A DNA stretch of 64,000 bases from positions 620,001 to 684,000 of the forward strand of contig NZ_CANMVK010000001.1 of assembly GCF_947501405.1 (NCBI RefSeq), read 5' to 3'. Shown one piece after another: positions 1 to 64,000 of this stretch. Positions within the stretch are counted from its first letter, which is position 1; each line of letters begins with the position of its first letter. Under the pieces are notes generated by a model. That model had not been told where the DNA came from. It saw nothing but the letters and a program-made list of their open reading frames with translations, and did not search any database. The translations under genes were made by a program, and so were the position numbers. Origin of the DNA: an uncultured Hoeflea sp. (GTDB taxonomy: Bacteria > Pseudomonadota > Alphaproteobacteria > Rhizobiales > Rhizobiaceae).

Positions 1-777
1 AACGCCTTCCGCCGACAGCAACAGTTCTTCGTTTATTGCGTCGCCAACCCGGTCGGCCCGGATGATCGCCAGCGATTTTCCGTTGACCACAGTCCCGAGC
101 GCGCCCACCGGTTTTTCGCCCGCCAGAATTCGGCTTCCTGTATCGGGAAGTGTGGTCTCGGCGCTGACAATAGCAGGCCGCCGCCGCGCGGTGCCGCGAT
201 GGTGCATGCGCGAGACCACCTCCTGGCCGACATAGCAGCCCTTGCGGAAATCCACACCGCCATTCAGGTCCATCAGCACATCATGGGGAAAGGCGTCCGA
301 AAGCGCAAAATCAGCGCCGGATTCGACCACGCCGAAATCGATGCGCGCCATATCCCACGCGGTCCGATCGGCATCGAGGTCGGCCCCGCTGCCATAAAAC
401 CGCCAGGCGCTGGCCTCTTTAGGGAAGCGTGCGTCATGGAGTGCGCCCTTTGGCATTTGTCCGCCCCATCCGGCGACAATTGGACGATCACCATCGCTTG
501 TGAAGGTGACGGCGGCGCGCAGCTTGTAAAGAGTCAATCGCTTGGTGAGAGCCTCGAGGAGCTCGGTCCGTACATCAAGATAAAATCCGCCTTCTGGCGC
601 ATGCGAGATCAGAAAATCAAACAGGATCTTGCCTTGCGGGGTCAGGAGCGCGCACGGGCGGGCTTCGCCTTCGCCCAGGGTTTCGACATTGGCGGTGATC
701 AGGTTCTGCAGGAAATGCTCGGCCTCGGCCCCGTCGACATGCACGAGTATCCGGTCATTGAGAATGAGGGCTGGCAC
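1..777 (-). CDS. ygfZ: CAF17/YgfZ-like folate-binding protein (3' end truncated by window edge)
   Basis: Reverse-strand reading from GTG at 777 gives MPALILNDRILVHVDGAEAEHFLQNLITANVETLGEGEARP... and the YgfZ signature RKGCYVGQEVVSRMHHRG; open to position 1. Not in the ORF track as one ORF because of the GTG start and truncation. Confidence 0.85.
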   Translation of the reverse strand, partial: MPALILNDRILVHVDGAEAEHFLQNLITANVETLGEGEARPCALLTPQGKILFDFLISHAPEGGFYLDVRTELLEALTKRLTLYKLRAAVTFTSDGDRPIVAGWGGQMPKGALHDARFPKEASAWRFYGSGADLDADRTAWDMARIDFGVVESGADFALSDAFPHDVLMDLNGGVDFRKGCYVGQEVVSRMHHRGTARRRPAIVSAETTLPDTGSRILAGEKPVGALGTVVNGKSLAIIRADRVGDAINEELLLSAEGV

Positions 778-890
778 TGGGCGGTACTCCGGCTGGGATT
801 GCAGGGTAAGGACTGGCTGATAGGTAAGCTCTCGATCCACCGCGGGCAAGGGCGCGGTTTGGCCGCACCGCGTGCATGATCGGGCAGCGG

Positions 891-1712
891 CTAGTCGCCG
901 GCCATGAAAAAACGCCATTCGCCTTCAGGCGAAATGCCCACCCGGTAAAAATTGTAGCCGCCATAGGCGCGCATGTCCTCGACATCGCCTGCGGTGACAA
1001 TGCGCAGCAGGTCGACCTGCTGTGCGGGCGTCAGCCCATCGAGCGGCAGGGCGGCAAGATAGGGCCAGATATAGATCTCGCCCGGTTCGCCCTGATCGAC
1101 ACGGACCACGGCGGTGTTCAGCAGATCGATGAGGATCGCCAGGATTTCCAGACCCTGGCCGTCGCCCGACGTGGCGCGGATATAGTCGACCGGATCGGTG
1201 TCGATGTCGCTCAGCGCCAGTTGCGTGGCCTGGTCGCCGATTCCCAGCAACCCGCGCAGTTGCTCGGGATCGCCTGTGGCTGCGGCCTCGATCATCAATT
1301 CGCGTATGCGCAGCACCGCTTCGGGCAGTGTCGTAAGATCGGTGATCACTTCCACCGAGACCAAAGCTTCGCTTGTTCCTGGATCTTCACCGTCGGTTTC
1401 AGCGTTTGGTCCTGCCTCAGGCATGTCGCGAATCACTGGTCCGGGAGGGGGCAGGCCACCATCGTCCCCGGTCAGCGGGCCTTCGAGCGGCGGCGCTTCG
1501 GATTCAGGCTGGTTCTCAGTCTCTTGTGCCTGAGCAGGCTTGAACTCGCTCAACGCCCAAGCCGGGTTCACGCCGCCAAGCGCGGATACAGCGAGGATAG
1601 TGGTAAGTGCGAAGATGAAGGCAAGGATGGGCCCAAGACCAGACGGGGCGGCGAAATCGCTTGTTGCCATCGCGCTGCCGGTTTCATGTCCGAGCCCTTG
1701 GTGCTCTGCCAC
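891..1712 (-). CDS. hypothetical exported/membrane-anchored protein
   Basis: 273-aa ORF with an N-terminal hydrophobic segment (LGPILAFIFALTTILAVSALGG) and an acidic/proline-rich linker. Confidence 0.65.
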   Translation of the reverse strand: MAEHQGLGHETGSAMATSDFAAPSGLGPILAFIFALTTILAVSALGGVNPAWALSEFKPAQAQETENQPESEAPPLEGPLTGDDGGLPPPGPVIRDMPEAGPNAETDGEDPGTSEALVSVEVITDLTTLPEAVLRIRELMIEAAATGDPEQLRGLLGIGDQATQLALSDIDTDPVDYIRATSGDGQGLEILAILIDLLNTAVVRVDQGEPGEIYIWPYLAALPLDGLTPAQQVDLLRIVTAGDVEDMRAYGGYNFYRVGISPEGEWRFFMAGD

Positions 1713-1733
1713 CTGTCGCCTCGTCTGTTCAGA

Positions 1734-2012
1734 CTATTGAAGGATCCGTTCGGGCGAAAACTCGCCGGCGAGGATGCGTTCGCGAAGCGAATCGACCAGC
1801 GCCTCGGCCTGATCTTCCCCTAGCACCCGCACGGTCTCGCGGATTGCGGTACTGATGGCCGCATCGGCGATGATCTCGGGTTCAATGCCGTCCGCCGTGC
1901 TTTCCGCCCAGGCGTCATGTTGCAGTTCCAGTGCGACTTGCAGCTTCTCCTGGATGATCAGCTCGTCAAGTTCGTCGGGCGTGTGAAGCGTGGTCTGGGT
2001 CATGCGGGCCAA
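1734..2012 (-). CDS. hypothetical protein
   Basis: 92-aa ORF, coding-like composition, same orientation as its neighbours. Confidence 0.6.
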   Translation of the reverse strand: MARMTQTTLHTPDELDELIIQEKLQVALELQHDAWAESTADGIEPEIIADAAISTAIRETVRVLGEDQAEALVDSLRERILAGEFSPERILQ

Positions 2013-2095
2013 CTCTTACTTACTTAGTCGTTAACACCCTAGCACGGCTTGATCGGATTCGGCACGGGGCTGAGGCGATATCGGTTAACAAAACA

Positions 2096-2581
2096 TCAAT
2101 TTCCGTAGCGCGCGACGATTTCGGACACAAGTGTTGCACCTTCGCGACGGTATCGCTCTTCCGCAATGCGCGCGGCCGCCGTGCAGGAGGTGTAAACCGA
2201 GGCAAAGGCGCGGAAGCCGCGGTTGTAGCCCGCCGTGAGGTGTTGGCGTCGGCCTGGCTCACCTTCGGTTTCGCTGTCGAGCAGGTCCTGCATGGCCTGG
2301 CGCCACGTGGTTTCGCCATCTTCGGTGCACAGGTTGCGCAGATATTGCACCGATCCCAGGATCTCCGCCAGCCGCAGCAAACGGGCTTCATAGGGTGGCG
2401 GCGCCAGGGAAACTGTGGGCGCCGGCTCGTCTTGCGTGTCCTGGGCGCGCGCGGATGCGCCGCCGCCGGTCAGGCTGGCGAACAACAGCAGGGTGAGGAT
2501 CAGGCCGGTACGTGGCAACATCAGCGTTGCATACACCAAGCCCTCGCCCGATGAAATCCCGTGCCGGTGCGCAGCGATCAC
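2096..2581 (-). CDS. TIGR02301-like exported protein
   Basis: Signal-peptide-like N-terminus, then YEARLLRLAEILGSVQYLRNLC...WRQAMQDLLDSE...GYNRGFRAF, as recalled for the alphaproteobacterial TIGR02301 family. Confidence 0.7.
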   Translation of the reverse strand: MIAAHRHGISSGEGLVYATLMLPRTGLILTLLLFASLTGGGASARAQDTQDEPAPTVSLAPPPYEARLLRLAEILGSVQYLRNLCTEDGETTWRQAMQDLLDSETEGEPGRRQHLTAGYNRGFRAFASVYTSCTAAARIAEERYRREGATLVSEIVARYGN

Positions 2582-3642
2582 TCGAGGATCGGCGTGTCGG
2601 GCAGGAAGGCGGTGACGACGAAGGCAAAGGTCAGTTCATGGACGAGATCTTCGCCGTCGCGGGTCACCGTGACGCTGCCGATTTCGCGGCCCCGGGGAAT
2701 GGCGCTGTCGTCGAGCGCCGAGCGAACACCCGGCACCCAGGCGATCAGCGTGCCGTCATCGAGCCTGATTTTATTGTCGCGGCGGACCTTGTCCAGAGAG
2801 ACCGCAACCGGTTCGGGGCCGTCGCGCACCACCACCACATAGGACAGCGGCTTGATTCCCTCCGGCATCGGACCGCGATAGAGAAACGGGACGCTGGAAC
2901 TGTCGTAGCCCGAGTAAGGATTGCGGCCGTAATCGCGCAATCCGGGATTGTTGGGGGTGAGCACCTCGCCATCGGGATGGCGGTCGCGGAAGGTCGCCCA
3001 GGCTTCAAGCCGCGACGGGATCACTTTAAGCGCAACCCCGGTGCGCGCACCGGCGATCGCTTCGCCGGTGAATTGCTGCCACCAGCTGTCGGTTTCGCGG
3101 TCATACATGACGAGATCGGAGTTGCGCAGCTTGCCGGTGGTGCCGAAGGTCGTTTCGGAGCCTTCAACGGTGCGGTCAAAGACGATGGCCGCATTGCACA
3201 GCGGGCAGTAGGTCACGGCAATTGCCCGGCCGCCAAGCCGGTCATTGACGATCTCGTGCCAGGTCATCACCCGCAGCGGATAGGCGCGGGCCTTGTCCTT
3301 GATGACCACCGTCATCACCGGTTCCTTGTCATCGAGGCCGCCAGCTTCGGACACTGGCAAAAACTGCGGGTCATCGATCGGCGGGATGCCGTCACGCGGC
3401 GGGCCGCCCGACATCACGGTGGAGAGATCGACGCTGGTTTTCGCGAAATCGGTTTTCCAGCCCTCGGCCGCCCAGCGATCGGGATTGGCCAGCACCGCGA
3501 CTGTCGAGAGGGCCAGCGACACCATGGTCACCATGACAATGGCGAGAACTGGAGACAGCCGCGATGTTGCGGCCTTGGCGGAGGCGGGGGGGCTAAATCC
3601 GGTCATGGAGATTTTGTGCGCCAGCGCGGACGCCGACGCCAA
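2578..3642 (-). CDS. DUF3179 domain-containing protein
   Basis: 354-aa ORF with YPLRVMTWHEIVND, VTYCPLCNAAIVFDR, FGTTGKLRNSDLVMYDRETDSWWQQFTGEAI, characteristic of DUF3179. Confidence 0.85.
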   Translation of the reverse strand: MASASALAHKISMTGFSPPASAKAATSRLSPVLAIVMVTMVSLALSTVAVLANPDRWAAEGWKTDFAKTSVDLSTVMSGGPPRDGIPPIDDPQFLPVSEAGGLDDKEPVMTVVIKDKARAYPLRVMTWHEIVNDRLGGRAIAVTYCPLCNAAIVFDRTVEGSETTFGTTGKLRNSDLVMYDRETDSWWQQFTGEAIAGARTGVALKVIPSRLEAWATFRDRHPDGEVLTPNNPGLRDYGRNPYSGYDSSSVPFLYRGPMPEGIKPLSYVVVVRDGPEPVAVSLDKVRRDNKIRLDDGTLIAWVPGVRSALDDSAIPRGREIGSVTVTRDGEDLVHELTFAFVVTAFLPDTPILE

Positions 3643-3699
3643 TCAATCCGGCTCACATTTGCTTGATGCTTTGGAAACAGCCGGTACCCGGACGCCGGA

Positions 3700-4182
3700 T
3701 CAAAGACCGGGTTTTGACATCGTCGCCCGGAATTCGTCTTGAAGCGTGTCGCCCTGCCTAGGCGCTGTCAGCATTTCGATGCAGTCGCGCATGCTTTGCG
3801 GCACCGCAAGGGCGCGGATTTCCTCCGGCGTGAACCAGCCGACCGCCTTAGCGTCGTCCAGTGCTTCGGGATCGCCGCCCTGATCGTCGGCTCTGAACAC
3901 CGTGAGCATGAAATGGTGGCTCATGACGCCATCTGGTCGCCGGGACGGCAGATCGAATTGTGCGAAAGGTCGCGGATTGGTTGCCTTGAGGCCGGTTTCC
4001 TCAGCCAGCTCGCGCAAGGCCGCGGCCTCCAGCGTTTCGCCTGGGTCCACGCGCCCGCCGGGAAAGGCATAGAGATCCTGCGCCGGCGGGTTGGCGCGCA
4101 ACACCAGCAGAAATCTGCCATCGCGCTCAAGCGCCACCGATACGGCCAATGCCGGGCCGGGATTGGGGGAGGCGGTGCTCAT
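3700..4182 (-). CDS. NUDIX hydrolase
   Basis: Nudix box GGRVDPGETLEAAALRELAEETGL; likely start MSTASPNPGPALAVS at 4182. Confidence 0.85.
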   Translation of the reverse strand: MSTASPNPGPALAVSVALERDGRFLLVLRANPPAQDLYAFPGGRVDPGETLEAAALRELAEETGLKATNPRPFAQFDLPSRRPDGVMSHHFMLTVFRADDQGGDPEALDDAKAVGWFTPEEIRALAVPQSMRDCIEMLTAPRQGDTLQDEFRATMSKPGL

Positions 4183-4220
4183 TGCTTGACCCGTTTGTTT
4201 TCCTGCGCCATGGATTGCCA

Positions 4221-5015
4221 ATGTGTGGACGTTTTTCGCTGACGGCAACCCCGGAAGAGGTGCAGGAGTTGTTCGGGCTCGAGGAGATCGAGGGATTTCC
4301 GCCGCGCTACAACATCGCGCCAACGCAAGCGATCCTGATCGTGGCCGGCGACCGCCGCCGCGAGGAGGGCGACAACCGCACCGACCGGCGGGCGCTTCTG
4401 GCGCGCTGGGGGTTTTTGCCCGGATGGGTCAAGGACCCGGCCGACTTTCCGCTGCTGATCAATGCGCGCTCCGAGACGGCGGCCGAGAAAGCCTCGTTCC
4501 GCGCCGCCATGCGGCACCGGCGGGTGTTGGTAGCAGCTTCCGGCTTTTACGAATGGCACCGCCCGCCCAAGGCGACCAAACAGAAATCCACCCCCTACTG
4601 GATCCGGCCTAAAGACGGCGGCGTTGTTGCCTTCGCCGGTCTGATGGAAACCTATATGGGCGCCGATGGCGGCGAGATCGACACCGCGGCGATCCTCACC
4701 GTCTCCGCCAACAACTCGATCGCGCCGATCCATGACCGGATGCCGGTGGTGATCGCGCCGGAAGATTTCTCGCGCTGGCTCGATTGCCTCAACCAGGAGC
4801 CGCGGCATGTCGCCGATCTGATGACGCCGGCCCCGGATGATTATTTCGAGGCGGTGCGGGTGTCCGATCTGGTCAACAAGGTCGCCAATTCCGGACCTGA
4901 GGTGCAGAAGCCTGCGTCCGATAATGACGCACCCGATGCACCGGCCAGGTCCGCCAAAAAGGCAGCGAAACCGCAAGCCGCCGTAGCGGGCGACGATCAG
5001 ATGAAACTGTTCTGA
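4221..5015 (+). CDS. SOS response-associated peptidase (YedK/HMCES family)
   Basis: Starts MCGRFSLT (catalytic Cys2); PRYNIAPTQ, INARSETA, RRVLVAASGFYEW motifs. Confidence 0.9.
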   Translation: MCGRFSLTATPEEVQELFGLEEIEGFPPRYNIAPTQAILIVAGDRRREEGDNRTDRRALLARWGFLPGWVKDPADFPLLINARSETAAEKASFRAAMRHRRVLVAASGFYEWHRPPKATKQKSTPYWIRPKDGGVVAFAGLMETYMGADGGEIDTAAILTVSANNSIAPIHDRMPVVIAPEDFSRWLDCLNQEPRHVADLMTPAPDDYFEAVRVSDLVNKVANSGPEVQKPASDNDAPDAPARSAKKAAKPQAAVAGDDQMKLF

Positions 5016-5021
5016 GGTCTC

Positions 5022-5645
5022 ATGACATCGCTTTTCGCTCCCGCCCTTGCCGGGGTCCTGCTCGGCGGCTCGCTGATCATCGCCATCGGCGCGCAAAATG
5101 CCTTCATCCTGCGTCAGGGGCTGTTGCGGCAGCATGTGTTCGTGCTGTGCCTGATCTGCGCGCTGTCGGATGCGGCGCTGATCGGCCTCGGCGTCGCCGG
5201 GCTTGGCGCGATCATTTCGGGCTCGGAACTGCTGATCGCCGTCGTCACGCTCGGCGGTGCGGTGTTTCTGGCGGCCTATGCGCTGCTGGCATTGAAGCGG
5301 GCGATCGCACCGGCTGGTCTGGAAGCCGCCAAGAGCGGTGCCGGCTCGCTCAGGGCCGCGGTGATGACCTGCCTGGCCTTCACCTTCCTCAACCCGCATG
5401 TCTATCTCGACACCGTGCTCCTGGTGGGGGGCTTGAGCGGCCGTTATGAGGGACAGGCGCGGCTGGCTTTTGCGATTGGCGCCATGTCGGCCTCGTTTAT
5501 CTGGTTCTTCGGTCTCGGCTACGGCGCACGGGTGCTTGAGCCGCTGTTTGCCAAGCCATCCGCCTGGCGGGTGCTTGACGGCCTCATCGCTTTCGTCATG
5601 GCGTCGCTGTCGGCCTCGCTTCTCTACCGGTTTTTTACCGGTTAG
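5022..5645 (+). CDS. LysE/ArgO family amino-acid exporter
   Basis: GGSLIIAIGAQNAFILRQGLLRQHVF and multiple TM segments typical of LysE/ArgO. Confidence 0.85.
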   Translation: MTSLFAPALAGVLLGGSLIIAIGAQNAFILRQGLLRQHVFVLCLICALSDAALIGLGVAGLGAIISGSELLIAVVTLGGAVFLAAYALLALKRAIAPAGLEAAKSGAGSLRAAVMTCLAFTFLNPHVYLDTVLLVGGLSGRYEGQARLAFAIGAMSASFIWFFGLGYGARVLEPLFAKPSAWRVLDGLIAFVMASLSASLLYRFFTG

Positions 5646-5833
5646 CAGTGCCACGACCGATCTTGACCGGGTGCGCGCAATCAGGGATAAGGACGGCATG
5701 AAAACGGCAATGGGCGTTCGCGCCATCTGCATCTGCGGCATCATTATTCGCTAGCGCTTCGCTGGCTCGGCCGTTTTCGTCTTCTTTTATCAACAGGACA
5801 AACGACCCGGGCCGGGGCGGCTGGCATCGGGGA

Positions 5834-7285
5834 GTGACCATGAGCGAGCTCAATTTCTGGAACACGCTGACGCGGACCAAGGAAGCGTTTGAGCCCATCG
5901 ATGACACCAATGTCCGCATGTATGTGTGCGGGCCGACGGTCTATGACTTTGCCCATATCGGCAATGCGCGGCCGGTGATCGTGTTCGATGTGCTCTACCG
6001 GCTTTTGCGCCATGTCTATGGTGCGGAGCACGTCACCTATGTGCGCAACATCACTGACGTCGATGACAAGATCAACGCAAGGGCGCTTCGGGACTATCCG
6101 GATCTGCAGCTGAATGAGGCGATAGCGAAAGTCACTGAGAAAACCGCGGAGCGGTTCCACAAAGATGCGGCGGCCCTCGGCTGCCTGGAGCCAACCCACG
6201 AGCCGCGCGCCACCGCCCATATCGACGGCATGGTGGCGATGATTCAGACCCTGATCGACAAGGGCAACGCCTATGTGACTTCAGGGCGCGAAGGCAGGGA
6301 GGTGCTGTTTGCGGTTGGCTCGATGCCGGACTATGGCAAGCTGTCAAACCGCAAGCTCGAGGACCAGCAGGCGGGCGCCCGGATTGCTGTGGAAGATCAC
6401 AAGCGCAACCCGGCGGATTTTGTGCTCTGGAAAGAGTCCGCCGCCGATGAGCCTGGCTGGGATGCAGAGTTCCGCGAAGACGGCCAAACCACCACCATTC
6501 ACGGTCGGCCCGGCTGGCACATCGAATGCTCGGTGATGAGCCGGCATCATCTGGGCGAAGTGTTCGACATACACGGCGGCGGCCTCGACCTGATCTTCCC
6601 GCATCATGAAAACGAAATCGCCCAATCCTGCTGCGCCCACGGCAAGGACCGGATGGCAAACCTCTGGATGCACAACGGCTTCCTGCAGGTCGAAGGCCGC
6701 AAGATGTCCAAATCCGAAGGTAATTTCGTGACCATCGCGGAGCTGCTTGAAACCGACAAATTCGGTGGCCGGAAATGGCCGGGCGAAGTGCTGCGGCTGG
6801 CCATGCTGATGACGCACTACCGCGAACCGATCGATTTCAGCGTCAAGCGCTTGGATGAGGCGGAAACACTTCTGAACCGGTGGTATCGCATTTGGCCCGA
6901 CGTGATAGCAGCTGCAACAAAAGCCCCAGACCCCAGTTTTCTTGATGCCTTCGCCGATGACTTATCCTCACGGCAGATGATCAATAACTTATACCAAATC
7001 ACAGTATCTGATGATGTCGACCCGGCAGAAAAAGCTGCAATTGCAGTGGCTTCAGCAGAAATCCTTGGGTTGATGCAGATTGATCCTGCCGTTTGGTTTG
7101 AAGGAGATGCTGACCGTGGCGCCGTGTTAGCCGCAATTGATCGACGTCTCGCCTTCATTGCAGCCAAGAATTGGCCCGAAGCCGACAAGATCCGCAATGA
7201 GCTTCTGGCGCAAGGCATTCAGTTGAAAGACGGCAAGGATACTGAGACTGGCGAACGGGTGACGACCTGGGAGGTCAAGCGATGA
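5834..7285 (+). CDS. cysS: cysteine--tRNA ligase
   Basis: [53 protein letters not shown] motifs; 483 aa. Confidence 0.95.
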
Positions 7286-7298
7286 GGGCCAGGCTTTA

Positions 7299-7347
7299 CC
7301 CCCCTCTGTCGGCTACGCCGACATCTCCCCCGCAAGGGGGGAGATTA
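7299..7347. repeat. Rhizobiales-type palindromic intergenic repeat, copy 1
   Basis: ccccctctgtcggctacgccgacatctcccccgcaaggggggagatta with an internal hairpin; inverted partner at 7460-7506. Confidence 0.7.
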
Positions 7348-7459
7348 GGTTCAGCGCGAGGCGCTGGCTCTCGTGTCCAGGCTGCGGGTGGTTCATCTTC
7401 AGGTTGCGATTTGGTTGCCAATGCGATGGTATTGGCCGGGTATGATCTCGCCACGCGAC

Positions 7460-7506
7460 AATCTCCCCCCTTGCGGGGGAGATGTCACGCAGTGACAGAG
7501 GGGGGT
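7460..7506. repeat. Rhizobiales-type palindromic intergenic repeat, copy 2 (inverted)
   Basis: aatctccccccttgcgggggagatgtcacgcagtgacagaggggggt; its reverse complement matches copy 1 apart from the variable hairpin (ggctacgcc vs actgcgt). Confidence 0.7.
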
Positions 7507-7524
7507 GACTTGCCGCATAGGAAA

Positions 7525-7872
7525 GTGCCGCCGCATCTGAGACAAAACGCCCGCCGCATGCGCAGCGCCATGACCGAAGCGGAGCTGAAGCTGTGGAACG
7601 AACTCAGGGCGCACCGGCTGATGGGTTTGAGTTTCCGGCGCCAAATGCCGATTGGCCGCTACATCGCCGATTTTGCCTGCCCGGAGCACAAGCTGATTGT
7701 TGAGGTCGACGGCAGCCAGCATGCTGACAACGAGACCTATGATCAGGCGCGAACGCGCTTTCTCGAAGGTCAAGGATGGCAGGTCATCCGGTTCTGGAAC
7801 GACGATGTGCTCAATGACATCGACAATGTCTGCACCCATATCCTGCGCTTGGTCGGGAGGGGGGAACTATGA
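7525..7872 (+). CDS. DUF559 domain-containing (VSR/endonuclease-like) protein
   Basis: LRQNARRMRSAMTEAELKLWNELRAHRLMGLSFRRQMPIGRYIADFACPEHKLIVEVDGSQH...DQARTRFLEGQGWQVIRFWNDDV. The longer ORF from 7282 reads through the repeats; in-frame GTG at 7525 is a more plausible start. Confidence 0.8.
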   Translation: MPPHLRQNARRMRSAMTEAELKLWNELRAHRLMGLSFRRQMPIGRYIADFACPEHKLIVEVDGSQHADNETYDQARTRFLEGQGWQVIRFWNDDVLNDIDNVCTHILRLVGRGEL

Positions 7873-8357
7873 CCTTGATGCACACCGGCGGGTGCCAGTG
7901 CGGTGCGGTGCGTTACCGCGTTGAGGGCGCGCTTGAGTATCCGCATCTTTGCCATTGCCGGATGTGCCAGAAGGCTGCGGGGAATTATTTCATGCCGCTG
8001 GGTTTCGCGCCGGGCAAAGCGTTGACCATCACCCGCGGCGAGCCGGGCTGGTTTCAGTCCTCCGACCCGGTTCGCCGCGGGTTTTGCCGGGATTGCGGCA
8101 CACCGTTGTTCTTTGACACGCTGCAATCGGACGGCATGGCGGTAACGCTTGGCAGTCTGGATGATCCGTCGGCATTTCCGCCTGTATCCAATGATGGAGT
8201 CGAGACACGGGTTCCGTTTCATGCAGCGCTCGCGGGCTTGCCCGGGAAGGCTGTCGACCGCGATGATTTGCCCGGTGGGATCGAAAGCATTGCCGCAAGC
8301 AATCACCAGCACCCCGATCATGAGACGGACGATTGGTCCGGCGGACAGGCGTCATGA
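7869..8357 (+). CDS. GFA (glutathione-dependent formaldehyde-activating enzyme-like) family protein, copy 1
   Basis: GGCQCGAVRYRVEG, CHCRMCQKAAGNYF, GFCRDCGTPLFF zinc-binding motifs. Confidence 0.88.
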   Translation: MTLMHTGGCQCGAVRYRVEGALEYPHLCHCRMCQKAAGNYFMPLGFAPGKALTITRGEPGWFQSSDPVRRGFCRDCGTPLFFDTLQSDGMAVTLGSLDDPSAFPPVSNDGVETRVPFHAALAGLPGKAVDRDDLPGGIESIAASNHQHPDHETDDWSGGQAS

Positions 8358-8820
8358 GTGCCAAGACCCTCACAGGCGGCTGCCAGTGCGGCGCGGTGCG
8401 TTACCGCTTTGCCAGGCTCGGCAAGGCGTCGATCTGTCATTGTAGGATGTGTCAGAAGGCTGCGGGCAACTACTTCGCGCCGCTGGTGGAGGTTGAGGGT
8501 CTTGAATGGACGCGAGGACAGCGCGGGGTGTTTGCGTCCTCCAACCTGTCAGACCGCGGATTTTGCAAGGATTGCGGCACGCCGCTGACACTGGAGACCG
8601 ATGGCGCATTCGAGGTGATGGTCGGCTCGCTCGATGATCCGTCGATGGTTCCGATCGAATACCACGCCAACACCGACGACCGTCATGATGTGGTGATGCG
8701 GCTCGGCGAGATCCCCGACGCCTCGCCGGACCGGCAAGCGGAGAACCAGGCGTGGAATGCGCGGATCATCTCGCATCAGCATCCCGACCATGACACCGGC
8801 ACCTGGCCGGAGGACAAGCC

Positions 8821-8824
<4 letters not shown>
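8354..8824 (+). CDS. GFA family protein, copy 2
   Basis: MSAKTLTGGCQCGAVRYRFARLGKASICHCRMCQKAAGNYFAPL...GFCKDCGTPL; ATGA overlap with the upstream paralog. Confidence 0.88.
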
Positions 8825-9907
<1,083 letters not shown>

Positions 9908-9911
9908 GACG

Positions 9912-10295
9912 ATGATTGACCATACCGGTATCAGTGTTTCCGATTTTGCCGCTGCGCGGCGGTTTTACGATGCGGCCTTCGCTGCGCTTGGCGGTTCCTA
10001 CATTGTGGAAATCGACAAGGCTTACACGGATGGTGTGCAGGTTGGCGGCTACGGGCGCCAGCAGCCGGTGTTCTGGATAAGCCAGGGACCGGTGCAGAAA
10101 CCTCCGGTTCATGTGGCGCTGGCTGCTGAAAACCGGGCGCAGGTCGATGCTTTTTATCATGCAGCGCTGGTCGCCGGAGGCACCGACAACGGTGCGCCCG
10201 GCCTGCGCCCGCACTATCACCCTGATTATTACGGCGCTTTCGTTCTCGATTCGGACGGAAACAACATTGAGGCCGTGTGCCGCGCACCGGAATGA
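9912..10295 (+). CDS. VOC family (glyoxalase/bleomycin-resistance-like) protein
   Basis: DHTGISVSDFAAARRFYDAAFAALG ... HYHPDYYGAFVLDSDGNNIEAVC. Confidence 0.85.
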   Translation: MIDHTGISVSDFAAARRFYDAAFAALGGSYIVEIDKAYTDGVQVGGYGRQQPVFWISQGPVQKPPVHVALAAENRAQVDAFYHAALVAGGTDNGAPGLRPHYHPDYYGAFVLDSDGNNIEAVCRAPE

Positions 10296-10299
10296 AACC

Positions 10300-11916
10300 A
10301 TGAGCAAACAACGTCTTTATCTGTTCGACACCACGCTGCGCGATGGTCAGCAGACGCCGGGCATCGATTTCTCGGTCGAGGACAAGATCTCGATTGCGCG
10401 GCTGCTCGATGGCTTCGGGATCGACTATGTGGAGGGCGGCTATCCGGGCGCCAATCCCACCGACAACGCGTTCTTTTCGCAAAACCGGACCGAGCAGGCC
10501 TCGTTCGTTGCCTTCGGGATGACCAAGCGGGCGGGCGTATCAGTGTCCAACGACCCCGGTCTTGCAGCGCTGTTGCAGGCCTCGGGCGATGCGGTGTGCC
10601 TGGTCGCCAAGAGCTGGGATTACCATGTGAAAGTGGCGCTCGGCTGCACCAATGAGGAGAACCTTGAATCGATCTCGGACTCGGTGAAAGCGGTGATTGG
10701 GGCCGGCAAGGAGGCGATGCTCGATTGCGAGCATTTCTTCGACGGCTACAAGGCCAATCCGGATTACGCGATTGCCTGCGCCAAGGCGGCCTTTGATGCG
10801 GGCGCGCGCTGGGTGGTGCTGTGCGACACCAATGGGGGAACGCAGCCTTCCGAGGTGAGCGATATCATCGCCGCGGTGATCGCGGCCGGCGTTCCCGGCG
10901 AGCGGCTGGGCATTCACGCCCACAATGACACCGGCCAGGCGGTGGCCAATTCGCTGGCGGCGGTGAATGCCGGGGTGCGGCAGATCCAGGGCACGCTCAA
11001 CGGCATCGGCGAGCGCTGCGGCAACGCCAATCTCATCACGCTGGTGGGGACGCTGGCGCTCAAACCGATCTTTGCTGACCAGTTCGAGATCAGTATCGAT
11101 GCCGAGAAGCTTGAGGGGCTGACCCGGCTCAGCCACGCTTTTGACGAATTGCTCAACCGCTCGCCGGCCCAGCAATCTCCCTATGTCGGTGCCTCGGCGT
11201 TTGCCACCAAGGCGGGCATTCATGCTTCGGCGCTGATCAAGGATCCGCGCACCTATGAGCATGTGCCGCCCGAGAGCGTTGGCAATTTCCGAAAAGTTAT
11301 GGTGTCGGACCAGGGCGGCAAATCCAACTTCATCAATGCGCTCAAGCAGCGCGGCATCACCGTCGCCAAGGACGATCCGAAGCTCGATCAGCTCATCAGC
11401 ATCGTCAAGGAGCGCGAGGCGACCGGCTATGCCTATGAGGGGGCAGATGCGAGTTTCGAACTTCTGGCACTCAGGACATTGGGCCGGGTGCCGGACTATT
11501 TCTCGGTCACCAGCTTCCGGGTGATGGTGGAGCGCCGCTTCGACGCCATGGGACGTCTTCGCACGGTGTCCGAGGCTGTGGTCAAGCTCAATGTCGATGG
11601 TGCGGAGATGATGTCGGTGGCCGAGGGCCACGGTCCGGTCAATGCGCTCGACATCGCGCTCAGGAAGGATCTGGGCGTCTATCAGTCGGAGATCGAAGAT
11701 CTCGAACTGGTGGACTACAAGGTGCGGATCCTCAACGGCGGTACCGAGGCAATCACCCGGGTGCTGATCGAGTCAGCCGATGGCGATGGTGCGCGCTGGT
11801 GGACCGTGGGCGTCTCCGACAACATCATTGACGCTTCGTTCCAGGCGCTGATGGATTCGATCATCTTCAAGCTGATGAAGAACCGCGAACTGGCCGGCCG
11901 CGTGGCGGCGGAGTAG
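10300..11916 (+). CDS. cimA: (R)-citramalate synthase / 2-isopropylmalate synthase family
   Basis: [64 protein letters not shown] and a C-terminal LeuA regulatory domain. Confidence 0.85.
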
Positions 11917-12076
11917 CGCAGCCTGGCGATGGCCAACCCCTGCGCCGGCGATCCATCAAGGATTCTGATGGAATGATCGGATATGTGGCGTTGCGCTGAT
12001 TGATGGGCGGCTGTAACGGTTGGGTTTGCCGTTCATTTGCCGCCGGGATGTGCCCGGATCGCCCGCCGGAGCTTTC

Positions 12077-13012
12077 ATGTCCAAGCCGCCCGTCCTTGCC
12101 GATGAAGATACGCCGCGCGGTTTCGCATTCGCGCTGGCGGCTTATCTGCTCTGGGGGTTCCTGCCCTTCTACATGAAGGCGGTGGCGCATATTCCTGCGA
12201 TCGAAGTGGTGGCGCACCGGGTGATCTGGTCGGTTCCGATCGCCGGACTGGTGCTGATCTGGCTCGGCCGCACCCGTGATATCCGGCTGGCGCTGGGCTC
12301 GCCGCGGACCATGGTCATGGCGCTTTTGACCGCAGCGCTGATCACCGTCAACTGGAGCATCTATGTCTGGTCGATCGGCGCCGGGCGGGCCATCGAGACG
12401 GCGCTCGGATACTACATCAATCCGCTGTTTTCGATCTTCCTGGGTGCGGTGCTTTTGCGCGAAAGTCTTGACCGGCGTCAGAAGATCGCCATTGCGCTGG
12501 CCGTCGTGGCGGTAGCGCTGCTGGCCTGGGAATCGGGTGGAGTGCCGTGGGTGTCGGTCGGTCTGGCGCTTAGCTGGGGCTTCTACGCGTTTTTCAAGAA
12601 ATCGCTGCCCGTCGGACCCAACCAGGGCTTTTTCCTCGAAGTGCTGATCCTCACCGTTCCGGCAATTGCCTTCGTTGCCTACACCCAAATCAATGGAACC
12701 GGGCACTTCGGCGGTACCGGTTCTGTGGATGTGCTGTTGCTGCTGGGCTGCGGCCTGGTGACCGCCGTGCCGCTGATGATCTACGCCAACGGCGCCAAGC
12801 TGCTCAGGCTTTCGACCATCGGCATCATGCAATATATCGCGCCGACGATGATCTTCGTCATCGCCGTCTTCGTCTTCAAGGAACCGTTCGGCCCTTACAA
12901 GCTTGCAGCCTTCGTGCTGATCTGGACAGCGCTTGCGATCTACAGCTCATCGCTATTGCGCAGCCGCAAGGCGCGGCTCGCGGCCGCGGCGCACACACCG
13001 GCATCGGGTTGA
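12077..13012 (+). CDS. rarD: EamA family transporter RarD
   Basis: GFAFALAAYLLWGFLPFYMKAVAHIPAIEVVAHRVIWSVPIAGLVL ... NWSIYVWSIGAGRAIETALGYYINPLFSIFLGAVLLRE. Confidence 0.9.
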   Translation: MSKPPVLADEDTPRGFAFALAAYLLWGFLPFYMKAVAHIPAIEVVAHRVIWSVPIAGLVLIWLGRTRDIRLALGSPRTMVMALLTAALITVNWSIYVWSIGAGRAIETALGYYINPLFSIFLGAVLLRESLDRRQKIAIALAVVAVALLAWESGGVPWVSVGLALSWGFYAFFKKSLPVGPNQGFFLEVLILTVPAIAFVAYTQINGTGHFGGTGSVDVLLLLGCGLVTAVPLMIYANGAKLLRLSTIGIMQYIAPTMIFVIAVFVFKEPFGPYKLAAFVLIWTALAIYSSSLLRSRKARLAAAAHTPASG

Positions 13013-13630
13013 TTACATCCGTTTGATGACGTCGGCCTCGCCGGCAGCATCCGCCGGCACCGCCGCGGCCATGATCGCCGGCACGACATCTTCCGCGCGG
13101 TCGATCACCATTGGCCGCACAAGATGCGCGGTGTGAATGAAGCCCTCGCCGGACATGTGTTCAAGCAGCGCGTTGAGCGGGTCCCAGAACCCCGAAACAT
13201 TGGCGAAAACCATTGGTTTGGCGTGGCGGCCGAGCTGCGCCCAGGTCATGATTTCGATGATTTCTTCAAGGGTCCCGATGCCGCCGGGCAGGGTGACGAA
13301 GGCATCGGAACGTTCGAACATCATATGCTTGCGCTCATGCATGTCGCGGGTGACATGGAGCTCGCTCAGGCGGCCGAGTTCGCGCCGCGAGGCTTCCTTG
13401 TCCATCAGGAATTCCGGGATGATGCCGATTGCTTTGCCGCCGCCGGCCATGACCGCTTCGGCGACCGCGCCCATGATGCCCTTGGTGCCGCCGCCGTAAA
13501 CCAGGTCGATGCCATTGTCGGCCATCGCCCTGCCCAGCGTCTCCGCTGCAGCGCGATAGGCAGGGTTTTGGCCCGGCTGCGAGCCGCAATAAACGCAAAT
13601 CGATCTTATGCTGTTTGACTTGATATCCAT
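13013..13630 (-). CDS. LOG family protein (TIGR00730, cytokinin-riboside monophosphate phosphoribohydrolase-like)
   Basis: ICVYCGSQPG, GGGTKGIMGAVAEAVMAGGGKAIGIIPEFL, ALPGGIGTLEE-type motif (VTLPGGIGTLEEIIEIMTWAQLG). Confidence 0.9.
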   Translation of the reverse strand: MDIKSNSIRSICVYCGSQPGQNPAYRAAAETLGRAMADNGIDLVYGGGTKGIMGAVAEAVMAGGGKAIGIIPEFLMDKEASRRELGRLSELHVTRDMHERKHMMFERSDAFVTLPGGIGTLEEIIEIMTWAQLGRHAKPMVFANVSGFWDPLNALLEHMSGEGFIHTAHLVRPMVIDRAEDVVPAIMAAAVPADAAGEADVIKRM

Positions 13631-13764
13631 CCGCCGAACAAACATTGCACTGCGGGGGCGGTCAAGGCCGCGCGGAGGGCCAAACCGGCTTTTTCTTGTA
13701 CCGTTTGGCCAAAGGGGATAGGTATTTTGGCATATAATTGATTGCCGCACCGACGGAGAATGAC

Positions 13765-15789
13765 ATGTTGAAGCTGGGAGCCGGATTGAAGGCCTTCTTC
13801 GGACTGGTGTTCGCGGCAGCCGCCGCTGGCGCGGTCTATGTGGTGCCTCAGCTCATGGAGCCGCGCGAGGCCAGCGTGTCTGAACCGGTGGTTGAGATGG
13901 AGAGCGAGGCCGGGAGCACAGCGCCGGAGGCGGAGTCGCCCGGTGGTGATACCGATAGCGCCAACGAGGGCAGCGCCGAGGGCGACACCGAAGTCGCGAG
14001 CCTCTCCAGCGACTGGGTGATCCCGCGTTTCGATGTGCTGCGGGTCGAGCCTGACGGATCCACGGTGATCGCCGGCAAGGCCGAGCCCGGCACCACGCTC
14101 GACATCATGGACGGCGAGACCGTGATCGCCTCGACGATGGTCGGTCCCAGCGGCGATTTCGCAGCGGTTCTCGATACGCCGCTGGCTGCAGGTGACTATC
14201 AGCTCAAGCTGAGGATCGTCGGCGCGGATGGCACAGTGCGCGAATCCGAAGAGGTGGCGACGGTCTCGGTTCCCAAGGACGCGGATGGCGAGCTTCTCGC
14301 CATGGTCAGCCGGCCGGGCGAAGCCAGCCGCATCATTGCCCAGCCATCAGCGCCCGAACAGGTGGCGGAAACCGAAGTCGCCATGCAGGCGCCTGAGGCC
14401 GAAGATGCCGCACCGGAAGAGGGCGCGGCCCCGGAGATTGCAACGTCTGAGATCACAACGCCGGAGCTGCCGGAGATGTCGTCGCTGATGACCCGGTCCG
14501 CGCCTGAGGTTACGCCGAAAGCCGCCGCCGACCCCGCGCAGGAAAAATCCGACCGCCCCGTTGCTGCGGTATCCGAGAGTTCCGAAACGGTCGATGCCGC
14601 GGCTCCGGCCGACACTTTGGAAAACAGCGAAGCGGAGGAGGCCGGGACCGAAGTTGCCTCTGTGTCGCCTGATGTTGCCAGCGGCGCTTCGGGGGTTGAG
14701 CCGGTGTCCGACTTCACCGTGCGGGTGGATGCGATTGAAATCGAAGGCGGCCGGATATTCATCGCCGGATCGGCGACGCCCGGCTATACCGTGAAGGTGT
14801 CGGCGGACGGGGAACTCATCGGCACCGGTAAGGCCGACGAGAACGGCCGTTACATTATCGAGGCCGAGGCGGAACTCTCGGTCGGAGATCACATCGTCAA
14901 CGCCGATCTGATTGACAGCGCCACGGGCACGGTGCTTTTGCGGGCGACCGTGCCGTTCAACCGGCCCGAGGGTGAGACATTGGCGGCCGTGTCGCCTGCG
15001 CCAAGCACAACCGGCAAGACCTCGCGGGTTACCGCCGGAAACGGCGCGGCTTCGCAAACCCCGGCCGAGGCCGCCGCAGTCGATGAGACCGGACCGGCTG
15101 CGTCTGGCGACGCCGTGAACGAACTCGTGGTTGCCGATATCGCAAGTCTGTCGCAGATGCGCGAAGATGCGTTCGAAGCGCTTGCGGCGCTCGAAGCGAT
15201 GGTGTCGGGCACAGATGTGCCGGATACGGCAAAGGTGACTGCCGCGCGGCGGGCGGCTGTCGACAAACTCAAGGCGGCCGCTATGGCGGGTTTGCCGGCG
15301 GAAAGCGCCGCGGACGCCAAGGCGATTGCGCGGGCCATGCGGGCACAGGCCCGCGCGGCGCTGGCGGTTATCGCGCCGGAAGCGATCCAGTCCGGCGGAA
15401 CCGCGGGCGCGGACGGCGAGGAAAGTGCAGAAGACCTCGCGGCCATGCGCGAGATGCTGCAACGGGCGCAAACCGCTCTGTCCCAACCGGCAGAAGCGGC
15501 TTTGGCCGCTGAAGACGCGCAGGATGGCGGGCTGCGCACCATCGAACAAGCACCGCTGGCATCGGCGCCGGGCGCTGTGATCATTCGTCGGGGCGACACG
15601 CTGTGGCGGATTTCACGCCGGACCTATGGGCAGGGTGTGCGCTACACGACGATCTATCTTGCCAATCGCTCCCAGATCCAGAACCCCGACCGGATTCAGC
15701 CAGGTCAGGTGTTTTCGGTGCCTGAAACGCCGCTTGAGAACGCGGAGGAGCTGCACCGGGAACGGCTGGAGGCGGAGCGCGACCGCTAA
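13765..15789 (+). CDS. LysM peptidoglycan-binding domain protein with Ala/Glu/Pro-rich low-complexity region
   Basis: C-terminal GAVIIRRGDTLWRISRRTYGQGVRYTTIYLANRSQIQNPDRIQPGQVFSVPE (LysM); two Ig-like segments (DGSTVIAGKAEPGTTLDI..., GGRIFIAGSATPGYTVKV...). Confidence 0.88.
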   Translation: MLKLGAGLKAFFGLVFAAAAAGAVYVVPQLMEPREASVSEPVVEMESEAGSTAPEAESPGGDTDSANEGSAEGDTEVASLSSDWVIPRFDVLRVEPDGSTVIAGKAEPGTTLDIMDGETVIASTMVGPSGDFAAVLDTPLAAGDYQLKLRIVGADGTVRESEEVATVSVPKDADGELLAMVSRPGEASRIIAQPSAPEQVAETEVAMQAPEAEDAAPEEGAAPEIATSEITTPELPEMSSLMTRSAPEVTPKAAADPAQEKSDRPVAAVSESSETVDAAAPADTLENSEAEEAGTEVASVSPDVASGASGVEPVSDFTVRVDAIEIEGGRIFIAGSATPGYTVKVSADGELIGTGKADENGRYIIEAEAELSVGDHIVNADLIDSATGTVLLRATVPFNRPEGETLAAVSPAPSTTGKTSRVTAGNGAASQTPAEAAAVDETGPAASGDAVNELVVADIASLSQMREDAFEALAALEAMVSGTDVPDTAKVTAARRAAVDKLKAAAMAGLPAESAADAKAIARAMRAQARAALAVIAPEAIQSGGTAGADGEESAEDLAAMREMLQRAQTALSQPAEAALAAEDAQDGGLRTIEQAPLASAPGAVIIRRGDTLWRISRRTYGQGVRYTTIYLANRSQIQNPDRIQPGQVFSVPETPLENAEELHRERLEAERDR

Positions 15790-15855
15790 AAATGCCGGTA
15801 CACGGCGTGCCGGCCGCTTGACCTTGCAGACCTCATCGTTTATCGCCGATTTACG

Positions 15856-16275
15856 ATGAAAGAAAAATCCTCCCAATCCGGCGGCCGGTCTCATTCCGAC
15901 AATGGCGACGAAGCCGTGGCGCGCAAACTGGCGGCGCTCGCGCACCCGGTGCGGTTGCGGCTGCTTCGGCACATGGCCACGACAAAGACCTGCTGCGTAA
16001 AGGACATGGTGGCCGAAGTCGGGATGGCGCAATCGACCGTGTCGCAACATCTCAAAATGCTGGTTGATGCGGGACTGGTGGGTTACCGGTCGGAGCGGCA
16101 ACGCTCCTGCTATCATGTGAATGCCGATGCGCTTGACGAATTGGTCAACGTCGTCGGTCAAACCCTCGATTATTGTTGCGGCAAGGTCTGCGGCAGTGAT
16201 TCCGGCGGGTCGTGTGAAATCGAAGGCCGGCAGGCGGGCGCAACAACGCCGCCATCCGGCTCAAAGGACATGTAA
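15856..16275 (+). CDS. ArsR-family transcriptional regulator with C-terminal cysteine cluster
   Basis: LAALAHPVRLRLLRHMATTKTCCVKDMVAEVGMAQSTVSQHLKMLVDAGLVGY plus C-terminal DYCCGKVCGSDSGGSC. Confidence 0.85.
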   Translation: MKEKSSQSGGRSHSDNGDEAVARKLAALAHPVRLRLLRHMATTKTCCVKDMVAEVGMAQSTVSQHLKMLVDAGLVGYRSERQRSCYHVNADALDELVNVVGQTLDYCCGKVCGSDSGGSCEIEGRQAGATTPPSGSKDM

Positions 16276-16276
16276 T

Positions 16277-18169
16277 TTGGCTTCCAAGACAGTCTCCGCC
16301 GATCAGGGCAACCCCATCGGAACGCTCAAGAATCTGTGGCCCTATATGTGGCCCGCCGATCGTCCGGATCTCAAGATGCGGGTGTTGTGGGCGTCGGTCT
16401 TCCTGCTTTTGTCGAAGATCGTTCTGATCATGGTGCCCTATTTCTTCAAATGGGCCACCGATGCGTTGAATGGCGAGCTGACCGCGCCGGACTGGCTGCC
16501 GATGATGCTTGCGACGCCGGTGATGCTGGTGATCGCCTACAACACCGTGCGGCTGGTTCAGTGGGGCTTCAACCAGTTGCGCGACGCGCTGTTTGCGCGG
16601 GTCGGGCAGCATGCCGTGCGGCAACTCGCCTACAAGACCTTTGTGCACATGCACGAATTGTCGCTGCGCTTTCATCTCGAACGGCGCACCGGCGGGTTGT
16701 CACGGGTGATCGAGCGCGGCACCAAGGGCATCGAGACCATCGTCCGCTTCACCATTTTGAACACCGCGCCGACGCTGATCGAGTTCGCGCTGACAGCGGT
16801 AATTTTCGGGTTCGCCTATGGCTGGAGCTATGTCGCGGTCACCGCCGTGACGGTGTGGCTCTATATCTGGTTTACGGTGCGCGCGTCCGACTGGCGTATC
16901 AGCATACGCCGGGCGATGAACGCGTCCGATACCGATGCCAACACCAAGGCGGTCGACTCGCTGCTCAATTTCGAAACCGTCAAGTATTTTGGCAATGAGG
17001 ACATGGAAGCGCGCCGGTTCGATGCCTCCATGGCTGGCTATGAGAAATCCGCGACCCAGGTCTGGACCTCGCTGGGATGGCTCAACATGGGCCAGGGCGT
17101 GATCTTCGGTCTCGGCATGATGGTGATGATGGTCATGTCGGCCATGGCTGTGCAGGCGGGCGAGCAGACCATCGGCGATTTCGTGTTCATCAACGCCATG
17201 CTGATGCAATTGTCGGTGCCGCTCAATTTCATCGGCTTCGTCTATCGCGAGATCCGCCAGGGACTGGCCGATATCGAGCAGATGTTCGAGCTTCTTGATG
17301 TTGCGCCGGAAGTGCGCGATGCGCCCGACGCACGGTCGCTTGCGGTGGAGAACGGCACGATCCGGTTCAACGATGTCAGCTTCAGCTATGACCCGGCGCG
17401 TCCGATTCTCAAGGGCATTTCGTTCGAGGTTCCGGCAGGCAAAACCATTGCCATTGTGGGGCCTTCGGGCGCGGGCAAATCCACCATTTCCCGGCTCCTG
17501 TACCGGTTCTATGACATCCAGTCGGGCAGCATCTCGATTGACGGGCAGAATGTGGACACCGTAACGCAAAAGAGCCTGCGCGCGGCCATTGGCATGGTGC
17601 CGCAGGATACGGTGCTGTTTAACGACACCATCGCCTACAACATCCGCTATGGCCGGGTGGGCGCCAGTGAGGCCGAAATCCACAAGGCTGCGGAACTGGC
17701 GCAGATCGGCGACTTCATCGAAAGCCTGCCCGAGGGCTACAAATCGATGGTCGGCGAACGCGGTCTCAAACTGTCGGGCGGCGAGAAGCAGCGCGTGGCG
17801 ATCGCCCGCACCATCCTCAAGGCGCCGCCGATCCTGATCCTCGACGAGGCGACATCGGCGCTGGATACCGCCACCGAGCAGGAAATCCAGACCGCGCTGG
17901 ATTTCGTCTCCAAGGGCCGCACCACGCTGGTGATCGCCCACCGGCTGTCCACCGTGGTCAGCGCCGATGAGATCATCGTGCTTCAGGACGGGGTGATCGC
18001 CGAACGCGGGCGGCACGCCGATCTGCTGGCGCACAAGGGGCTTTACGCCTCGATGTGGGACCGCCAGCGCGAAGCCACGGAAGCCGAGGAGCAGCTCAAG
18101 CGCATGCGCGAGGATGATGAGTTCGGCATCGTCACCCGGCGGCGCACGTCCGAGATTGGCGAAAGCTGA
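16277..18169 (+). CDS. ABC transporter ATP-binding protein/permease, Atm1/HMT1-type exporter
   Basis: TTG start likely (MASKTVSADQGNPIGTLKNLWPYMWP); VGPSGAGKSTISRLLYRFYD, LSGGEKQRVAIARTILKAPPILILDEATSALDT motifs; ETVKYFGNEDMEARRFD typical of Atm1-like exporters. Confidence 0.88.
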   Translation: MASKTVSADQGNPIGTLKNLWPYMWPADRPDLKMRVLWASVFLLLSKIVLIMVPYFFKWATDALNGELTAPDWLPMMLATPVMLVIAYNTVRLVQWGFNQLRDALFARVGQHAVRQLAYKTFVHMHELSLRFHLERRTGGLSRVIERGTKGIETIVRFTILNTAPTLIEFALTAVIFGFAYGWSYVAVTAVTVWLYIWFTVRASDWRISIRRAMNASDTDANTKAVDSLLNFETVKYFGNEDMEARRFDASMAGYEKSATQVWTSLGWLNMGQGVIFGLGMMVMMVMSAMAVQAGEQTIGDFVFINAMLMQLSVPLNFIGFVYREIRQGLADIEQMFELLDVAPEVRDAPDARSLAVENGTIRFNDVSFSYDPARPILKGISFEVPAGKTIAIVGPSGAGKSTISRLLYRFYDIQSGSISIDGQNVDTVTQKSLRAAIGMVPQDTVLFNDTIAYNIRYGRVGASEAEIHKAAELAQIGDFIESLPEGYKSMVGERGLKLSGGEKQRVAIARTILKAPPILILDEATSALDTATEQEIQTALDFVSKGRTTLVIAHRLSTVVSADEIIVLQDGVIAERGRHADLLAHKGLYASMWDRQREATEAEEQLKRMREDDEFGIVTRRRTSEIGES

Positions 18170-18309
18170 ACACAGGCGGACGGTGTCGGGCTTCAAGTGC
18201 GCTCTTCCATGAGACGCCACTTTGTTGAGGCACGGGCGCGGAAAGTGGTTTTCACCACGGGGCAAATTGCTGTAGGCACAGCCATCGGCCACGACAGGGA
18301 TTGAACGTC

Positions 18310-19011
18310 ATGAGCATATTCGACAGCGTGCGCAACGCGCTGGTTCCGGTTCACCGCGAGGGCTACCGCTTCGTCGCCGCCTTCTTCGGCGTTTCGGTGC
18401 TGCTCGGCTTCATTGCCGATCCGCTGTTCTGGATCGGCATGGTGCTGACTGCGTGGTGTGCCTATTTCTTTCGCGATCCCGAACGCGTCACCCCGCTCGA
18501 TGATGATCTGGTGATCAGCCCCGCCGATGGCCAGGTGTCGTCGGTGGTGCGGATGACGCCGCCCGCCGAGCTGGGTCTGGGCGACGATGAGATGCTGCGC
18601 ATTTCGGTGTTCATGAATGTGTTCAACTGCCATGTGAACCGCGCGCCGATGGAAGGCCAGGTGGTTCGCAAGATCTACTCCAGGGGCTCGTTCTTGAACG
18701 CCGAACTCGACAAGGCCAGCACCGAGAACGAGCGCAGTGCGATTGTGATCGAGACCGAGCGCCATGGCGAGATTGGCGTAGTGCAGATTGCCGGCCTGGT
18801 GGCGCGGCGGATCCTGTGCTGGGCCGAGGAAGGCGAAGAGCTCGATGCCGGCGAACGGTTCGGCCTGATCCGGTTCGGCTCGCGGCTCGATGTGTTCCTG
18901 CCCGCAGCCGCGCGGCCGCTTGTCAGCGTCGGCCAGACAGCAATTGCCGGGGAAACCATGCTGGCGGAATTCGGCTCGGACAAGGGCCCGGTGGTCAGCC
19001 GCCGCGATTGA
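18310..19011 (+). CDS. psd: phosphatidylserine decarboxylase
   Basis: [63 protein letters not shown]. Confidence 0.9.
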
Positions 19012-19066
19012 GCCAGTCTGGCCAGATATGAGGCCGAATGCGAGGCCGGATGTGAGGGACGAAAGC

Positions 19067-19936
19067 ATGCAGACGCCGTTTCCGCCCTATGAGCCCGACG
19101 GACCCGACATGGGCCGGGGACCGCGTTTGCGCGAGATCCCGTTCCGGATGCTGATCCCCAATTTGATCACGGTGCTGGCGATCTGCGCCGGGCTGACCGG
19201 CATTCGCCTGGCGTTTGAGAACCGGTTCGAACTGGCGGTCGCCATGGTGCTGATCGCGGCCTTTCTCGACGGGATTGACGGCCGGGTGGCGCGGCTGTTG
19301 AAGGCGCAGTCGAAATTCGGCGCGCAGATGGATTCGCTGGCCGACATCGTCAATTTCGGCGTGGCGCCGGCACTGGTGCTTTATGTGTTCATCCTCGATC
19401 AGGCGCGCTCCTTTGGCTGGATCGCGGCCATCGTCTACGCCATTGCCGCGGGCCTGCGACTGGCGCGTTTCAATGTGATTTCCGAAAGCGGTGTCAAATC
19501 AGCGTGGCAGAAATACTATTTCGTTGGCGTGCCGGCGCCGGCGGGGGCATTTTTGGTGCTGTTGCCGATTTACTTTGGTTTCCTGGGCATGCCGATCGAC
19601 AAATCTACGGCGTTTCCCGCGGCCGCCTACACGATGTTCATCGGTTTCCTGCTGGTGAGCCGGGTGCCGGTCTTTTCGGGCAAGGGGCTTGGCCGTGGCG
19701 TACGGCGCGATCTGGTGATGCCCTTCATTCTGATCGCGGTGGTGTATGTGTCGCTGCTGATGAGTTTCACCTGGGAAACCCTGACGCTGACAGCGATTGT
19801 CTATCTCGCCTCATTGCCGTTCGGCGCCAGGGCCTGGTCAAAAAAATACGGGGTCGGCGCGCCGCGGGCCAGTTCGCCGAAACCCGCCGATGCCACCGAT
19901 GCCGGCGCGCGCGGCGACGACAACCGGCCGGATTGA
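19067..19936 (+). CDS. pssA: CDP-diacylglycerol--serine O-phosphatidyltransferase
   Basis: Multi-TM protein with the CDP-alcohol phosphatidyltransferase motif DGIDGRVARLLKAQSKFGAQMDSLADIVNFGVAPALVLY; directly follows psd. Confidence 0.9.
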   Translation: MQTPFPPYEPDGPDMGRGPRLREIPFRMLIPNLITVLAICAGLTGIRLAFENRFELAVAMVLIAAFLDGIDGRVARLLKAQSKFGAQMDSLADIVNFGVAPALVLYVFILDQARSFGWIAAIVYAIAAGLRLARFNVISESGVKSAWQKYYFVGVPAPAGAFLVLLPIYFGFLGMPIDKSTAFPAAAYTMFIGFLLVSRVPVFSGKGLGRGVRRDLVMPFILIAVVYVSLLMSFTWETLTLTAIVYLASLPFGARAWSKKYGVGAPRASSPKPADATDAGARGDDNRPD

Positions 19937-19960
19937 GCGGCCTCCCGGTTTGTCTTGAGA

Positions 19961-22216
19961 TCAAGCCTGGTCCGATTTGGGCCTGCGGCCCGCCCTGTGG
20001 GCTTTCACCCACTCATCTGCGATCTTCTGGGCTGTGACATAATCGGTCTTGCCCGACCCCAGCACGGGGATCTCGGGCACGTTGACGATCTCGCCGGGCA
20101 CCATCAGATCGGTCGCGCCGAAGCGTTTGGAATATTTGCGTAATTCGTCGCGCATGGCCGGCATTTTGGTGGTTACCAGTACGATGCGCTCGCCTTTGCG
20201 GGTGTCCTCGACGGCGACGGCGGCATGCACGTCTTCGGGCCAGAGCTTCTGCACCATGATCTCGATTGCACCCAGCGAGATCATTTCGCCGGCGATCTTG
20301 GCGAAGCGCTTGGCGCGGCCCTTGATGGCGATGAAACCATCGTCGTCAACGGCGACGATGTCGCCGGAATCATGCCAGGGGCCGGACAGGGGCTTGAGCA
20401 CGCCAGGCTCTGACGCCAGCATGTAGCCAAGCATGATGTTGGGGCCGGAGACAAACAGCCTGCCCGCATCATTGATGCCCTCAACCGCCTCAAGCCGCAG
20501 CGCCATGCCCGGCATTAGCCGGCCGACGGTGCCATGTTTGGAATGGCTGCCCGAATTGACCGCCGCCACGGGCGCTGCCTCGGTCATGCCGAAGCCTTCG
20601 ACGATCTCCGCGCCGAAGCGCTCATGGTAGACCCGCCGGGTCTCGGCGCGGACGGCCTCGGCGCCCGCCACGATCAGCCGCAGGCTTTGAAAATCGGTGT
20701 CCTTTGCCGTGCGCGCGTAGCCTGCGAGGAAGGTGTCGGTTCCGAACATGATGCTCGGTTTGACCTCTCGCGCCACCGCCGGAATGATCCGGTAATGCAG
20801 CGGCGAGGGGTAGAAAAACAGCTTCACACCGTAAAGCAGCGGCAGGATCGCGCCGCCAGTGAGGCCAAACGAGTGGAACACGGGCAGCACGTTGAACAGC
20901 TTGTCGCGGATCGAGATGTCGATCCGGGCCTCGGCCTGCGCGGCGTTGGCGTGCAGGTTTTTGTGTGACAGCACCACCCCCTTGGGTGTGCCCTCCGAGC
21001 CCGATGTGAAGAGGATCACCGCCGGATCGGACGCGCTGACGCGGACCAGCGGCCGCCGCCAGCTAAGGAATGCGCTGATTTTTTCAGAAGTCGTAACGCT
21101 TTCGCGCAGATCTTCCAGCCAGACAATCGTCACGCCGGCTTTCTCGATCACGTCGACTACGCTCTCAAGCCCGGCCTTTTCAATGAAGGCGCGGCTTGCC
21201 AGCACGGTCTTGATCTGCCCGGTGCTTAGCGCCGAGCTGATGGCGGCCGAACCGGCGGTGTAGTTGAGCATGGCCGCCACACGGCCCGCTGATTGCAGCG
21301 CCAGGAAGGTCACCATCACGGCGTTGGCATTGGGCAGCAAAACTCCCAGTGCCTCGCCCGGTTCGCTCATCCGGGCAAATCGCGCGCCCAGCACCCGGGC
21401 GCCGATCAGCATGCGCTTGTAGGTGAGCTTGCCGCCCAGCGCGTCCTCAAGCACGGGCCCCGCCTTGCCGTAGCGGTCGGCTGCGTCACGGAACGCCAGG
21501 AACAGTCCACGGGTCAGATCATTGCTGTTGAAGCGGGCCAGTGCCATCAGATCATGCAACCGGTCCTCATCGCGCGGATCGGTGGCGCCGTTGCCGGGCG
21601 GAGCCGGATCGGTCAGATCCATCGCGCCCGATTGCGCCAGTGAGAAGCGGGGGAACAGCCGCTGCGGCGCTTCGGATTTGGGGCGGGCCGACCAGGGCGA
21701 GAACACCGATCCGCCCACATGCATGGCGTTGATCCGCGCGCCATGCTCGCGTGCGATCGCCGCCAGCGCCCGGTAACGGGCTAGCGTTTCCTGCGATGGC
21801 TCGATATCGGGCGGAAACGGAACCGTTACCGACTTTCCATCGCCAAGCGCCGAACGGATGGCAGCGTCGTCATCTTCCGGGGCGGTCCGGGCAAACAGCC
21901 GCATTCCGAACAGGCTCAAGGAACGCTGATCGTCTGCATGCAACTGATGCAGGCAATCACGATCGAGCAGGCTCCAAATCACCGCGACATCGAGCCCTGA
22001 TTGCCGGGAGTAGAGATGAAGTACGGGCGTTTGGTCGCCGTTGCCCGGTGCACCCGGCAAGGCTTTGTCCGGCTGGCGCAGCCGGAACAGCGTACTTAGC
22101 TTGATCAGCACAACGGCTTGCGCCCAGCTCACGCCGCGTTTGATTGCCGTGCGCCAGCCCGCTGCCGCCAGCGCCGCCACAAAGATGATTATCAGCGTTG
22201 CCGCCAAGCCCGTCAT
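19961..22216 (-). CDS. Aas-like acyl-[acyl-carrier-protein] synthetase (AMP-binding) with divergent N-terminal acyltransferase-like region
   Basis: ILFTSGSEGTPKGVVLSHKNL, VFHSFGLTGGAILPLLYGVKLFFYPSPLHYRIIP, GTVGRLMPGM, KGRAKRFAKIAGEMISL match Aas-type enzymes. ORF open to 22294; start MTGLAATLII at 22216 is a guess. Confidence 0.85.
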   Translation of the reverse strand: MTGLAATLIIIFVAALAAAGWRTAIKRGVSWAQAVVLIKLSTLFRLRQPDKALPGAPGNGDQTPVLHLYSRQSGLDVAVIWSLLDRDCLHQLHADDQRSLSLFGMRLFARTAPEDDDAAIRSALGDGKSVTVPFPPDIEPSQETLARYRALAAIAREHGARINAMHVGGSVFSPWSARPKSEAPQRLFPRFSLAQSGAMDLTDPAPPGNGATDPRDEDRLHDLMALARFNSNDLTRGLFLAFRDAADRYGKAGPVLEDALGGKLTYKRMLIGARVLGARFARMSEPGEALGVLLPNANAVMVTFLALQSAGRVAAMLNYTAGSAAISSALSTGQIKTVLASRAFIEKAGLESVVDVIEKAGVTIVWLEDLRESVTTSEKISAFLSWRRPLVRVSASDPAVILFTSGSEGTPKGVVLSHKNLHANAAQAEARIDISIRDKLFNVLPVFHSFGLTGGAILPLLYGVKLFFYPSPLHYRIIPAVAREVKPSIMFGTDTFLAGYARTAKDTDFQSLRLIVAGAEAVRAETRRVYHERFGAEIVEGFGMTEAAPVAAVNSGSHSKHGTVGRLMPGMALRLEAVEGINDAGRLFVSGPNIMLGYMLASEPGVLKPLSGPWHDSGDIVAVDDDGFIAIKGRAKRFAKIAGEMISLGAIEIMVQKLWPEDVHAAVAVEDTRKGERIVLVTTKMPAMRDELRKYSKRFGATDLMVPGEIVNVPEIPVLGSGKTDYVTAQKIADEWVKAHRAGRRPKSDQA

Positions 22217-22358
22217 CCACGGCCTCCTCAACCTGCGCCATGTGCCCTGAAAGTCAGAGCTTTTTAGGCACGCGGCATCTGCTCCCGGTTTCAAGCCTAG
22301 AGTGGTTCATCCTCAGATGGAAGCGTTTTGAGGTTTTTCCTGGCCCCAGGCCGCGTGG

Positions 22359-23096
22359 CTATTCTGGCAGCCGGTAGTCGAAGAAGCGGTTCTCCCGGAT
22401 CCGGAAGAGTTTGCCCGACTCAGTGCATTGCGAACCACACAGCGGCAGCAGCTTTTCGGCCACTTCTGAGGGGTGTGGAAGGGTCTGCGGATCTTCGCCA
22501 GGTACGGCAAGTGCCCGCATCGCGGTGCGGGCAGCACCAGGATCGATCGAATTGACGGTCAGGCTGGTTTTGGAGGTCTCGGCGGCCCAGACCCGCGCCA
22601 GCGTCTCGACCGCGGCCTTGGATGCGGCATAAGGCCCCCAGAAGGCGCGCGCTGAATGGGCGACGCCGGAAGACAGGATCAGCGCGCGACCGGCGTCTGA
22701 TTTGACCAGCAGCGGCTCGACCGAGCGCATGATCCGCCAGGTGGCGGTCACATTGATGGCCATCACCTTGTCAAAGGTCTTGGCTTCGACATGGCCCACT
22801 GGCGAAATCGTGCCCAGCACGGCGGCGTTGGCCACGAGAATGTCGAGCTTGCCCCAGCGCTCGTGGATGGCCGCGCCGAGCCGGTCGATCGCCGGAAAGT
22901 CAGTTAGATCCATCGGCACCAGCGTGGCGCTGCCGTCGGCTTCCCGAATGGCGTCGTCGAGCTCCTCGAGCCCGCCGGTGGTGCGGGCTACCGCAACAAC
23001 GTGGGCGCCGGCCTTGGCGAGCGCCAGCGCTGTGAAATAGCCTATGCCACGGGAAGCGCCGGTGACCAGCGCGATACGTCCGTCAAGGTTCGCCAT
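22359..23096 (-). CDS. SDR family NAD(P)-dependent oxidoreductase
   Basis: ALVTGASRGIGYFTALALAKAGAHVVAVAR; VANAAVLG; YAASKAAVETL. Confidence 0.9.
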   Translation of the reverse strand: MANLDGRIALVTGASRGIGYFTALALAKAGAHVVAVARTTGGLEELDDAIREADGSATLVPMDLTDFPAIDRLGAAIHERWGKLDILVANAAVLGTISPVGHVEAKTFDKVMAINVTATWRIMRSVEPLLVKSDAGRALILSSGVAHSARAFWGPYAASKAAVETLARVWAAETSKTSLTVNSIDPGAARTAMRALAVPGEDPQTLPHPSEVAEKLLPLCGSQCTESGKLFRIRENRFFDYRLPE

Positions 23097-23104
23097 CGAA
23101 GTGA

Positions 23105-24586
23105 TTATCCGTTGTTGGCCAAGAGCGACAGGCTGCGCACCTTGCCTTCATCGTCCTGGTCGGTCAGCGTGGTCGGGTACTCCCCGGTGAAGCACGCGTC
23201 GCAGAATTGCGGGCATTCATTGTTGCGCGAGGGCTCCCGGACGGCTCTGTAGAGGCCGTCGATGCTGAGAAAATCGAGACTGTCGACGCGGATGAAATCA
23301 GCCATCTGGTCGACCGTCATGCGCGAGGCCAGTAGTTTGGATTTCTCCGGGGTGTCGACCCCGTAATAGCAAGACGACATGGTCGGCGGCGAAGCGATGC
23401 GCATATGCACTTCGCGCGCGCCGGCCTCGCGCACCATCTGCACGATCTTTTGCGAGGTGGTGCCGCGAACGATGGAATCGTCGACCAGCACCACGCGTTT
23501 GCCTTCGATCATCTGGCGATTGGCGTTGTGCTTGAGCTTGACGCCCATATGGCGGATGGCGGCGGTGGGCTGGATGAAGGTGCGGCCGACATAATGATTG
23601 CGGATGATGCCCAACTCGAAGGGCAGCTTGGCGCCCTGGGCGAAGCCGATGGCCGCAGGCGTGCCCGAATCGGGAACCGGGATCACCAAATCGGCATCCA
23701 CCGGCGCCTCGCGGGCCAATTCCTCGCCGATGCGCTTGCGCGCGTCATAGACGTTGCGGCCCTCGATGTTGGAGTCGGGCCGGGCGAAATAGACATATTC
23801 AAAGATGCACAGACGCGGGGACTGTTTTTCGAAGGGAAAATGGCTCTCCACGCCCTTGTCGGTGACCACCACCACTTCGCCTGGTGCGATGTCGCGCACC
23901 AGCCGCGCACCGATGATGTCGAGCGCGCAGGTTTCTGACGCCAGAATATAGGCGCCATCAAGATCGCCCAGCACCAGCGGCCGGATGCCAAGTGGATCGC
24001 GGGCGCCGATCATTTTCTTTTCCGACAGGCCGACCAGCGAATAGGCGCCCTCGAGCCGGGTGATTGCATCGATGAATTTGGGCACGATCTTGGTCTTCTC
24101 GCTGACCGCGATCAAATGCAGGATGGTTTCGGTGTCTGAGGTCGACGAGAAGATCGCGCCGCGCTGCTGCAGGTCGCGCTGCACGGTCAGCGCATTGGTG
24201 ATATTGCCGTTGTGGGCGATGGCGAAGCCGCCGCCGGCAAACTCGGCAAACAGCGGCTGCACATTGCGCAAGCCTTCACCGCCGGTGGTCGAGTAGCGGG
24301 TGTGGCCGATTGCGCGGTCGCCTGGCAGCCGGTCCAGAACCGAGCGTTTGGTGAAGGTGTCGCCGATCAGCCCGACATGGCGTTCGATGGCGAACTGGTT
24401 GCCGGTGTAAGACACGATGCCGGCGGCTTCCTGTCCCCGGTGCTGCAGGGCGTGCAGGCCGAGCGTGACGACGGCGGCGGCGTCCTCCCTGCCGAATATG
24501 CCGAAAACGCCGCACTCGTCGTGAAAACAGTCGGCCTCATTGTCGATCGGCTTTGAAGCCTGGTCGGTGGAACCAGTGTCAGTCAT
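23105..24586 (-). CDS. purF: amidophosphoribosyltransferase
   Basis: [74 protein letters not shown]. Confidence 0.95.
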
Positions 24587-24639
24587 GGGCGTCGGACCTT
24601 TTCCAACAGACCGGCCGGACGGGTCCCGGCCGCTAACCA

Positions 24640-25203
24640 TCAGCCGCTGGTGGCGGCCGTGTCCTCGGCGGCGGCGGGCTCTTCGGAGCCACCGCCGCGC
24701 AGGCGTTCCAGAATGGTCGCGTCGGCGTCATCGGGCAGAACGTTGACCAGCCGCACGCCCAGCGAATCGAGCATCGGCTTGGATTTTGCCTCGGTCACCC
24801 AGTCTGGCTGCTTGGGTGCGGCAACCAGCCAGTTGAAAAACAGCATGCCCACGACCACCAGCAACACGCCGCGGGCTGCGCCGAAGACGAAACCCAGGGT
24901 CCGGTCTAGTGCGCCGATACGGCTGTCGATGATGAAGTCGGCGATCCGCATGGTGATGTAGGACACCACGATCAGTGCGATGAGAAAGATCACAGCCGCG
25001 GAGCCGATCATGGCGATCTGGGCGGACGTGGTGTAATTGAGCGCAAACGGCGTGAGCACCGGATAGAGGAAATAGGCGGCCGCCGCGGCCGCGACCCAGG
25101 AGGCCACGGCCAGAACCTCGCGCGAGAAGCCGCGAACCATGGCGAGCACCGCCGAAAACAGCGTGATGGCGAGCAGTATGCCGTCGAGAAGGGTAATGGG
25201 CAT
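24640..25203 (-). CDS. cvpA: CvpA family protein
   Basis: LLDGILLAITLFSAVLAMVRGFSREVLAVASWVAAAAAAYF, immediately upstream of purF. Confidence 0.88.
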   Translation of the reverse strand: MPITLLDGILLAITLFSAVLAMVRGFSREVLAVASWVAAAAAAYFLYPVLTPFALNYTTSAQIAMIGSAAVIFLIALIVVSYITMRIADFIIDSRIGALDRTLGFVFGAARGVLLVVVGMLFFNWLVAAPKQPDWVTEAKSKPMLDSLGVRLVNVLPDDADATILERLRGGGSEEPAAAEDTAATSG

Positions 25204-25272
25204 GAAATCGCGTTCCGTTCAGGCTCGGCCCCCAATCGCCATCGTCGGCTTTTCGGATGGGCTGAATTCAGT

Positions 25273-26676
25273 TTAGTCGTCGTCACCTTCGCTCAGCGTC
25301 GCGGCCTTGGCGCCGGCAATGCGTACAACCAGATCCGGCAGGCCTTCCATCTGCGCCAGGCTGGCGCCGCGGCCGGAAGGCAGATCGGCCGAACCCGATG
25401 GCAGCACCGCACTGGCAAATCCCAGTTTTTCGGCTTCCTTGAGCCTCAAACCCGTTTGCGCGACCGGCCGGATGGCTCCTGACAGGCTGACTTCGCCGAA
25501 ATAGACGCAATCGGCGGGAAGGGCAAGCCCGGCGAGCGAGGAAACCAGGGCTGCGGCAACTGCCAGATCGGCTGCAGGTTCGGCGATGCGGTAGCCGCCG
25601 GCGATGTTGAGATAGACATCGTGGCTGCCGAGGCGCACGCCGCAATGGGCCTCCAGCACGGCGATGATCATCGACAGCCGCGCCGAATCCCATCCCACCA
25701 CCGCTCGCCGCGGGGTGCCGAGGCTTGAGGGCGCGACCAGTGCCTGCACCTCGACCAGCACCGGCCGCGTGCCCTCGATGCCTGCAAAAACGGCGGCGCC
25801 CGGCGCCTTGGCGTTGCGCTCGCCCAAAAACAGTTCGGAAGGATTGGCGACTTCGCGCAGGCCCTTGTCGGACATTTCAAACACGCCAATCTCGTCGGTG
25901 GCGCCAAACCGGTTCTTGACGGTCCTGAGGATCCGGTAATGGTGACCGCGGTCGCCCTCGAAATAAAGCACCGCATCGACCATGTGTTCGACCACGCGCG
26001 GTCCGGCGATCTGCCCGTCCTTGGTCACATGGCCAACCAGCACCATGGCTGCGCCGGTTTGTTTGGCATAGCGGACCATGGCGTGCACGCCGGTTCTCAC
26101 CTGGGTGACGGTGCCGGGCGCCGAGCCTGCCAGATCGCTCCACAGGGTCTGGATCGAATCGATGATGACGAAGTCCGGCCGTTTGCCATCGGCGAGGGTG
26201 GCGAGAATATCCTCGACATTGGTTTCCGCGGCGAGCAGTACGCCGGTATCTGCCGCGCCCAACCGCTGGGCGCGCAGACGCACCTGTGCGACCGCTTCCT
26301 CGCCCGAGACATAGATCACCCGGTGCCCCTGGCGGGCGAGCGCTGCAGCGGCCTGCATCAAAAGCGTTGACTTGCCGATGCCGGGATCTCCGCCCACCAG
26401 CACCGCCGAGCCGCGCACGAAGCCGCCACCGGTGACCCGGTCGAGTTCACTCACCCGTGTGGAAATGCGCGGCGCTTCCTCGATCTCGCCCGACAGGCTC
26501 GCCAGCGCCACGGGCCGCCCTTTCCGCGCCGATTGTCCCGGACCGCCGCCGATGCCCGCTGCGGGATCGTCCTCGACGATCGTGTTCCACTCGCCGCAGC
26601 CATCGCATTTGCCGGCCCAGCGGGCGTGAACCGTGCCGCAGGCCTGGCAAACGAACTGGGTGCGGGTTTTGGCCAA
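25273..26676 (-). CDS. radA: DNA repair protein RadA
   Basis: Zn finger CQACGTVHARWAGKCDGCGEW, Walker A GGDPGIGKSTL, KNRFGATDEIGVFEM motif. Confidence 0.95.
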   Translation of the reverse strand: MAKTRTQFVCQACGTVHARWAGKCDGCGEWNTIVEDDPAAGIGGGPGQSARKGRPVALASLSGEIEEAPRISTRVSELDRVTGGGFVRGSAVLVGGDPGIGKSTLLMQAAAALARQGHRVIYVSGEEAVAQVRLRAQRLGAADTGVLLAAETNVEDILATLADGKRPDFVIIDSIQTLWSDLAGSAPGTVTQVRTGVHAMVRYAKQTGAAMVLVGHVTKDGQIAGPRVVEHMVDAVLYFEGDRGHHYRILRTVKNRFGATDEIGVFEMSDKGLREVANPSELFLGERNAKAPGAAVFAGIEGTRPVLVEVQALVAPSSLGTPRRAVVGWDSARLSMIIAVLEAHCGVRLGSHDVYLNIAGGYRIAEPAADLAVAAALVSSLAGLALPADCVYFGEVSLSGAIRPVAQTGLRLKEAEKLGFASAVLPSGSADLPSGRGASLAQMEGLPDLVVRIAGAKAATLSEGDDD

Positions 26677-26720
26677 GGAGGTTCCTTTCTTGCGGAATCA
26701 GACGCGGTCAGTGCCAGCGA

Positions 26721-27845
26721 TCAGCCGGTGTAGTGCCGGGCATAGCGGCTGCCGAGGGATGTGAGAAGCTCATAATTCACGGTGCCAGCCGCTTGGGCCG
26801 CCTCTTCAAGCGAAATTGCCGGACCGATGAGTTCGAGCCAATCGCCGGTCTTGACCACACCCGGGCCGAGATCAGTGACATCAAACATGGTCAGATCCAT
26901 GGTCACCTTGCCGATCACCGGGACCATCACGCCATCAAAGGCCGCAGAGCCGCCTTGCTCAATCGCTGAGCGAAGCGGAACACCGGCCCCGGATAGCGAG
27001 CGGTGAAAGCCGTCGGCATAGCCAATGCCCAGGACCGCGATCGTGGTGTCGCGCGGCAGCACCTGGGCGGCGCTGTAGCTCACAGTCTGGCCGGCTTTTG
27101 CCTGCCGGATCTGCAGCACCCGGGCTTTGGCGGTCACAACGCAATCCATGACGATCGGGAGGCCCGCAACCGGATTGCCGCCGTAAAGCGCGATTCCAGG
27201 GCGGGTGAGGTCGTGGTGAGTGTGTTCGCCCAGATGAATGCCGGGGGAATTGGCGAGGCTCGCCTCCACACCTGGAAAGAGCGGTTTGAGGGCTTCAAAC
27301 ACCTCGATCTGCCGGGCGTTGAGCGGATGATCAGGCTCATCGGCGCAAGCAAAATGGCTCATCAGCAGGGCAGGGGCCGGCGCGTTGCTTTGTGCGTGTG
27401 CGGCAGCCTGTTCCGGGATCAGGCCAAGACGGTTCATGCCGGTGTCAAGATGAAGTGCATATGCCCGGCCATCGGAACCCTCCGACCAGAAAGCGGCCTG
27501 CTCGGGTGAGTTGATCACCGGAATCAGGTCATGGGCCAGTGTCTGCGCAAACGATGTCTCGAACACGCCGTTCAATACAAAGATCCGCGCACCCGTCAGC
27601 AGTGGCCGGAGGCGCGCGCCCTCATTGGCGTCGGCCACAAAGAAATCCCGGCAGCCCTCGCGCGCCAGCCGCGGGGCAGCCTGATCAGCGCCCACGCCAT
27701 AGGCATCGGCCTTGACGGCGGCGCCGCAGCGGGCCTGACCGGAGAGATCGCGCATCCGGCGCCAATTGCTTGCCAAAGCGGCAAGGTCAATATCCAGGCG
27801 AACCGTGCCAGCGTCGGCGTCGGGAAGGGGAGGGCGCGATGACAA
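26721..27845 (-). CDS. alr: alanine racemase
   Basis: PLP-lysine motif AAVKADAYGVGADQAAPRLA; HLDTGMNRLGL; GIGYADGFHRSLS. Possible TTG start at 27845; the 452-aa track ORF reads out of frame through dnaB. Confidence 0.88.
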   Translation of the reverse strand: MSSRPPLPDADAGTVRLDIDLAALASNWRRMRDLSGQARCGAAVKADAYGVGADQAAPRLAREGCRDFFVADANEGARLRPLLTGARIFVLNGVFETSFAQTLAHDLIPVINSPEQAAFWSEGSDGRAYALHLDTGMNRLGLIPEQAAAHAQSNAPAPALLMSHFACADEPDHPLNARQIEVFEALKPLFPGVEASLANSPGIHLGEHTHHDLTRPGIALYGGNPVAGLPIVMDCVVTAKARVLQIRQAKAGQTVSYSAAQVLPRDTTIAVLGIGYADGFHRSLSGAGVPLRSAIEQGGSAAFDGVMVPVIGKVTMDLTMFDVTDLGPGVVKTGDWLELIGPAISLEEAAQAAGTVNYELLTSLGSRYARHYTG

Positions 27846-27855
27846 GGCCTCGCGC

Positions 27856-29388
27856 CTATTCGTCGTGTACGAATTGGGCGTAGGACGAATCGGCGAGATC
27901 GGCAAAGCGGGTAAACTCCGCCTGGAAGCCCAATTGCACCGTGCCGGTCGGTCCGTGGCGTTGCTTGGCGATAATGACGTCGGCGGTGCCCTTGACCTTG
28001 AGCATCTTTTCCTCCCAGGCAAGGTATTCCGGTGTCTTGATGTCGGCCACCACCTCGTCGGGCGTGCGGCGCGGTTCACCGTTCTTGACGTAATATTCCT
28101 CGCGGAACACGAACAGCACCACGTCGGCGTCCTGCTCGATCGATCCGGATTCGCGCAGGTCCGAGAGCTGCGGGCGTTTGTCGTCGCGGCTTTCGACCTG
28201 ACGTGAAAGCTGGGAGAGCGCGATGATGGGAACGTTGAGTTCCTTGCCCAGCGCCTTCAGCCCGGTGGTGATCTGGGTGATTTCCTGCACGCGGTTGTCG
28301 CTGGATTTTCCCGAACCGGTCATCAGCTGCACATAGTCGATAACCAGCACATCGAGCCCGCGCTGGCGCTTCAATCTGCGGGCACGCGCCGAGAGCTGGG
28401 CGATGGAAATGCCGCCGGTCTGGTCGATAAAGAGCGGGATCTTCTGCATCATCTGCGAGCAGCCGACGAGCTTTTCGAAATCGGCCTCGTTGATCTCGCC
28501 GCGGCGGATCTTCGAGGACGAGATCTCTGTCTGCTCGGAGATGATACGGGTGGCGAGCTGTTCGGCCGACATTTCCAGCGAGTAGAAGCCGACAACGCCG
28601 CCATTCTTGGCCTTCATCGACCCATCGGCCTGCACCTCGCCCTCATAGGCTGCCGCAATGTTGAAGGCGATGTTGGTGGCAAGCGACGTCTTGCCCATGC
28701 CTGGACGTCCGGCAAGGATGATCAGGTCGGACTGCTGCAGGCCGCCCATGCGCGCATCGAGCGACTGGATACCGGTGGAAATCCCCGACAGGCCGCCATC
28801 GCGCTGATAGGCAGCGCCTGCCATGTCGATAGCCAGCGAAACCGCGTCATTGAAGGACTGGAAGCCGCCATCGTAACGGCCGGTTTCAGCCAGTTCGAAC
28901 AAGCGCCGTTCGGCGTCCTCGATCTGGGTGCCGGGCGGCATGTCGAGCGGTGCGTCAAAGGCGATGTTGACCATGTCCTCGCCGATCGAAATCAGTGAGC
29001 GCCTTTGTGCCAGATCATAGATGGCCCGGCCGTAATCCTCGGCGTTGATGATGGTGACGGCTTCGCTGGCCAGCCGCGCGAGATACTGCGCCACTGTCAT
29101 GTCGCCGACCTTGGCGTCGGCGGGCAGGAAGGTCTTGATGGTCACCGGATTGGCGGTTTTTCCCATACGGATGATGTCGCCGCCGACCTCATAGATCTTG
29201 CGATGCAGCGGCTCCATGAAATGCACGGGCTTTAGGAAATCCGACACCCGGTAGAAGGCGTCGTTGTTGACCAGCATGGCACCCAGCAGCGCCTGTTCGG
29301 CCTCGATATTGGATGGCGCCTCGCGAAACAGCGGGTCCTTTTCGGCGTTCGCCGGGACCGGCTCTATCTTGCGGGCTGCGTCATTCAT
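27856..29388 (-). CDS. dnaB: replicative DNA helicase DnaB
   Basis: PSNIEAEQALLGAMLVNNDAFYRV, IILAGRPGMGKTSLATNIAFNIA, RESGSIEQDADVVLFVFREEYY; no intein seen. Confidence 0.95.
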   Translation of the reverse strand: MNDAARKIEPVPANAEKDPLFREAPSNIEAEQALLGAMLVNNDAFYRVSDFLKPVHFMEPLHRKIYEVGGDIIRMGKTANPVTIKTFLPADAKVGDMTVAQYLARLASEAVTIINAEDYGRAIYDLAQRRSLISIGEDMVNIAFDAPLDMPPGTQIEDAERRLFELAETGRYDGGFQSFNDAVSLAIDMAGAAYQRDGGLSGISTGIQSLDARMGGLQQSDLIILAGRPGMGKTSLATNIAFNIAAAYEGEVQADGSMKAKNGGVVGFYSLEMSAEQLATRIISEQTEISSSKIRRGEINEADFEKLVGCSQMMQKIPLFIDQTGGISIAQLSARARRLKRQRGLDVLVIDYVQLMTGSGKSSDNRVQEITQITTGLKALGKELNVPIIALSQLSRQVESRDDKRPQLSDLRESGSIEQDADVVLFVFREEYYVKNGEPRRTPDEVVADIKTPEYLAWEEKMLKVKGTADVIIAKQRHGPTGTVQLGFQAEFTRFADLADSSYAQFVHDE

Positions 29389-29610
29389 CGTCTCAACGGT
29401 CCTGAACTTGGTGCGGGCGGTGGCTTGCAATAGCGATTGTGGCTGGCCATGTCAGCGCATGGCCAGCCGAAATCAGAAGCGAATCGCCGAAGTTTCAATG
29501 TTGTGCACGTTGTCCACACTTGTCCACAGCGCCGGCCAAGCAATGTGCCGGCGCAGGGGAAAATGCGCCGCGGACGGGTTGTGTCGGCAGCCGAATCGGG
29601 AGTGATTCGG

Positions 29611-30162
29611 TTAATGCGCAGCGAGATAGCCTGCGCTGTCGATCACCGTTGCATAGGTGCCGGAGAGGCCACTCATGAAAGCCGCGTGGACCTGCGCCGC
29701 CGGGACCGCTACACCGCCAAACTCCGCATCGCGCGCAGCGCAGGCATCGTGAACAACGGTAACCTTGTATCCCAGATCGGCCGCGGCGCGGGTGGTGGCG
29801 TCGATGCACATCTGGCTCATGGCGCCGACAATCACCAGATTGGAGATGCCGCTTGAGCCAAGCGTGTCGTGAAGTCGGGTGTTGAGGAAGCTGTTGGGCT
29901 TGTGCTTGAGGATCACATCCTCGCCTTCCTGTGGCGCCACTTTCGGGTGGATTTCTGCGCCTTCGCTTCCGGGCCGGAAGAAGGGCGCGGTTTCTGAAGG
30001 GATCTCGTGGTGGATATGAACGATCATGTCGCCGGCCTGGCGGGCATGGGCGAGAACCCGGGCCGCATTGTCGCTGGCCTGCTCTATCTTGCTCAGCGTC
30101 CAGCGGCCGCCATTGAAATAGTCTTTCTGTATGTCGACGAGGATCAGGGCGGTGTCAGTCAT
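29611..30162 (-). CDS. isochorismatase-family cysteine hydrolase
   Basis: ALILVDIQKDYFNGGRW, LVIVGAMSQMCIDATTRAAADLGYKVTVVHDACAA. Confidence 0.88.
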   Translation of the reverse strand: MTDTALILVDIQKDYFNGGRWTLSKIEQASDNAARVLAHARQAGDMIVHIHHEIPSETAPFFRPGSEGAEIHPKVAPQEGEDVILKHKPNSFLNTRLHDTLGSSGISNLVIVGAMSQMCIDATTRAAADLGYKVTVVHDACAARDAEFGGVAVPAAQVHAAFMSGLSGTYATVIDSAGYLAAH

Positions 30163-30256
30163 GTTGGTTCTCCTTGATGTGGTCGAGCTGATTTACAGGG
30201 GATGGTGATCGAGTTAAATTGGCGGATATGACAAACATCATGCGAAATCCGCCACT

Positions 30257-31195
30257 TTGACATTGCCTGGAAAATCACTCGCCATCGTCGCCTACCAAGG
30301 TGCTCAAGAGGCAGCCGTGCTCGGGCTCGCCGATCTGCTGGATGCGGCCAACCTGATCAGCCGACGGCACAATGGGGTGATTATCGATGTACACACGATC
30401 CGGCCGAGTGCTTGGGCACGTTCTGCATCATTCCATGACGCGATCATCCTGCCGCCCAACCGCAGCGGTGCACGGGGCGTGGAGGATGTCGAGCTCCACG
30501 CCTGGATAAGACGGCAACACGGGGCAGGGGCGCTGACGGCATCGGTCTGTGCCGGGCTGTTCTGGCTCGGTCACGCCGGATTGCTCGACTCGCGACCGGT
30601 GACAACGCATTGGGGGCTGGAAGAAGAAGTCCGGTCAACCTTCCCAAAGGCCGACCTGCAGCCCGAGCATCTGCTTATCGATGACAATGACATCGTTACC
30701 GCCGGGGGAATGATGGCCTGGGTCGATCTCGGCCTGTTCTTCGTCGAACGCTGGCAGGGGGTGGATGTGCTGACTGCGACGGCACGGCATTTGCTCGTCG
30801 ACCCGGGCAAGCGCGAGCAGCGCAACTATCGCAGTTTCCGGCCCAACCTCCAGCACGGTGACGAGACGATCCTTGCGCTCCAGCTGTGGATGGAAGGTCA
30901 TGTGCAGGATGTCCTGAGCGCCGATGCCTTAAGTGCGCGCGCCAGGCTTTCGGGACGCACCTTCCTGCGCCGTTTCAAGGCAGCCACGGGAACAAGCCCG
31001 AATGCCTATGTCCAGGCGCTCAGGGTCGAAAAGGCGCGCGGTCTGCTCGAGCGGACTCGCGATCCGGTGAGCGCGGTCAGCTGGGCGGTGGGGTATCAGG
31101 ATGTCTCAGCCTTCGGCAGGGTTTTCCGGTCGGTTACCGGTTTGAGCGCTGTCGACTACCGACAGCGGTTCAGTGTACTCGACGTGCGGACGTAA
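30257..31195 (+). CDS. GlxA-type (DJ-1/PfpI + AraC HTH) transcriptional regulator
   Basis: N-terminal DJ-1-like domain (TASVCAGLFWLGHAGLLDSRPVTTHW) and AraC HTH (LSGRTFLRRFKAATGTSPNAYVQALRVEKARGLLERT...VGYQDVSAFGRVFRSVTGLSAVDYRQRF); divergent from the isochorismatase gene. Confidence 0.9.
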   Translation: MTLPGKSLAIVAYQGAQEAAVLGLADLLDAANLISRRHNGVIIDVHTIRPSAWARSASFHDAIILPPNRSGARGVEDVELHAWIRRQHGAGALTASVCAGLFWLGHAGLLDSRPVTTHWGLEEEVRSTFPKADLQPEHLLIDDNDIVTAGGMMAWVDLGLFFVERWQGVDVLTATARHLLVDPGKREQRNYRSFRPNLQHGDETILALQLWMEGHVQDVLSADALSARARLSGRTFLRRFKAATGTSPNAYVQALRVEKARGLLERTRDPVSAVSWAVGYQDVSAFGRVFRSVTGLSAVDYRQRFSVLDVRT

Positions 31196-31285
31196 ACTGC
31201 TCGCGGGCGGGGCTCGGCTCGCGGTATCTGTTGACCGCTGCTATTGCCGGGTTTCTGATCGTGATCGCGTCAGCCGCGCGGCGCG

Positions 31286-31795
31286 CTAGTGGTGCGCCTG
31301 TTGGCCGCGAACGCCTGCGTCAACCGGGTCTTCCTCAAAGGCCGCTTCGCGCAACAGGTGTTCGCTTTCAAAGGCGATGTGGCGGCGCATGGCCTCAAAA
31401 AAGCCACGCAGCATATAGCCGGTGGCCTCGATGTTGATTTCGGCACTGCCGGCGCCCAGCGCATGCAGTGCCTCGGTCAGCTCCTCGGCGAAACACTCGT
31501 CCTCGCAATGCTCAAAGCGCAGACGGTTCAGCGTTGCCTCAATATCTTCATGAGACTTCAATCGTTCGGCGACCATCGGGAAGATGACATCCTCCTCGAA
31601 GCGGTGGACGCCGCGGATCATCGGGCCAAGGGCCCGGGCCGCGTAGATGCATTTCTGACGGTTGACACTGTCGGGCAGGGAGTCGGCGATCTCCTCCAGC
31701 CGGTCACATAGAAGCAGTTGTTCCTTGTGCGCTTTGCGCAGCGCGGCGATTGGGTTTTCCCCATGCGCCAGCCTTATTGTTGTATCATCGGTCAT
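31286..31795 (-). CDS. hemerythrin domain-containing protein
   Basis: LLCDRLEEIADSLP...RGVHRFEEDVIFPMVAERLK...LRFEHCEDECFAEEL...HIAFESEHLLREA His/Glu pattern. Confidence 0.85.
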   Translation of the reverse strand: MTDDTTIRLAHGENPIAALRKAHKEQLLLCDRLEEIADSLPDSVNRQKCIYAARALGPMIRGVHRFEEDVIFPMVAERLKSHEDIEATLNRLRFEHCEDECFAEELTEALHALGAGSAEINIEATGYMLRGFFEAMRRHIAFESEHLLREAAFEEDPVDAGVRGQQAHH

Positions 31796-31883
31796 GGAGC
31801 GGTCTTCCCAGTGAAAGCGCGAATTATGATCGCTGTTATTTCCCTCTGGATAACAAGACTATGGTCGAGATTGGCGGGCGTCC

Positions 31884-31897
31884 TTGACTTGGATCAA
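31884..31897. promoter_or_regulatory. FNR/FixK-type binding site (TTGAC-N4-ATCAA)
   Basis: TTGACTTGGATCAA between hemerythrin (-) and ccoN (+). Confidence 0.8.
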
Positions 31898-32019
31898 GGC
31901 GGCAGATGCGGGTGTCTGCGAATTGTGCTCCAGCCTGGCGGAGGCGCGACTTGTCTGAAGGGGGCAAGCGCAATGGTCGCCGTTTAGGTTTGTTATGATA
32001 CCCCTGGGGGATACCAACC

Positions 32020-33639
<1,620 letters not shown>

Positions 33640-33651
33640 GGAGACGAAACC

Positions 33652-34383
33652 ATGTCAATCCTAGACAAACACGGTGTACTCGAGCGCAATGCAACGCTCT
33701 TGATGGTCTCCTCGCTGGTGGTGGTGAGCATCGGCGGCATTGTCGAGATCGCACCACTCTTCTATCTCGAAAACACCATCGAGAAAGTCGACGGGATGCG
33801 TCCCTACACGCCGCTGGAGCTTGCTGGCCGCAACATCTACATCCGCGAAGGGTGCTATGTGTGCCACAGCCAGATGATCCGCCCGTTTAGGGACGAGGTC
33901 GAGCGCTATGGCCACTACAGCCTTGCTGCGGAATCGATGTACGACCATCCGTTCCAGTGGGGATCGAAGCGGACGGGGCCTGACCTCGCCCGCGTCGGCG
34001 ACCGCTACTCCAACGAGTGGCATGTCGAGCATCTGATCGAGCCGCGCTCGGTGGTGCCCGAATCGATCATGCCGAGCTACTCGTTCCTGGCGACAACGCC
34101 GCTGAAGGTGGCCAATGTGACGGCCGATCTTGAGGCGAATGCGCTGGTGGGCGTTCCCTACACCGAGGACATGATCGCCAATGCGGAGGCCGATCTTGCG
34201 GCTCAGGCCGATCCCGATGCGGATTGGTCGGGGCTGGAGGAACGCTATCCCAAGGCCAAACTCGGCGATTTCGACGGCGATCCGTCGCAATTGACCGAGA
34301 TGGACGCGATGGTGGCCTATCTGCAGATGCTTGGTACGTTGGTTGATTTTTCGACCTACGACGAAGCTTCCGGCTACCGCTAA
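33652..34383 (+). CDS. ccoO: cytochrome-c oxidase, cbb3-type subunit II
   Basis: [58 protein letters not shown]. Confidence 0.97.
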
Positions 34384-34397
34384 GGGAGGACCGTGCA

Positions 34398-34550
34398 ATG
34401 GAAACCTATACCGCAATGCGCCAATTCGCTGACAGCTGGGGGCTTGTCTTCCTGTTCGTCGTGTTCGTCGGCGTGGTCCTTTTCATGTTCCGGCCCGGTG
34501 CCAAGGCTGCCGCCGAACGCGCCGCGCAAATCCCTTTGAAGGAGGACTGA
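34398..34550 (+). CDS. ccoQ: cbb3-type cytochrome c oxidase subunit 3
   Basis: Translated directly: METYTAMRQFADSWGLVFLFVVFVGVVLFMFRPGAKAAAERAAQIPLKED*; between ccoO and ccoP. Confidence 0.9.
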   Translation: METYTAMRQFADSWGLVFLFVVFVGVVLFMFRPGAKAAAERAAQIPLKED

Positions 34551-34553
34551 GAC

Positions 34554-35417
34554 ATGTCCGAAAAACACATCGATGACGTGTCGGGCGTTGAGACGACCGG
34601 CCATGTTTGGGATGGTATCCGGGAGTTGAACAATCCCCTGCCGCGCTGGTGGCTGTGGACCTTCTACCTGACCATCATCTGGGCGATTGGCTATATGGTG
34701 GCCTACCCGGCGATCCCGCTGATCAACGGCGCCACCAAGGGCATGCTCGGCTATTCGAGCCGCGCCAATGTGGTCGCCGAACTGGCGGACGCCAAGGCGG
34801 CACAGGGCGAATTGCTCGAAAGGGTGTCGGCAACGCCGCTCGAGGAGATCGCCAGCGATCCGGATCTGTTGCAGTTCGCCATTGCCGGCGGATCGTCCGC
34901 CTTCAAGGTCAACTGCGCCCAGTGCCACGGATCGGGTGCTGCCGGGTCTGCGGGTTATCCCAACTTGAATGACGATGACTGGCTGTGGGGCGGTACGATC
35001 GATCAGATCTACCTCAGCATCGCCCATGGCATTCGCTCCGAGGAAGACGATGACACCCGCATCTCCGACATGCCGGCCTTCGCTGACATTCTGGAAGCCG
35101 AGCAGATCGATCAGGTTGGCGCCTATGTGGTCAGCCTGAGCGATACGCCGTCGGATGCCTCGCTGGTGGAAGCGGGCCGCGAAGTCTATGTCGAGAACTG
35201 CGCCGCCTGTCATGGCGACGACGGGGAAGGCATTGCCGATTTCGGCGCTCCGCGGCTGTCGGACGGCATCTGGCTCAAGGGGTCGACCGAAGCCGAGATC
35301 GTAGCCCAGATCCGCAATCCCAAGCATGGCGTGATGCCGGCATGGGTGGGCCGCCTGGGCGAACCGACGATCAAACAGCTGGCCGTCTATGTCCACACAC
35401 TGGGTGGCGGACAGTAG
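34554..35417 (+). CDS. ccoP: cytochrome-c oxidase, cbb3-type subunit III
   Basis: HVWDGIRELNNPLPRWWLWTFYLTIIWAIGY and two CxxCH haem motifs (CAQCH, CAACH). Confidence 0.96.
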   Translation: MSEKHIDDVSGVETTGHVWDGIRELNNPLPRWWLWTFYLTIIWAIGYMVAYPAIPLINGATKGMLGYSSRANVVAELADAKAAQGELLERVSATPLEEIASDPDLLQFAIAGGSSAFKVNCAQCHGSGAAGSAGYPNLNDDDWLWGGTIDQIYLSIAHGIRSEEDDDTRISDMPAFADILEAEQIDQVGAYVVSLSDTPSDASLVEAGREVYVENCAACHGDDGEGIADFGAPRLSDGIWLKGSTEAEIVAQIRNPKHGVMPAWVGRLGEPTIKQLAVYVHTLGGGQ

Positions 35418-35461
35418 GGTTTGGATCCGGGTCGAAGCTTTTCGACCCCGATACGACAATC

Positions 35462-35500
35462 AGGCCCCGCCGGGTGATCATCCGGCGGGGCCTTTCGTTT
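35462..35500 (+). terminator. rho-independent-like terminator after ccoNOQP
   Basis: AGGCCCCGCCGG gtgatca(t) CCGGCGGGGCCT followed by TTCGTTT. Confidence 0.8.
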
Positions 35501-35582
35501 GTCGCAAGCGGTTCATCGGACCGTAGATCAGCGATTGGCGGCAGAAATCATTGGATCCCGGTCCCCTGAGCCAAGTCCGTCA

Positions 35583-36281
35583 TCATCGAGCCGTATCTTC
35601 GTTCATCTGTCTGGCGATTTGTTCGAGATAGTCCTCTAATGTCTTGCCCGGCTCCAACCGGAAGGATCTGCCGGTGGGGTCACATTCCTGCATCCGGTCA
35701 ATGCGGAACGTGCGAAATTCGCCGCGCAGTTCGCACCAGGCCGTGCATGTCCAGACCCGACCCCAATACTCGGTTTGCAGGGGACGGATCACACGATCGG
35801 TCGTGCGGTCTGAAAGCGACCGGTAGGATATCCGAAGTTTCAGGCGGTCGCGAATCGCGCGCCGCAGAAGCGGCATGTGCCGGAAGCCCTCTTGCGCCCG
35901 CTCGAAGGGATAAACGCCGAATCCCCAGGATTTCGGGGTGTGGCGACGGTTGGATGCGTGGGCTCCGATCTTTTCGAGAAGCGATGCCGCCGCGGCCTGC
36001 AGTTCCCGGTCCGCGGCTTCCTGAACGATCGCCATTCCCAGGCTCAGTGCCTCGAGTTCCGTCAGCGTCAATGCCATTGGCGGCAGGAACACCGGTTCGC
36101 GCAACATATAGCCGACCCCACGCTCGCCATCGATCGGCACGCCGGAGGCCACAAGCGTATCGATATCCCGGTAGATCGTGCGCAGGGATACCTCAAGCGC
36201 AGCGGCGATATCGCAGGCACGATGAAGCCGCCCGTCGCGGACGATCTCGACAATTTCGGCCAATCGCTCGCTGCGCCGCAT
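35583..36281 (-). CDS. YafY-like HTH/WYL-domain transcriptional regulator
   Basis: RRSERLAEIVEIVRDGRLHRACDIAAALEVSLRTIYRDIDTLVASGVPIDGERGVGYML plus WYL-like C-terminal domain. Confidence 0.88.
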   Translation of the reverse strand: MRRSERLAEIVEIVRDGRLHRACDIAAALEVSLRTIYRDIDTLVASGVPIDGERGVGYMLREPVFLPPMALTLTELEALSLGMAIVQEAADRELQAAAASLLEKIGAHASNRRHTPKSWGFGVYPFERAQEGFRHMPLLRRAIRDRLKLRISYRSLSDRTTDRVIRPLQTEYWGRVWTCTAWCELRGEFRTFRIDRMQECDPTGRSFRLEPGKTLEDYLEQIARQMNEDTAR

Positions 36282-36287
36282 GGTGCG

Positions 36288-36593
36288 TCAGTTCACCGAG
36301 ACTTCGAGATCGGAGTGCATCATGGTGACCGTTGGTCCGCTGATTGCCGACAGGGCCGCCGCATTGGCCGGATCATCGCCGATCCCCGCGGCGGCCGCCT
36401 TGGCGGCATCCATGTCACGCCACTCGATATGTTCGATCCAGGTGCCGTCCTCCGTGCAGGACAGGCGGCGCGAAATGAACCCCGGGCAGCCGGTGACGTA
36501 AGTGTTCATTTTCTCGGCCGCCCTGGCGAACTCTTCGCGGCTGACGCCTTCATTGAGTTTGAAAGTCACGGTTTCGATAACGCGGTTCGGCAT
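36288..36593 (-). CDS. antibiotic biosynthesis monooxygenase (ABM)-like small protein
   Basis: 101 aa: VIETVTFKLNEGVSREEFARAAEKMNTYVTGCPGFISRRLSCTEDGTWIEHIEWRDMDAAKAAAAG; adjacent to the WYL regulator. Confidence 0.65.
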   Translation of the reverse strand: MPNRVIETVTFKLNEGVSREEFARAAEKMNTYVTGCPGFISRRLSCTEDGTWIEHIEWRDMDAAKAAAAGIGDDPANAAALSAISGPTVTMMHSDLEVSVN

Positions 36594-36691
36594 GGGTTTC
36601 TCCTGAAGCCTGTTGGGTTGATCCGGTCCATCTAACCCGACCCAACTGTCAGAACCTGTCAGTTGGCTGAGGCTCTTCAGCCTGGTGGGTG

Positions 36692-36880
36692 TATTGGCGC
36701 GGTAAGGGAATGTCGCCAGTGTTGCCGTCGTGCCTTTGGCTCAAGAGGGTGACAGAAGCCGAAGTCTTGGCGCATATCAGCAATCCCGAACATGGCGTGA
36801 GGCTGGCCCGGGGTGAGCGTCTCGGCGAACCGATGATCGAGCAACTGGCTGTCGATTTCCACACGCTGCGCAGTGCGCAG
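36692..36880 (+). pseudogene. decayed 3' fragment of a second ccoP
   Basis: Translation CLWLKRVTEAEVLAHISNPEHGVRLARGERLGEPMIEQLAVDFHTLRSAQ aligns with intact CcoP C-terminus IWLKGSTEAEIVAQIRNPKHGVMPAWVGRLGEPTIKQLAVYVHTLGGGQ; no haem motifs or N-terminal part. Confidence 0.8.
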
Positions 36881-36912
36881 TGGGGCCGGCGAGGGCGCTG
36901 AACGGAAATGAG

Positions 36913-37125
36913 GCAAGGAACCTGCCGGATGCAAGTCCGGCGGGTTGTCGTGTGAAACTGGGCGGCTCTGCAGCTGTCGGGGGCATATATGGGCCAAGAA
37001 CCTGTTTGGCTTGCGGCCCATAGCCGGCATTCGTGTCATTGGTGACGGAAGACAGCAGGAAGGCCAAAGTGCCAGATGTTGTTGGATGCATGAACGTCGG
37101 CTTTGGATGAACAGCGCCGGATAGC
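36913..37125 (+). ncRNA. possible degenerate cobalamin-riboswitch-like element
   Basis: Ordered resemblance to the AdoCbl riboswitch core as recalled: aGGAA - CCGGATGCAAGTCCGG hairpin - gAAACTG(G)GCGG - tCAtTGG - GGAAGGC - GATGAACaGCGcCnGGA. Degenerate, unverified. Confidence 0.3.
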
Positions 37126-37126
37126 A

Positions 37127-37171
37127 GTGTCCAATCGACCAATCAGCGTTCCGCAAGCGCCGATTGGACAC
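37127..37171. repeat. perfect 11-bp inverted repeat at the 3' end of the HxlR gene
   Basis: GTGTCCAATCG (37127-37137) and CGATTGGACAC (37161-37171). Confidence 0.6.
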
Positions 37172-37865
37172 CAATCAAAGGCGACTGCGCCATCCAGTCC
37201 TGAGCGGAATTGATCAGATGTCTGTCCCCCTCGATAAAGGCAGACTGGGCATCAATCGCATCTTTTAGGTTGATATCCCCCAACCAAAGCGCAACCAAAA
37301 CAGCAAGCGATGCAGTCAGGTAGATGTCCACGTCGTGGCCCGGATCGTCGGGACACAGGTCGACCGCATCTCCGTTTGCAATGACCCACCAGGTGTTGAG
37401 TTCCGTCCGATCTGAAATCTGCACAAGGATTACGGTTTTCCCGTCCGGCAGCCATTGGGTATTCAAGGTGCGGTGGAAATCCCACATGAACCCACCGACA
37501 TCGCAATCCTGTGCGGCAATGCTGCGTTTGCGCCAGCGCATACCCCATACCGCCATGTTTTCCACAATCGGTCCAAGCTCGCGTCCTGAGCGGGTGAGCC
37601 TGTATTCTCCCGCTTGAGCGGCTGGCGACGGTTTTCGAACGATGATCTCTGCTGCCTCAAGCGTTTTCAAACGCTTGCTCAGGATCGATGGCGACATTCG
37701 CGGGATCGCTTTCTGAAACCCTCCAAAGCGTGTCGTTCCTAAAAACATCTCGCGTAGCAAAAGCAGCGTCCACTTGTCGCCCAATATGTCGGCGGAGGCC
37801 ATTGCGGGGCACAGGCTGCCAGATACGTTGTGGGTCTTTTCATCCATTGCAGAGCGTACCGCCAC
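37143..37865 (-). CDS. HxlR-family winged-helix regulator with C-terminal SCP2-like domain
   Basis: SGSLCPAMASADILGDKWTLLLLREMFLGTTRFGGFQKAIPRMSPSILSKRLKTLEAAEII. Confidence 0.88.
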   Translation of the reverse strand: MAVRSAMDEKTHNVSGSLCPAMASADILGDKWTLLLLREMFLGTTRFGGFQKAIPRMSPSILSKRLKTLEAAEIIVRKPSPAAQAGEYRLTRSGRELGPIVENMAVWGMRWRKRSIAAQDCDVGGFMWDFHRTLNTQWLPDGKTVILVQISDRTELNTWWVIANGDAVDLCPDDPGHDVDIYLTASLAVLVALWLGDINLKDAIDAQSAFIEGDRHLINSAQDWMAQSPLIGVQSALAER

Positions 37866-37995
37866 TTGGTTCGCCCTGACAACTACGGAATCAGAAGCGG
37901 ATTCATACGGATCTAGAAGTAGTACCGATTACCGTGGCGCCTATTCTGCGACAGAGCCCTGTTTATCGGGTGTTTTCAATGGAAAGGAGCCCGCC

Positions 37996-38733
37996 ATGGG
38001 CCGCTCAGCCGCATTTCTCTATGGCATAGTCGTTTATGTCATCTTTCTGATCACATTTCTCTACGCGATCGGTTTCGTGGGCAACATCGTCGTCCCGAAA
38101 TCCATAGATTCCGGCACACCGGGCCCTATCACCATGTCCATCGTCATCAATCTGGCGCTGCTTTCGGTTTTTGCGCTTCAACACAGCGTCATGGCCCGCC
38201 CGGCATTCAAACGGGTGTGGACAAAGATCATTCCCGAAGCGGCCGAGCGCAGCACCTATATTCTGATGACCTGTCTCGCGCTTATCCTGATCTTCCTGTT
38301 TTGGCAGCCCATTCCGAACCTGATATGGAACTTTGGAAACTCAGTTGCCGGCGTCACCCTGAGCATGTTGTTCTGGGGAGGATGGTTTGTTGTTCTGTCC
38401 TCGACCTTCATGATCGACCATCTGGATCTTTTCGGCCTGAAGCAAGTCTTTGCACATCTGAAAAAGCGTCAGGCGGTGCATCCAAATTTCATCAAGGCCG
38501 GTCTTTATCGGTTGGTACGTCATCCGATAATGACCGGGTTCCTGATTGCCTTCTGGGCCGCGCCGAGCATGTCGGCCGGGCATCTATTGTTTGCCTGCGT
38601 AACAACCGGTTACATCGTGATCGCGGTTTTGCATCTGGAAGAAAAAGACCTGATTGCCAGCATCGGCGAAGATTATCTGACCTATCGAAAAGAGGTTCCC
38701 GCCTTTGTACCCGGTTTCGGGCGGGGGCGGTAA
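37996..38733 (+). CDS. mddA: MddA-like methanethiol S-methyltransferase (integral membrane)
   Basis: GRSAAFLYGIVVYVIFLITFLYAIGFVGNIVVPKSIDSG...FALQHSVMARPAFKRVWTKIIPEAAERSTYILMTCLALILIFLFWQPIPNLIW...GLYRLVRHPIMTGFLIAFWA; family call from recalled MddA/NnrU-like pattern. Confidence 0.72.
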   Translation: MGRSAAFLYGIVVYVIFLITFLYAIGFVGNIVVPKSIDSGTPGPITMSIVINLALLSVFALQHSVMARPAFKRVWTKIIPEAAERSTYILMTCLALILIFLFWQPIPNLIWNFGNSVAGVTLSMLFWGGWFVVLSSTFMIDHLDLFGLKQVFAHLKKRQAVHPNFIKAGLYRLVRHPIMTGFLIAFWAAPSMSAGHLLFACVTTGYIVIAVLHLEEKDLIASIGEDYLTYRKEVPAFVPGFGRGR

Positions 38734-38734
38734 C

Positions 38735-39340
38735 ATGACACTCGATCCCAAACACCTCACGCAGATCCAGAGTTTCGCCACCACCCCGCCGCCAAGTGTG
38801 CAGGATCGGCAACTGCCGCTGCGCGCCCGATACCGGGATGCGCCGGACGCGGCCTGGGTATTCGATCATGCCCGCACTTCGGATGCCCAGATCCCCGCGC
38901 ACCACCCGCTTCACGGGCATGTCGTCTGCGGCGAAGGCATCCCGGTGCACATTCCGGTTTCAGTGCATCAAGCCGTCGGCGGCGAAAGCGATTTTCCCTG
39001 CCCGGGCGAACTGCTGGCCGCGGCCATGGCAAGCTGTCTGGATACTGCGATCCGCATGGTCGCCAACCTCAAGGGGATAGAGTTGAAGCATCTCGAGGTT
39101 CATGCCAGCCTTGGCGCTGATGTGCGCGGCGCTTTGATGACCCGCGAAAATGTTCCTGTCGGCTTCCAAAGCGCTCAATTGAAGGTGGAAATTGAAGCAA
39201 ACAGTGAACTGCCGGAGGCTCAAATGACGGCCTTGCTCGACGCAGCAGAACGGAGCTGCGTCATTGTGCAGACCCTCCGTACCCCGCCCATCGTTCAAAT
39301 AGATCGATACCTAAGCTTTCCTGCGACCGAAGACCGCTGA
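38735..39340 (+). CDS. OsmC family protein
   Basis: FPCPGELLAAAMASCLDTAIRMVANLKGIELKHLEVHASLGADVRG ... AERSCVIVQTLRTPP (two conserved Cys). Confidence 0.85.
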   Translation: MTLDPKHLTQIQSFATTPPPSVQDRQLPLRARYRDAPDAAWVFDHARTSDAQIPAHHPLHGHVVCGEGIPVHIPVSVHQAVGGESDFPCPGELLAAAMASCLDTAIRMVANLKGIELKHLEVHASLGADVRGALMTRENVPVGFQSAQLKVEIEANSELPEAQMTALLDAAERSCVIVQTLRTPPIVQIDRYLSFPATEDR

Positions 39341-39460
39341 ACGCAAATGGCTCTTGCTGAAGCGGACTTTGGAATGAGTGCAATGAGCGGCAGTCAGTCC
39401 GCTTGGCTGCCCTTGGCACACTCTGCAGCAAACTCCCGCCCCCGCCCATCTCACCACCCC

Positions 39461-40273
39461 TCACTCCACCCCAAAGGTCAGCGAGGCCCAGTGGCTTTGC
39501 CAATCCGCGTTCTCGTCGGACGCGGCCTCGGTCATGTGCACCGAAGCCGCGAGGTAGGGGCCCGGGGAGGGCAGCTTGAAGCTGGCGTGGCCATCGGCGT
39601 CGGTGCGGGTGAGGGTGCGGGTCGTCTCGCCGTCTTCGGGCCGGTGGAACAGGGCTACTTGCGTGTCGGGCAGCGGTTTGCCCTGCCAGAGCAGCCGGAA
39701 GCGCATCGTGCCGCCGGTGGCCAGGTTGCCGGGGTTGTCGCCGGCCACCAGTTCGAGCGCCATGCCGATGGCGCGGTCCCGACCGGTTGCCCCGTCGCCG
39801 GCATTGACCAGGGTCTTGGCGCAACGGGTGTAGATTTCCCTGATCCTGTCACGCGGCAGGCCGCGGGCATCGTGTCTCGCGGCAATGCCGTTCAATCCCT
39901 CATTGGCGAGATAGGAGGTGAATTTCTCCCATTTGCTGAAGGTCAGCCGCTGGCCGGAGGAGACATAGGTGAAGATCGAAAGGCCTTCGGCGCGTGGCGC
40001 GATGTTGAGAGCCGGAATGTCGCCGGCTGTACCCTCGACTGCGCTGGTCCCCAGATCGTCATGGCGCTCGAAGGAGACGAAGCGCGAGGCGACGTAGGGA
40101 TAGACATCGCCCTTGAAATCCTGCCCGACCTTGATGTCGGCGCGGATCGGCTGATCCGCATCAACGCGAAACTGCTCCGGTTCGAGCCAGAATTCATGGG
40201 AAGAGGCTGGACTGATGGTTGTCATCAGTCCAAAAAGGGCGGCCATTGGCCAAAAGCCCGTGTGTTGTCCCAT
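39461..40273 (-). CDS. DUF4198 domain-containing exported protein
   Basis: Signal peptide then SHEFWLEPEQFRVDADQPIRADIKVGQDFKGDVYPY...GTMRFRLLWQGKPLPDTQVALFHRPEDG...TRTDADGHASFKLPSPGPYLAASVHM. Confidence 0.85.
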   Translation of the reverse strand: MGQHTGFWPMAALFGLMTTISPASSHEFWLEPEQFRVDADQPIRADIKVGQDFKGDVYPYVASRFVSFERHDDLGTSAVEGTAGDIPALNIAPRAEGLSIFTYVSSGQRLTFSKWEKFTSYLANEGLNGIAARHDARGLPRDRIREIYTRCAKTLVNAGDGATGRDRAIGMALELVAGDNPGNLATGGTMRFRLLWQGKPLPDTQVALFHRPEDGETTRTLTRTDADGHASFKLPSPGPYLAASVHMTEAASDENADWQSHWASLTFGVE

Positions 40274-40297
40274 GTCATATCTCCAGGTTGGGCATCT

Positions 40298-41458
40298 ATG
40301 ATGCATTTGTTCTCCCGTTTGATAAATCAAGTCTTTGTGGCGCTGGTGCTGAGCGCCGCGCTGATTGCCGGCTCAGGCAATGCCGCCCGCGCCCACGAGA
40401 TCCGGCCGGCGATTGTCGATCTGGTCGTGCCGGGCGACGGAACGGCGCGGCTCGATATGTCGCTGATCCTCGAGGCCGCCCTGGCGGAGATCGGCATCAC
40501 CCACAGTGATTCCGATGACAGCCCCAATGCACAGCGCTACGATGCTCTGAGATCGATGCCTGAGGCGGAATTGCAAAGCGAATTCAACCGTTTCGAGAAC
40601 CGTTTTCTGGAAGGCGTGACGCTGACAGCGGATGGCGCGCGCGTTGCGCTTGAAGTGATCTCCATCGAGCTCGATCCGGTGGGTGACACCGATTTTGCCC
40701 GGCTGAGCCGGTTGTCGCTGGGGGGCACGCTGCCGCCGGGCGCGAGCGAAATTACATTCGCCTATGATCCGGCCTTCGGGCCCAGCGTTATCCGGCTGCC
40801 CGATGGCCAGGGCGGGCACAGCTATTCCGCCTATCTCGACGATGGCAGCGCCAGCGCGCCGATCCCGATCGAGGGCGGGTTGACCAGTTCGGCAGGCGAG
40901 ATTTTCTGGGATTATATCGGCATCGGCTTTACCCATATCATCCCCAAGGGGCTCGATCACATCCTGTTCGTGGTCGGGCTGTTTCTGCTGACGCCGCGGT
41001 TCAAGCCGCTGCTGATCCAGATCACCGCCTTCACCATAGCGCACTCGGTCACGCTGGCGCTGGCGATGCTCGGCTATATCTCGCTGCCGGCCTCGATCGT
41101 CGAACCGCTGATTGCGGCGTCCATCGTCTTCATCGCTGTGGAGAACCTGGTCACCACCAGGCTGTCGCCCTGGCGGCCGTTTGTGGTGTTCGGCTTCGGG
41201 CTGCTGCACGGACTGGGCTTTGCCGGTGTGCTGACCGAGTTCGGCCTGTCGCCGGCGCATTTCGTCAGCGGGCTGATTGGCTTCAACATCGGCGTCGAGT
41301 TCGGTCAGCTGGCCGTCGTCGCGCTGTGTTACGCGGCTTTCGGCGCCTGGTTTGCCGACAAATCCTGGTACCGCTCACGGCTGACGATGCCGATGTCGCT
41401 GGCGATTGCGGCGATCGCCATCTGGTGGGTCGCCGAGCGCACCGGGATGATTGCGTAA
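40298..41458 (+). CDS. HupE/UreJ family protein with N-terminal extracytoplasmic domain
   Basis: Signal peptide + AHEIRPAIVDL; TM domain FWDYIGIGFTHIIPKGLDHILFVVGLFLLTPRFKPLLIQITAFTIAHSVTLALAMLGYISLP...EPLIAASIVFIAVENL...GLLHGLGFAGVLTEFGL...GFNIGVEFGQL. Confidence 0.88.
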   Translation: MMHLFSRLINQVFVALVLSAALIAGSGNAARAHEIRPAIVDLVVPGDGTARLDMSLILEAALAEIGITHSDSDDSPNAQRYDALRSMPEAELQSEFNRFENRFLEGVTLTADGARVALEVISIELDPVGDTDFARLSRLSLGGTLPPGASEITFAYDPAFGPSVIRLPDGQGGHSYSAYLDDGSASAPIPIEGGLTSSAGEIFWDYIGIGFTHIIPKGLDHILFVVGLFLLTPRFKPLLIQITAFTIAHSVTLALAMLGYISLPASIVEPLIAASIVFIAVENLVTTRLSPWRPFVVFGFGLLHGLGFAGVLTEFGLSPAHFVSGLIGFNIGVEFGQLAVVALCYAAFGAWFADKSWYRSRLTMPMSLAIAAIAIWWVAERTGMIA

Positions 41459-41570
41459 GCGCCTGAAAAAGCCGCTCTGCATGGCGCAAACTGGCGAGCG
41501 CGACATCAACACATGTGCATAGGTTTCTTCTAGCGTCTCAAGCAGGCGTACTTGGATCTGGGAGGAATTC

Positions 41571-42677
41571 ATGTCGCCCTTGTTGTCGATCTCGCGCCGC
41601 ACCCGGCGCACGCCCTTTACCGACCGCGTCACTGCCGCCGGTGTCACCGGTTACACGGTCTACAATCACATGCTGTTGCCCACGGTGTTCAAATCGATCA
41701 CCGAAGACTACCGGCATCTCAAATCGGCGGTGCAGGTCTGGGACGTGTCCTGCGAACGGCAGGTGGAAATTCGAGGGCCGCAGGCCGCCGAACTGGTGCA
41801 GATGCTCACACCGCGCGATCTGTCGGAAATGCGCATCGGCCAGTGCCGCTACATCCCCATCGTCGATGAAACCGGAGGCATGCTCAACGACCCGGTGGCG
41901 GTCAAGCTTGACGAGGATCGCTACTGGGTGTCGATCGCCGACAGTGATTTGCTGTTTTGGGTCAAGGCGCTGGCACTCGGCTTCCGTATGGCGGTGGATG
42001 TGTTCGAGCCAGATGTCTCGCCGCTGGCGATCCAGGGGCCGCTGGCGGATGAGTTGGCGGCGCGGGTGTTTGGTGACGAGGTGCGCAAGATCCGGTTTTT
42101 TGACTTCCGGACCTTCACCTTCAATGGCGCCGAACTGGCGGTGGCGCGCTCGGGCTATTCCAAGCAAGGCGGGTTCGAGGTCTATGTCGAGGGCGGACGT
42201 CATGGCGAGCCGCTGTGGGACGCGCTGTTTGAAGCGGGCCGGGATCTCGACGTGCGCGCCGGCTGCCCCAATCTGATTGAACGTATCGAGGCGGGGCTGT
42301 TGTCCTATGGCAGTGACATGACCCGCGCCAATACGCCGCATGAATGCGGGCTGGGCCGGTTCTGCGACACAAGGCTGGCGATTGGCTGCGTGGGGCGCGA
42401 TGCGCTGCTGCGGGTGGCCAGGGAAGGGCCGCTTAAACAGATCCGGTATCTCGAGATTGAAGGCGACCCGGTTCCCTCCTGTCCGGAGCCCTGGGCGGTT
42501 ACAGTGGAGGGCGAACCGGCGGGACAGATCACGTCGGCCGCCTGGTCGCCGGACTTCGAAGCCAATCTGGCCATCGGCATGATCGTCCGCGACTGGTGGG
42601 ACCAGGGGACAAAGGTGCTGGTTCATACGCCGGCGGGCCCTCGAACGGCACGAATTCGGGAGAAGCCCTGGCTGTAG
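41571..42677 (+). CDS. dmdA: DmdA-like dimethylsulfoniopropionate demethylase / aminomethyltransferase (GcvT) family
   Basis: RRTRRTPFTDRVTAAGVTGYTVYNHMLLPTVFKSITEDYRHLKSAVQVWDVSCERQVEIRGPQAAELVQMLTPRDL...VPIVDETGG-like (IPIVDETGGMLNDPVAVKL)...AGCPNLIERIEAGLLSYGSDMTRANTPHECGLGRFC; closely resembles recalled DmdA sequences. Confidence 0.7.
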   Translation: MSPLLSISRRTRRTPFTDRVTAAGVTGYTVYNHMLLPTVFKSITEDYRHLKSAVQVWDVSCERQVEIRGPQAAELVQMLTPRDLSEMRIGQCRYIPIVDETGGMLNDPVAVKLDEDRYWVSIADSDLLFWVKALALGFRMAVDVFEPDVSPLAIQGPLADELAARVFGDEVRKIRFFDFRTFTFNGAELAVARSGYSKQGGFEVYVEGGRHGEPLWDALFEAGRDLDVRAGCPNLIERIEAGLLSYGSDMTRANTPHECGLGRFCDTRLAIGCVGRDALLRVAREGPLKQIRYLEIEGDPVPSCPEPWAVTVEGEPAGQITSAAWSPDFEANLAIGMIVRDWWDQGTKVLVHTPAGPRTARIREKPWL

Positions 42678-42681
42678 CCGC

Positions 42682-42695
42682 TTGATCTTGATCAA
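42682..42695. promoter_or_regulatory. FNR/FixK-type binding site (TTGAT-N4-ATCAA)
   Basis: TTGATCTTGATCAA, perfect palindrome just upstream of ccoG. Confidence 0.85.
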
Positions 42696-42718
42696 GGCGT
42701 CGGGGAGGGCGCGCGGGC

Positions 42719-44332
42719 ATGGTGCAATCCAAACAACTGGTGCCCATGATGAACACACACACGCCCCCCGAAACCGCTCAGGACCCCGATGAGATCGAGC
42801 GGCTGGAAGCCGAATCAATCAACGCCGCTTGGCGGCGCAAGCCGCTATACGAGGCGCGCAAGAAGATTTTCCCCAAGCGCGCGGAAGGCGCTTATCGCCG
42901 TTTCAAATGGCTGGTGATGCTGGTCACGCTGGGAATTTACTACGTCACGCCGTGGCTCAGGTGGGATCGCGGGCCGTTTGCGCCCGATCAGGCGGTGCTG
43001 CTGGATCTCGCCAATCGCCGCTTCTATTTCTTCTTCATCGAGATCTGGCCGCAGGAGTTCTTCTTCGTTGCGGGTCTTTTGGTGATGGCCGGTTTCGGGC
43101 TGTTTTTGATCACCTCGGCGGTGGGCCGCGCCTGGTGCGGCTACACCTGCCCGCAAACGGTGTGGGTGGATCTGTTTCTGGTGGTGGAACGGGCCATTGA
43201 GGGTGACCGTAACAAGCGCATGAAGCTCGAAGATGCACCCTGGGGTGTGTCGAAACTGGGCAAGCGGACGCTCAAGCACGCCATCTGGATTTTGATCGGG
43301 GTGGCAACCGGCGGCGCCTGGATTTTCTACTTCGCCGATGCGCCGACGCTGCTGATGAATTTCCTCACCGGCAACGCCGAACCGGTCGCCTACATCACTG
43401 TCGCGATCCTGACAGCCACCACCTATGTCTTTGGCGGGCTGATGCGCGAGCAGGTCTGCATCTACATGTGCCCCTGGCCGCGCATCCAGGCCGCGATGCT
43501 TGACGAGAATTCGCTGGTGGTCACCTACAATGACTGGCGTGGCGAGCCGCGCGGACGTCATGCCAAAAAGGCTGCCGCAGAAGGTCTGGTCCTGGGCGAT
43601 TGCGTGGATTGCAACGCCTGTGTGGCGGTGTGTCCGATGGGCATCGATATCCGCGACGGCCAGCAGCTTGAGTGCATTACCTGCGCGCTGTGCATCGACG
43701 CCTGCGACAACATCATGGACAAGCTCGACCGGCCGCGCGGACTGATTTCCTATGCCACACTGTCAGACTACGCCGACAACATGGCGCTGGCGCAGGATCC
43801 CTCCACCGGGGTGATTGATCCGCTGCGCACCCGCACGGCGGATGGCGGTTTTGTCGATACGGTCAAGCACTTCGACTGGAAGATCATCTTCCGGCCGCGC
43901 TCGCTGCTTTACATGGGCGTCTGGTCGCTGGTGGGTATTGGCCTTCTGGTGGCGCTGCTGTCGCGTGACCGGCTCGAGGTCAACGTGCTGCACGACCGCA
44001 ATCCACAATATGTGCTGGAGTCCAATGGCGACATCCGCAACGGCTATGCGGTCAAGATCCTCAACATGATTGCCGAGCCGCGGGTAATCTTCCTGTCGAT
44101 CGAAGGGCTGCCGGGTGCTACCATGCGCATACCGGGCATTGATCAGCCGGCGGGAGTGTCCTTCGCCATCCCGGTCGAACCCGACCGGCTGCGCGAACTC
44201 AGGGTGCATGTCCTGCAACCCAAGGATATGATTTCCTCGACCAGCGCCACGTTCCGGATCATCGCCGAGGACAAGGCCAGCACTGAACGTGATGTCTATC
44301 ACGCCAACTTCCACGCACCGGAGATGAACTGA
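42719..44332 (+). CDS. ccoG: cytochrome c oxidase accessory protein CcoG/FixG (polyferredoxin)
   Basis: WCGYTCPQTVWVDLFL, CMYMCPWPRIQ-like (CIYMCPWPRIQAAMLDE), CVDCNACVAVCPMGIDIRDGQQLECITCALCIDACD. Confidence 0.95.
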   Translation: MVQSKQLVPMMNTHTPPETAQDPDEIERLEAESINAAWRRKPLYEARKKIFPKRAEGAYRRFKWLVMLVTLGIYYVTPWLRWDRGPFAPDQAVLLDLANRRFYFFFIEIWPQEFFFVAGLLVMAGFGLFLITSAVGRAWCGYTCPQTVWVDLFLVVERAIEGDRNKRMKLEDAPWGVSKLGKRTLKHAIWILIGVATGGAWIFYFADAPTLLMNFLTGNAEPVAYITVAILTATTYVFGGLMREQVCIYMCPWPRIQAAMLDENSLVVTYNDWRGEPRGRHAKKAAAEGLVLGDCVDCNACVAVCPMGIDIRDGQQLECITCALCIDACDNIMDKLDRPRGLISYATLSDYADNMALAQDPSTGVIDPLRTRTADGGFVDTVKHFDWKIIFRPRSLLYMGVWSLVGIGLLVALLSRDRLEVNVLHDRNPQYVLESNGDIRNGYAVKILNMIAEPRVIFLSIEGLPGATMRIPGIDQPAGVSFAIPVEPDRLRELRVHVLQPKDMISSTSATFRIIAEDKASTERDVYHANFHAPEMN

Positions 44333-44841
44333 TGCAGATGTTTCGCGCGATTTTTCGGCCCAGTGAATTCACCGGCAAGCACATGCTGTTTTCCATGGTG
44401 GCGTTTTTCGGGGTCATCATCACGGTCAATATGATTATGGCCCGGTTCGCCGTCACCACATGGAGCGGGCTGGTGGTGCCCAACACCTATGTCGCCAGCC
44501 AGCAATTCAACGCCAAGGCCGAGGAATCGCGGGCGATTGCGGCCAAGGGCTATGCGGTGGAACTGCGCTCCGACGCCCAGGGTCTGTCGGTGGTGTTGAC
44601 CGACAGTCAGGGACAGCCGGCCGACGCCCAGAGTGTGACGGCGGCGCTCAGGCGTCCGGTCGGAACCGAAGATGACCGTGAGATCGTCTTCAAGGCCCTA
44701 GGTGAGGGTGTGTTTGCCGCATCTGGCCGGCTGGCCGAAGGCGAGTGGATCGCCCATGTCACGGCAACCGGCGACGGGCAGATCCTTTATCAGAAGGCGC
44801 GGCGGTTCAATGTCCGCGCGGATGCGAGCCTGCGTCCATGA
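44332..44841 (+). CDS. ccoH: FixH family protein
   Basis: FTGKHMLFSMVAFFGVIITVNMIMARFAVTTWSGLVVPNTYVASQQFNAKAEESRA. Confidence 0.93.
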   Translation: MQMFRAIFRPSEFTGKHMLFSMVAFFGVIITVNMIMARFAVTTWSGLVVPNTYVASQQFNAKAEESRAIAAKGYAVELRSDAQGLSVVLTDSQGQPADAQSVTAALRRPVGTEDDREIVFKALGEGVFAASGRLAEGEWIAHVTATGDGQILYQKARRFNVRADASLRP

Positions 44842-47183
44842 GCTGTTGCGCGGCGGGCACAGAGAGCGCTGCGGAACTTGAAGCGCTGAAAGCCGACGGA
44901 CCGTCGGCTGAGGAAATGTGGCTGTCGAGCCGGACCCTGGGCAATGGCATGCGCCAGGTCGACCTGATCGTGCCGGGCGTTCATTGCGGCGCCTGTATCG
45001 CGCTTTTGGAGAAGGAACTGCCCAAGGTGCCCGGCGTCGATCACGCGCGGGTTAATCTGTCCACCCGCCGGGTTTCGGTGGTGTTTGAAGATGCGGCCGG
45101 GGCCGATCATGACACCGTGCTTGGCCAGATGGGCGACCGGTTCAAATCACTGGGCTATCCGGCGCATCTGCCGGGCGGCGCCGACGAGGGCGGCGATCCC
45201 GCATTTCGCGAGTTGCTCAAGGCGCTGGCGGTGGCGGGCTTTGCCTCGATGAATGTGATGCTCTTGTCGGTCTCGGTCTGGTCGGGCGCCGAAGCTGCGA
45301 CCCGGGACCTGTTTCACTGGATTTCGGCGCTGATCGCGGCGCCTGCGCTGGCCTATTCGGGCCGCGTCTTTTTCCGTTCGGCCTGGGGTGCGCTCCGGCA
45401 CGGACGCGCCAATATGGATGTGCCGATTTCGCTGGGCGTGATCCTCGCCTATGCAATCTCGATCCACGAGACCATCACCCATGGCGAGCACGCCTATTTC
45501 GATGCGTCGGTGACGTTGTTGTTCTTTCTGCTGGCCGGCCGCACGCTTGACCATATGATGCGCGAGCGCGCCCGCTCGGCAGTGCGCAATCTGGTGCGGT
45601 TGTCGCCGCGCGGGGCCATGGTGATCCAGCCCGATGGCGGCCGTGAATATCTGGCGCTCGACGAGATTGAGCCGGGCATGCGTCTGGCGATTGCGCCGGG
45701 CGACCGGATCCCCGTGGATGGCCGCGTGGTATCGGGCCGCTCGGACATGGACTTTGCGGTGGTCAATGGCGAGAGCGCGCCGCAACTGGTGGAGGCGGGG
45801 TCGCTGACGCCGGCGGGCACGCTCAATCTCACCGGTGCGCTCGTGCTCGAAGCCACCCGCAGCGCCAAATCCTCGTTCCTGGCCGAAATGGTCTCGATGA
45901 TGGAGGCCGCTGAGAGCGGCCGGGCCGGTTACCGGCGCCTTGCAGACCGGGCCTCGGCGATCTATGCGCCGGTGGTCCATCTGCTGGCGCTTGGCACCTT
46001 CATCGGCTGGATGGTGGTTTCGGGCGACTGGCGCATGGCGATGTTGACCGCCGTGGCGGTGCTGATTATCACCTGCCCCTGCGCATTGGGGCTTGCGGTT
46101 CCGGTCGTGCAGGTGGTGGCTGCGGGCCGGTTGTTTGAAAACGGTATCATGGTCAAGGACGGCTCGGCCATGGAGCGTCTGGCCGAGACCGACCGGGTGG
46201 TGTTTGACAAGACCGGCACGCTGACCCGCGGGCGGCCGCGGCTGCTCAACGGAGCGGCGGTTTCTTCCGATCATCTGGCAGTAGCTGCGCGGATTGCCTC
46301 CGCCTCACGGCATCCGCTGAGCCAGGCGCTTGCGGCGCATGATCAGCGGGACGCCAAACTGCCGGAGCTGAACGTCACCGAGATCCCCGGAGAGGGAGTG
46401 GAGGCGGTGTCCCCTGCAGGCGATATCTACCGGCTCGGCCGGGCGGCATTTGCGCTTAAGGGTGAACCGGAGGCGCTTGACCGCGGCGATGACGCGAGCC
46501 AGGTGATCCTGTCCAAAAACGGCCGTTTCCTGGATGTGTTCCTGTTCTCCGACGAGTTGCGGCGCGGTGCGGCGCAGGCGATCTCACGACTGTCCGCGCT
46601 CGGCGTGGAGACCGAGATCCTGTCGGGCGACCGTGAAGCTCCGGTCAGGGCCCTGGCAAGCGATCTCGGCGTGCAAAACTACGTGGCGGGCGTGCGTCCG
46701 CGCGGCAAGGTGGATCGGGTCAAAACACTGGCTGCGGGCGGCGCAAGGCCGCTGATGGTCGGCGACGGGCTCAATGATGCGCCCGCCCTGTCGGCCGCGC
46801 ATGCCTCAATGGCGCCCGCAAGTGCGGCGGATGTGGGCCGGATGGCGGCCGATTTCGTGTTCCTGCATGATTCGCTTGAAGCCGTGCCGCTGGCGATCGA
46901 AATCTCGCGCAAGGCCGGAAAGCTGATCCGGCAGAACTTCGCGTTGGCGATCCTGTACAATTGCATCGCCGTTCCGGCTGCGGTTCTGGGTCATGCAACA
47001 CCGTTGATCGCGGCGCTGGCGATGTCGTCGTCTTCGGTGATCGTGGTGCTCAATTCGCTGAGACTGCGGCGCAGGGCGACCGTGGAGGCCTTTGCCCGTG
47101 ACAGCGCGCAACCAGGTTCGGATCCGGATATGCGTGATGCGCAGGGACCGGCTGCCGATGCCCGCGCCGGAGTGATCGCATGA
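44838..47183 (+). CDS. ccoI: cation-translocating P-type ATPase (CcoI/FixI copper exporter)
   Basis: HMA-like motif HCGACI, CPC motif (ITCPCALGLAVPVVQVVA), DKTGTLTRG, GDGLNDAPAL; ATGA overlap with ccoH. Confidence 0.95.
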   Translation: MSCCAAGTESAAELEALKADGPSAEEMWLSSRTLGNGMRQVDLIVPGVHCGACIALLEKELPKVPGVDHARVNLSTRRVSVVFEDAAGADHDTVLGQMGDRFKSLGYPAHLPGGADEGGDPAFRELLKALAVAGFASMNVMLLSVSVWSGAEAATRDLFHWISALIAAPALAYSGRVFFRSAWGALRHGRANMDVPISLGVILAYAISIHETITHGEHAYFDASVTLLFFLLAGRTLDHMMRERARSAVRNLVRLSPRGAMVIQPDGGREYLALDEIEPGMRLAIAPGDRIPVDGRVVSGRSDMDFAVVNGESAPQLVEAGSLTPAGTLNLTGALVLEATRSAKSSFLAEMVSMMEAAESGRAGYRRLADRASAIYAPVVHLLALGTFIGWMVVSGDWRMAMLTAVAVLIITCPCALGLAVPVVQVVAAGRLFENGIMVKDGSAMERLAETDRVVFDKTGTLTRGRPRLLNGAAVSSDHLAVAARIASASRHPLSQALAAHDQRDAKLPELNVTEIPGEGVEAVSPAGDIYRLGRAAFALKGEPEALDRGDDASQVILSKNGRFLDVFLFSDELRRGAAQAISRLSALGVETEILSGDREAPVRALASDLGVQNYVAGVRPRGKVDRVKTLAAGGARPLMVGDGLNDAPALSAAHASMAPASAADVGRMAADFVFLHDSLEAVPLAIEISRKAGKLIRQNFALAILYNCIAVPAAVLGHATPLIAALAMSSSSVIVVLNSLRLRRRATVEAFARDSAQPGSDPDMRDAQGPAADARAGVIA

Positions 47184-47338
47184 ACAATTTGATTTTTCTG
47201 ATCCCGATCGCACTGTTTCTCGGCGCCCTTGGACTGGCGGCGTTCTTGTGGTCGATGAAGAGCGGCCAGTATGACGATCTCGACGGTGCGGCCTGGCGCG
47301 TGCTTGACGATGGCGATGACCGGCCGAAACCGGACTGA
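47180..47338 (+). CDS. ccoS: cbb3-type cytochrome oxidase assembly protein CcoS
   Basis: Translated directly: MNNLIFLIPIALFLGALGLAAFLWSMKSGQYDDLDGAAWRVLDDGDDRPKPD*; ATGA overlap with ccoI. Confidence 0.92.
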   Translation: MNNLIFLIPIALFLGALGLAAFLWSMKSGQYDDLDGAAWRVLDDGDDRPKPD

Positions 47339-47346
47339 CCCCGCGG

Positions 47347-47369
47347 GGCGGGCAATCCCGCCGCCTTTT
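47347..47369 (+). terminator. short terminator-like hairpin after ccoGHIS
   Basis: GGCGGG caat CCCGCC followed by gccTTTT. Confidence 0.55.
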
Positions 47370-47494
47370 CAAAGCCCCTAGGATCAGTCAAATCTGACCG
47401 CCATTGATCCACAGCCGGGCGGCCCGCGCGCTTGCCGCCGCGCGCGGCTTGGGTCACAACTACCCGTTCAGGACTGAAACTTACGGGAGTGGGC

Positions 47495-48901
47495 ATGGCA
47501 GAAGCGGAAATCGGAGTGATCGGGCTGGGCACCATGGGGTCCAATCTGGCGCTTAACATTGCCGACAACGGCTATCATGTGGCGGTGTTTAACCGCACCA
47601 CATCCCGCACGCGGGAGTTTGCCGAGACAGCCGGTCCGCTGTCAGACCGGGTCACGGCTTGCGAAACGCTCGAAGCATTCGTGGCGGCGATCAAGCCGCC
47701 GCGGCCGGTAATCATCATGGTCAAGGCCGGTGAGCCGGTGGATCAGCAGATCGCCGCACTCAGGCCGCTGATGCAGTCAAACGACATTCTCATTGACGCG
47801 GGCAATGCCAATTTTCGCGACACCATGCGCCGTTTCTCGGAACTCGAGGGCTCGGGCCTGACCTTTATCGGCATGGGCGTGTCGGGTGGCGAGGATGGAG
47901 CGCGGAACGGGCCCTCGATCATGGTTGGCGGCACGGAACCTGCCTGGCGCAGGGTCGAGCCGGTGCTGACTGCGATCTCGGCCAAGTACAAGGGCGAACC
48001 ATGTGCTGCCTGGCTCGGCGAGAACGGTGCGGGCCATTTCGTCAAGACCATCCACAACGGCATCGAATATGCCGATATGCAGATGATCGCCGAGGTTTAT
48101 GGGGTCATGCGCGATCATCTGGGCATGGACGCGCCGTCGATTGCCGGCGTGTTCTCTGCATGGTCGACCGGGCCGCTTGATTCCTATCTGATCGACATCA
48201 CCTCCGAGGTGCTCACCGCTTACGATCCCAAATCCGGGCAGCCGATTGTCGATGTCATCGTCGATGCCGCCGGTCAAAAGGGCACCGGCCGCTGGTCAGT
48301 GATCGAAAGCCAGATAATGGGGGTGCCGGCTACCGCAATCGAGGCGGCGGTGGCGGCACGCAGCTTGTCGGCGATGCGCGAGCAACGGGCCGTGGCGCAA
48401 GCGCGGTTCGGTCTGCCTGAACAGTCCGAGCGGCGTGAGGGACAGGCGGTGATCGAGGATCTCGAAAAAGCCTTGCTGGCCGGAAAGGTCGCCGCCTATG
48501 CGCAAGGCTTTGCGGTGATGGCGGCGGCGTCTGACGAGTTTGGCTGGAACTTGCCAATGGCTGAGATTGCGCGGATCTGGCGGGCCGGCTGCATTATCCG
48601 CTCGCAGTTTCTCGACGAGATCGCCACCGCCTATGCCGAGCGGCCGGACACCGGCAATCTGGTGATGACGCCTTCCTTTGCGACCAAGATCGAGGCCACG
48701 GACGGGGCGCTGCGCCGGGTGGTTTCGCAAGCGGTGCTCAACGGTTTACCGGTTCCTGCCCTTGCCAGCGCCGTGGGCTATTTCGACAGCTACCGCCGGG
48801 CGCGCGGAACCGCCAATCTGGTTCAGGCGCAGCGTGATTTCTTTGGCGCGCATGGTTTTGAACGGCTCGACGAAGAAGGTGAGCATCACGGTCCCTGGTA
48901 A
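47495..48901 (+). CDS. gnd: NADP-dependent 6-phosphogluconate dehydrogenase
   Basis: IGVIGLGTMGSNLALNIADNGYHVAVFNRTTSRT; GVSGGEDGARNGPSIMVGG; HFVKTIHNGIEYADMQMIAE. Confidence 0.95.
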   Translation: MAEAEIGVIGLGTMGSNLALNIADNGYHVAVFNRTTSRTREFAETAGPLSDRVTACETLEAFVAAIKPPRPVIIMVKAGEPVDQQIAALRPLMQSNDILIDAGNANFRDTMRRFSELEGSGLTFIGMGVSGGEDGARNGPSIMVGGTEPAWRRVEPVLTAISAKYKGEPCAAWLGENGAGHFVKTIHNGIEYADMQMIAEVYGVMRDHLGMDAPSIAGVFSAWSTGPLDSYLIDITSEVLTAYDPKSGQPIVDVIVDAAGQKGTGRWSVIESQIMGVPATAIEAAVAARSLSAMREQRAVAQARFGLPEQSERREGQAVIEDLEKALLAGKVAAYAQGFAVMAAASDEFGWNLPMAEIARIWRAGCIIRSQFLDEIATAYAERPDTGNLVMTPSFATKIEATDGALRRVVSQAVLNGLPVPALASAVGYFDSYRRARGTANLVQAQRDFFGAHGFERLDEEGEHHGPW

Positions 48902-48925
48902 GGCCCGGGACCGCTGGGAACGCCT

Positions 48926-49402
48926 CTACCAGCCTGAAAGATTGGTTTCGATGGCGGCAAGCCCGGCTTCCAGTTTGCTTGCGCCGCTCTGTCCAAGACT
49001 TGAGAGCAACCGCGCCTCGTAGTCCCGGGCGAGCCGGACAAGGTCGCGGTAATGCCTTCGGCCTTCGCGGGTCAGGTGGATGTGCTCGATGCGGCGGTCA
49101 TGCTCGTCGGTCTTGCGCGAGATCCATTTGCGCTGCTCCAGCGCCTGAATGGCGCGGCTGACCTTGGTTTTATGCATGGATGAGTGGGCGCCAATCTCCG
49201 TGGCGGTCGCCTGTCCGAACTGACCGATGGTGGCCAGTGTCCGCCATTCCGGGCGGGTCATGCCGTGCCGTTCACGGTAAAGGGCGGCAAACTGGCGACT
49301 GACGATTTCGGCAGCACGGGCCATGCGGTAGGGCAGAAATCCTTCGAGCGCCAGTGAGTCCTCATCGGCGTCGGAAAGCGATGTCGGGTGGGGGAGGGTC
49401 AT
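48926..49402 (-). CDS. MarR family transcriptional regulator
   Basis: MTRPEWRTLATIGQFGQATATEIGAHSSMHKTKVSRAIQALEQRKWISRKTDEHDRRIEHIHLTREG. Confidence 0.9.
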   Translation of the reverse strand: MTLPHPTSLSDADEDSLALEGFLPYRMARAAEIVSRQFAALYRERHGMTRPEWRTLATIGQFGQATATEIGAHSSMHKTKVSRAIQALEQRKWISRKTDEHDRRIEHIHLTREGRRHYRDLVRLARDYEARLLSSLGQSGASKLEAGLAAIETNLSGW

Positions 49403-49553
49403 TGGTGACTGTTGCCTCGATATCGTTGCATCTGTAACCGTTTCGGTCGGGCCGAATAGACCGGATTTGCGGTCATGGCAATTGCGTTTACCCGTGGAAG
49501 GTTCTAAACGCGGATTAAATCGATTGTAATATCGCATGCGGGTGGAGGCATTG

Positions 49554-50240
49554 ATGGAGCGCAGTCAGGTCAACGAGATTTTGGAGGAGAGCGACCGGTT
49601 TATCCGCTCGTTCGGCTATGTGATGCCGCCGTTTGCCTATTGGAGCCCGGACGAGATGCGGGAGCGGGTCAAGTCTGACGCGGGCAGCATCCTTGCCAAC
49701 CGGCTGGGCTGGGACATTACCGATTACGGCCAGGGGCGGTTCGATGATCTGGGCTTGTTCCTGTTTACCGTACGCAACGGCTCCGCCGAAGATCTCGCCC
49801 GGGGGCAGGGCATGCTCTATGCGGAAAAGATCATGATCTCGCGCAAGGATCAGCTCTCGCCGATGCACCGGCATGTCATCAAGGCCGAGGATATTATCAA
49901 TCGCGGTGGCGGCAAGCTGGTGCTGGAACTGTTCGATTCGGCCGAAGATGGCTCGATCGATGCCGATGCGGAGGTGTCTGTGCTCACTGATGGCGCGGTG
50001 CGGAAGATGGAAGCGGGCGGTTTGCTCAAGCTCGATCCGGGCGAAAGCGTTACGCTGATGCCTGGCATCTGGCATGCATTTTGGGGCGAGGGGGCGGATG
50101 TGCTCATCGGAGAGGTGTCGACGGTCAATGACGATCTGACCGACAATGTGTTCCGCGAGCCGATCGGGCGGTTCTCGTCGATCATCGAGAATGAGAAGCC
50201 CAGGCATTTGCTGGTGTCGGATTACGATGCCTGGCTTTGA
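49554..50240 (+). CDS. D-lyxose/D-mannose family sugar isomerase
   Basis: MERSQVNEILEESDRFIRSFGYVMPPFAYWSPDEM...MHRHVIKAEDIINRGGGKLVLELF...ESVTLMPGIWHAFWGEGADVLIGEVSTVNDDLTDNVF. Confidence 0.85.
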   Translation: MERSQVNEILEESDRFIRSFGYVMPPFAYWSPDEMRERVKSDAGSILANRLGWDITDYGQGRFDDLGLFLFTVRNGSAEDLARGQGMLYAEKIMISRKDQLSPMHRHVIKAEDIINRGGGKLVLELFDSAEDGSIDADAEVSVLTDGAVRKMEAGGLLKLDPGESVTLMPGIWHAFWGEGADVLIGEVSTVNDDLTDNVFREPIGRFSSIIENEKPRHLLVSDYDAWL

Positions 50241-50343
50241 ACGATCCGGAATTTGCTTGAATCCGGAATCGTGCCGGTCCTGACGGTTCGGGCTTTCGCA
50301 CCGCAGGCGGCAGGCAGCGATAACATTTGATTTTAAAATTGTA

Positions 50344-50379
50344 CGCCAGCCAGGGCCGTTTGACCCTGGCTGGCGTTTG
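50344..50379. terminator. terminator-like hairpin between convergent genes
   Basis: CGCCAGCCAGGG ccgtttga CCCTGGCTGGCG TTT; perfect 12-bp stem. Confidence 0.7.
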
Positions 50380-50554
50380 GAAATCTGCGCTGCGGCTCAG
50401 CCACGCCCCCGAGGCGAGCGCTGCGCGACTTCCTGACCGATCTCATCTCCTTGAGGGCCGGTAACCCCCGTTACAGGGGCGAGTTGCGCTAATGCGGGTT
50501 TTCGAACCGCAAGCCGTTTCCCGGTCGAATGGTATGATTTGACTGGTCAGAGGA

Positions 50555-50788
50555 TTAGCGCGCGTCCGGGCCCAGCATGCCTAGCCTGGCCGCCTTGGCC
50601 AATCCTGCCATGCGGTTGGGGACCCGCAATTTGAGCATGACCACGGACAGCACCGAAGCGACCTCGTTGGCGGTCAGCTGCAGTTCCTCTCCAATCTCGT
50701 GGTCGGAGCGCCCGCAGGCACATTTCTGCAGGCATTTTTGTTCCGTTCGTGTCAACGGTATCAGCCCCCGATCCATGCCAAGATCCAT
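50555..50788 (-). CDS. short LuxR/GerE-type helix-turn-helix regulator
   Basis: LTRTEQKCLQKCACGRSDHEIGEELQLTANEVASVLSVVMLKLRVPNRMAGLAKAARLG; 77 aa from ATG 50788. Confidence 0.7.
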   Translation of the reverse strand: MDLGMDRGLIPLTRTEQKCLQKCACGRSDHEIGEELQLTANEVASVLSVVMLKLRVPNRMAGLAKAARLGMLGPDAR

Positions 50789-51013
50789 GTTCAAAGTCCT
50801 TTCGGATATGTTCGGGCAACAGGGTCGGCGCCTTTGCGGCGCTGGGATTTGGAATCCGAAGCGCGACAACATCGCAATGGTCACCGGGTATGAGGCCACT
50901 ATTCACCCAAACGCTGCACCGTGCATTCACGCTCCGCGCCAGTTTTTGACCATTTGGATAAATCACGCGACGTCAGATCGCCGGAAAGCGACAGGGCCCG
51001 GCGCATTCGCTTG

Positions 51014-52060
51014 CTACTGTTGCTTGTCGTGGGCGGGATTGGGTGTCTGTTGGCGATAGGCGCTGGGGGTTAGGCCGAACCAGCGGATCGCAGACCGTGT
51101 GAAGGCGGCGGGTGCGGAGAAGCCCAACCGGTAGCTGATTTCGGAAAGCCGAAGGTTCGTGTCCGAAAGCAGCGCCTCGGCCAGTTCCCTGCGGCATTCA
51201 TCGACAATGGTATGCAGCGAGGTTCCCGCATCGTTGAGCCGCCGCTGAAGTGTGCGCGGACTCATGCCCAGCCGGTGGGCTTCCGCTTCCAGGGTCGGGG
51301 TACCGCTTGAGAGCATATCGGCGACGTGAAGCTTGATCGCGGTCACCGGATCCTCGGCGACGTTGATGCGCTGGGGGATTTGGTCCACCTGCTGTGCGAG
51401 AATGGCGAACAGCTTGGGATCGGCGTCGGGATTGGCGCGGCTGAGAAAATCAACTGGCAGGGTGAGCCGATTTATAGTTGCGCCAAACCTTATGTTTCGC
51501 GTCAAAAATTCCCTATGCGGCGCGGTGTTGGCAGGCTTCTTGCGCTCGAGCTCGAGTTTGCAGCGGTTTATGTCGGCGCCCAGAAAAGCCCTAAAGTGGG
51601 CGAAAACCTGGGCTGCGGCCATGTCGACATACTGGTCGCGATGCACAATGAGCGGCGAAAACGTCCATTCCAGCGCCGCCTCGCGGGCACCGATCTCCAG
51701 GGTGCAGATGCTCGCCTCGGCGATCTTTTGCAGGTTGCGCCCCATGAAAACCATCGCCTCGCGTAGCGATGGCGCGTGCAACAGCGCGTAACCGAACGAG
51801 CCGGATCCGCCCTTGGCAAAGGCGGTGGCGGATTTGAGACCGAACAGGTCATCGCCTGAGACCAGCGCGAGGGCCTCCAGGAAGCGGCACATGCGGTCAA
51901 GGCTAACCCGTGCGCCAACCACCTCGAACCGGGCCGGATCAAGTCCGCAGGCGCGGGCGATCGGTTCAGCGTCGATGTCCTGGCTTTTGGCATAGGCGCC
52001 CACCGCCGAGGCCAAACCGGCCACGACCGTGTACCGATCTGCGAGGCGCTGCTTGGTCAC
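51014..52060 (-). CDS. AraC family transcriptional regulator
   Basis: C-terminal HTH EAEAHRLGMSPRTLQRRLNDAGTSLHTIVDECRRELAEALLSDTNLRLSEISYRLGFSAPAAFTRSAIRWFGLTPSAYR. Confidence 0.9.
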   Translation of the reverse strand: MTKQRLADRYTVVAGLASAVGAYAKSQDIDAEPIARACGLDPARFEVVGARVSLDRMCRFLEALALVSGDDLFGLKSATAFAKGGSGSFGYALLHAPSLREAMVFMGRNLQKIAEASICTLEIGAREAALEWTFSPLIVHRDQYVDMAAAQVFAHFRAFLGADINRCKLELERKKPANTAPHREFLTRNIRFGATINRLTLPVDFLSRANPDADPKLFAILAQQVDQIPQRINVAEDPVTAIKLHVADMLSSGTPTLEAEAHRLGMSPRTLQRRLNDAGTSLHTIVDECRRELAEALLSDTNLRLSEISYRLGFSAPAAFTRSAIRWFGLTPSAYRQQTPNPAHDKQQ

Positions 52061-52145
52061 GTTGGCGTTCTCGGTTAAAAGTGTGGCGTCTCAAGTTAAG
52101 CCCGCTTGGATGCATCTGTCGAGGCATCGTTTATGGTTTGTCGCC

Positions 52146-52655
52146 ATGGAGACCAACGGGCGCGATCCAGATACCGAGACTTTCGATGCCAACGCAATAC
52201 TACAGTTGCGTCTGCCCGATGCTGCGCATCCGAGGATCAGCTCTTTCTTCCGATTGTGGCAGCAGTTCGGCAAGGGTGATGTGCCGGAAGCCTCGGCGTT
52301 TGATCTCAAGCGATTGAGCGCCGATTACCCGTTCGTTGCCCGTATCGGCGCCAGAGGCCCGGATATCGATCTGATCTGGCACGAAGTGACCGATCAAGAG
52401 ATCTGGCCTTTCTCCACCCCGATTGCGGGTGAGCGCCTGGTTGGAATGGCGCCGCACTCGGTCGTCGCAAGAGTGATCAGCGCGCTCCATCGGACATTGT
52501 CGAGCGGCGTTCCTGACTATTTCGAGACCACCTCGTGGATGTATGATGGCCGCACGCTTGCCATTGCGCGCCTGGTGGTGCCGGTGGCCGCGCCGGCGGG
52601 CCGGGAGCTGATTTTGGTGTGGGAGACGTTGGAGCCGCAATCACCGGCCCCGTAA
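52146..52655 (+). CDS. PAS-like domain-containing hypothetical protein
   Basis: 169 aa from ATG 52146; GDVPEASAFDLKRLSADYPFVARIGARGPDIDLIW...GERLVGMAPHSVVARVISALHRTLSSGVPDYFETTSWMYDGRTLAIARLVVPV. Confidence 0.65.
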   Translation: METNGRDPDTETFDANAILQLRLPDAAHPRISSFFRLWQQFGKGDVPEASAFDLKRLSADYPFVARIGARGPDIDLIWHEVTDQEIWPFSTPIAGERLVGMAPHSVVARVISALHRTLSSGVPDYFETTSWMYDGRTLAIARLVVPVAAPAGRELILVWETLEPQSPAP

Positions 52656-52826
52656 CCGCGTGGCATGGCTTTCCGGAAAAATATTTTAAGCCTATAGTAT
52701 CTCGGCCGATCCGTGCTAAATAGTCTCTGTGCCATACAAGGCCTGTGCTAGACAGGATTGTGGGCGATGGCGGTCGCGAATGCGGACCGCACGCCTGCCC
52801 AACAGGATTAAACTGGAGCTTTTGCG

Positions 52827-54041
52827 ATGTCCGTGTCCCCCGCTGTTTCAATCAAATCCGCGAAATCCTCTTTTCAGTGGGAGGACCCGTTTTTGCTGTC
52901 CGACCAGTTGACCGATGAGGAACGGATGATCGCCGATGCGGCGGCGGCCTTTGCAGCCGACAAGCTCGCGCCGCGGGTGACTGACGCCTATCTCAATGAG
53001 GTGACCGATCGCGGCATCTTCGCCGAAATGGGCGAGGCCGGCCTGCTTGGCGTGACGGTGCCGGAAGCCTATGGCGGGGCCGAGGCGGGCTATGTGTCCT
53101 ACGGCCTTGTGGCGCGCGAAGTCGAGCGGGTGGATTCGGGCTACCGCTCGATGATGAGCGTGCAGTCCTCGCTGGTGATGTACCCGATCCATGCCTATGG
53201 CAGCGAGGAGCAGCGGATGAAGTATCTGCCCAAGCTTGCCAGCGGCGAATGGGTCGGCTGTTTCGGCCTGACCGAGCCGGATGCCGGGTCCGATCCCGGC
53301 GGCATGAAGACCCGCGCCAAGAAAACCGATGGCGGCTATGTGCTCAACGGTTCGAAAATGTGGATTTCCAACTCGCCGATCGCCGATGTGTTCGTGGTCT
53401 GGGCCAAGTCCGAGTCCCACGGCGGCGAGATCCGTGGGTTTATTCTCGAAAAGGGCATGAAAGGGCTTTCGGCCCCGAAGATCGGCGGCAAGCTGTCATT
53501 GCGCGCCTCGATCACCGGTGAGATCGTGATGGACAATGTCGAGGTTGGCGAAGATCAGCTTTTGCCCAACGTGTCCGGTCTCAAGGGTCCGTTCGGTTGC
53601 CTCAATCGCGCCCGCTACGGCATTTCCTGGGGCGTCATGGGCGCAGCCGAAGATTGCTGGCACCGCGCCCGCCAGTACGGTCTCGACCGGCATCAGTTCG
53701 GCAAGCCGCTGGCCGGCACGCAACTGTTCCAGAAGAAACTCGCCGACATGCAGACCGAGATCGCACTGGGCCTGCAGGGCTCGTTGCGGGTGGGCCGGCT
53801 GATGGACGATCACCGGTTTGCGCCGGAAATGATCTCCATCATCAAGCGCAACAATTGCGGCAAGGCGCTCGACATTGCCCGTCAGGCCCGCGACATGCAT
53901 GGCGGCAACGGCATTCAGGCCGAGTATCACGTCATGCGCCACGCCCAGAACCTGGAAACGGTCAACACCTATGAAGGCACACATGATGTGCATGCGCTGA
54001 TTCTGGGCCGCGCCCAGACCGGCATTCAGGCCTTCTTCTGA
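52827..54041 (+). CDS. gcdH: acyl-CoA dehydrogenase, glutaryl-CoA dehydrogenase type
   Basis: [36 protein letters not shown]...[23 protein letters not shown]...[24 protein letters not shown]. Confidence 0.9.
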
Positions 54042-54092
54042 GGCCCGGACCCTTCAGGCGCGCTGCGCGCAACCGCATTTCGATGTGACCAA

Positions 54093-54128
54093 TCGGGCTC
54101 AAGTGAGATCCACCTGAGCCCGATTTTG
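54093..54128 (+). terminator. rho-independent-like terminator after gcdH
   Basis: TCGGGCTCA ... TGAGCCCGA followed by TTTT. Confidence 0.7.
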
Positions 54129-54194
54129 CATTGGGCGATGTGCTCCGGATGTCTTGTGGCCTGACCTCCGCCGGCACCGCGCTTTGAGGCTGGA

Positions 54195-54806
54195 TTAGAG
54201 CCCGCCTTCGACCGTGGTCAGGCCGAGGATTTTCCAGGCCTGGATGCCGCCGCGGTAGTAGTGGATGCGCTCGGCCGGGTATCCCTCGCGCAGCATGGCG
54301 CGAATGGCAGTCGGCGACTGGCCGCACCAGGCGCCATTGCAATAAAGCGCCACGGGCTGCGCCTGGTCGCACTGCCAGGCGTCATCCTGGCGTTCGCAGC
54401 CCAGCTCATCCAGCCGAAGCGAGATTTCGGTGTAGGGAATGTTAAGCGATCCGGGAATCGTTTCCCTGATGTGCCAATCCTCGGTGCGGGCATCGATCAC
54501 CTTGGCGCCGGAATCGGTGAGCATGTCGAGCAGTTCCAGTTCGCCGATGCTGGTGACGCCCTCGGCGGCCTGCATCGGCTGGATGCAGAAGGACGGGCAT
54601 TCACGCGAGGTCTTGGCGAAATATCCGGTGATCTCGTTTTCCGTGTCCTGAATGCGCTCGATCGTCACCGGGCCGTCCACCGTCTCGACCTCGACGCCTG
54701 CAATGTCGGGCCTGATCTTGACCGGTTTGCCGTCATCGGAAGCGAGGGCCGCATGGGGCGCTGCCGACAGACAGGCGGCGGCTAGCACCAACATCAGTTT
54801 CTTCAT
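54195..54806 (-). CDS. exported rhodanese-like domain protein
   Basis: Signal peptide MKKLMLVLAAACLSAAPHAALA; rhodanese-like GAKVIDARTEDWHIRETIPGSLNIPYTEIS...VALYCNGAWCGQSPTAIRAMLREGYPAERIHYYRGGIQAW. Confidence 0.85.
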   Translation of the reverse strand: MKKLMLVLAAACLSAAPHAALASDDGKPVKIRPDIAGVEVETVDGPVTIERIQDTENEITGYFAKTSRECPSFCIQPMQAAEGVTSIGELELLDMLTDSGAKVIDARTEDWHIRETIPGSLNIPYTEISLRLDELGCERQDDAWQCDQAQPVALYCNGAWCGQSPTAIRAMLREGYPAERIHYYRGGIQAWKILGLTTVEGGL

Positions 54807-55072
54807 GACGGTCCTCCAGATCGGGCACTTCCGCACGCGAGGCGATTCTCGCGCCAAAGCAATAATATTCAGAATTTTATATGTATAGGGAAGCGAACAC
54901 AGGCGTCAATGTCGGTGCCCGGGGAAATCAAGTGTCTCGGGGACACTGGAGAGCCAGGCAGCGCGGTCGCCGACACGACAGACGTTTTCCCCCAGATTCG
55001 CAACAGGCACCCCATTGACACCATGGCCAATGCGGCTCTCCTATGGCGCGTGATTTGAGCACGGGCAGGGTC

Positions 55073-56323
55073 ATGAGATACTCCGCATTTTCGATCTTTC
55101 GCGCGGCACTTGCGGGCAACCGGGGCTGGAAACCGGCATGGCGCAAGCCCGAGCCGAAGCCGCATTACGATGTGATCATCGTTGGTGGCGGCGGACACGG
55201 GCTGGCGACCGCGCACTACCTGGCGAAAAACCACGGCATCACCAATGTGGCGGTGCTGGAGAAGGGCTATCTCGGTTCGGGCAATGTCGGGCGCAACACC
55301 ACGATCGTCCGCGCCAATTATCTGCTTGAAGGCAATGAGCCGTTCTTCGCCCACTCGCTTAAGCTTTGGGAGGGGCTTGAGCAGGAGCTCAATTTCAATG
55401 CCATGATGTCGCAACGCGGGGTGATCAATCTCTATCATTCCGATGGCCAGCGCGACGCCTATGCGCGGCGCGGCAATGCCATGCGGCTGGCGGGCGAGGA
55501 TGCGGAACTGCTCAACCGCGATCAGGTGCGGGAGCTGGCGCCGTTTCTTGATTTTGACAATGCCCGGTTTCCCATTCATGGCGGGCTGATGCAGCGGCGC
55601 GGCGGCACCGCCCGGCATGATGGTGTGGCCTGGGGTTATGCGCGCTCAGCCGATTCCTTCGGTGTCGATCTGATCGAGAATTGCGAAGTGACTGGTATCC
55701 GGCGTGAGGGTGGCCGTGTGACGGGGGTCGAGACCACGCGCGGCTTTATCGGCTGCAACCGGTTGGGGCTGGCGGCGGCCGGCCATTCGAGCCGGGTGGC
55801 CGAGATGGCGGGCATGCGGCTGCCGATCGAAAGCCAGGTGCTGCAGGCCTTCGTGTCGGAGGGGCTGAAACCGTTTATCGATCAGGTGATTACCTTCGGC
55901 GCGGCGCTGTTTTATCTCTCGCAATCCGACAAGGGCGGGCTGGTGTTCGGCGGCAGTCTCGACATGTACAATTCCTACGCCCAGCGCGGCAATCTGGCGA
56001 CGGTGGAAAGCGTCATGGAAGCAGCCTGCGCGCTTGCGCCGGCGGTGGCCCGCGTCAAGGCGCTCAGGGCCTGGGGCGGGGTGATGGACATGTCGATGGA
56101 CGGCTCTCCGATCATCGACAAGACGCCGGTTCAGGATCTCTATCTCAATTGCGGATGGTGCTATGGCGGCTTCAAGGCGACGCCGGCTTCGGGCTGGTGC
56201 TTCGCCCATCTTCTGGCCACCGGCGAGATCCACCCGCTCGCGGGTGCTTTCCGGCTCGACCGGTTTGCGCGCGGCTACCAGATCGATGAAACCGGGCATG
56301 GCGCCCAGGCGAATTTGCACTAG
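55073..56323 (+). CDS. soxB: sarcosine oxidase subunit beta
   Basis: YDVIIVGGGGHGLATAHYLAKNHGITNVAVLEKGYLGSGNVGRNTTIVRANYLLEGNEPFFAHSLKLWEGLEQELNFNAMMSQRGVINLYHS. Confidence 0.95.
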   Translation: MRYSAFSIFRAALAGNRGWKPAWRKPEPKPHYDVIIVGGGGHGLATAHYLAKNHGITNVAVLEKGYLGSGNVGRNTTIVRANYLLEGNEPFFAHSLKLWEGLEQELNFNAMMSQRGVINLYHSDGQRDAYARRGNAMRLAGEDAELLNRDQVRELAPFLDFDNARFPIHGGLMQRRGGTARHDGVAWGYARSADSFGVDLIENCEVTGIRREGGRVTGVETTRGFIGCNRLGLAAAGHSSRVAEMAGMRLPIESQVLQAFVSEGLKPFIDQVITFGAALFYLSQSDKGGLVFGGSLDMYNSYAQRGNLATVESVMEAACALAPAVARVKALRAWGGVMDMSMDGSPIIDKTPVQDLYLNCGWCYGGFKATPASGWCFAHLLATGEIHPLAGAFRLDRFARGYQIDETGHGAQANLH

Positions 56324-56339
56324 CGCGGGGGGAACACTT

Positions 56340-56672
56340 ATGGCCAGTCTGATTAACTGTCCCCATTGCGGCGTGCGGCCCCGGGAGGAGTTCACCATCC
56401 GGGGTGATGCCGGGCCGGTGCGGCCTGCGCCGGACGCGGATTTTGGCGCCTGGGACGCCTATGTGCATCTACGCGACAATGTGCGCGGCCCGATGGCCGA
56501 GCACTGGCAGCATTCGGGCGGCTGCCGGCGCTGGCTGGTGGTGGAGCGCGACACGTTCACCCATGAGGTTTTTGCGGTGGTGGATGCGGCGGACTATACC
56601 CGCGTTCCGGTTGCGAAACCCGCCAGGGCCCGAAAAGCGGCGAACCCTGCCGGGCGGAGGGGCGGCGCATGA
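56340..56672 (+). CDS. soxD: sarcosine oxidase subunit delta
   Basis: INCPHCGVRPREEFTIRGDAG...WDAYVHLRDNVRGPMAEHWQHSGGCRRWLVVERDTFTHEVFAV. Confidence 0.95.
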   Translation: MASLINCPHCGVRPREEFTIRGDAGPVRPAPDADFGAWDAYVHLRDNVRGPMAEHWQHSGGCRRWLVVERDTFTHEVFAVVDAADYTRVPVAKPARARKAANPAGRRGGA

Positions 56673-59600
56673 GCTTTTCCCGGTTTTCCGATGGCGGGTT
56701 GATCGACCGTTCGCAGCGGATCGGATTTTCCTTCGATGGCCGCCGGTTCGAGGGTTTTGCCGGCGATACGCTGGCCTCGGCGCTGCTCGCCAATGGCCAG
56801 GTGCTGATGGGGCGTTCGTTCAAGTATCACCGGCCGCGCGGGCTGCTGAGCGGCGGTGCGTCGGAGCCCAATGCACTGGTGACGCTGGGCGCGGGCGGCT
56901 TGCGCGAACCCAATCTCCGAGCTTCGATGGTGACGCTGCGCGAGGGGCTGAGTGCGGAAAGCCAGAACCGCTGGCCGTCGCTCGGTTTTGATCTCGGCGC
57001 GGTCAATTCGGCGCTGTCGCCATTTATTGGCGCCGGCTTTTACTACAAGACCTTCATGTGGCCGGCGGCGCTGTGGGAGAGGCTCTATGAGCCGGTGATC
57101 CGCCGTGCTGCGGGTCTTGGCCGGGCAAGCCATGCGCCCGATCCTCAGGACTATGAGAAACGCTGGGCGCATTGCGACCTGTTGGTGATCGGCTCCGGGC
57201 CCGCGGGACTGACGGCGGCATTGAGCGCCGCACGGGCCGGGGCACGGGTGATCCTTTGCGATGAGAATGCGCGGTTTGGCGGCCGTCTGATCAGGGACCA
57301 GGTGGAGATCGGCGATCTCGACGGGCCGGGTTTTGCGGCCGAGGTGGCAGATGAACTCGCCGCCAACGCCAATGTGCGGTTGCTGGCAGGCACAACCGTG
57401 TTCGGCTCATACGACAGCGGCGTTTTCGGCGCATTGGAACGGCGTGATGGCGCTTCTTCGGGCCCGGCGCAGCGGATCTGGCGGATCGTGGCCCGGCGCG
57501 CCGTGCTGGCGTCCGGTGCTGAAGAACGGCCCCTGGTGTTTGGCGGCAATGACCGCCCCGGAATCATGATGGCCTCGACGATGCGCGGGCTGATTCATGC
57601 CGAGGCGGTGCGGCCTGGCAATCATGTTGGCGTGTTCACCACCGGCGCTTCCGGCCACGAGACGGCCCGAGATCTGCTGGCGCGCGGTCTCGAAGTGACG
57701 CTGGTTGACAGCCGGCGCGATATCCCGGACGCCGAACGCGCGGCATCAAGGAGCGCACGGGTGCTTGAGGATCACATGGTCGCCGATGCGCTGGGCGGCA
57801 AGGCGGTGTCGGCCATGGAGGTGATCGATCGTGCATCGGGCCGGCGCGAGAGGATCAACATCGATGCTCTTGCGACGTCAGGCGGCTGGAACCCGGTAGT
57901 TGGGCTCGCCTGCCAGCGTGGCGACAAGCCCGACTGGGATACGAACCGCGGCATGTTTGTTCCGCCCGCGGCCAGCGACGGGCTGATGGCTGCAGGAAGT
58001 GCCGCCGGCATTCTGGATCTTGAGGGATGCCTCGACAGCGGAGCCCGGGCAGGAGCCGAAGCCGCCGCCGCGCTCGGGTTCAAGCCGAAAAAGACCTCGA
58101 TCCCGACCGTCCGTGAGGCCTGCGGCGGATCCACGGGGTTTGCAACGCTGTGGCATGTATCAGAAGCGCGCGGCAAGGCCTTTGTCGATTTCCAGAACGA
58201 TGTCACCGTGTCCGATCTCGGCCTGGCGGTGCGCGAGGGCTATGGCCACGTGGAGCTTGCCAAGCGCTACACCACCACCGGCATGGCCACCGACCAGGGC
58301 AAATTGTCCAATGTCAACGCCATCGGCATTCTGGCGGAAAACCGCGGCCTGTCGCCCGACCGTGTCGGGACCACGACGTTCCGGCCGTTTTACACGCCCG
58401 TGAGCATCGGCGCTCTGGCAGGCGAGCATCGCGGCGCGCATTACCGGCCGGTGCGGCGCTCGCCGCTGCATGGCTGGGCGGAAAAACATGGTGCCGTGTT
58501 TATCGAGGCCGGCGCCTGGATGCGGGCCTCGCATTTCCCCCGGGACGGCGAGAGCTCCTGGAAACCGGCCTGCGACCGGGAGTGCGTGGCGGTGCGCGCC
58601 GGGGTTGGCATCTCCGATGCCTCGACGCTGGGCAAGATTGATGTAACCGGCAAGGACGCGGCGCAATTCCTCGATCTGATCTACACCGGCAAGATCTCCA
58701 GCCTGAGCGTCGGCAAGGCGCGCTACGGGCTGATGTTGCGTGAAGACGGTCTGCTGATGGATGACGGCACGGTGAGCCGGTTTGCCGAGGATCATTTCGT
58801 CATCACCACCACCACCGCGGCCGCCGGCGAGGTGATGGCGCACATGGAGTTTTGCGCCCAGGCCCTGTGGCCGGAGCTCGATGTGCGGCTGGTCTCAGTC
58901 ACCGATCAATGGGCGCAGATTACCGTCGCCGGGCCGCAGTCCCGCGCGGTGCTGGTGCGGATCGTCGATGAAGATCTGTCGGAAGAGGCGATGCCGTTTC
59001 TGGCCGCGCGCCCGGTGCGGCTCCATTCAGGTCTCGCGGCCCGGCTGTTCCGGATCTCGTTTTCCGGAGAACTGGCCTTTGAACTGGCGGTTCCGGCCCG
59101 GCATGGCGAGGCGGTGGCGGATGCGATCCTTGAGGCCGGCCGGCCCTATGGCATCACACCCTACGGCCTTGAGGCGCTGAATGTGCTCAGGATCGAAAAA
59201 GGCTTCATCACCCATGCCGAGATTGACGGGCGCACCACGCCGGGTGATCTCGGGCTGGGCAAGATGGTGAGCGCCAAGAAACCGGATTTCATCGGCCGGG
59301 TGATGCTTGCGCGCGAAGGGTTGCAGCGCGACGACAGGGAACAGCTGGTGGGTCTGAGGCCGGTCAGGCCCGATCAGACGGTTCTCGCCGGGGCGCATTT
59401 GCTCAAACCGGACACGGCGCCGACCATGGCCAATGACCAGGGCCATATCACGTCGGCCTGCTGGTCGCCCAATCTGGGTTCGCATATTGCGCTGGCCATG
59501 CTCAGGCGCGGCCGTGCGCGCCATGGCGAACGGCTGATCGCCCATGACCCGCTGCGCGGGTTTGAGAGCGAGGTGGAAGTCTGCGCGCCGGTGTTTTGGC

Positions 59601-60178
59601 CGGCGGAGGAAGCGCAGACTGTGAATACGGAGATGCTGACGGTTGAACATCCCGCGGTGCGTCCCGCTCCTCCCGCGCCGCACGATCTGCTCGATGGCCT
59701 GTTTACCGGGCAGACCGGACAGGCGACGCTTGTCATGGGTTCCGAGACGCTTGTGGCGCTGGTGACGGGGCCTGCTGCGAAAGACCGCGCCGTACGGCGG
59801 GTCGCCAAGGCCGGCGACGGCATCTGCCGGCCGGTGCAGCCTGGGCAGGTGCTGGTGGTGGGCCGAAGCGGCGAAAGCGCCGAGGCGCTGGTCACGCGGC
59901 TCGCCATGCCCCGCGGGCTCAGCCTTTGCGATCTCAGCGACGCGCGGGTGCGACTGATGCTCGCGGGGCCGGAAGCCGCGGAAATACTGGCCGTGTTCTG
60001 CGCGCTCGACCTGGCATCAGGCAGCTTCAAACCGGGCGCCAGCGCCCCGGTTCTGCTCGGCCATATCCCGGCGCAATTGACCTGTGTAGGCGCGCAAACC
60101 TATGAAATCATGGTGTTTTCTACCTATGGGCAGGACCTGGCCGAAAGCCTGTCACGGGCCTTGCGGCTTGCCGGCTGA
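56669..60178 (+). CDS. soxA: sarcosine oxidase subunit alpha fused to a subunit gamma-like C-terminal domain
   Basis: Alpha signature (FDGRRFEGFAGDTLASALLANGQVLMGRSFKYHRPRGLLSGG; YGITPYGLEALNVLRIEKGFI) up to about codon 980, then about 180 more residues (MLTVEHPAVRPAPPAPHDLLDGLF...SLCDLSDARVRLMLAGPEAAEILAVFCALDLASGSFKPGASAPVLLGHIPAQLTCVGAQTYEIMVFSTYGQDLAESL) resembling SoxG; one open frame. Confidence 0.93.
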   Translation: MSFSRFSDGGLIDRSQRIGFSFDGRRFEGFAGDTLASALLANGQVLMGRSFKYHRPRGLLSGGASEPNALVTLGAGGLREPNLRASMVTLREGLSAESQNRWPSLGFDLGAVNSALSPFIGAGFYYKTFMWPAALWERLYEPVIRRAAGLGRASHAPDPQDYEKRWAHCDLLVIGSGPAGLTAALSAARAGARVILCDENARFGGRLIRDQVEIGDLDGPGFAAEVADELAANANVRLLAGTTVFGSYDSGVFGALERRDGASSGPAQRIWRIVARRAVLASGAEERPLVFGGNDRPGIMMASTMRGLIHAEAVRPGNHVGVFTTGASGHETARDLLARGLEVTLVDSRRDIPDAERAASRSARVLEDHMVADALGGKAVSAMEVIDRASGRRERINIDALATSGGWNPVVGLACQRGDKPDWDTNRGMFVPPAASDGLMAAGSAAGILDLEGCLDSGARAGAEAAAALGFKPKKTSIPTVREACGGSTGFATLWHVSEARGKAFVDFQNDVTVSDLGLAVREGYGHVELAKRYTTTGMATDQGKLSNVNAIGILAENRGLSPDRVGTTTFRPFYTPVSIGALAGEHRGAHYRPVRRSPLHGWAEKHGAVFIEAGAWMRASHFPRDGESSWKPACDRECVAVRAGVGISDASTLGKIDVTGKDAAQFLDLIYTGKISSLSVGKARYGLMLREDGLLMDDGTVSRFAEDHFVITTTTAAAGEVMAHMEFCAQALWPELDVRLVSVTDQWAQITVAGPQSRAVLVRIVDEDLSEEAMPFLAARPVRLHSGLAARLFRISFSGELAFELAVPARHGEAVADAILEAGRPYGITPYGLEALNVLRIEKGFITHAEIDGRTTPGDLGLGKMVSAKKPDFIGRVMLAREGLQRDDREQLVGLRPVRPDQTVLAGAHLLKPDTAPTMANDQGHITSACWSPNLGSHIALAMLRRGRARHGERLIAHDPLRGFESEVEVCAPVFWPAEEAQTVNTEMLTVEHPAVRPAPPAPHDLLDGLFTGQTGQATLVMGSETLVALVTGPAAKDRAVRRVAKAGDGICRPVQPGQVLVVGRSGESAEALVTRLAMPRGLSLCDLSDARVRLMLAGPEAAEILAVFCALDLASGSFKPGASAPVLLGHIPAQLTCVGAQTYEIMVFSTYGQDLAESLSRALRLAG

Positions 60179-60319
60179 GGCACTGGCGAAACGCGGTTGC
60201 CACCGGCCTGCGCATCACGCCATATTAAGGATGCCCCAAAAGCTTGTCTTGATTTTGCTGCATTGCACAATTACATTCGAATCAGGACAATTCGGGAGGA
60301 CTGACCTTGGAGGTCGACG

Positions 60320-60925
60320 ATGCTCTTCCGGTTTCTATTCAAGCCGCGTGAACCGCAATTCGCGCTGGATGGCGAAATTCGCCTGCGGCGGCTCGGCCAT
60401 TCCGACGCCGCCATTTTTTGCGTCCATATCCACGAGCTGCATTACGAGGATTTCCGGGACCGGTTCAACGGTCTGGTGTCCGATGAGTGGCTCGACAAAT
60501 ACATCGATCGTTCACTCGACAACGCCATCGTGATCGGCGCCTTTATCGGCGATCATCTGGTGGCCGTGGCGGAGCTGCATGCCGGCGGTTACCTGGCCGA
60601 AGGCGAGGGTGAATCGGCCTTCTCCGTGGCGTCGGACTGGCGGCGCAAGGGCCTGGGCACGATCCTCTTGAAGGCGCTGCTCAAGGCTGCGACCGAAAAC
60701 GACATCTCCACCATCATAGTCGAAACCGGGCCGCAGAACCATGCGATGAAGGCGCTGGCGCGGAAGTTCGGCGCCAAGATGCGCTTTACCGGCGATCAGT
60801 CGGTGGGCCGGATCAATGTTGCCGAGGGCCTGCGGCTGGCCGGCCGCCGGAGCGTAATCAAGTCCCTGCCGGCACTGGCCACCTCGCTGGCGGCGACACC
60901 GGGTGGCGCGCAGCCGGCAATCTGA
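60320..60925 (+). CDS. GNAT family N-acetyltransferase
   Basis: IVIGAFIGDHLVAVAELHAGG...FSVASDWRRKGLGTILLKALLKAATENDISTIIVETGPQNHAMKALARKFGAKM. Confidence 0.88.
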   Translation: MLFRFLFKPREPQFALDGEIRLRRLGHSDAAIFCVHIHELHYEDFRDRFNGLVSDEWLDKYIDRSLDNAIVIGAFIGDHLVAVAELHAGGYLAEGEGESAFSVASDWRRKGLGTILLKALLKAATENDISTIIVETGPQNHAMKALARKFGAKMRFTGDQSVGRINVAEGLRLAGRRSVIKSLPALATSLAATPGGAQPAI

Positions 60926-60987
60926 ACCCCGGGCGCATTCGCACCCCACCAACAACGGCCGGGTGCGAAATCAGTCGAAATTGCGCT

Positions 60988-61476
60988 TTAGAGAGTTGCA
61001 AGCAGCTCTTCGAGAACCGTAAAGCCGCTGCCCCAGCCCTTGTCCATGCCCGCCATGGCGTTGGCGAAACAGGCGATTTCCGCGTCGCTCGCATCGATCG
61101 GCGTCATGGTCAGCCGGACCCCGGTGCGCGCCTCCAGCTCCTTGAAGGTGACGGTTGCGAGCAGGGTCCGGGGCCAGTCCGGCATCATCGGATTGCTGGC
61201 CACATTCCACTCTGCATCCACCGAAGAATGACGCCAGACGAGCTTTTCGGGCGGCGTCACCTCCTCAAACACCATCTTGCTCAAATCGGATTTGTCGCCC
61301 CAGCGCATCTCGTTGCGCCATTCGCCGCCGGGGCGGAGGTCGAACCGGTGAATGATGGTGTCGACGCCGGGACCATACCACTGCGCCAGCAATTGCGGAT
61401 CCGTCCATGCCCGCCAGACCACCGCGCGCGGCGCATTGAAGATGCGGTCGATTGTGTAGACGGGCAGGTCAGCCAT
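60988..61476 (-). CDS. SRPBCC/AHSA1-like domain protein
   Basis: YTIDRIFNAPRAVVWRAWTDPQLLAQWYGP...HRFDLRPGGEWRNEMRW...EEVTPPEKLVWRHSS. Confidence 0.88.
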   Translation of the reverse strand: MADLPVYTIDRIFNAPRAVVWRAWTDPQLLAQWYGPGVDTIIHRFDLRPGGEWRNEMRWGDKSDLSKMVFEEVTPPEKLVWRHSSVDAEWNVASNPMMPDWPRTLLATVTFKELEARTGVRLTMTPIDASDAEIACFANAMAGMDKGWGSGFTVLEELLATL

Positions 61477-61828
61477 GGTCCGTATCCTTGTCGTTGGTTT
61501 GATTCATCGTCAGCAGCAGCGCGTCGAGCTGATCGAAGCTGTCGCCCCAGAACGCCTTGAAGCGGGTGAGCCACTCCACCGCATCCGCCATCGCCTCGGC
61601 CTTGAGCCGGGCCGGGCGGCGCTGGGCCTCGACCGCGCGTTCGATCAGTCCCGCCTGTTCGAGCACCTTGAGATGCTTGGAGACCGCGGGCTGGCTCATC
61701 TCGAAAGGCCGGGCGATTTCGTTGACGGTCGCCTGGCCGTCGGCCAGCCGGGACAGGATCGCGCGCCGGGTGGGATCGGCCAGCGCGGAAAACACCGCAT
61801 CAAGCTGGGACGGGGGGCTGGAGGCCAT
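61469..61828 (-). CDS. ArsR-type winged-helix transcriptional regulator
   Basis: DAVFSALADPTRRAILSRLADGQATVNEIARPFEMSQPAVSKHLKVLEQAGLIERAVEAQRRPARLKAEAMADAVEWLTRF; overlaps the start of the SRPBCC gene. Confidence 0.9.
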   Translation of the reverse strand: MASSPPSQLDAVFSALADPTRRAILSRLADGQATVNEIARPFEMSQPAVSKHLKVLEQAGLIERAVEAQRRPARLKAEAMADAVEWLTRFKAFWGDSFDQLDALLLTMNQTNDKDTDHG

Positions 61829-61990
61829 GGCACTTATCATAACCATTAGGTTATATAATCAATTGGTTTTGTCAATACCGGCAGATTGGCCCTGACGGGA
61901 CGAATTGCCCATTTCAGCTTTGGGCAGGGTCTGTATAGTCAGGGTCAACGCAAACAGCGGCGGAGCCTCCGCCGCCACCGGAGGATCAGA

Positions 61991-62428
61991 ATGGCAGAGC
62001 GCAAAAGCACCGAAGACCTGGTTTCCATGTTCATGAATTTCGGCAAGGACATGAACCTGCCGACCCCCGACCTGGAAGCGCTGGTGGCGCGCCACCGCAA
62101 GAACCTGCAGGCACTGGAAGACGCGGCCAAATCGGCCGGCTCGGGCGCCACCTCGATTGTCGAGCGGCAGCGCGAGATGATGCAGGAGGCGCTCGACGAG
62201 ATCACCGCCATGGCCGAGAACTTGAAAGTTGGCAGCGACCCGCAGGCGATGATGAAGGCGCAGGCCGATTTCGCCCGCCGCTCGTTTGAAATGACGCTCA
62301 AGAACACCAGCGAGATCGCCGGCATGGCACAGCGCTCGGGCGCCGAGAGCTTCAAGGTGCTGCAGGCCCATATGCAGGACACGCTGGAAGAACTGCGCCA
62401 GGCGATGAGCGGAAAAACCAAGAAGTAA
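61991..62428 (+). CDS. phasin-like protein
   Basis: 145-aa helical protein: LPTPDLEALVARHRKNLQALEDAAKSAGSGATSIVERQREMMQEALDEITAMAENL...FARRSFEMTLKNTSEIAGMAQRSGAESFKVLQAHMQDTLEELR. Confidence 0.65.
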   Translation: MAERKSTEDLVSMFMNFGKDMNLPTPDLEALVARHRKNLQALEDAAKSAGSGATSIVERQREMMQEALDEITAMAENLKVGSDPQAMMKAQADFARRSFEMTLKNTSEIAGMAQRSGAESFKVLQAHMQDTLEELRQAMSGKTKK

Positions 62429-62608
62429 AATCTTACGCGCGGCACGCCTGTTTGCCGGACCGAAGCAGAGCTGCGGCCGCGCTCGCGCCATCGGGCCGGA
62501 TGTCCGGATCTGGCAGGCCGGGCTTGAGAACATGTGCCGGCTTGAGGCAGGGTCGCGGCCGAGCCGGGCGGCATATCCTTCACGGCAGCGCACATCGAAA
62601 GGGGCGAG

Positions 62609-63538
62609 ATGCGGATTATCACCGGAGATGACATTCGTCGGGTCTGTTCCTGGCCCTTCGCGGTCGAGGCGCTCAGGGCAGGGCATCGGCTGCCGCCGGC
62701 TGATTTGCGGGATTCGCTGATCGAGCGGGACGGCCGCAAGATGCTGGTGCGCACCGCCTGGATCAAGGGCCTGGCCTCGGGCGTCAAGGCGGTGACGATC
62801 TATCCCGACAATCCGGCGGCCGATCCGCCGCGCGCCTCGGTGCAGGGCCAGGTGCTGCTGTTTGACGAGGCGCGAGGCCATGTCACCGCCGTGCTCGAGG
62901 GCGTCGATCTGACCGCCTGGAAGACCGCCGGGGATTCCGCCCTCGGGGCCGACTGCCTGGCGCGGCGCGACATCACAACCATGCTGATGGTCGGCGCCGG
63001 CGCCATGGCCGCGCCGCTGATTGCCGCCCACCGCGCGGTGCGGCCCTCAATCGAGCGGGTGCTGATCTGGAACCGCAACACGGCCCGCGCCGAGGCGCTG
63101 GCAGCCTCGCTTCAAGGCGGCGCATTCATGGTCGACGTGGCCACCGATCTCGACGCGGCCTTGGGCGAGGCCGACCTGATCTCGTCGGCCACCATGTCCA
63201 CCGAGCCGCTGATCCGCGGCGAGGCGCTCAAAAAAGGCACCCATGTCGATCTGGTCGGCGCCTACACACCGACCATGCGCGAGGCCGATGACGCCACGCT
63301 CACCCGCGGCCACCTGTTCGTCGACAGCTTCGCCACCACGGTGGACCATATCGGCGAACTGATGATCCCCATGGCCGCAGGCACGATCACCCGCGCCGAC
63401 ATCCACGGCGACCTCCACGATCTGGTCCAAGGCCGCGAGGGCCGCCGGTCGGACGACGAGGTTACGGTGTTCAAAAACGGCGGCGGCGCGCATCTCGATG
63501 TGATGATGGCGCAGGCGGTGGCGGGGGCGGTGGGGTAG
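62609..63538 (+). CDS. ornithine cyclodeaminase family protein
   Basis: KMLVRTAWIKGLASGVKAVTIYPDNPA...LLFDEARGHVTAVLEGVDLTAWKTAGDSALGADCLARRDITTMLMVGAGAMAAPLIAAHRAVRPSIERVLIWNR. Confidence 0.9.
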   Translation: MRIITGDDIRRVCSWPFAVEALRAGHRLPPADLRDSLIERDGRKMLVRTAWIKGLASGVKAVTIYPDNPAADPPRASVQGQVLLFDEARGHVTAVLEGVDLTAWKTAGDSALGADCLARRDITTMLMVGAGAMAAPLIAAHRAVRPSIERVLIWNRNTARAEALAASLQGGAFMVDVATDLDAALGEADLISSATMSTEPLIRGEALKKGTHVDLVGAYTPTMREADDATLTRGHLFVDSFATTVDHIGELMIPMAAGTITRADIHGDLHDLVQGREGRRSDDEVTVFKNGGGAHLDVMMAQAVAGAVG

Positions 63539-63929
63539 GGGGGATAGCGGGAAGGGAAACAGTCAGGGCGAGTTCGAGATGATTTCGGCGGGCACAAGGC
63601 GTACTCGGATTGTCCAGATACGTTTAGGAACCAATGGTTGTTCCTGACCAATGATGCGGTCTTTACTCCATATCTGCCAGAGTGCACGAATGGCAGGTGA
63701 ATTTGGTGCTTCTGTGAGGAATCGTCCGATCCGCCATATCTCCCGCAAAACGACAATCTTTTTATGGCACCTCACGCTAGTAGGATGCTGCAAAGCAATC
63801 AATGTTAGCATGAAGCACGATAACGAGTGTGCCGATATCGTTGTTTCCTGAATACAATGGATTTGACCTCATCCGGGGGTTGACACGCCTTTCAATCAAT
63901 ATCACGTTTCTGCACGTTTAAGTGCATTC

Positions 63930-64000
63930 ATGGCGGGGCAATACATGTTAGGGTTATCGCATCCGCGGGCAATCACCCGCATCTCGGATCCTATACATGG
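63930..64000 (+). CDS. N-terminus of a probable HD-domain phosphohydrolase (truncated by window edge)
   Basis: ATG at 63930 or 63945 in the same frame: (MAGQY)MLGLSHPRAITRISDPIH; the 'I.DPIHG'-like start recalls HD-superfamily hydrolases. Very short evidence. Confidence 0.35.
   Translation, partial: MAGQYMLGLSHPRAITRISDPIH

Follow-up and report, generated by a model that had tools for sequence, protein, structure and literature searches.

A conserved and recurrent soxA-soxG gene fusion in Hoeflea and other Alphaproteobacteria

In sarcosine oxidase of the heterotetrameric type, a demethylating enzyme, oxidation of the N-methyl substrate falls to the beta subunit (SoxB); the alpha subunit (SoxA) binds folate and takes up the one-carbon unit through its GCV_T domain, the delta subunit (SoxD) binds zinc and the gamma subunit (SoxG) is taken as a structural partner. 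The closest described system is the heterotetrameric SoxBDAG enzyme (TSOX; PDB 2gag, 1vrq), solved with its alpha, beta, delta and gamma chains; both the overall reaction and the organization of glyA-soxBDAG-purU operons have been described (PMC3691474). N-methylglutamate dehydrogenase is a SoxBDAG-like enzyme paralogous to TSOX, and SAR11 bacteria carry two sox-like operons, one of which has been postulated to encode an N-methylglutamate dehydrogenase (PMC3160333). A four-gene architecture is common to TSOX and N-methylglutamate dehydrogenase, and genomes with two sox-like operons are already known.

The window analyzed here, a stretch of 64,000 nucleotides from an uncultured Hoeflea sp., contains a sox operon that has in common with TSOX the four modules and their order (B-D-A-G), and each of the four solved TSOX chains has a sequence match in it. 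In contrast to TSOX, however, alpha and gamma are encoded as one polypeptide, and the operon comprises three genes instead of four. Its features, and the next gene downstream, are the following:

55043..56323, plus strand: soxB, beta subunit, a DAO-fold flavoprotein encoded by a separate gene (TIGR01373, 703 bits; PDB 1vrq_B/3ada_B, E ~6e-134)
56343..56672, plus strand: soxD, delta subunit, a separate gene (PF04267 SoxD, 102.5 bits; 1vrq_D, E 5.5e-16, with Cys/His motifs aligned)
56669..60178, plus strand: soxA-soxG fusion, one polypeptide of 1169 aa (same unbroken ORF in 12 other Hoeflea species)
56669..59596, plus strand: SoxA (alpha) module, aa 1-976 (TIGR01372, 1322 bits; match to 1vrq_A), with Pfam domains Fer2_4 (aa 16-100), Pyr_redox_2 (170-369), SO_alpha_A3 (502-585), GCV_T (600-865) and GCV_T_C (892-976)
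59597..59749, plus strand: variable linker, aa 977-1027 (alignment of fused genes; dN/dS 0.63)
59750..60175, plus strand: SoxG (gamma) module, aa 1028-1169 (evidence given below)
60320-60925, plus strand: GNAT acetyltransferase

The fused frame opens with an ATG, which forms an ATGA overlap with the soxD stop, and runs for 1169 codons without an internal stop, a length far above chance expectation. Its SoxA part is assigned by TIGR01372 with 1322.5 bits over aa 4-981, against a curated cut-off of 1164, while SoxD scores above the PF04267 cut-off and slightly below that of TIGR01374 (109.1 versus 116.5 bits). The operon thus retains the separate beta and delta genes of the heterotetrameric type, but not its four separate polypeptides, since alpha and gamma share one stop-free ORF in 13 Hoeflea species. 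No separate soxG follows the fusion and the next plus-strand gene is the GNAT, as a sequence-only reading of this DNA had stated; unlike in the glyA-soxBDAG-purU operons (PMC3691474), no glyA or purU was seen adjoining the fused operon. A second sox operon in the same genome (contig C4, ~215.9-221.4 kb) presents a complete soxB-D-A-G set, with a SoxA 45% identical to the fused SoxA and a soxG whose start lies 5 nt ahead of the soxA stop. Unlike the fused gamma, the SoxG of this operon is a separate protein of 191 aa that scores above the curated SoxG cut-off; apart from it and the fusion, the source genome has no high-scoring SoxG.

The identification of the tail as a gamma domain combines position, profile and structure. 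The tail lies directly after SoxA in the same ORF, where relatives have a separate soxG. Analyzed alone, it matches the SoxG model TIGR01375 with 62.6 bits (E 3.7e-17), below the curated cut-off of 143.95, the match spanning aa 1041-1164 within the full fused chain, and the PF04268 (Pfam SoxG) search gave no report for the Hoeflea tail, GCV_T, a related fold, appearing at E 5e-5 instead. The TIGR01375 cut-off is a strict one: 40 of the 398 genomes of the order lie above it and 278 have a match at E <= 1e-4, a set that includes weak matches to GCV_T domains; among the other SoxGs tested, two separate proteins and the tail of the second fusion presented below also fall slightly under the cut-off. 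A single-sequence search with the window tail reached 1vrq_C at E 1e-3, and a profile of 44 sequences (fused tails and separate SoxGs) retrieved the gamma chains 2gag_C (E 1.6e-24), 1vrq_C and 3ad7_C, all at about 1e-24. AlphaFold2 modeling of the gamma tail on the same alignment yielded a pLDDT of 88.6, and a Foldseek search of this model against the PDB returned 2gag_C first (E 1.3e-12, TM 0.70), with 1vrq_C also among the top matches. The matches ranked after the gamma chains are GcvT-fold proteins that include the SoxA alpha subunit, and hence the fold of SoxG is also that of the alpha GCV_T domain; a weak match of TIGR01375 falls on this domain in the fused SoxA itself (window 58769-59095). 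The fused chain thereby contains two related folds, one in its gamma part and one in the alpha GCV_T domain. Together, the profile comparisons and the predicted structure strongly support the tail as a SoxG (gamma) domain. That the last 180 residues might belong to an ordinary SoxA does not hold, because separate SoxA proteins end about 10 residues past the start of the tail. A structure model of the full-length fused chain was too poor for use (pLDDT 40).

Within Hoeflea, a marine genus, 13 of the 18 species in the sample, the source genome included, carry the unbroken fused gene, with lengths of 1161-1169 aa. Identity to the window protein is 75-78% in 11 of the fused relatives and 68-69% in the twelfth, and the assemblies involved are separate ones, some of them near-complete and in a single contig. 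The claim of a single 1169-aa alpha-gamma polypeptide finds strong support in profile, structure and phylogeny and in these 12 further species. In another Hoeflea genome (G008) a fused-type gene is broken off by the contig edge after 653 matching residues, and in G007, G010 and G014 the second, ordinary sox operon alone was seen. Genome G001, placed in Hoeflea, has its soxA and soxG as two genes from a different lineage, in an unfused operon (L052) that groups with other genera and not with the Hoeflea fusions, which suggests transfer or paralogue loss. A single-sequence search of the genome contigs with the tail gave no match, and an alignment-based search of the same contigs returned nine Hoeflea records. 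In G003, a relative of phosphorothioated-DNA-binding restriction endonucleases (L136 7015-7899; 82.6 bits, below cut-off) is encoded upstream of the fused operon.

Besides the 12 other Hoeflea species, the search for the same fusion in related genomes, proposed in the sequence-only reading, identified two other lineages:

Genome G081, L063 2641-6162, minus strand: second SoxA-SoxG fusion, 1174 aa, in another family of the same order (SoxG part 123.7 bits)
Genomes G1193 and G1170, L115 1639-5079 (minus strand) and L116: third SoxA-SoxG fusion, shared by two species of genus g532, alphaproteobacteria of another order (tails 38-44 bits with TIGR01375)

Several other long open frames (1195 in G262; also G697, G799, G662, G527, G631, G787 and others) were discarded as fusions, as they have a normal stop after SoxA and their surplus open frame lies upstream. 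In SoxA trees that were quick, carried SH-aLRT support only and sampled one genome per species from part of the phylum, the 13 Hoeflea fusions form a single clade (support 100), the G081 fusion stands apart from that clade, paired with an unfused gene (99), and the g532 fusion falls within a group that also includes four genes of its own family without the fusion (100). A single clade of the Hoeflea and G081 fusions, the two covered by the AU test, was rejected (p 0.0044), and three fusion changes were counted on the 83-row tree. According to these phylogenies, the alpha-gamma fusion arose at least three times in the alphaproteobacteria. Its recurrence may reflect the adjacency of the two genes and the one-to-one joint action of alpha and gamma. 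Parallel fusions that always join gamma by its N-terminus to the C-terminus of alpha, from genes that would have overlapped in different frames, might further suggest selection for a pre-assembled unit and not accident, an interpretation that we advance tentatively and with slightly more doubt than confidence.

The arrangement of the separate genes bears on how the join was made. In most relatives with separate genes, soxG starts at an ATG or GTG located 5 nt before the soxA stop, generating an overlap of 8 nt with soxG in the +1 frame. This soxG start is very frequent across the class (e.g. L052, L087, L053), and the conservation of the overlap suggests translational coupling. Of the 67 separate genes in the 83-row tree, 55 have soxG in frame +1 with respect to soxA, eight in frame 0 and one in frame +2, with three unassigned, and parsimony on this tree places the +1 state on the stem of every fusion. 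With a +1 ancestral frame, translation past a soxA stop lost by point mutation would not be in the soxG frame, and a net indel of -1 or +2 is required. The sequence-only reading had attributed the fusion to loss of the soxA stop; the subunits are indeed joined, but with 55 of 67 relatives having soxG in the +1 frame this cause is probably incomplete, and the fusion probably required a frame-changing indel beyond the stop loss alone. Each fusion would thus derive from a gene pair with an 8-nt overlap and different reading frames, through an indel that shifts the frame and bypasses the soxA stop, or it may have followed a two-step path via the frame-0 spacing present in some relatives. Simple stop loss from a frame-0 soxG (as found in G892, G883, G886, G893 and G332) was considered and set aside, given that the tree places these genes away from the fusion stems. 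The g532 fusion keeps the last SoxA residues (FFDPEGERMRG, followed by SoxG) and the Hoeflea fusion replaces the last ~10, so the two joins do not lie at the same point.

The explanation that best fits these observations, to which we assign a probability of about 0.92, is a real and fixed soxA-soxG fusion that provides one alpha-gamma chain for a heterotetrameric-type sarcosine oxidase of three chains. Together with SoxB and SoxD, the chain would build a three-chain enzyme, either a sarcosine oxidase or a closely related oxidase/dehydrogenase of N-methyl amino acids, in which the gamma domain, with its folate-binding-like (GcvT-like) fold, would be tethered by the variable linker to the C-terminal domain of alpha, and the covalent linkage predicts a 1:1 alpha:gamma stoichiometry. 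Adjacent genes can also be joined by single-base errors, and an assembly or sequencing error might have dropped the stop or shifted the reading frame between two genes that are in fact separate. The chance of this is negligible, since the unbroken frame recurs at near-constant length in the separate assemblies of the 12 further species, and the two fusions in other families likewise argue against sequencing error. It is also conceivable that the frame is open but that gamma is made also, or mainly, as a separate protein, through an internal start or cleavage of the linker, whose variability might suit a loose segment or one open to cleavage. An internal start would fit the ATG at 59633 and the in-frame GTG codons found in the linker of several Hoeflea species. 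The ATG is indeed present and in frame, as codon 989, and the sequence-only reading had noted it as a potential start of a 181-aa SoxG-like protein. It does not mark where soxG originally began, because it lies within a 3-residue insertion unique to the source genome and no start codon is conserved at its position across the fused Hoeflea genes. The conserved GTG at codon 975, in turn, is expected as the V of a PVF motif, GTG being the commonest valine codon in the fused genes (713 of 1220). Nearly all separate SoxA proteins checked end ~10 residues past this PVF, where the fused tail begins, and the linker stands in place of those last ~10 residues and of the SoxG N-terminus; alpha ends slightly before the position of about 59610 given previously, SoxA homology stopping at about residue 976 (window 59596). 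Separate production of gamma is accordingly judged improbable.

Almost equally improbable, though marginally less so, is that the tail represents a decaying or repurposed gamma remnant outside the active enzyme. The reduced SoxG model score of the Hoeflea tail is compatible with such a remnant, and so are the changes on the Hoeflea stem in conserved gamma motifs, where DQSHGRVR became DLSDARVR, RSFAESLW became STYARDLAESL and LAKG lost its lysine. The faster evolution of linker and tail relative to SoxA is likewise compatible with it: over 78 Hoeflea gene pairs, the median dN/dS is 0.15 in SoxA, 0.63 in the linker and 0.33 in the gamma domain. The value of 0.33 for the tail and the gamma fold confidently retained in its predicted structure speak against decay, however, and separate SoxG proteins likewise evolve faster than SoxA. 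At SoxA identities of 80-85%, gamma identity is 55% for fused (29 pairs) and 53% for separate proteins (4 pairs), and the two sets of gamma identities overlap across the range of SoxA identity common to both. On these sequence comparisons, the pace at which the fused gamma evolves is normal for a gamma, and the reading of the tail as a working part of a three-chain enzyme is preferred.

With regard to function, the fused operon is predicted by homology to encode a sarcosine-oxidase-type enzyme. No clue to the substrate was found among the genes neighboring the operon, and no glutamine synthetase III-type protein over cut-off was detected in the source genome, which therefore lends no support to an N-methylglutamate pathway.

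No earlier report of a SoxA-SoxG fusion was found in the open-access literature searched. The enzyme is already known in kind, and what is described here is a real, conserved and recurrent fusion of known subunits, a natural case in which two subunits of a complex enzyme of glycine betaine breakdown are made as one chain. Because the role of gamma in sarcosine oxidase is poorly understood, this natural fusion offers a direct means of testing whether gamma must stay with alpha.
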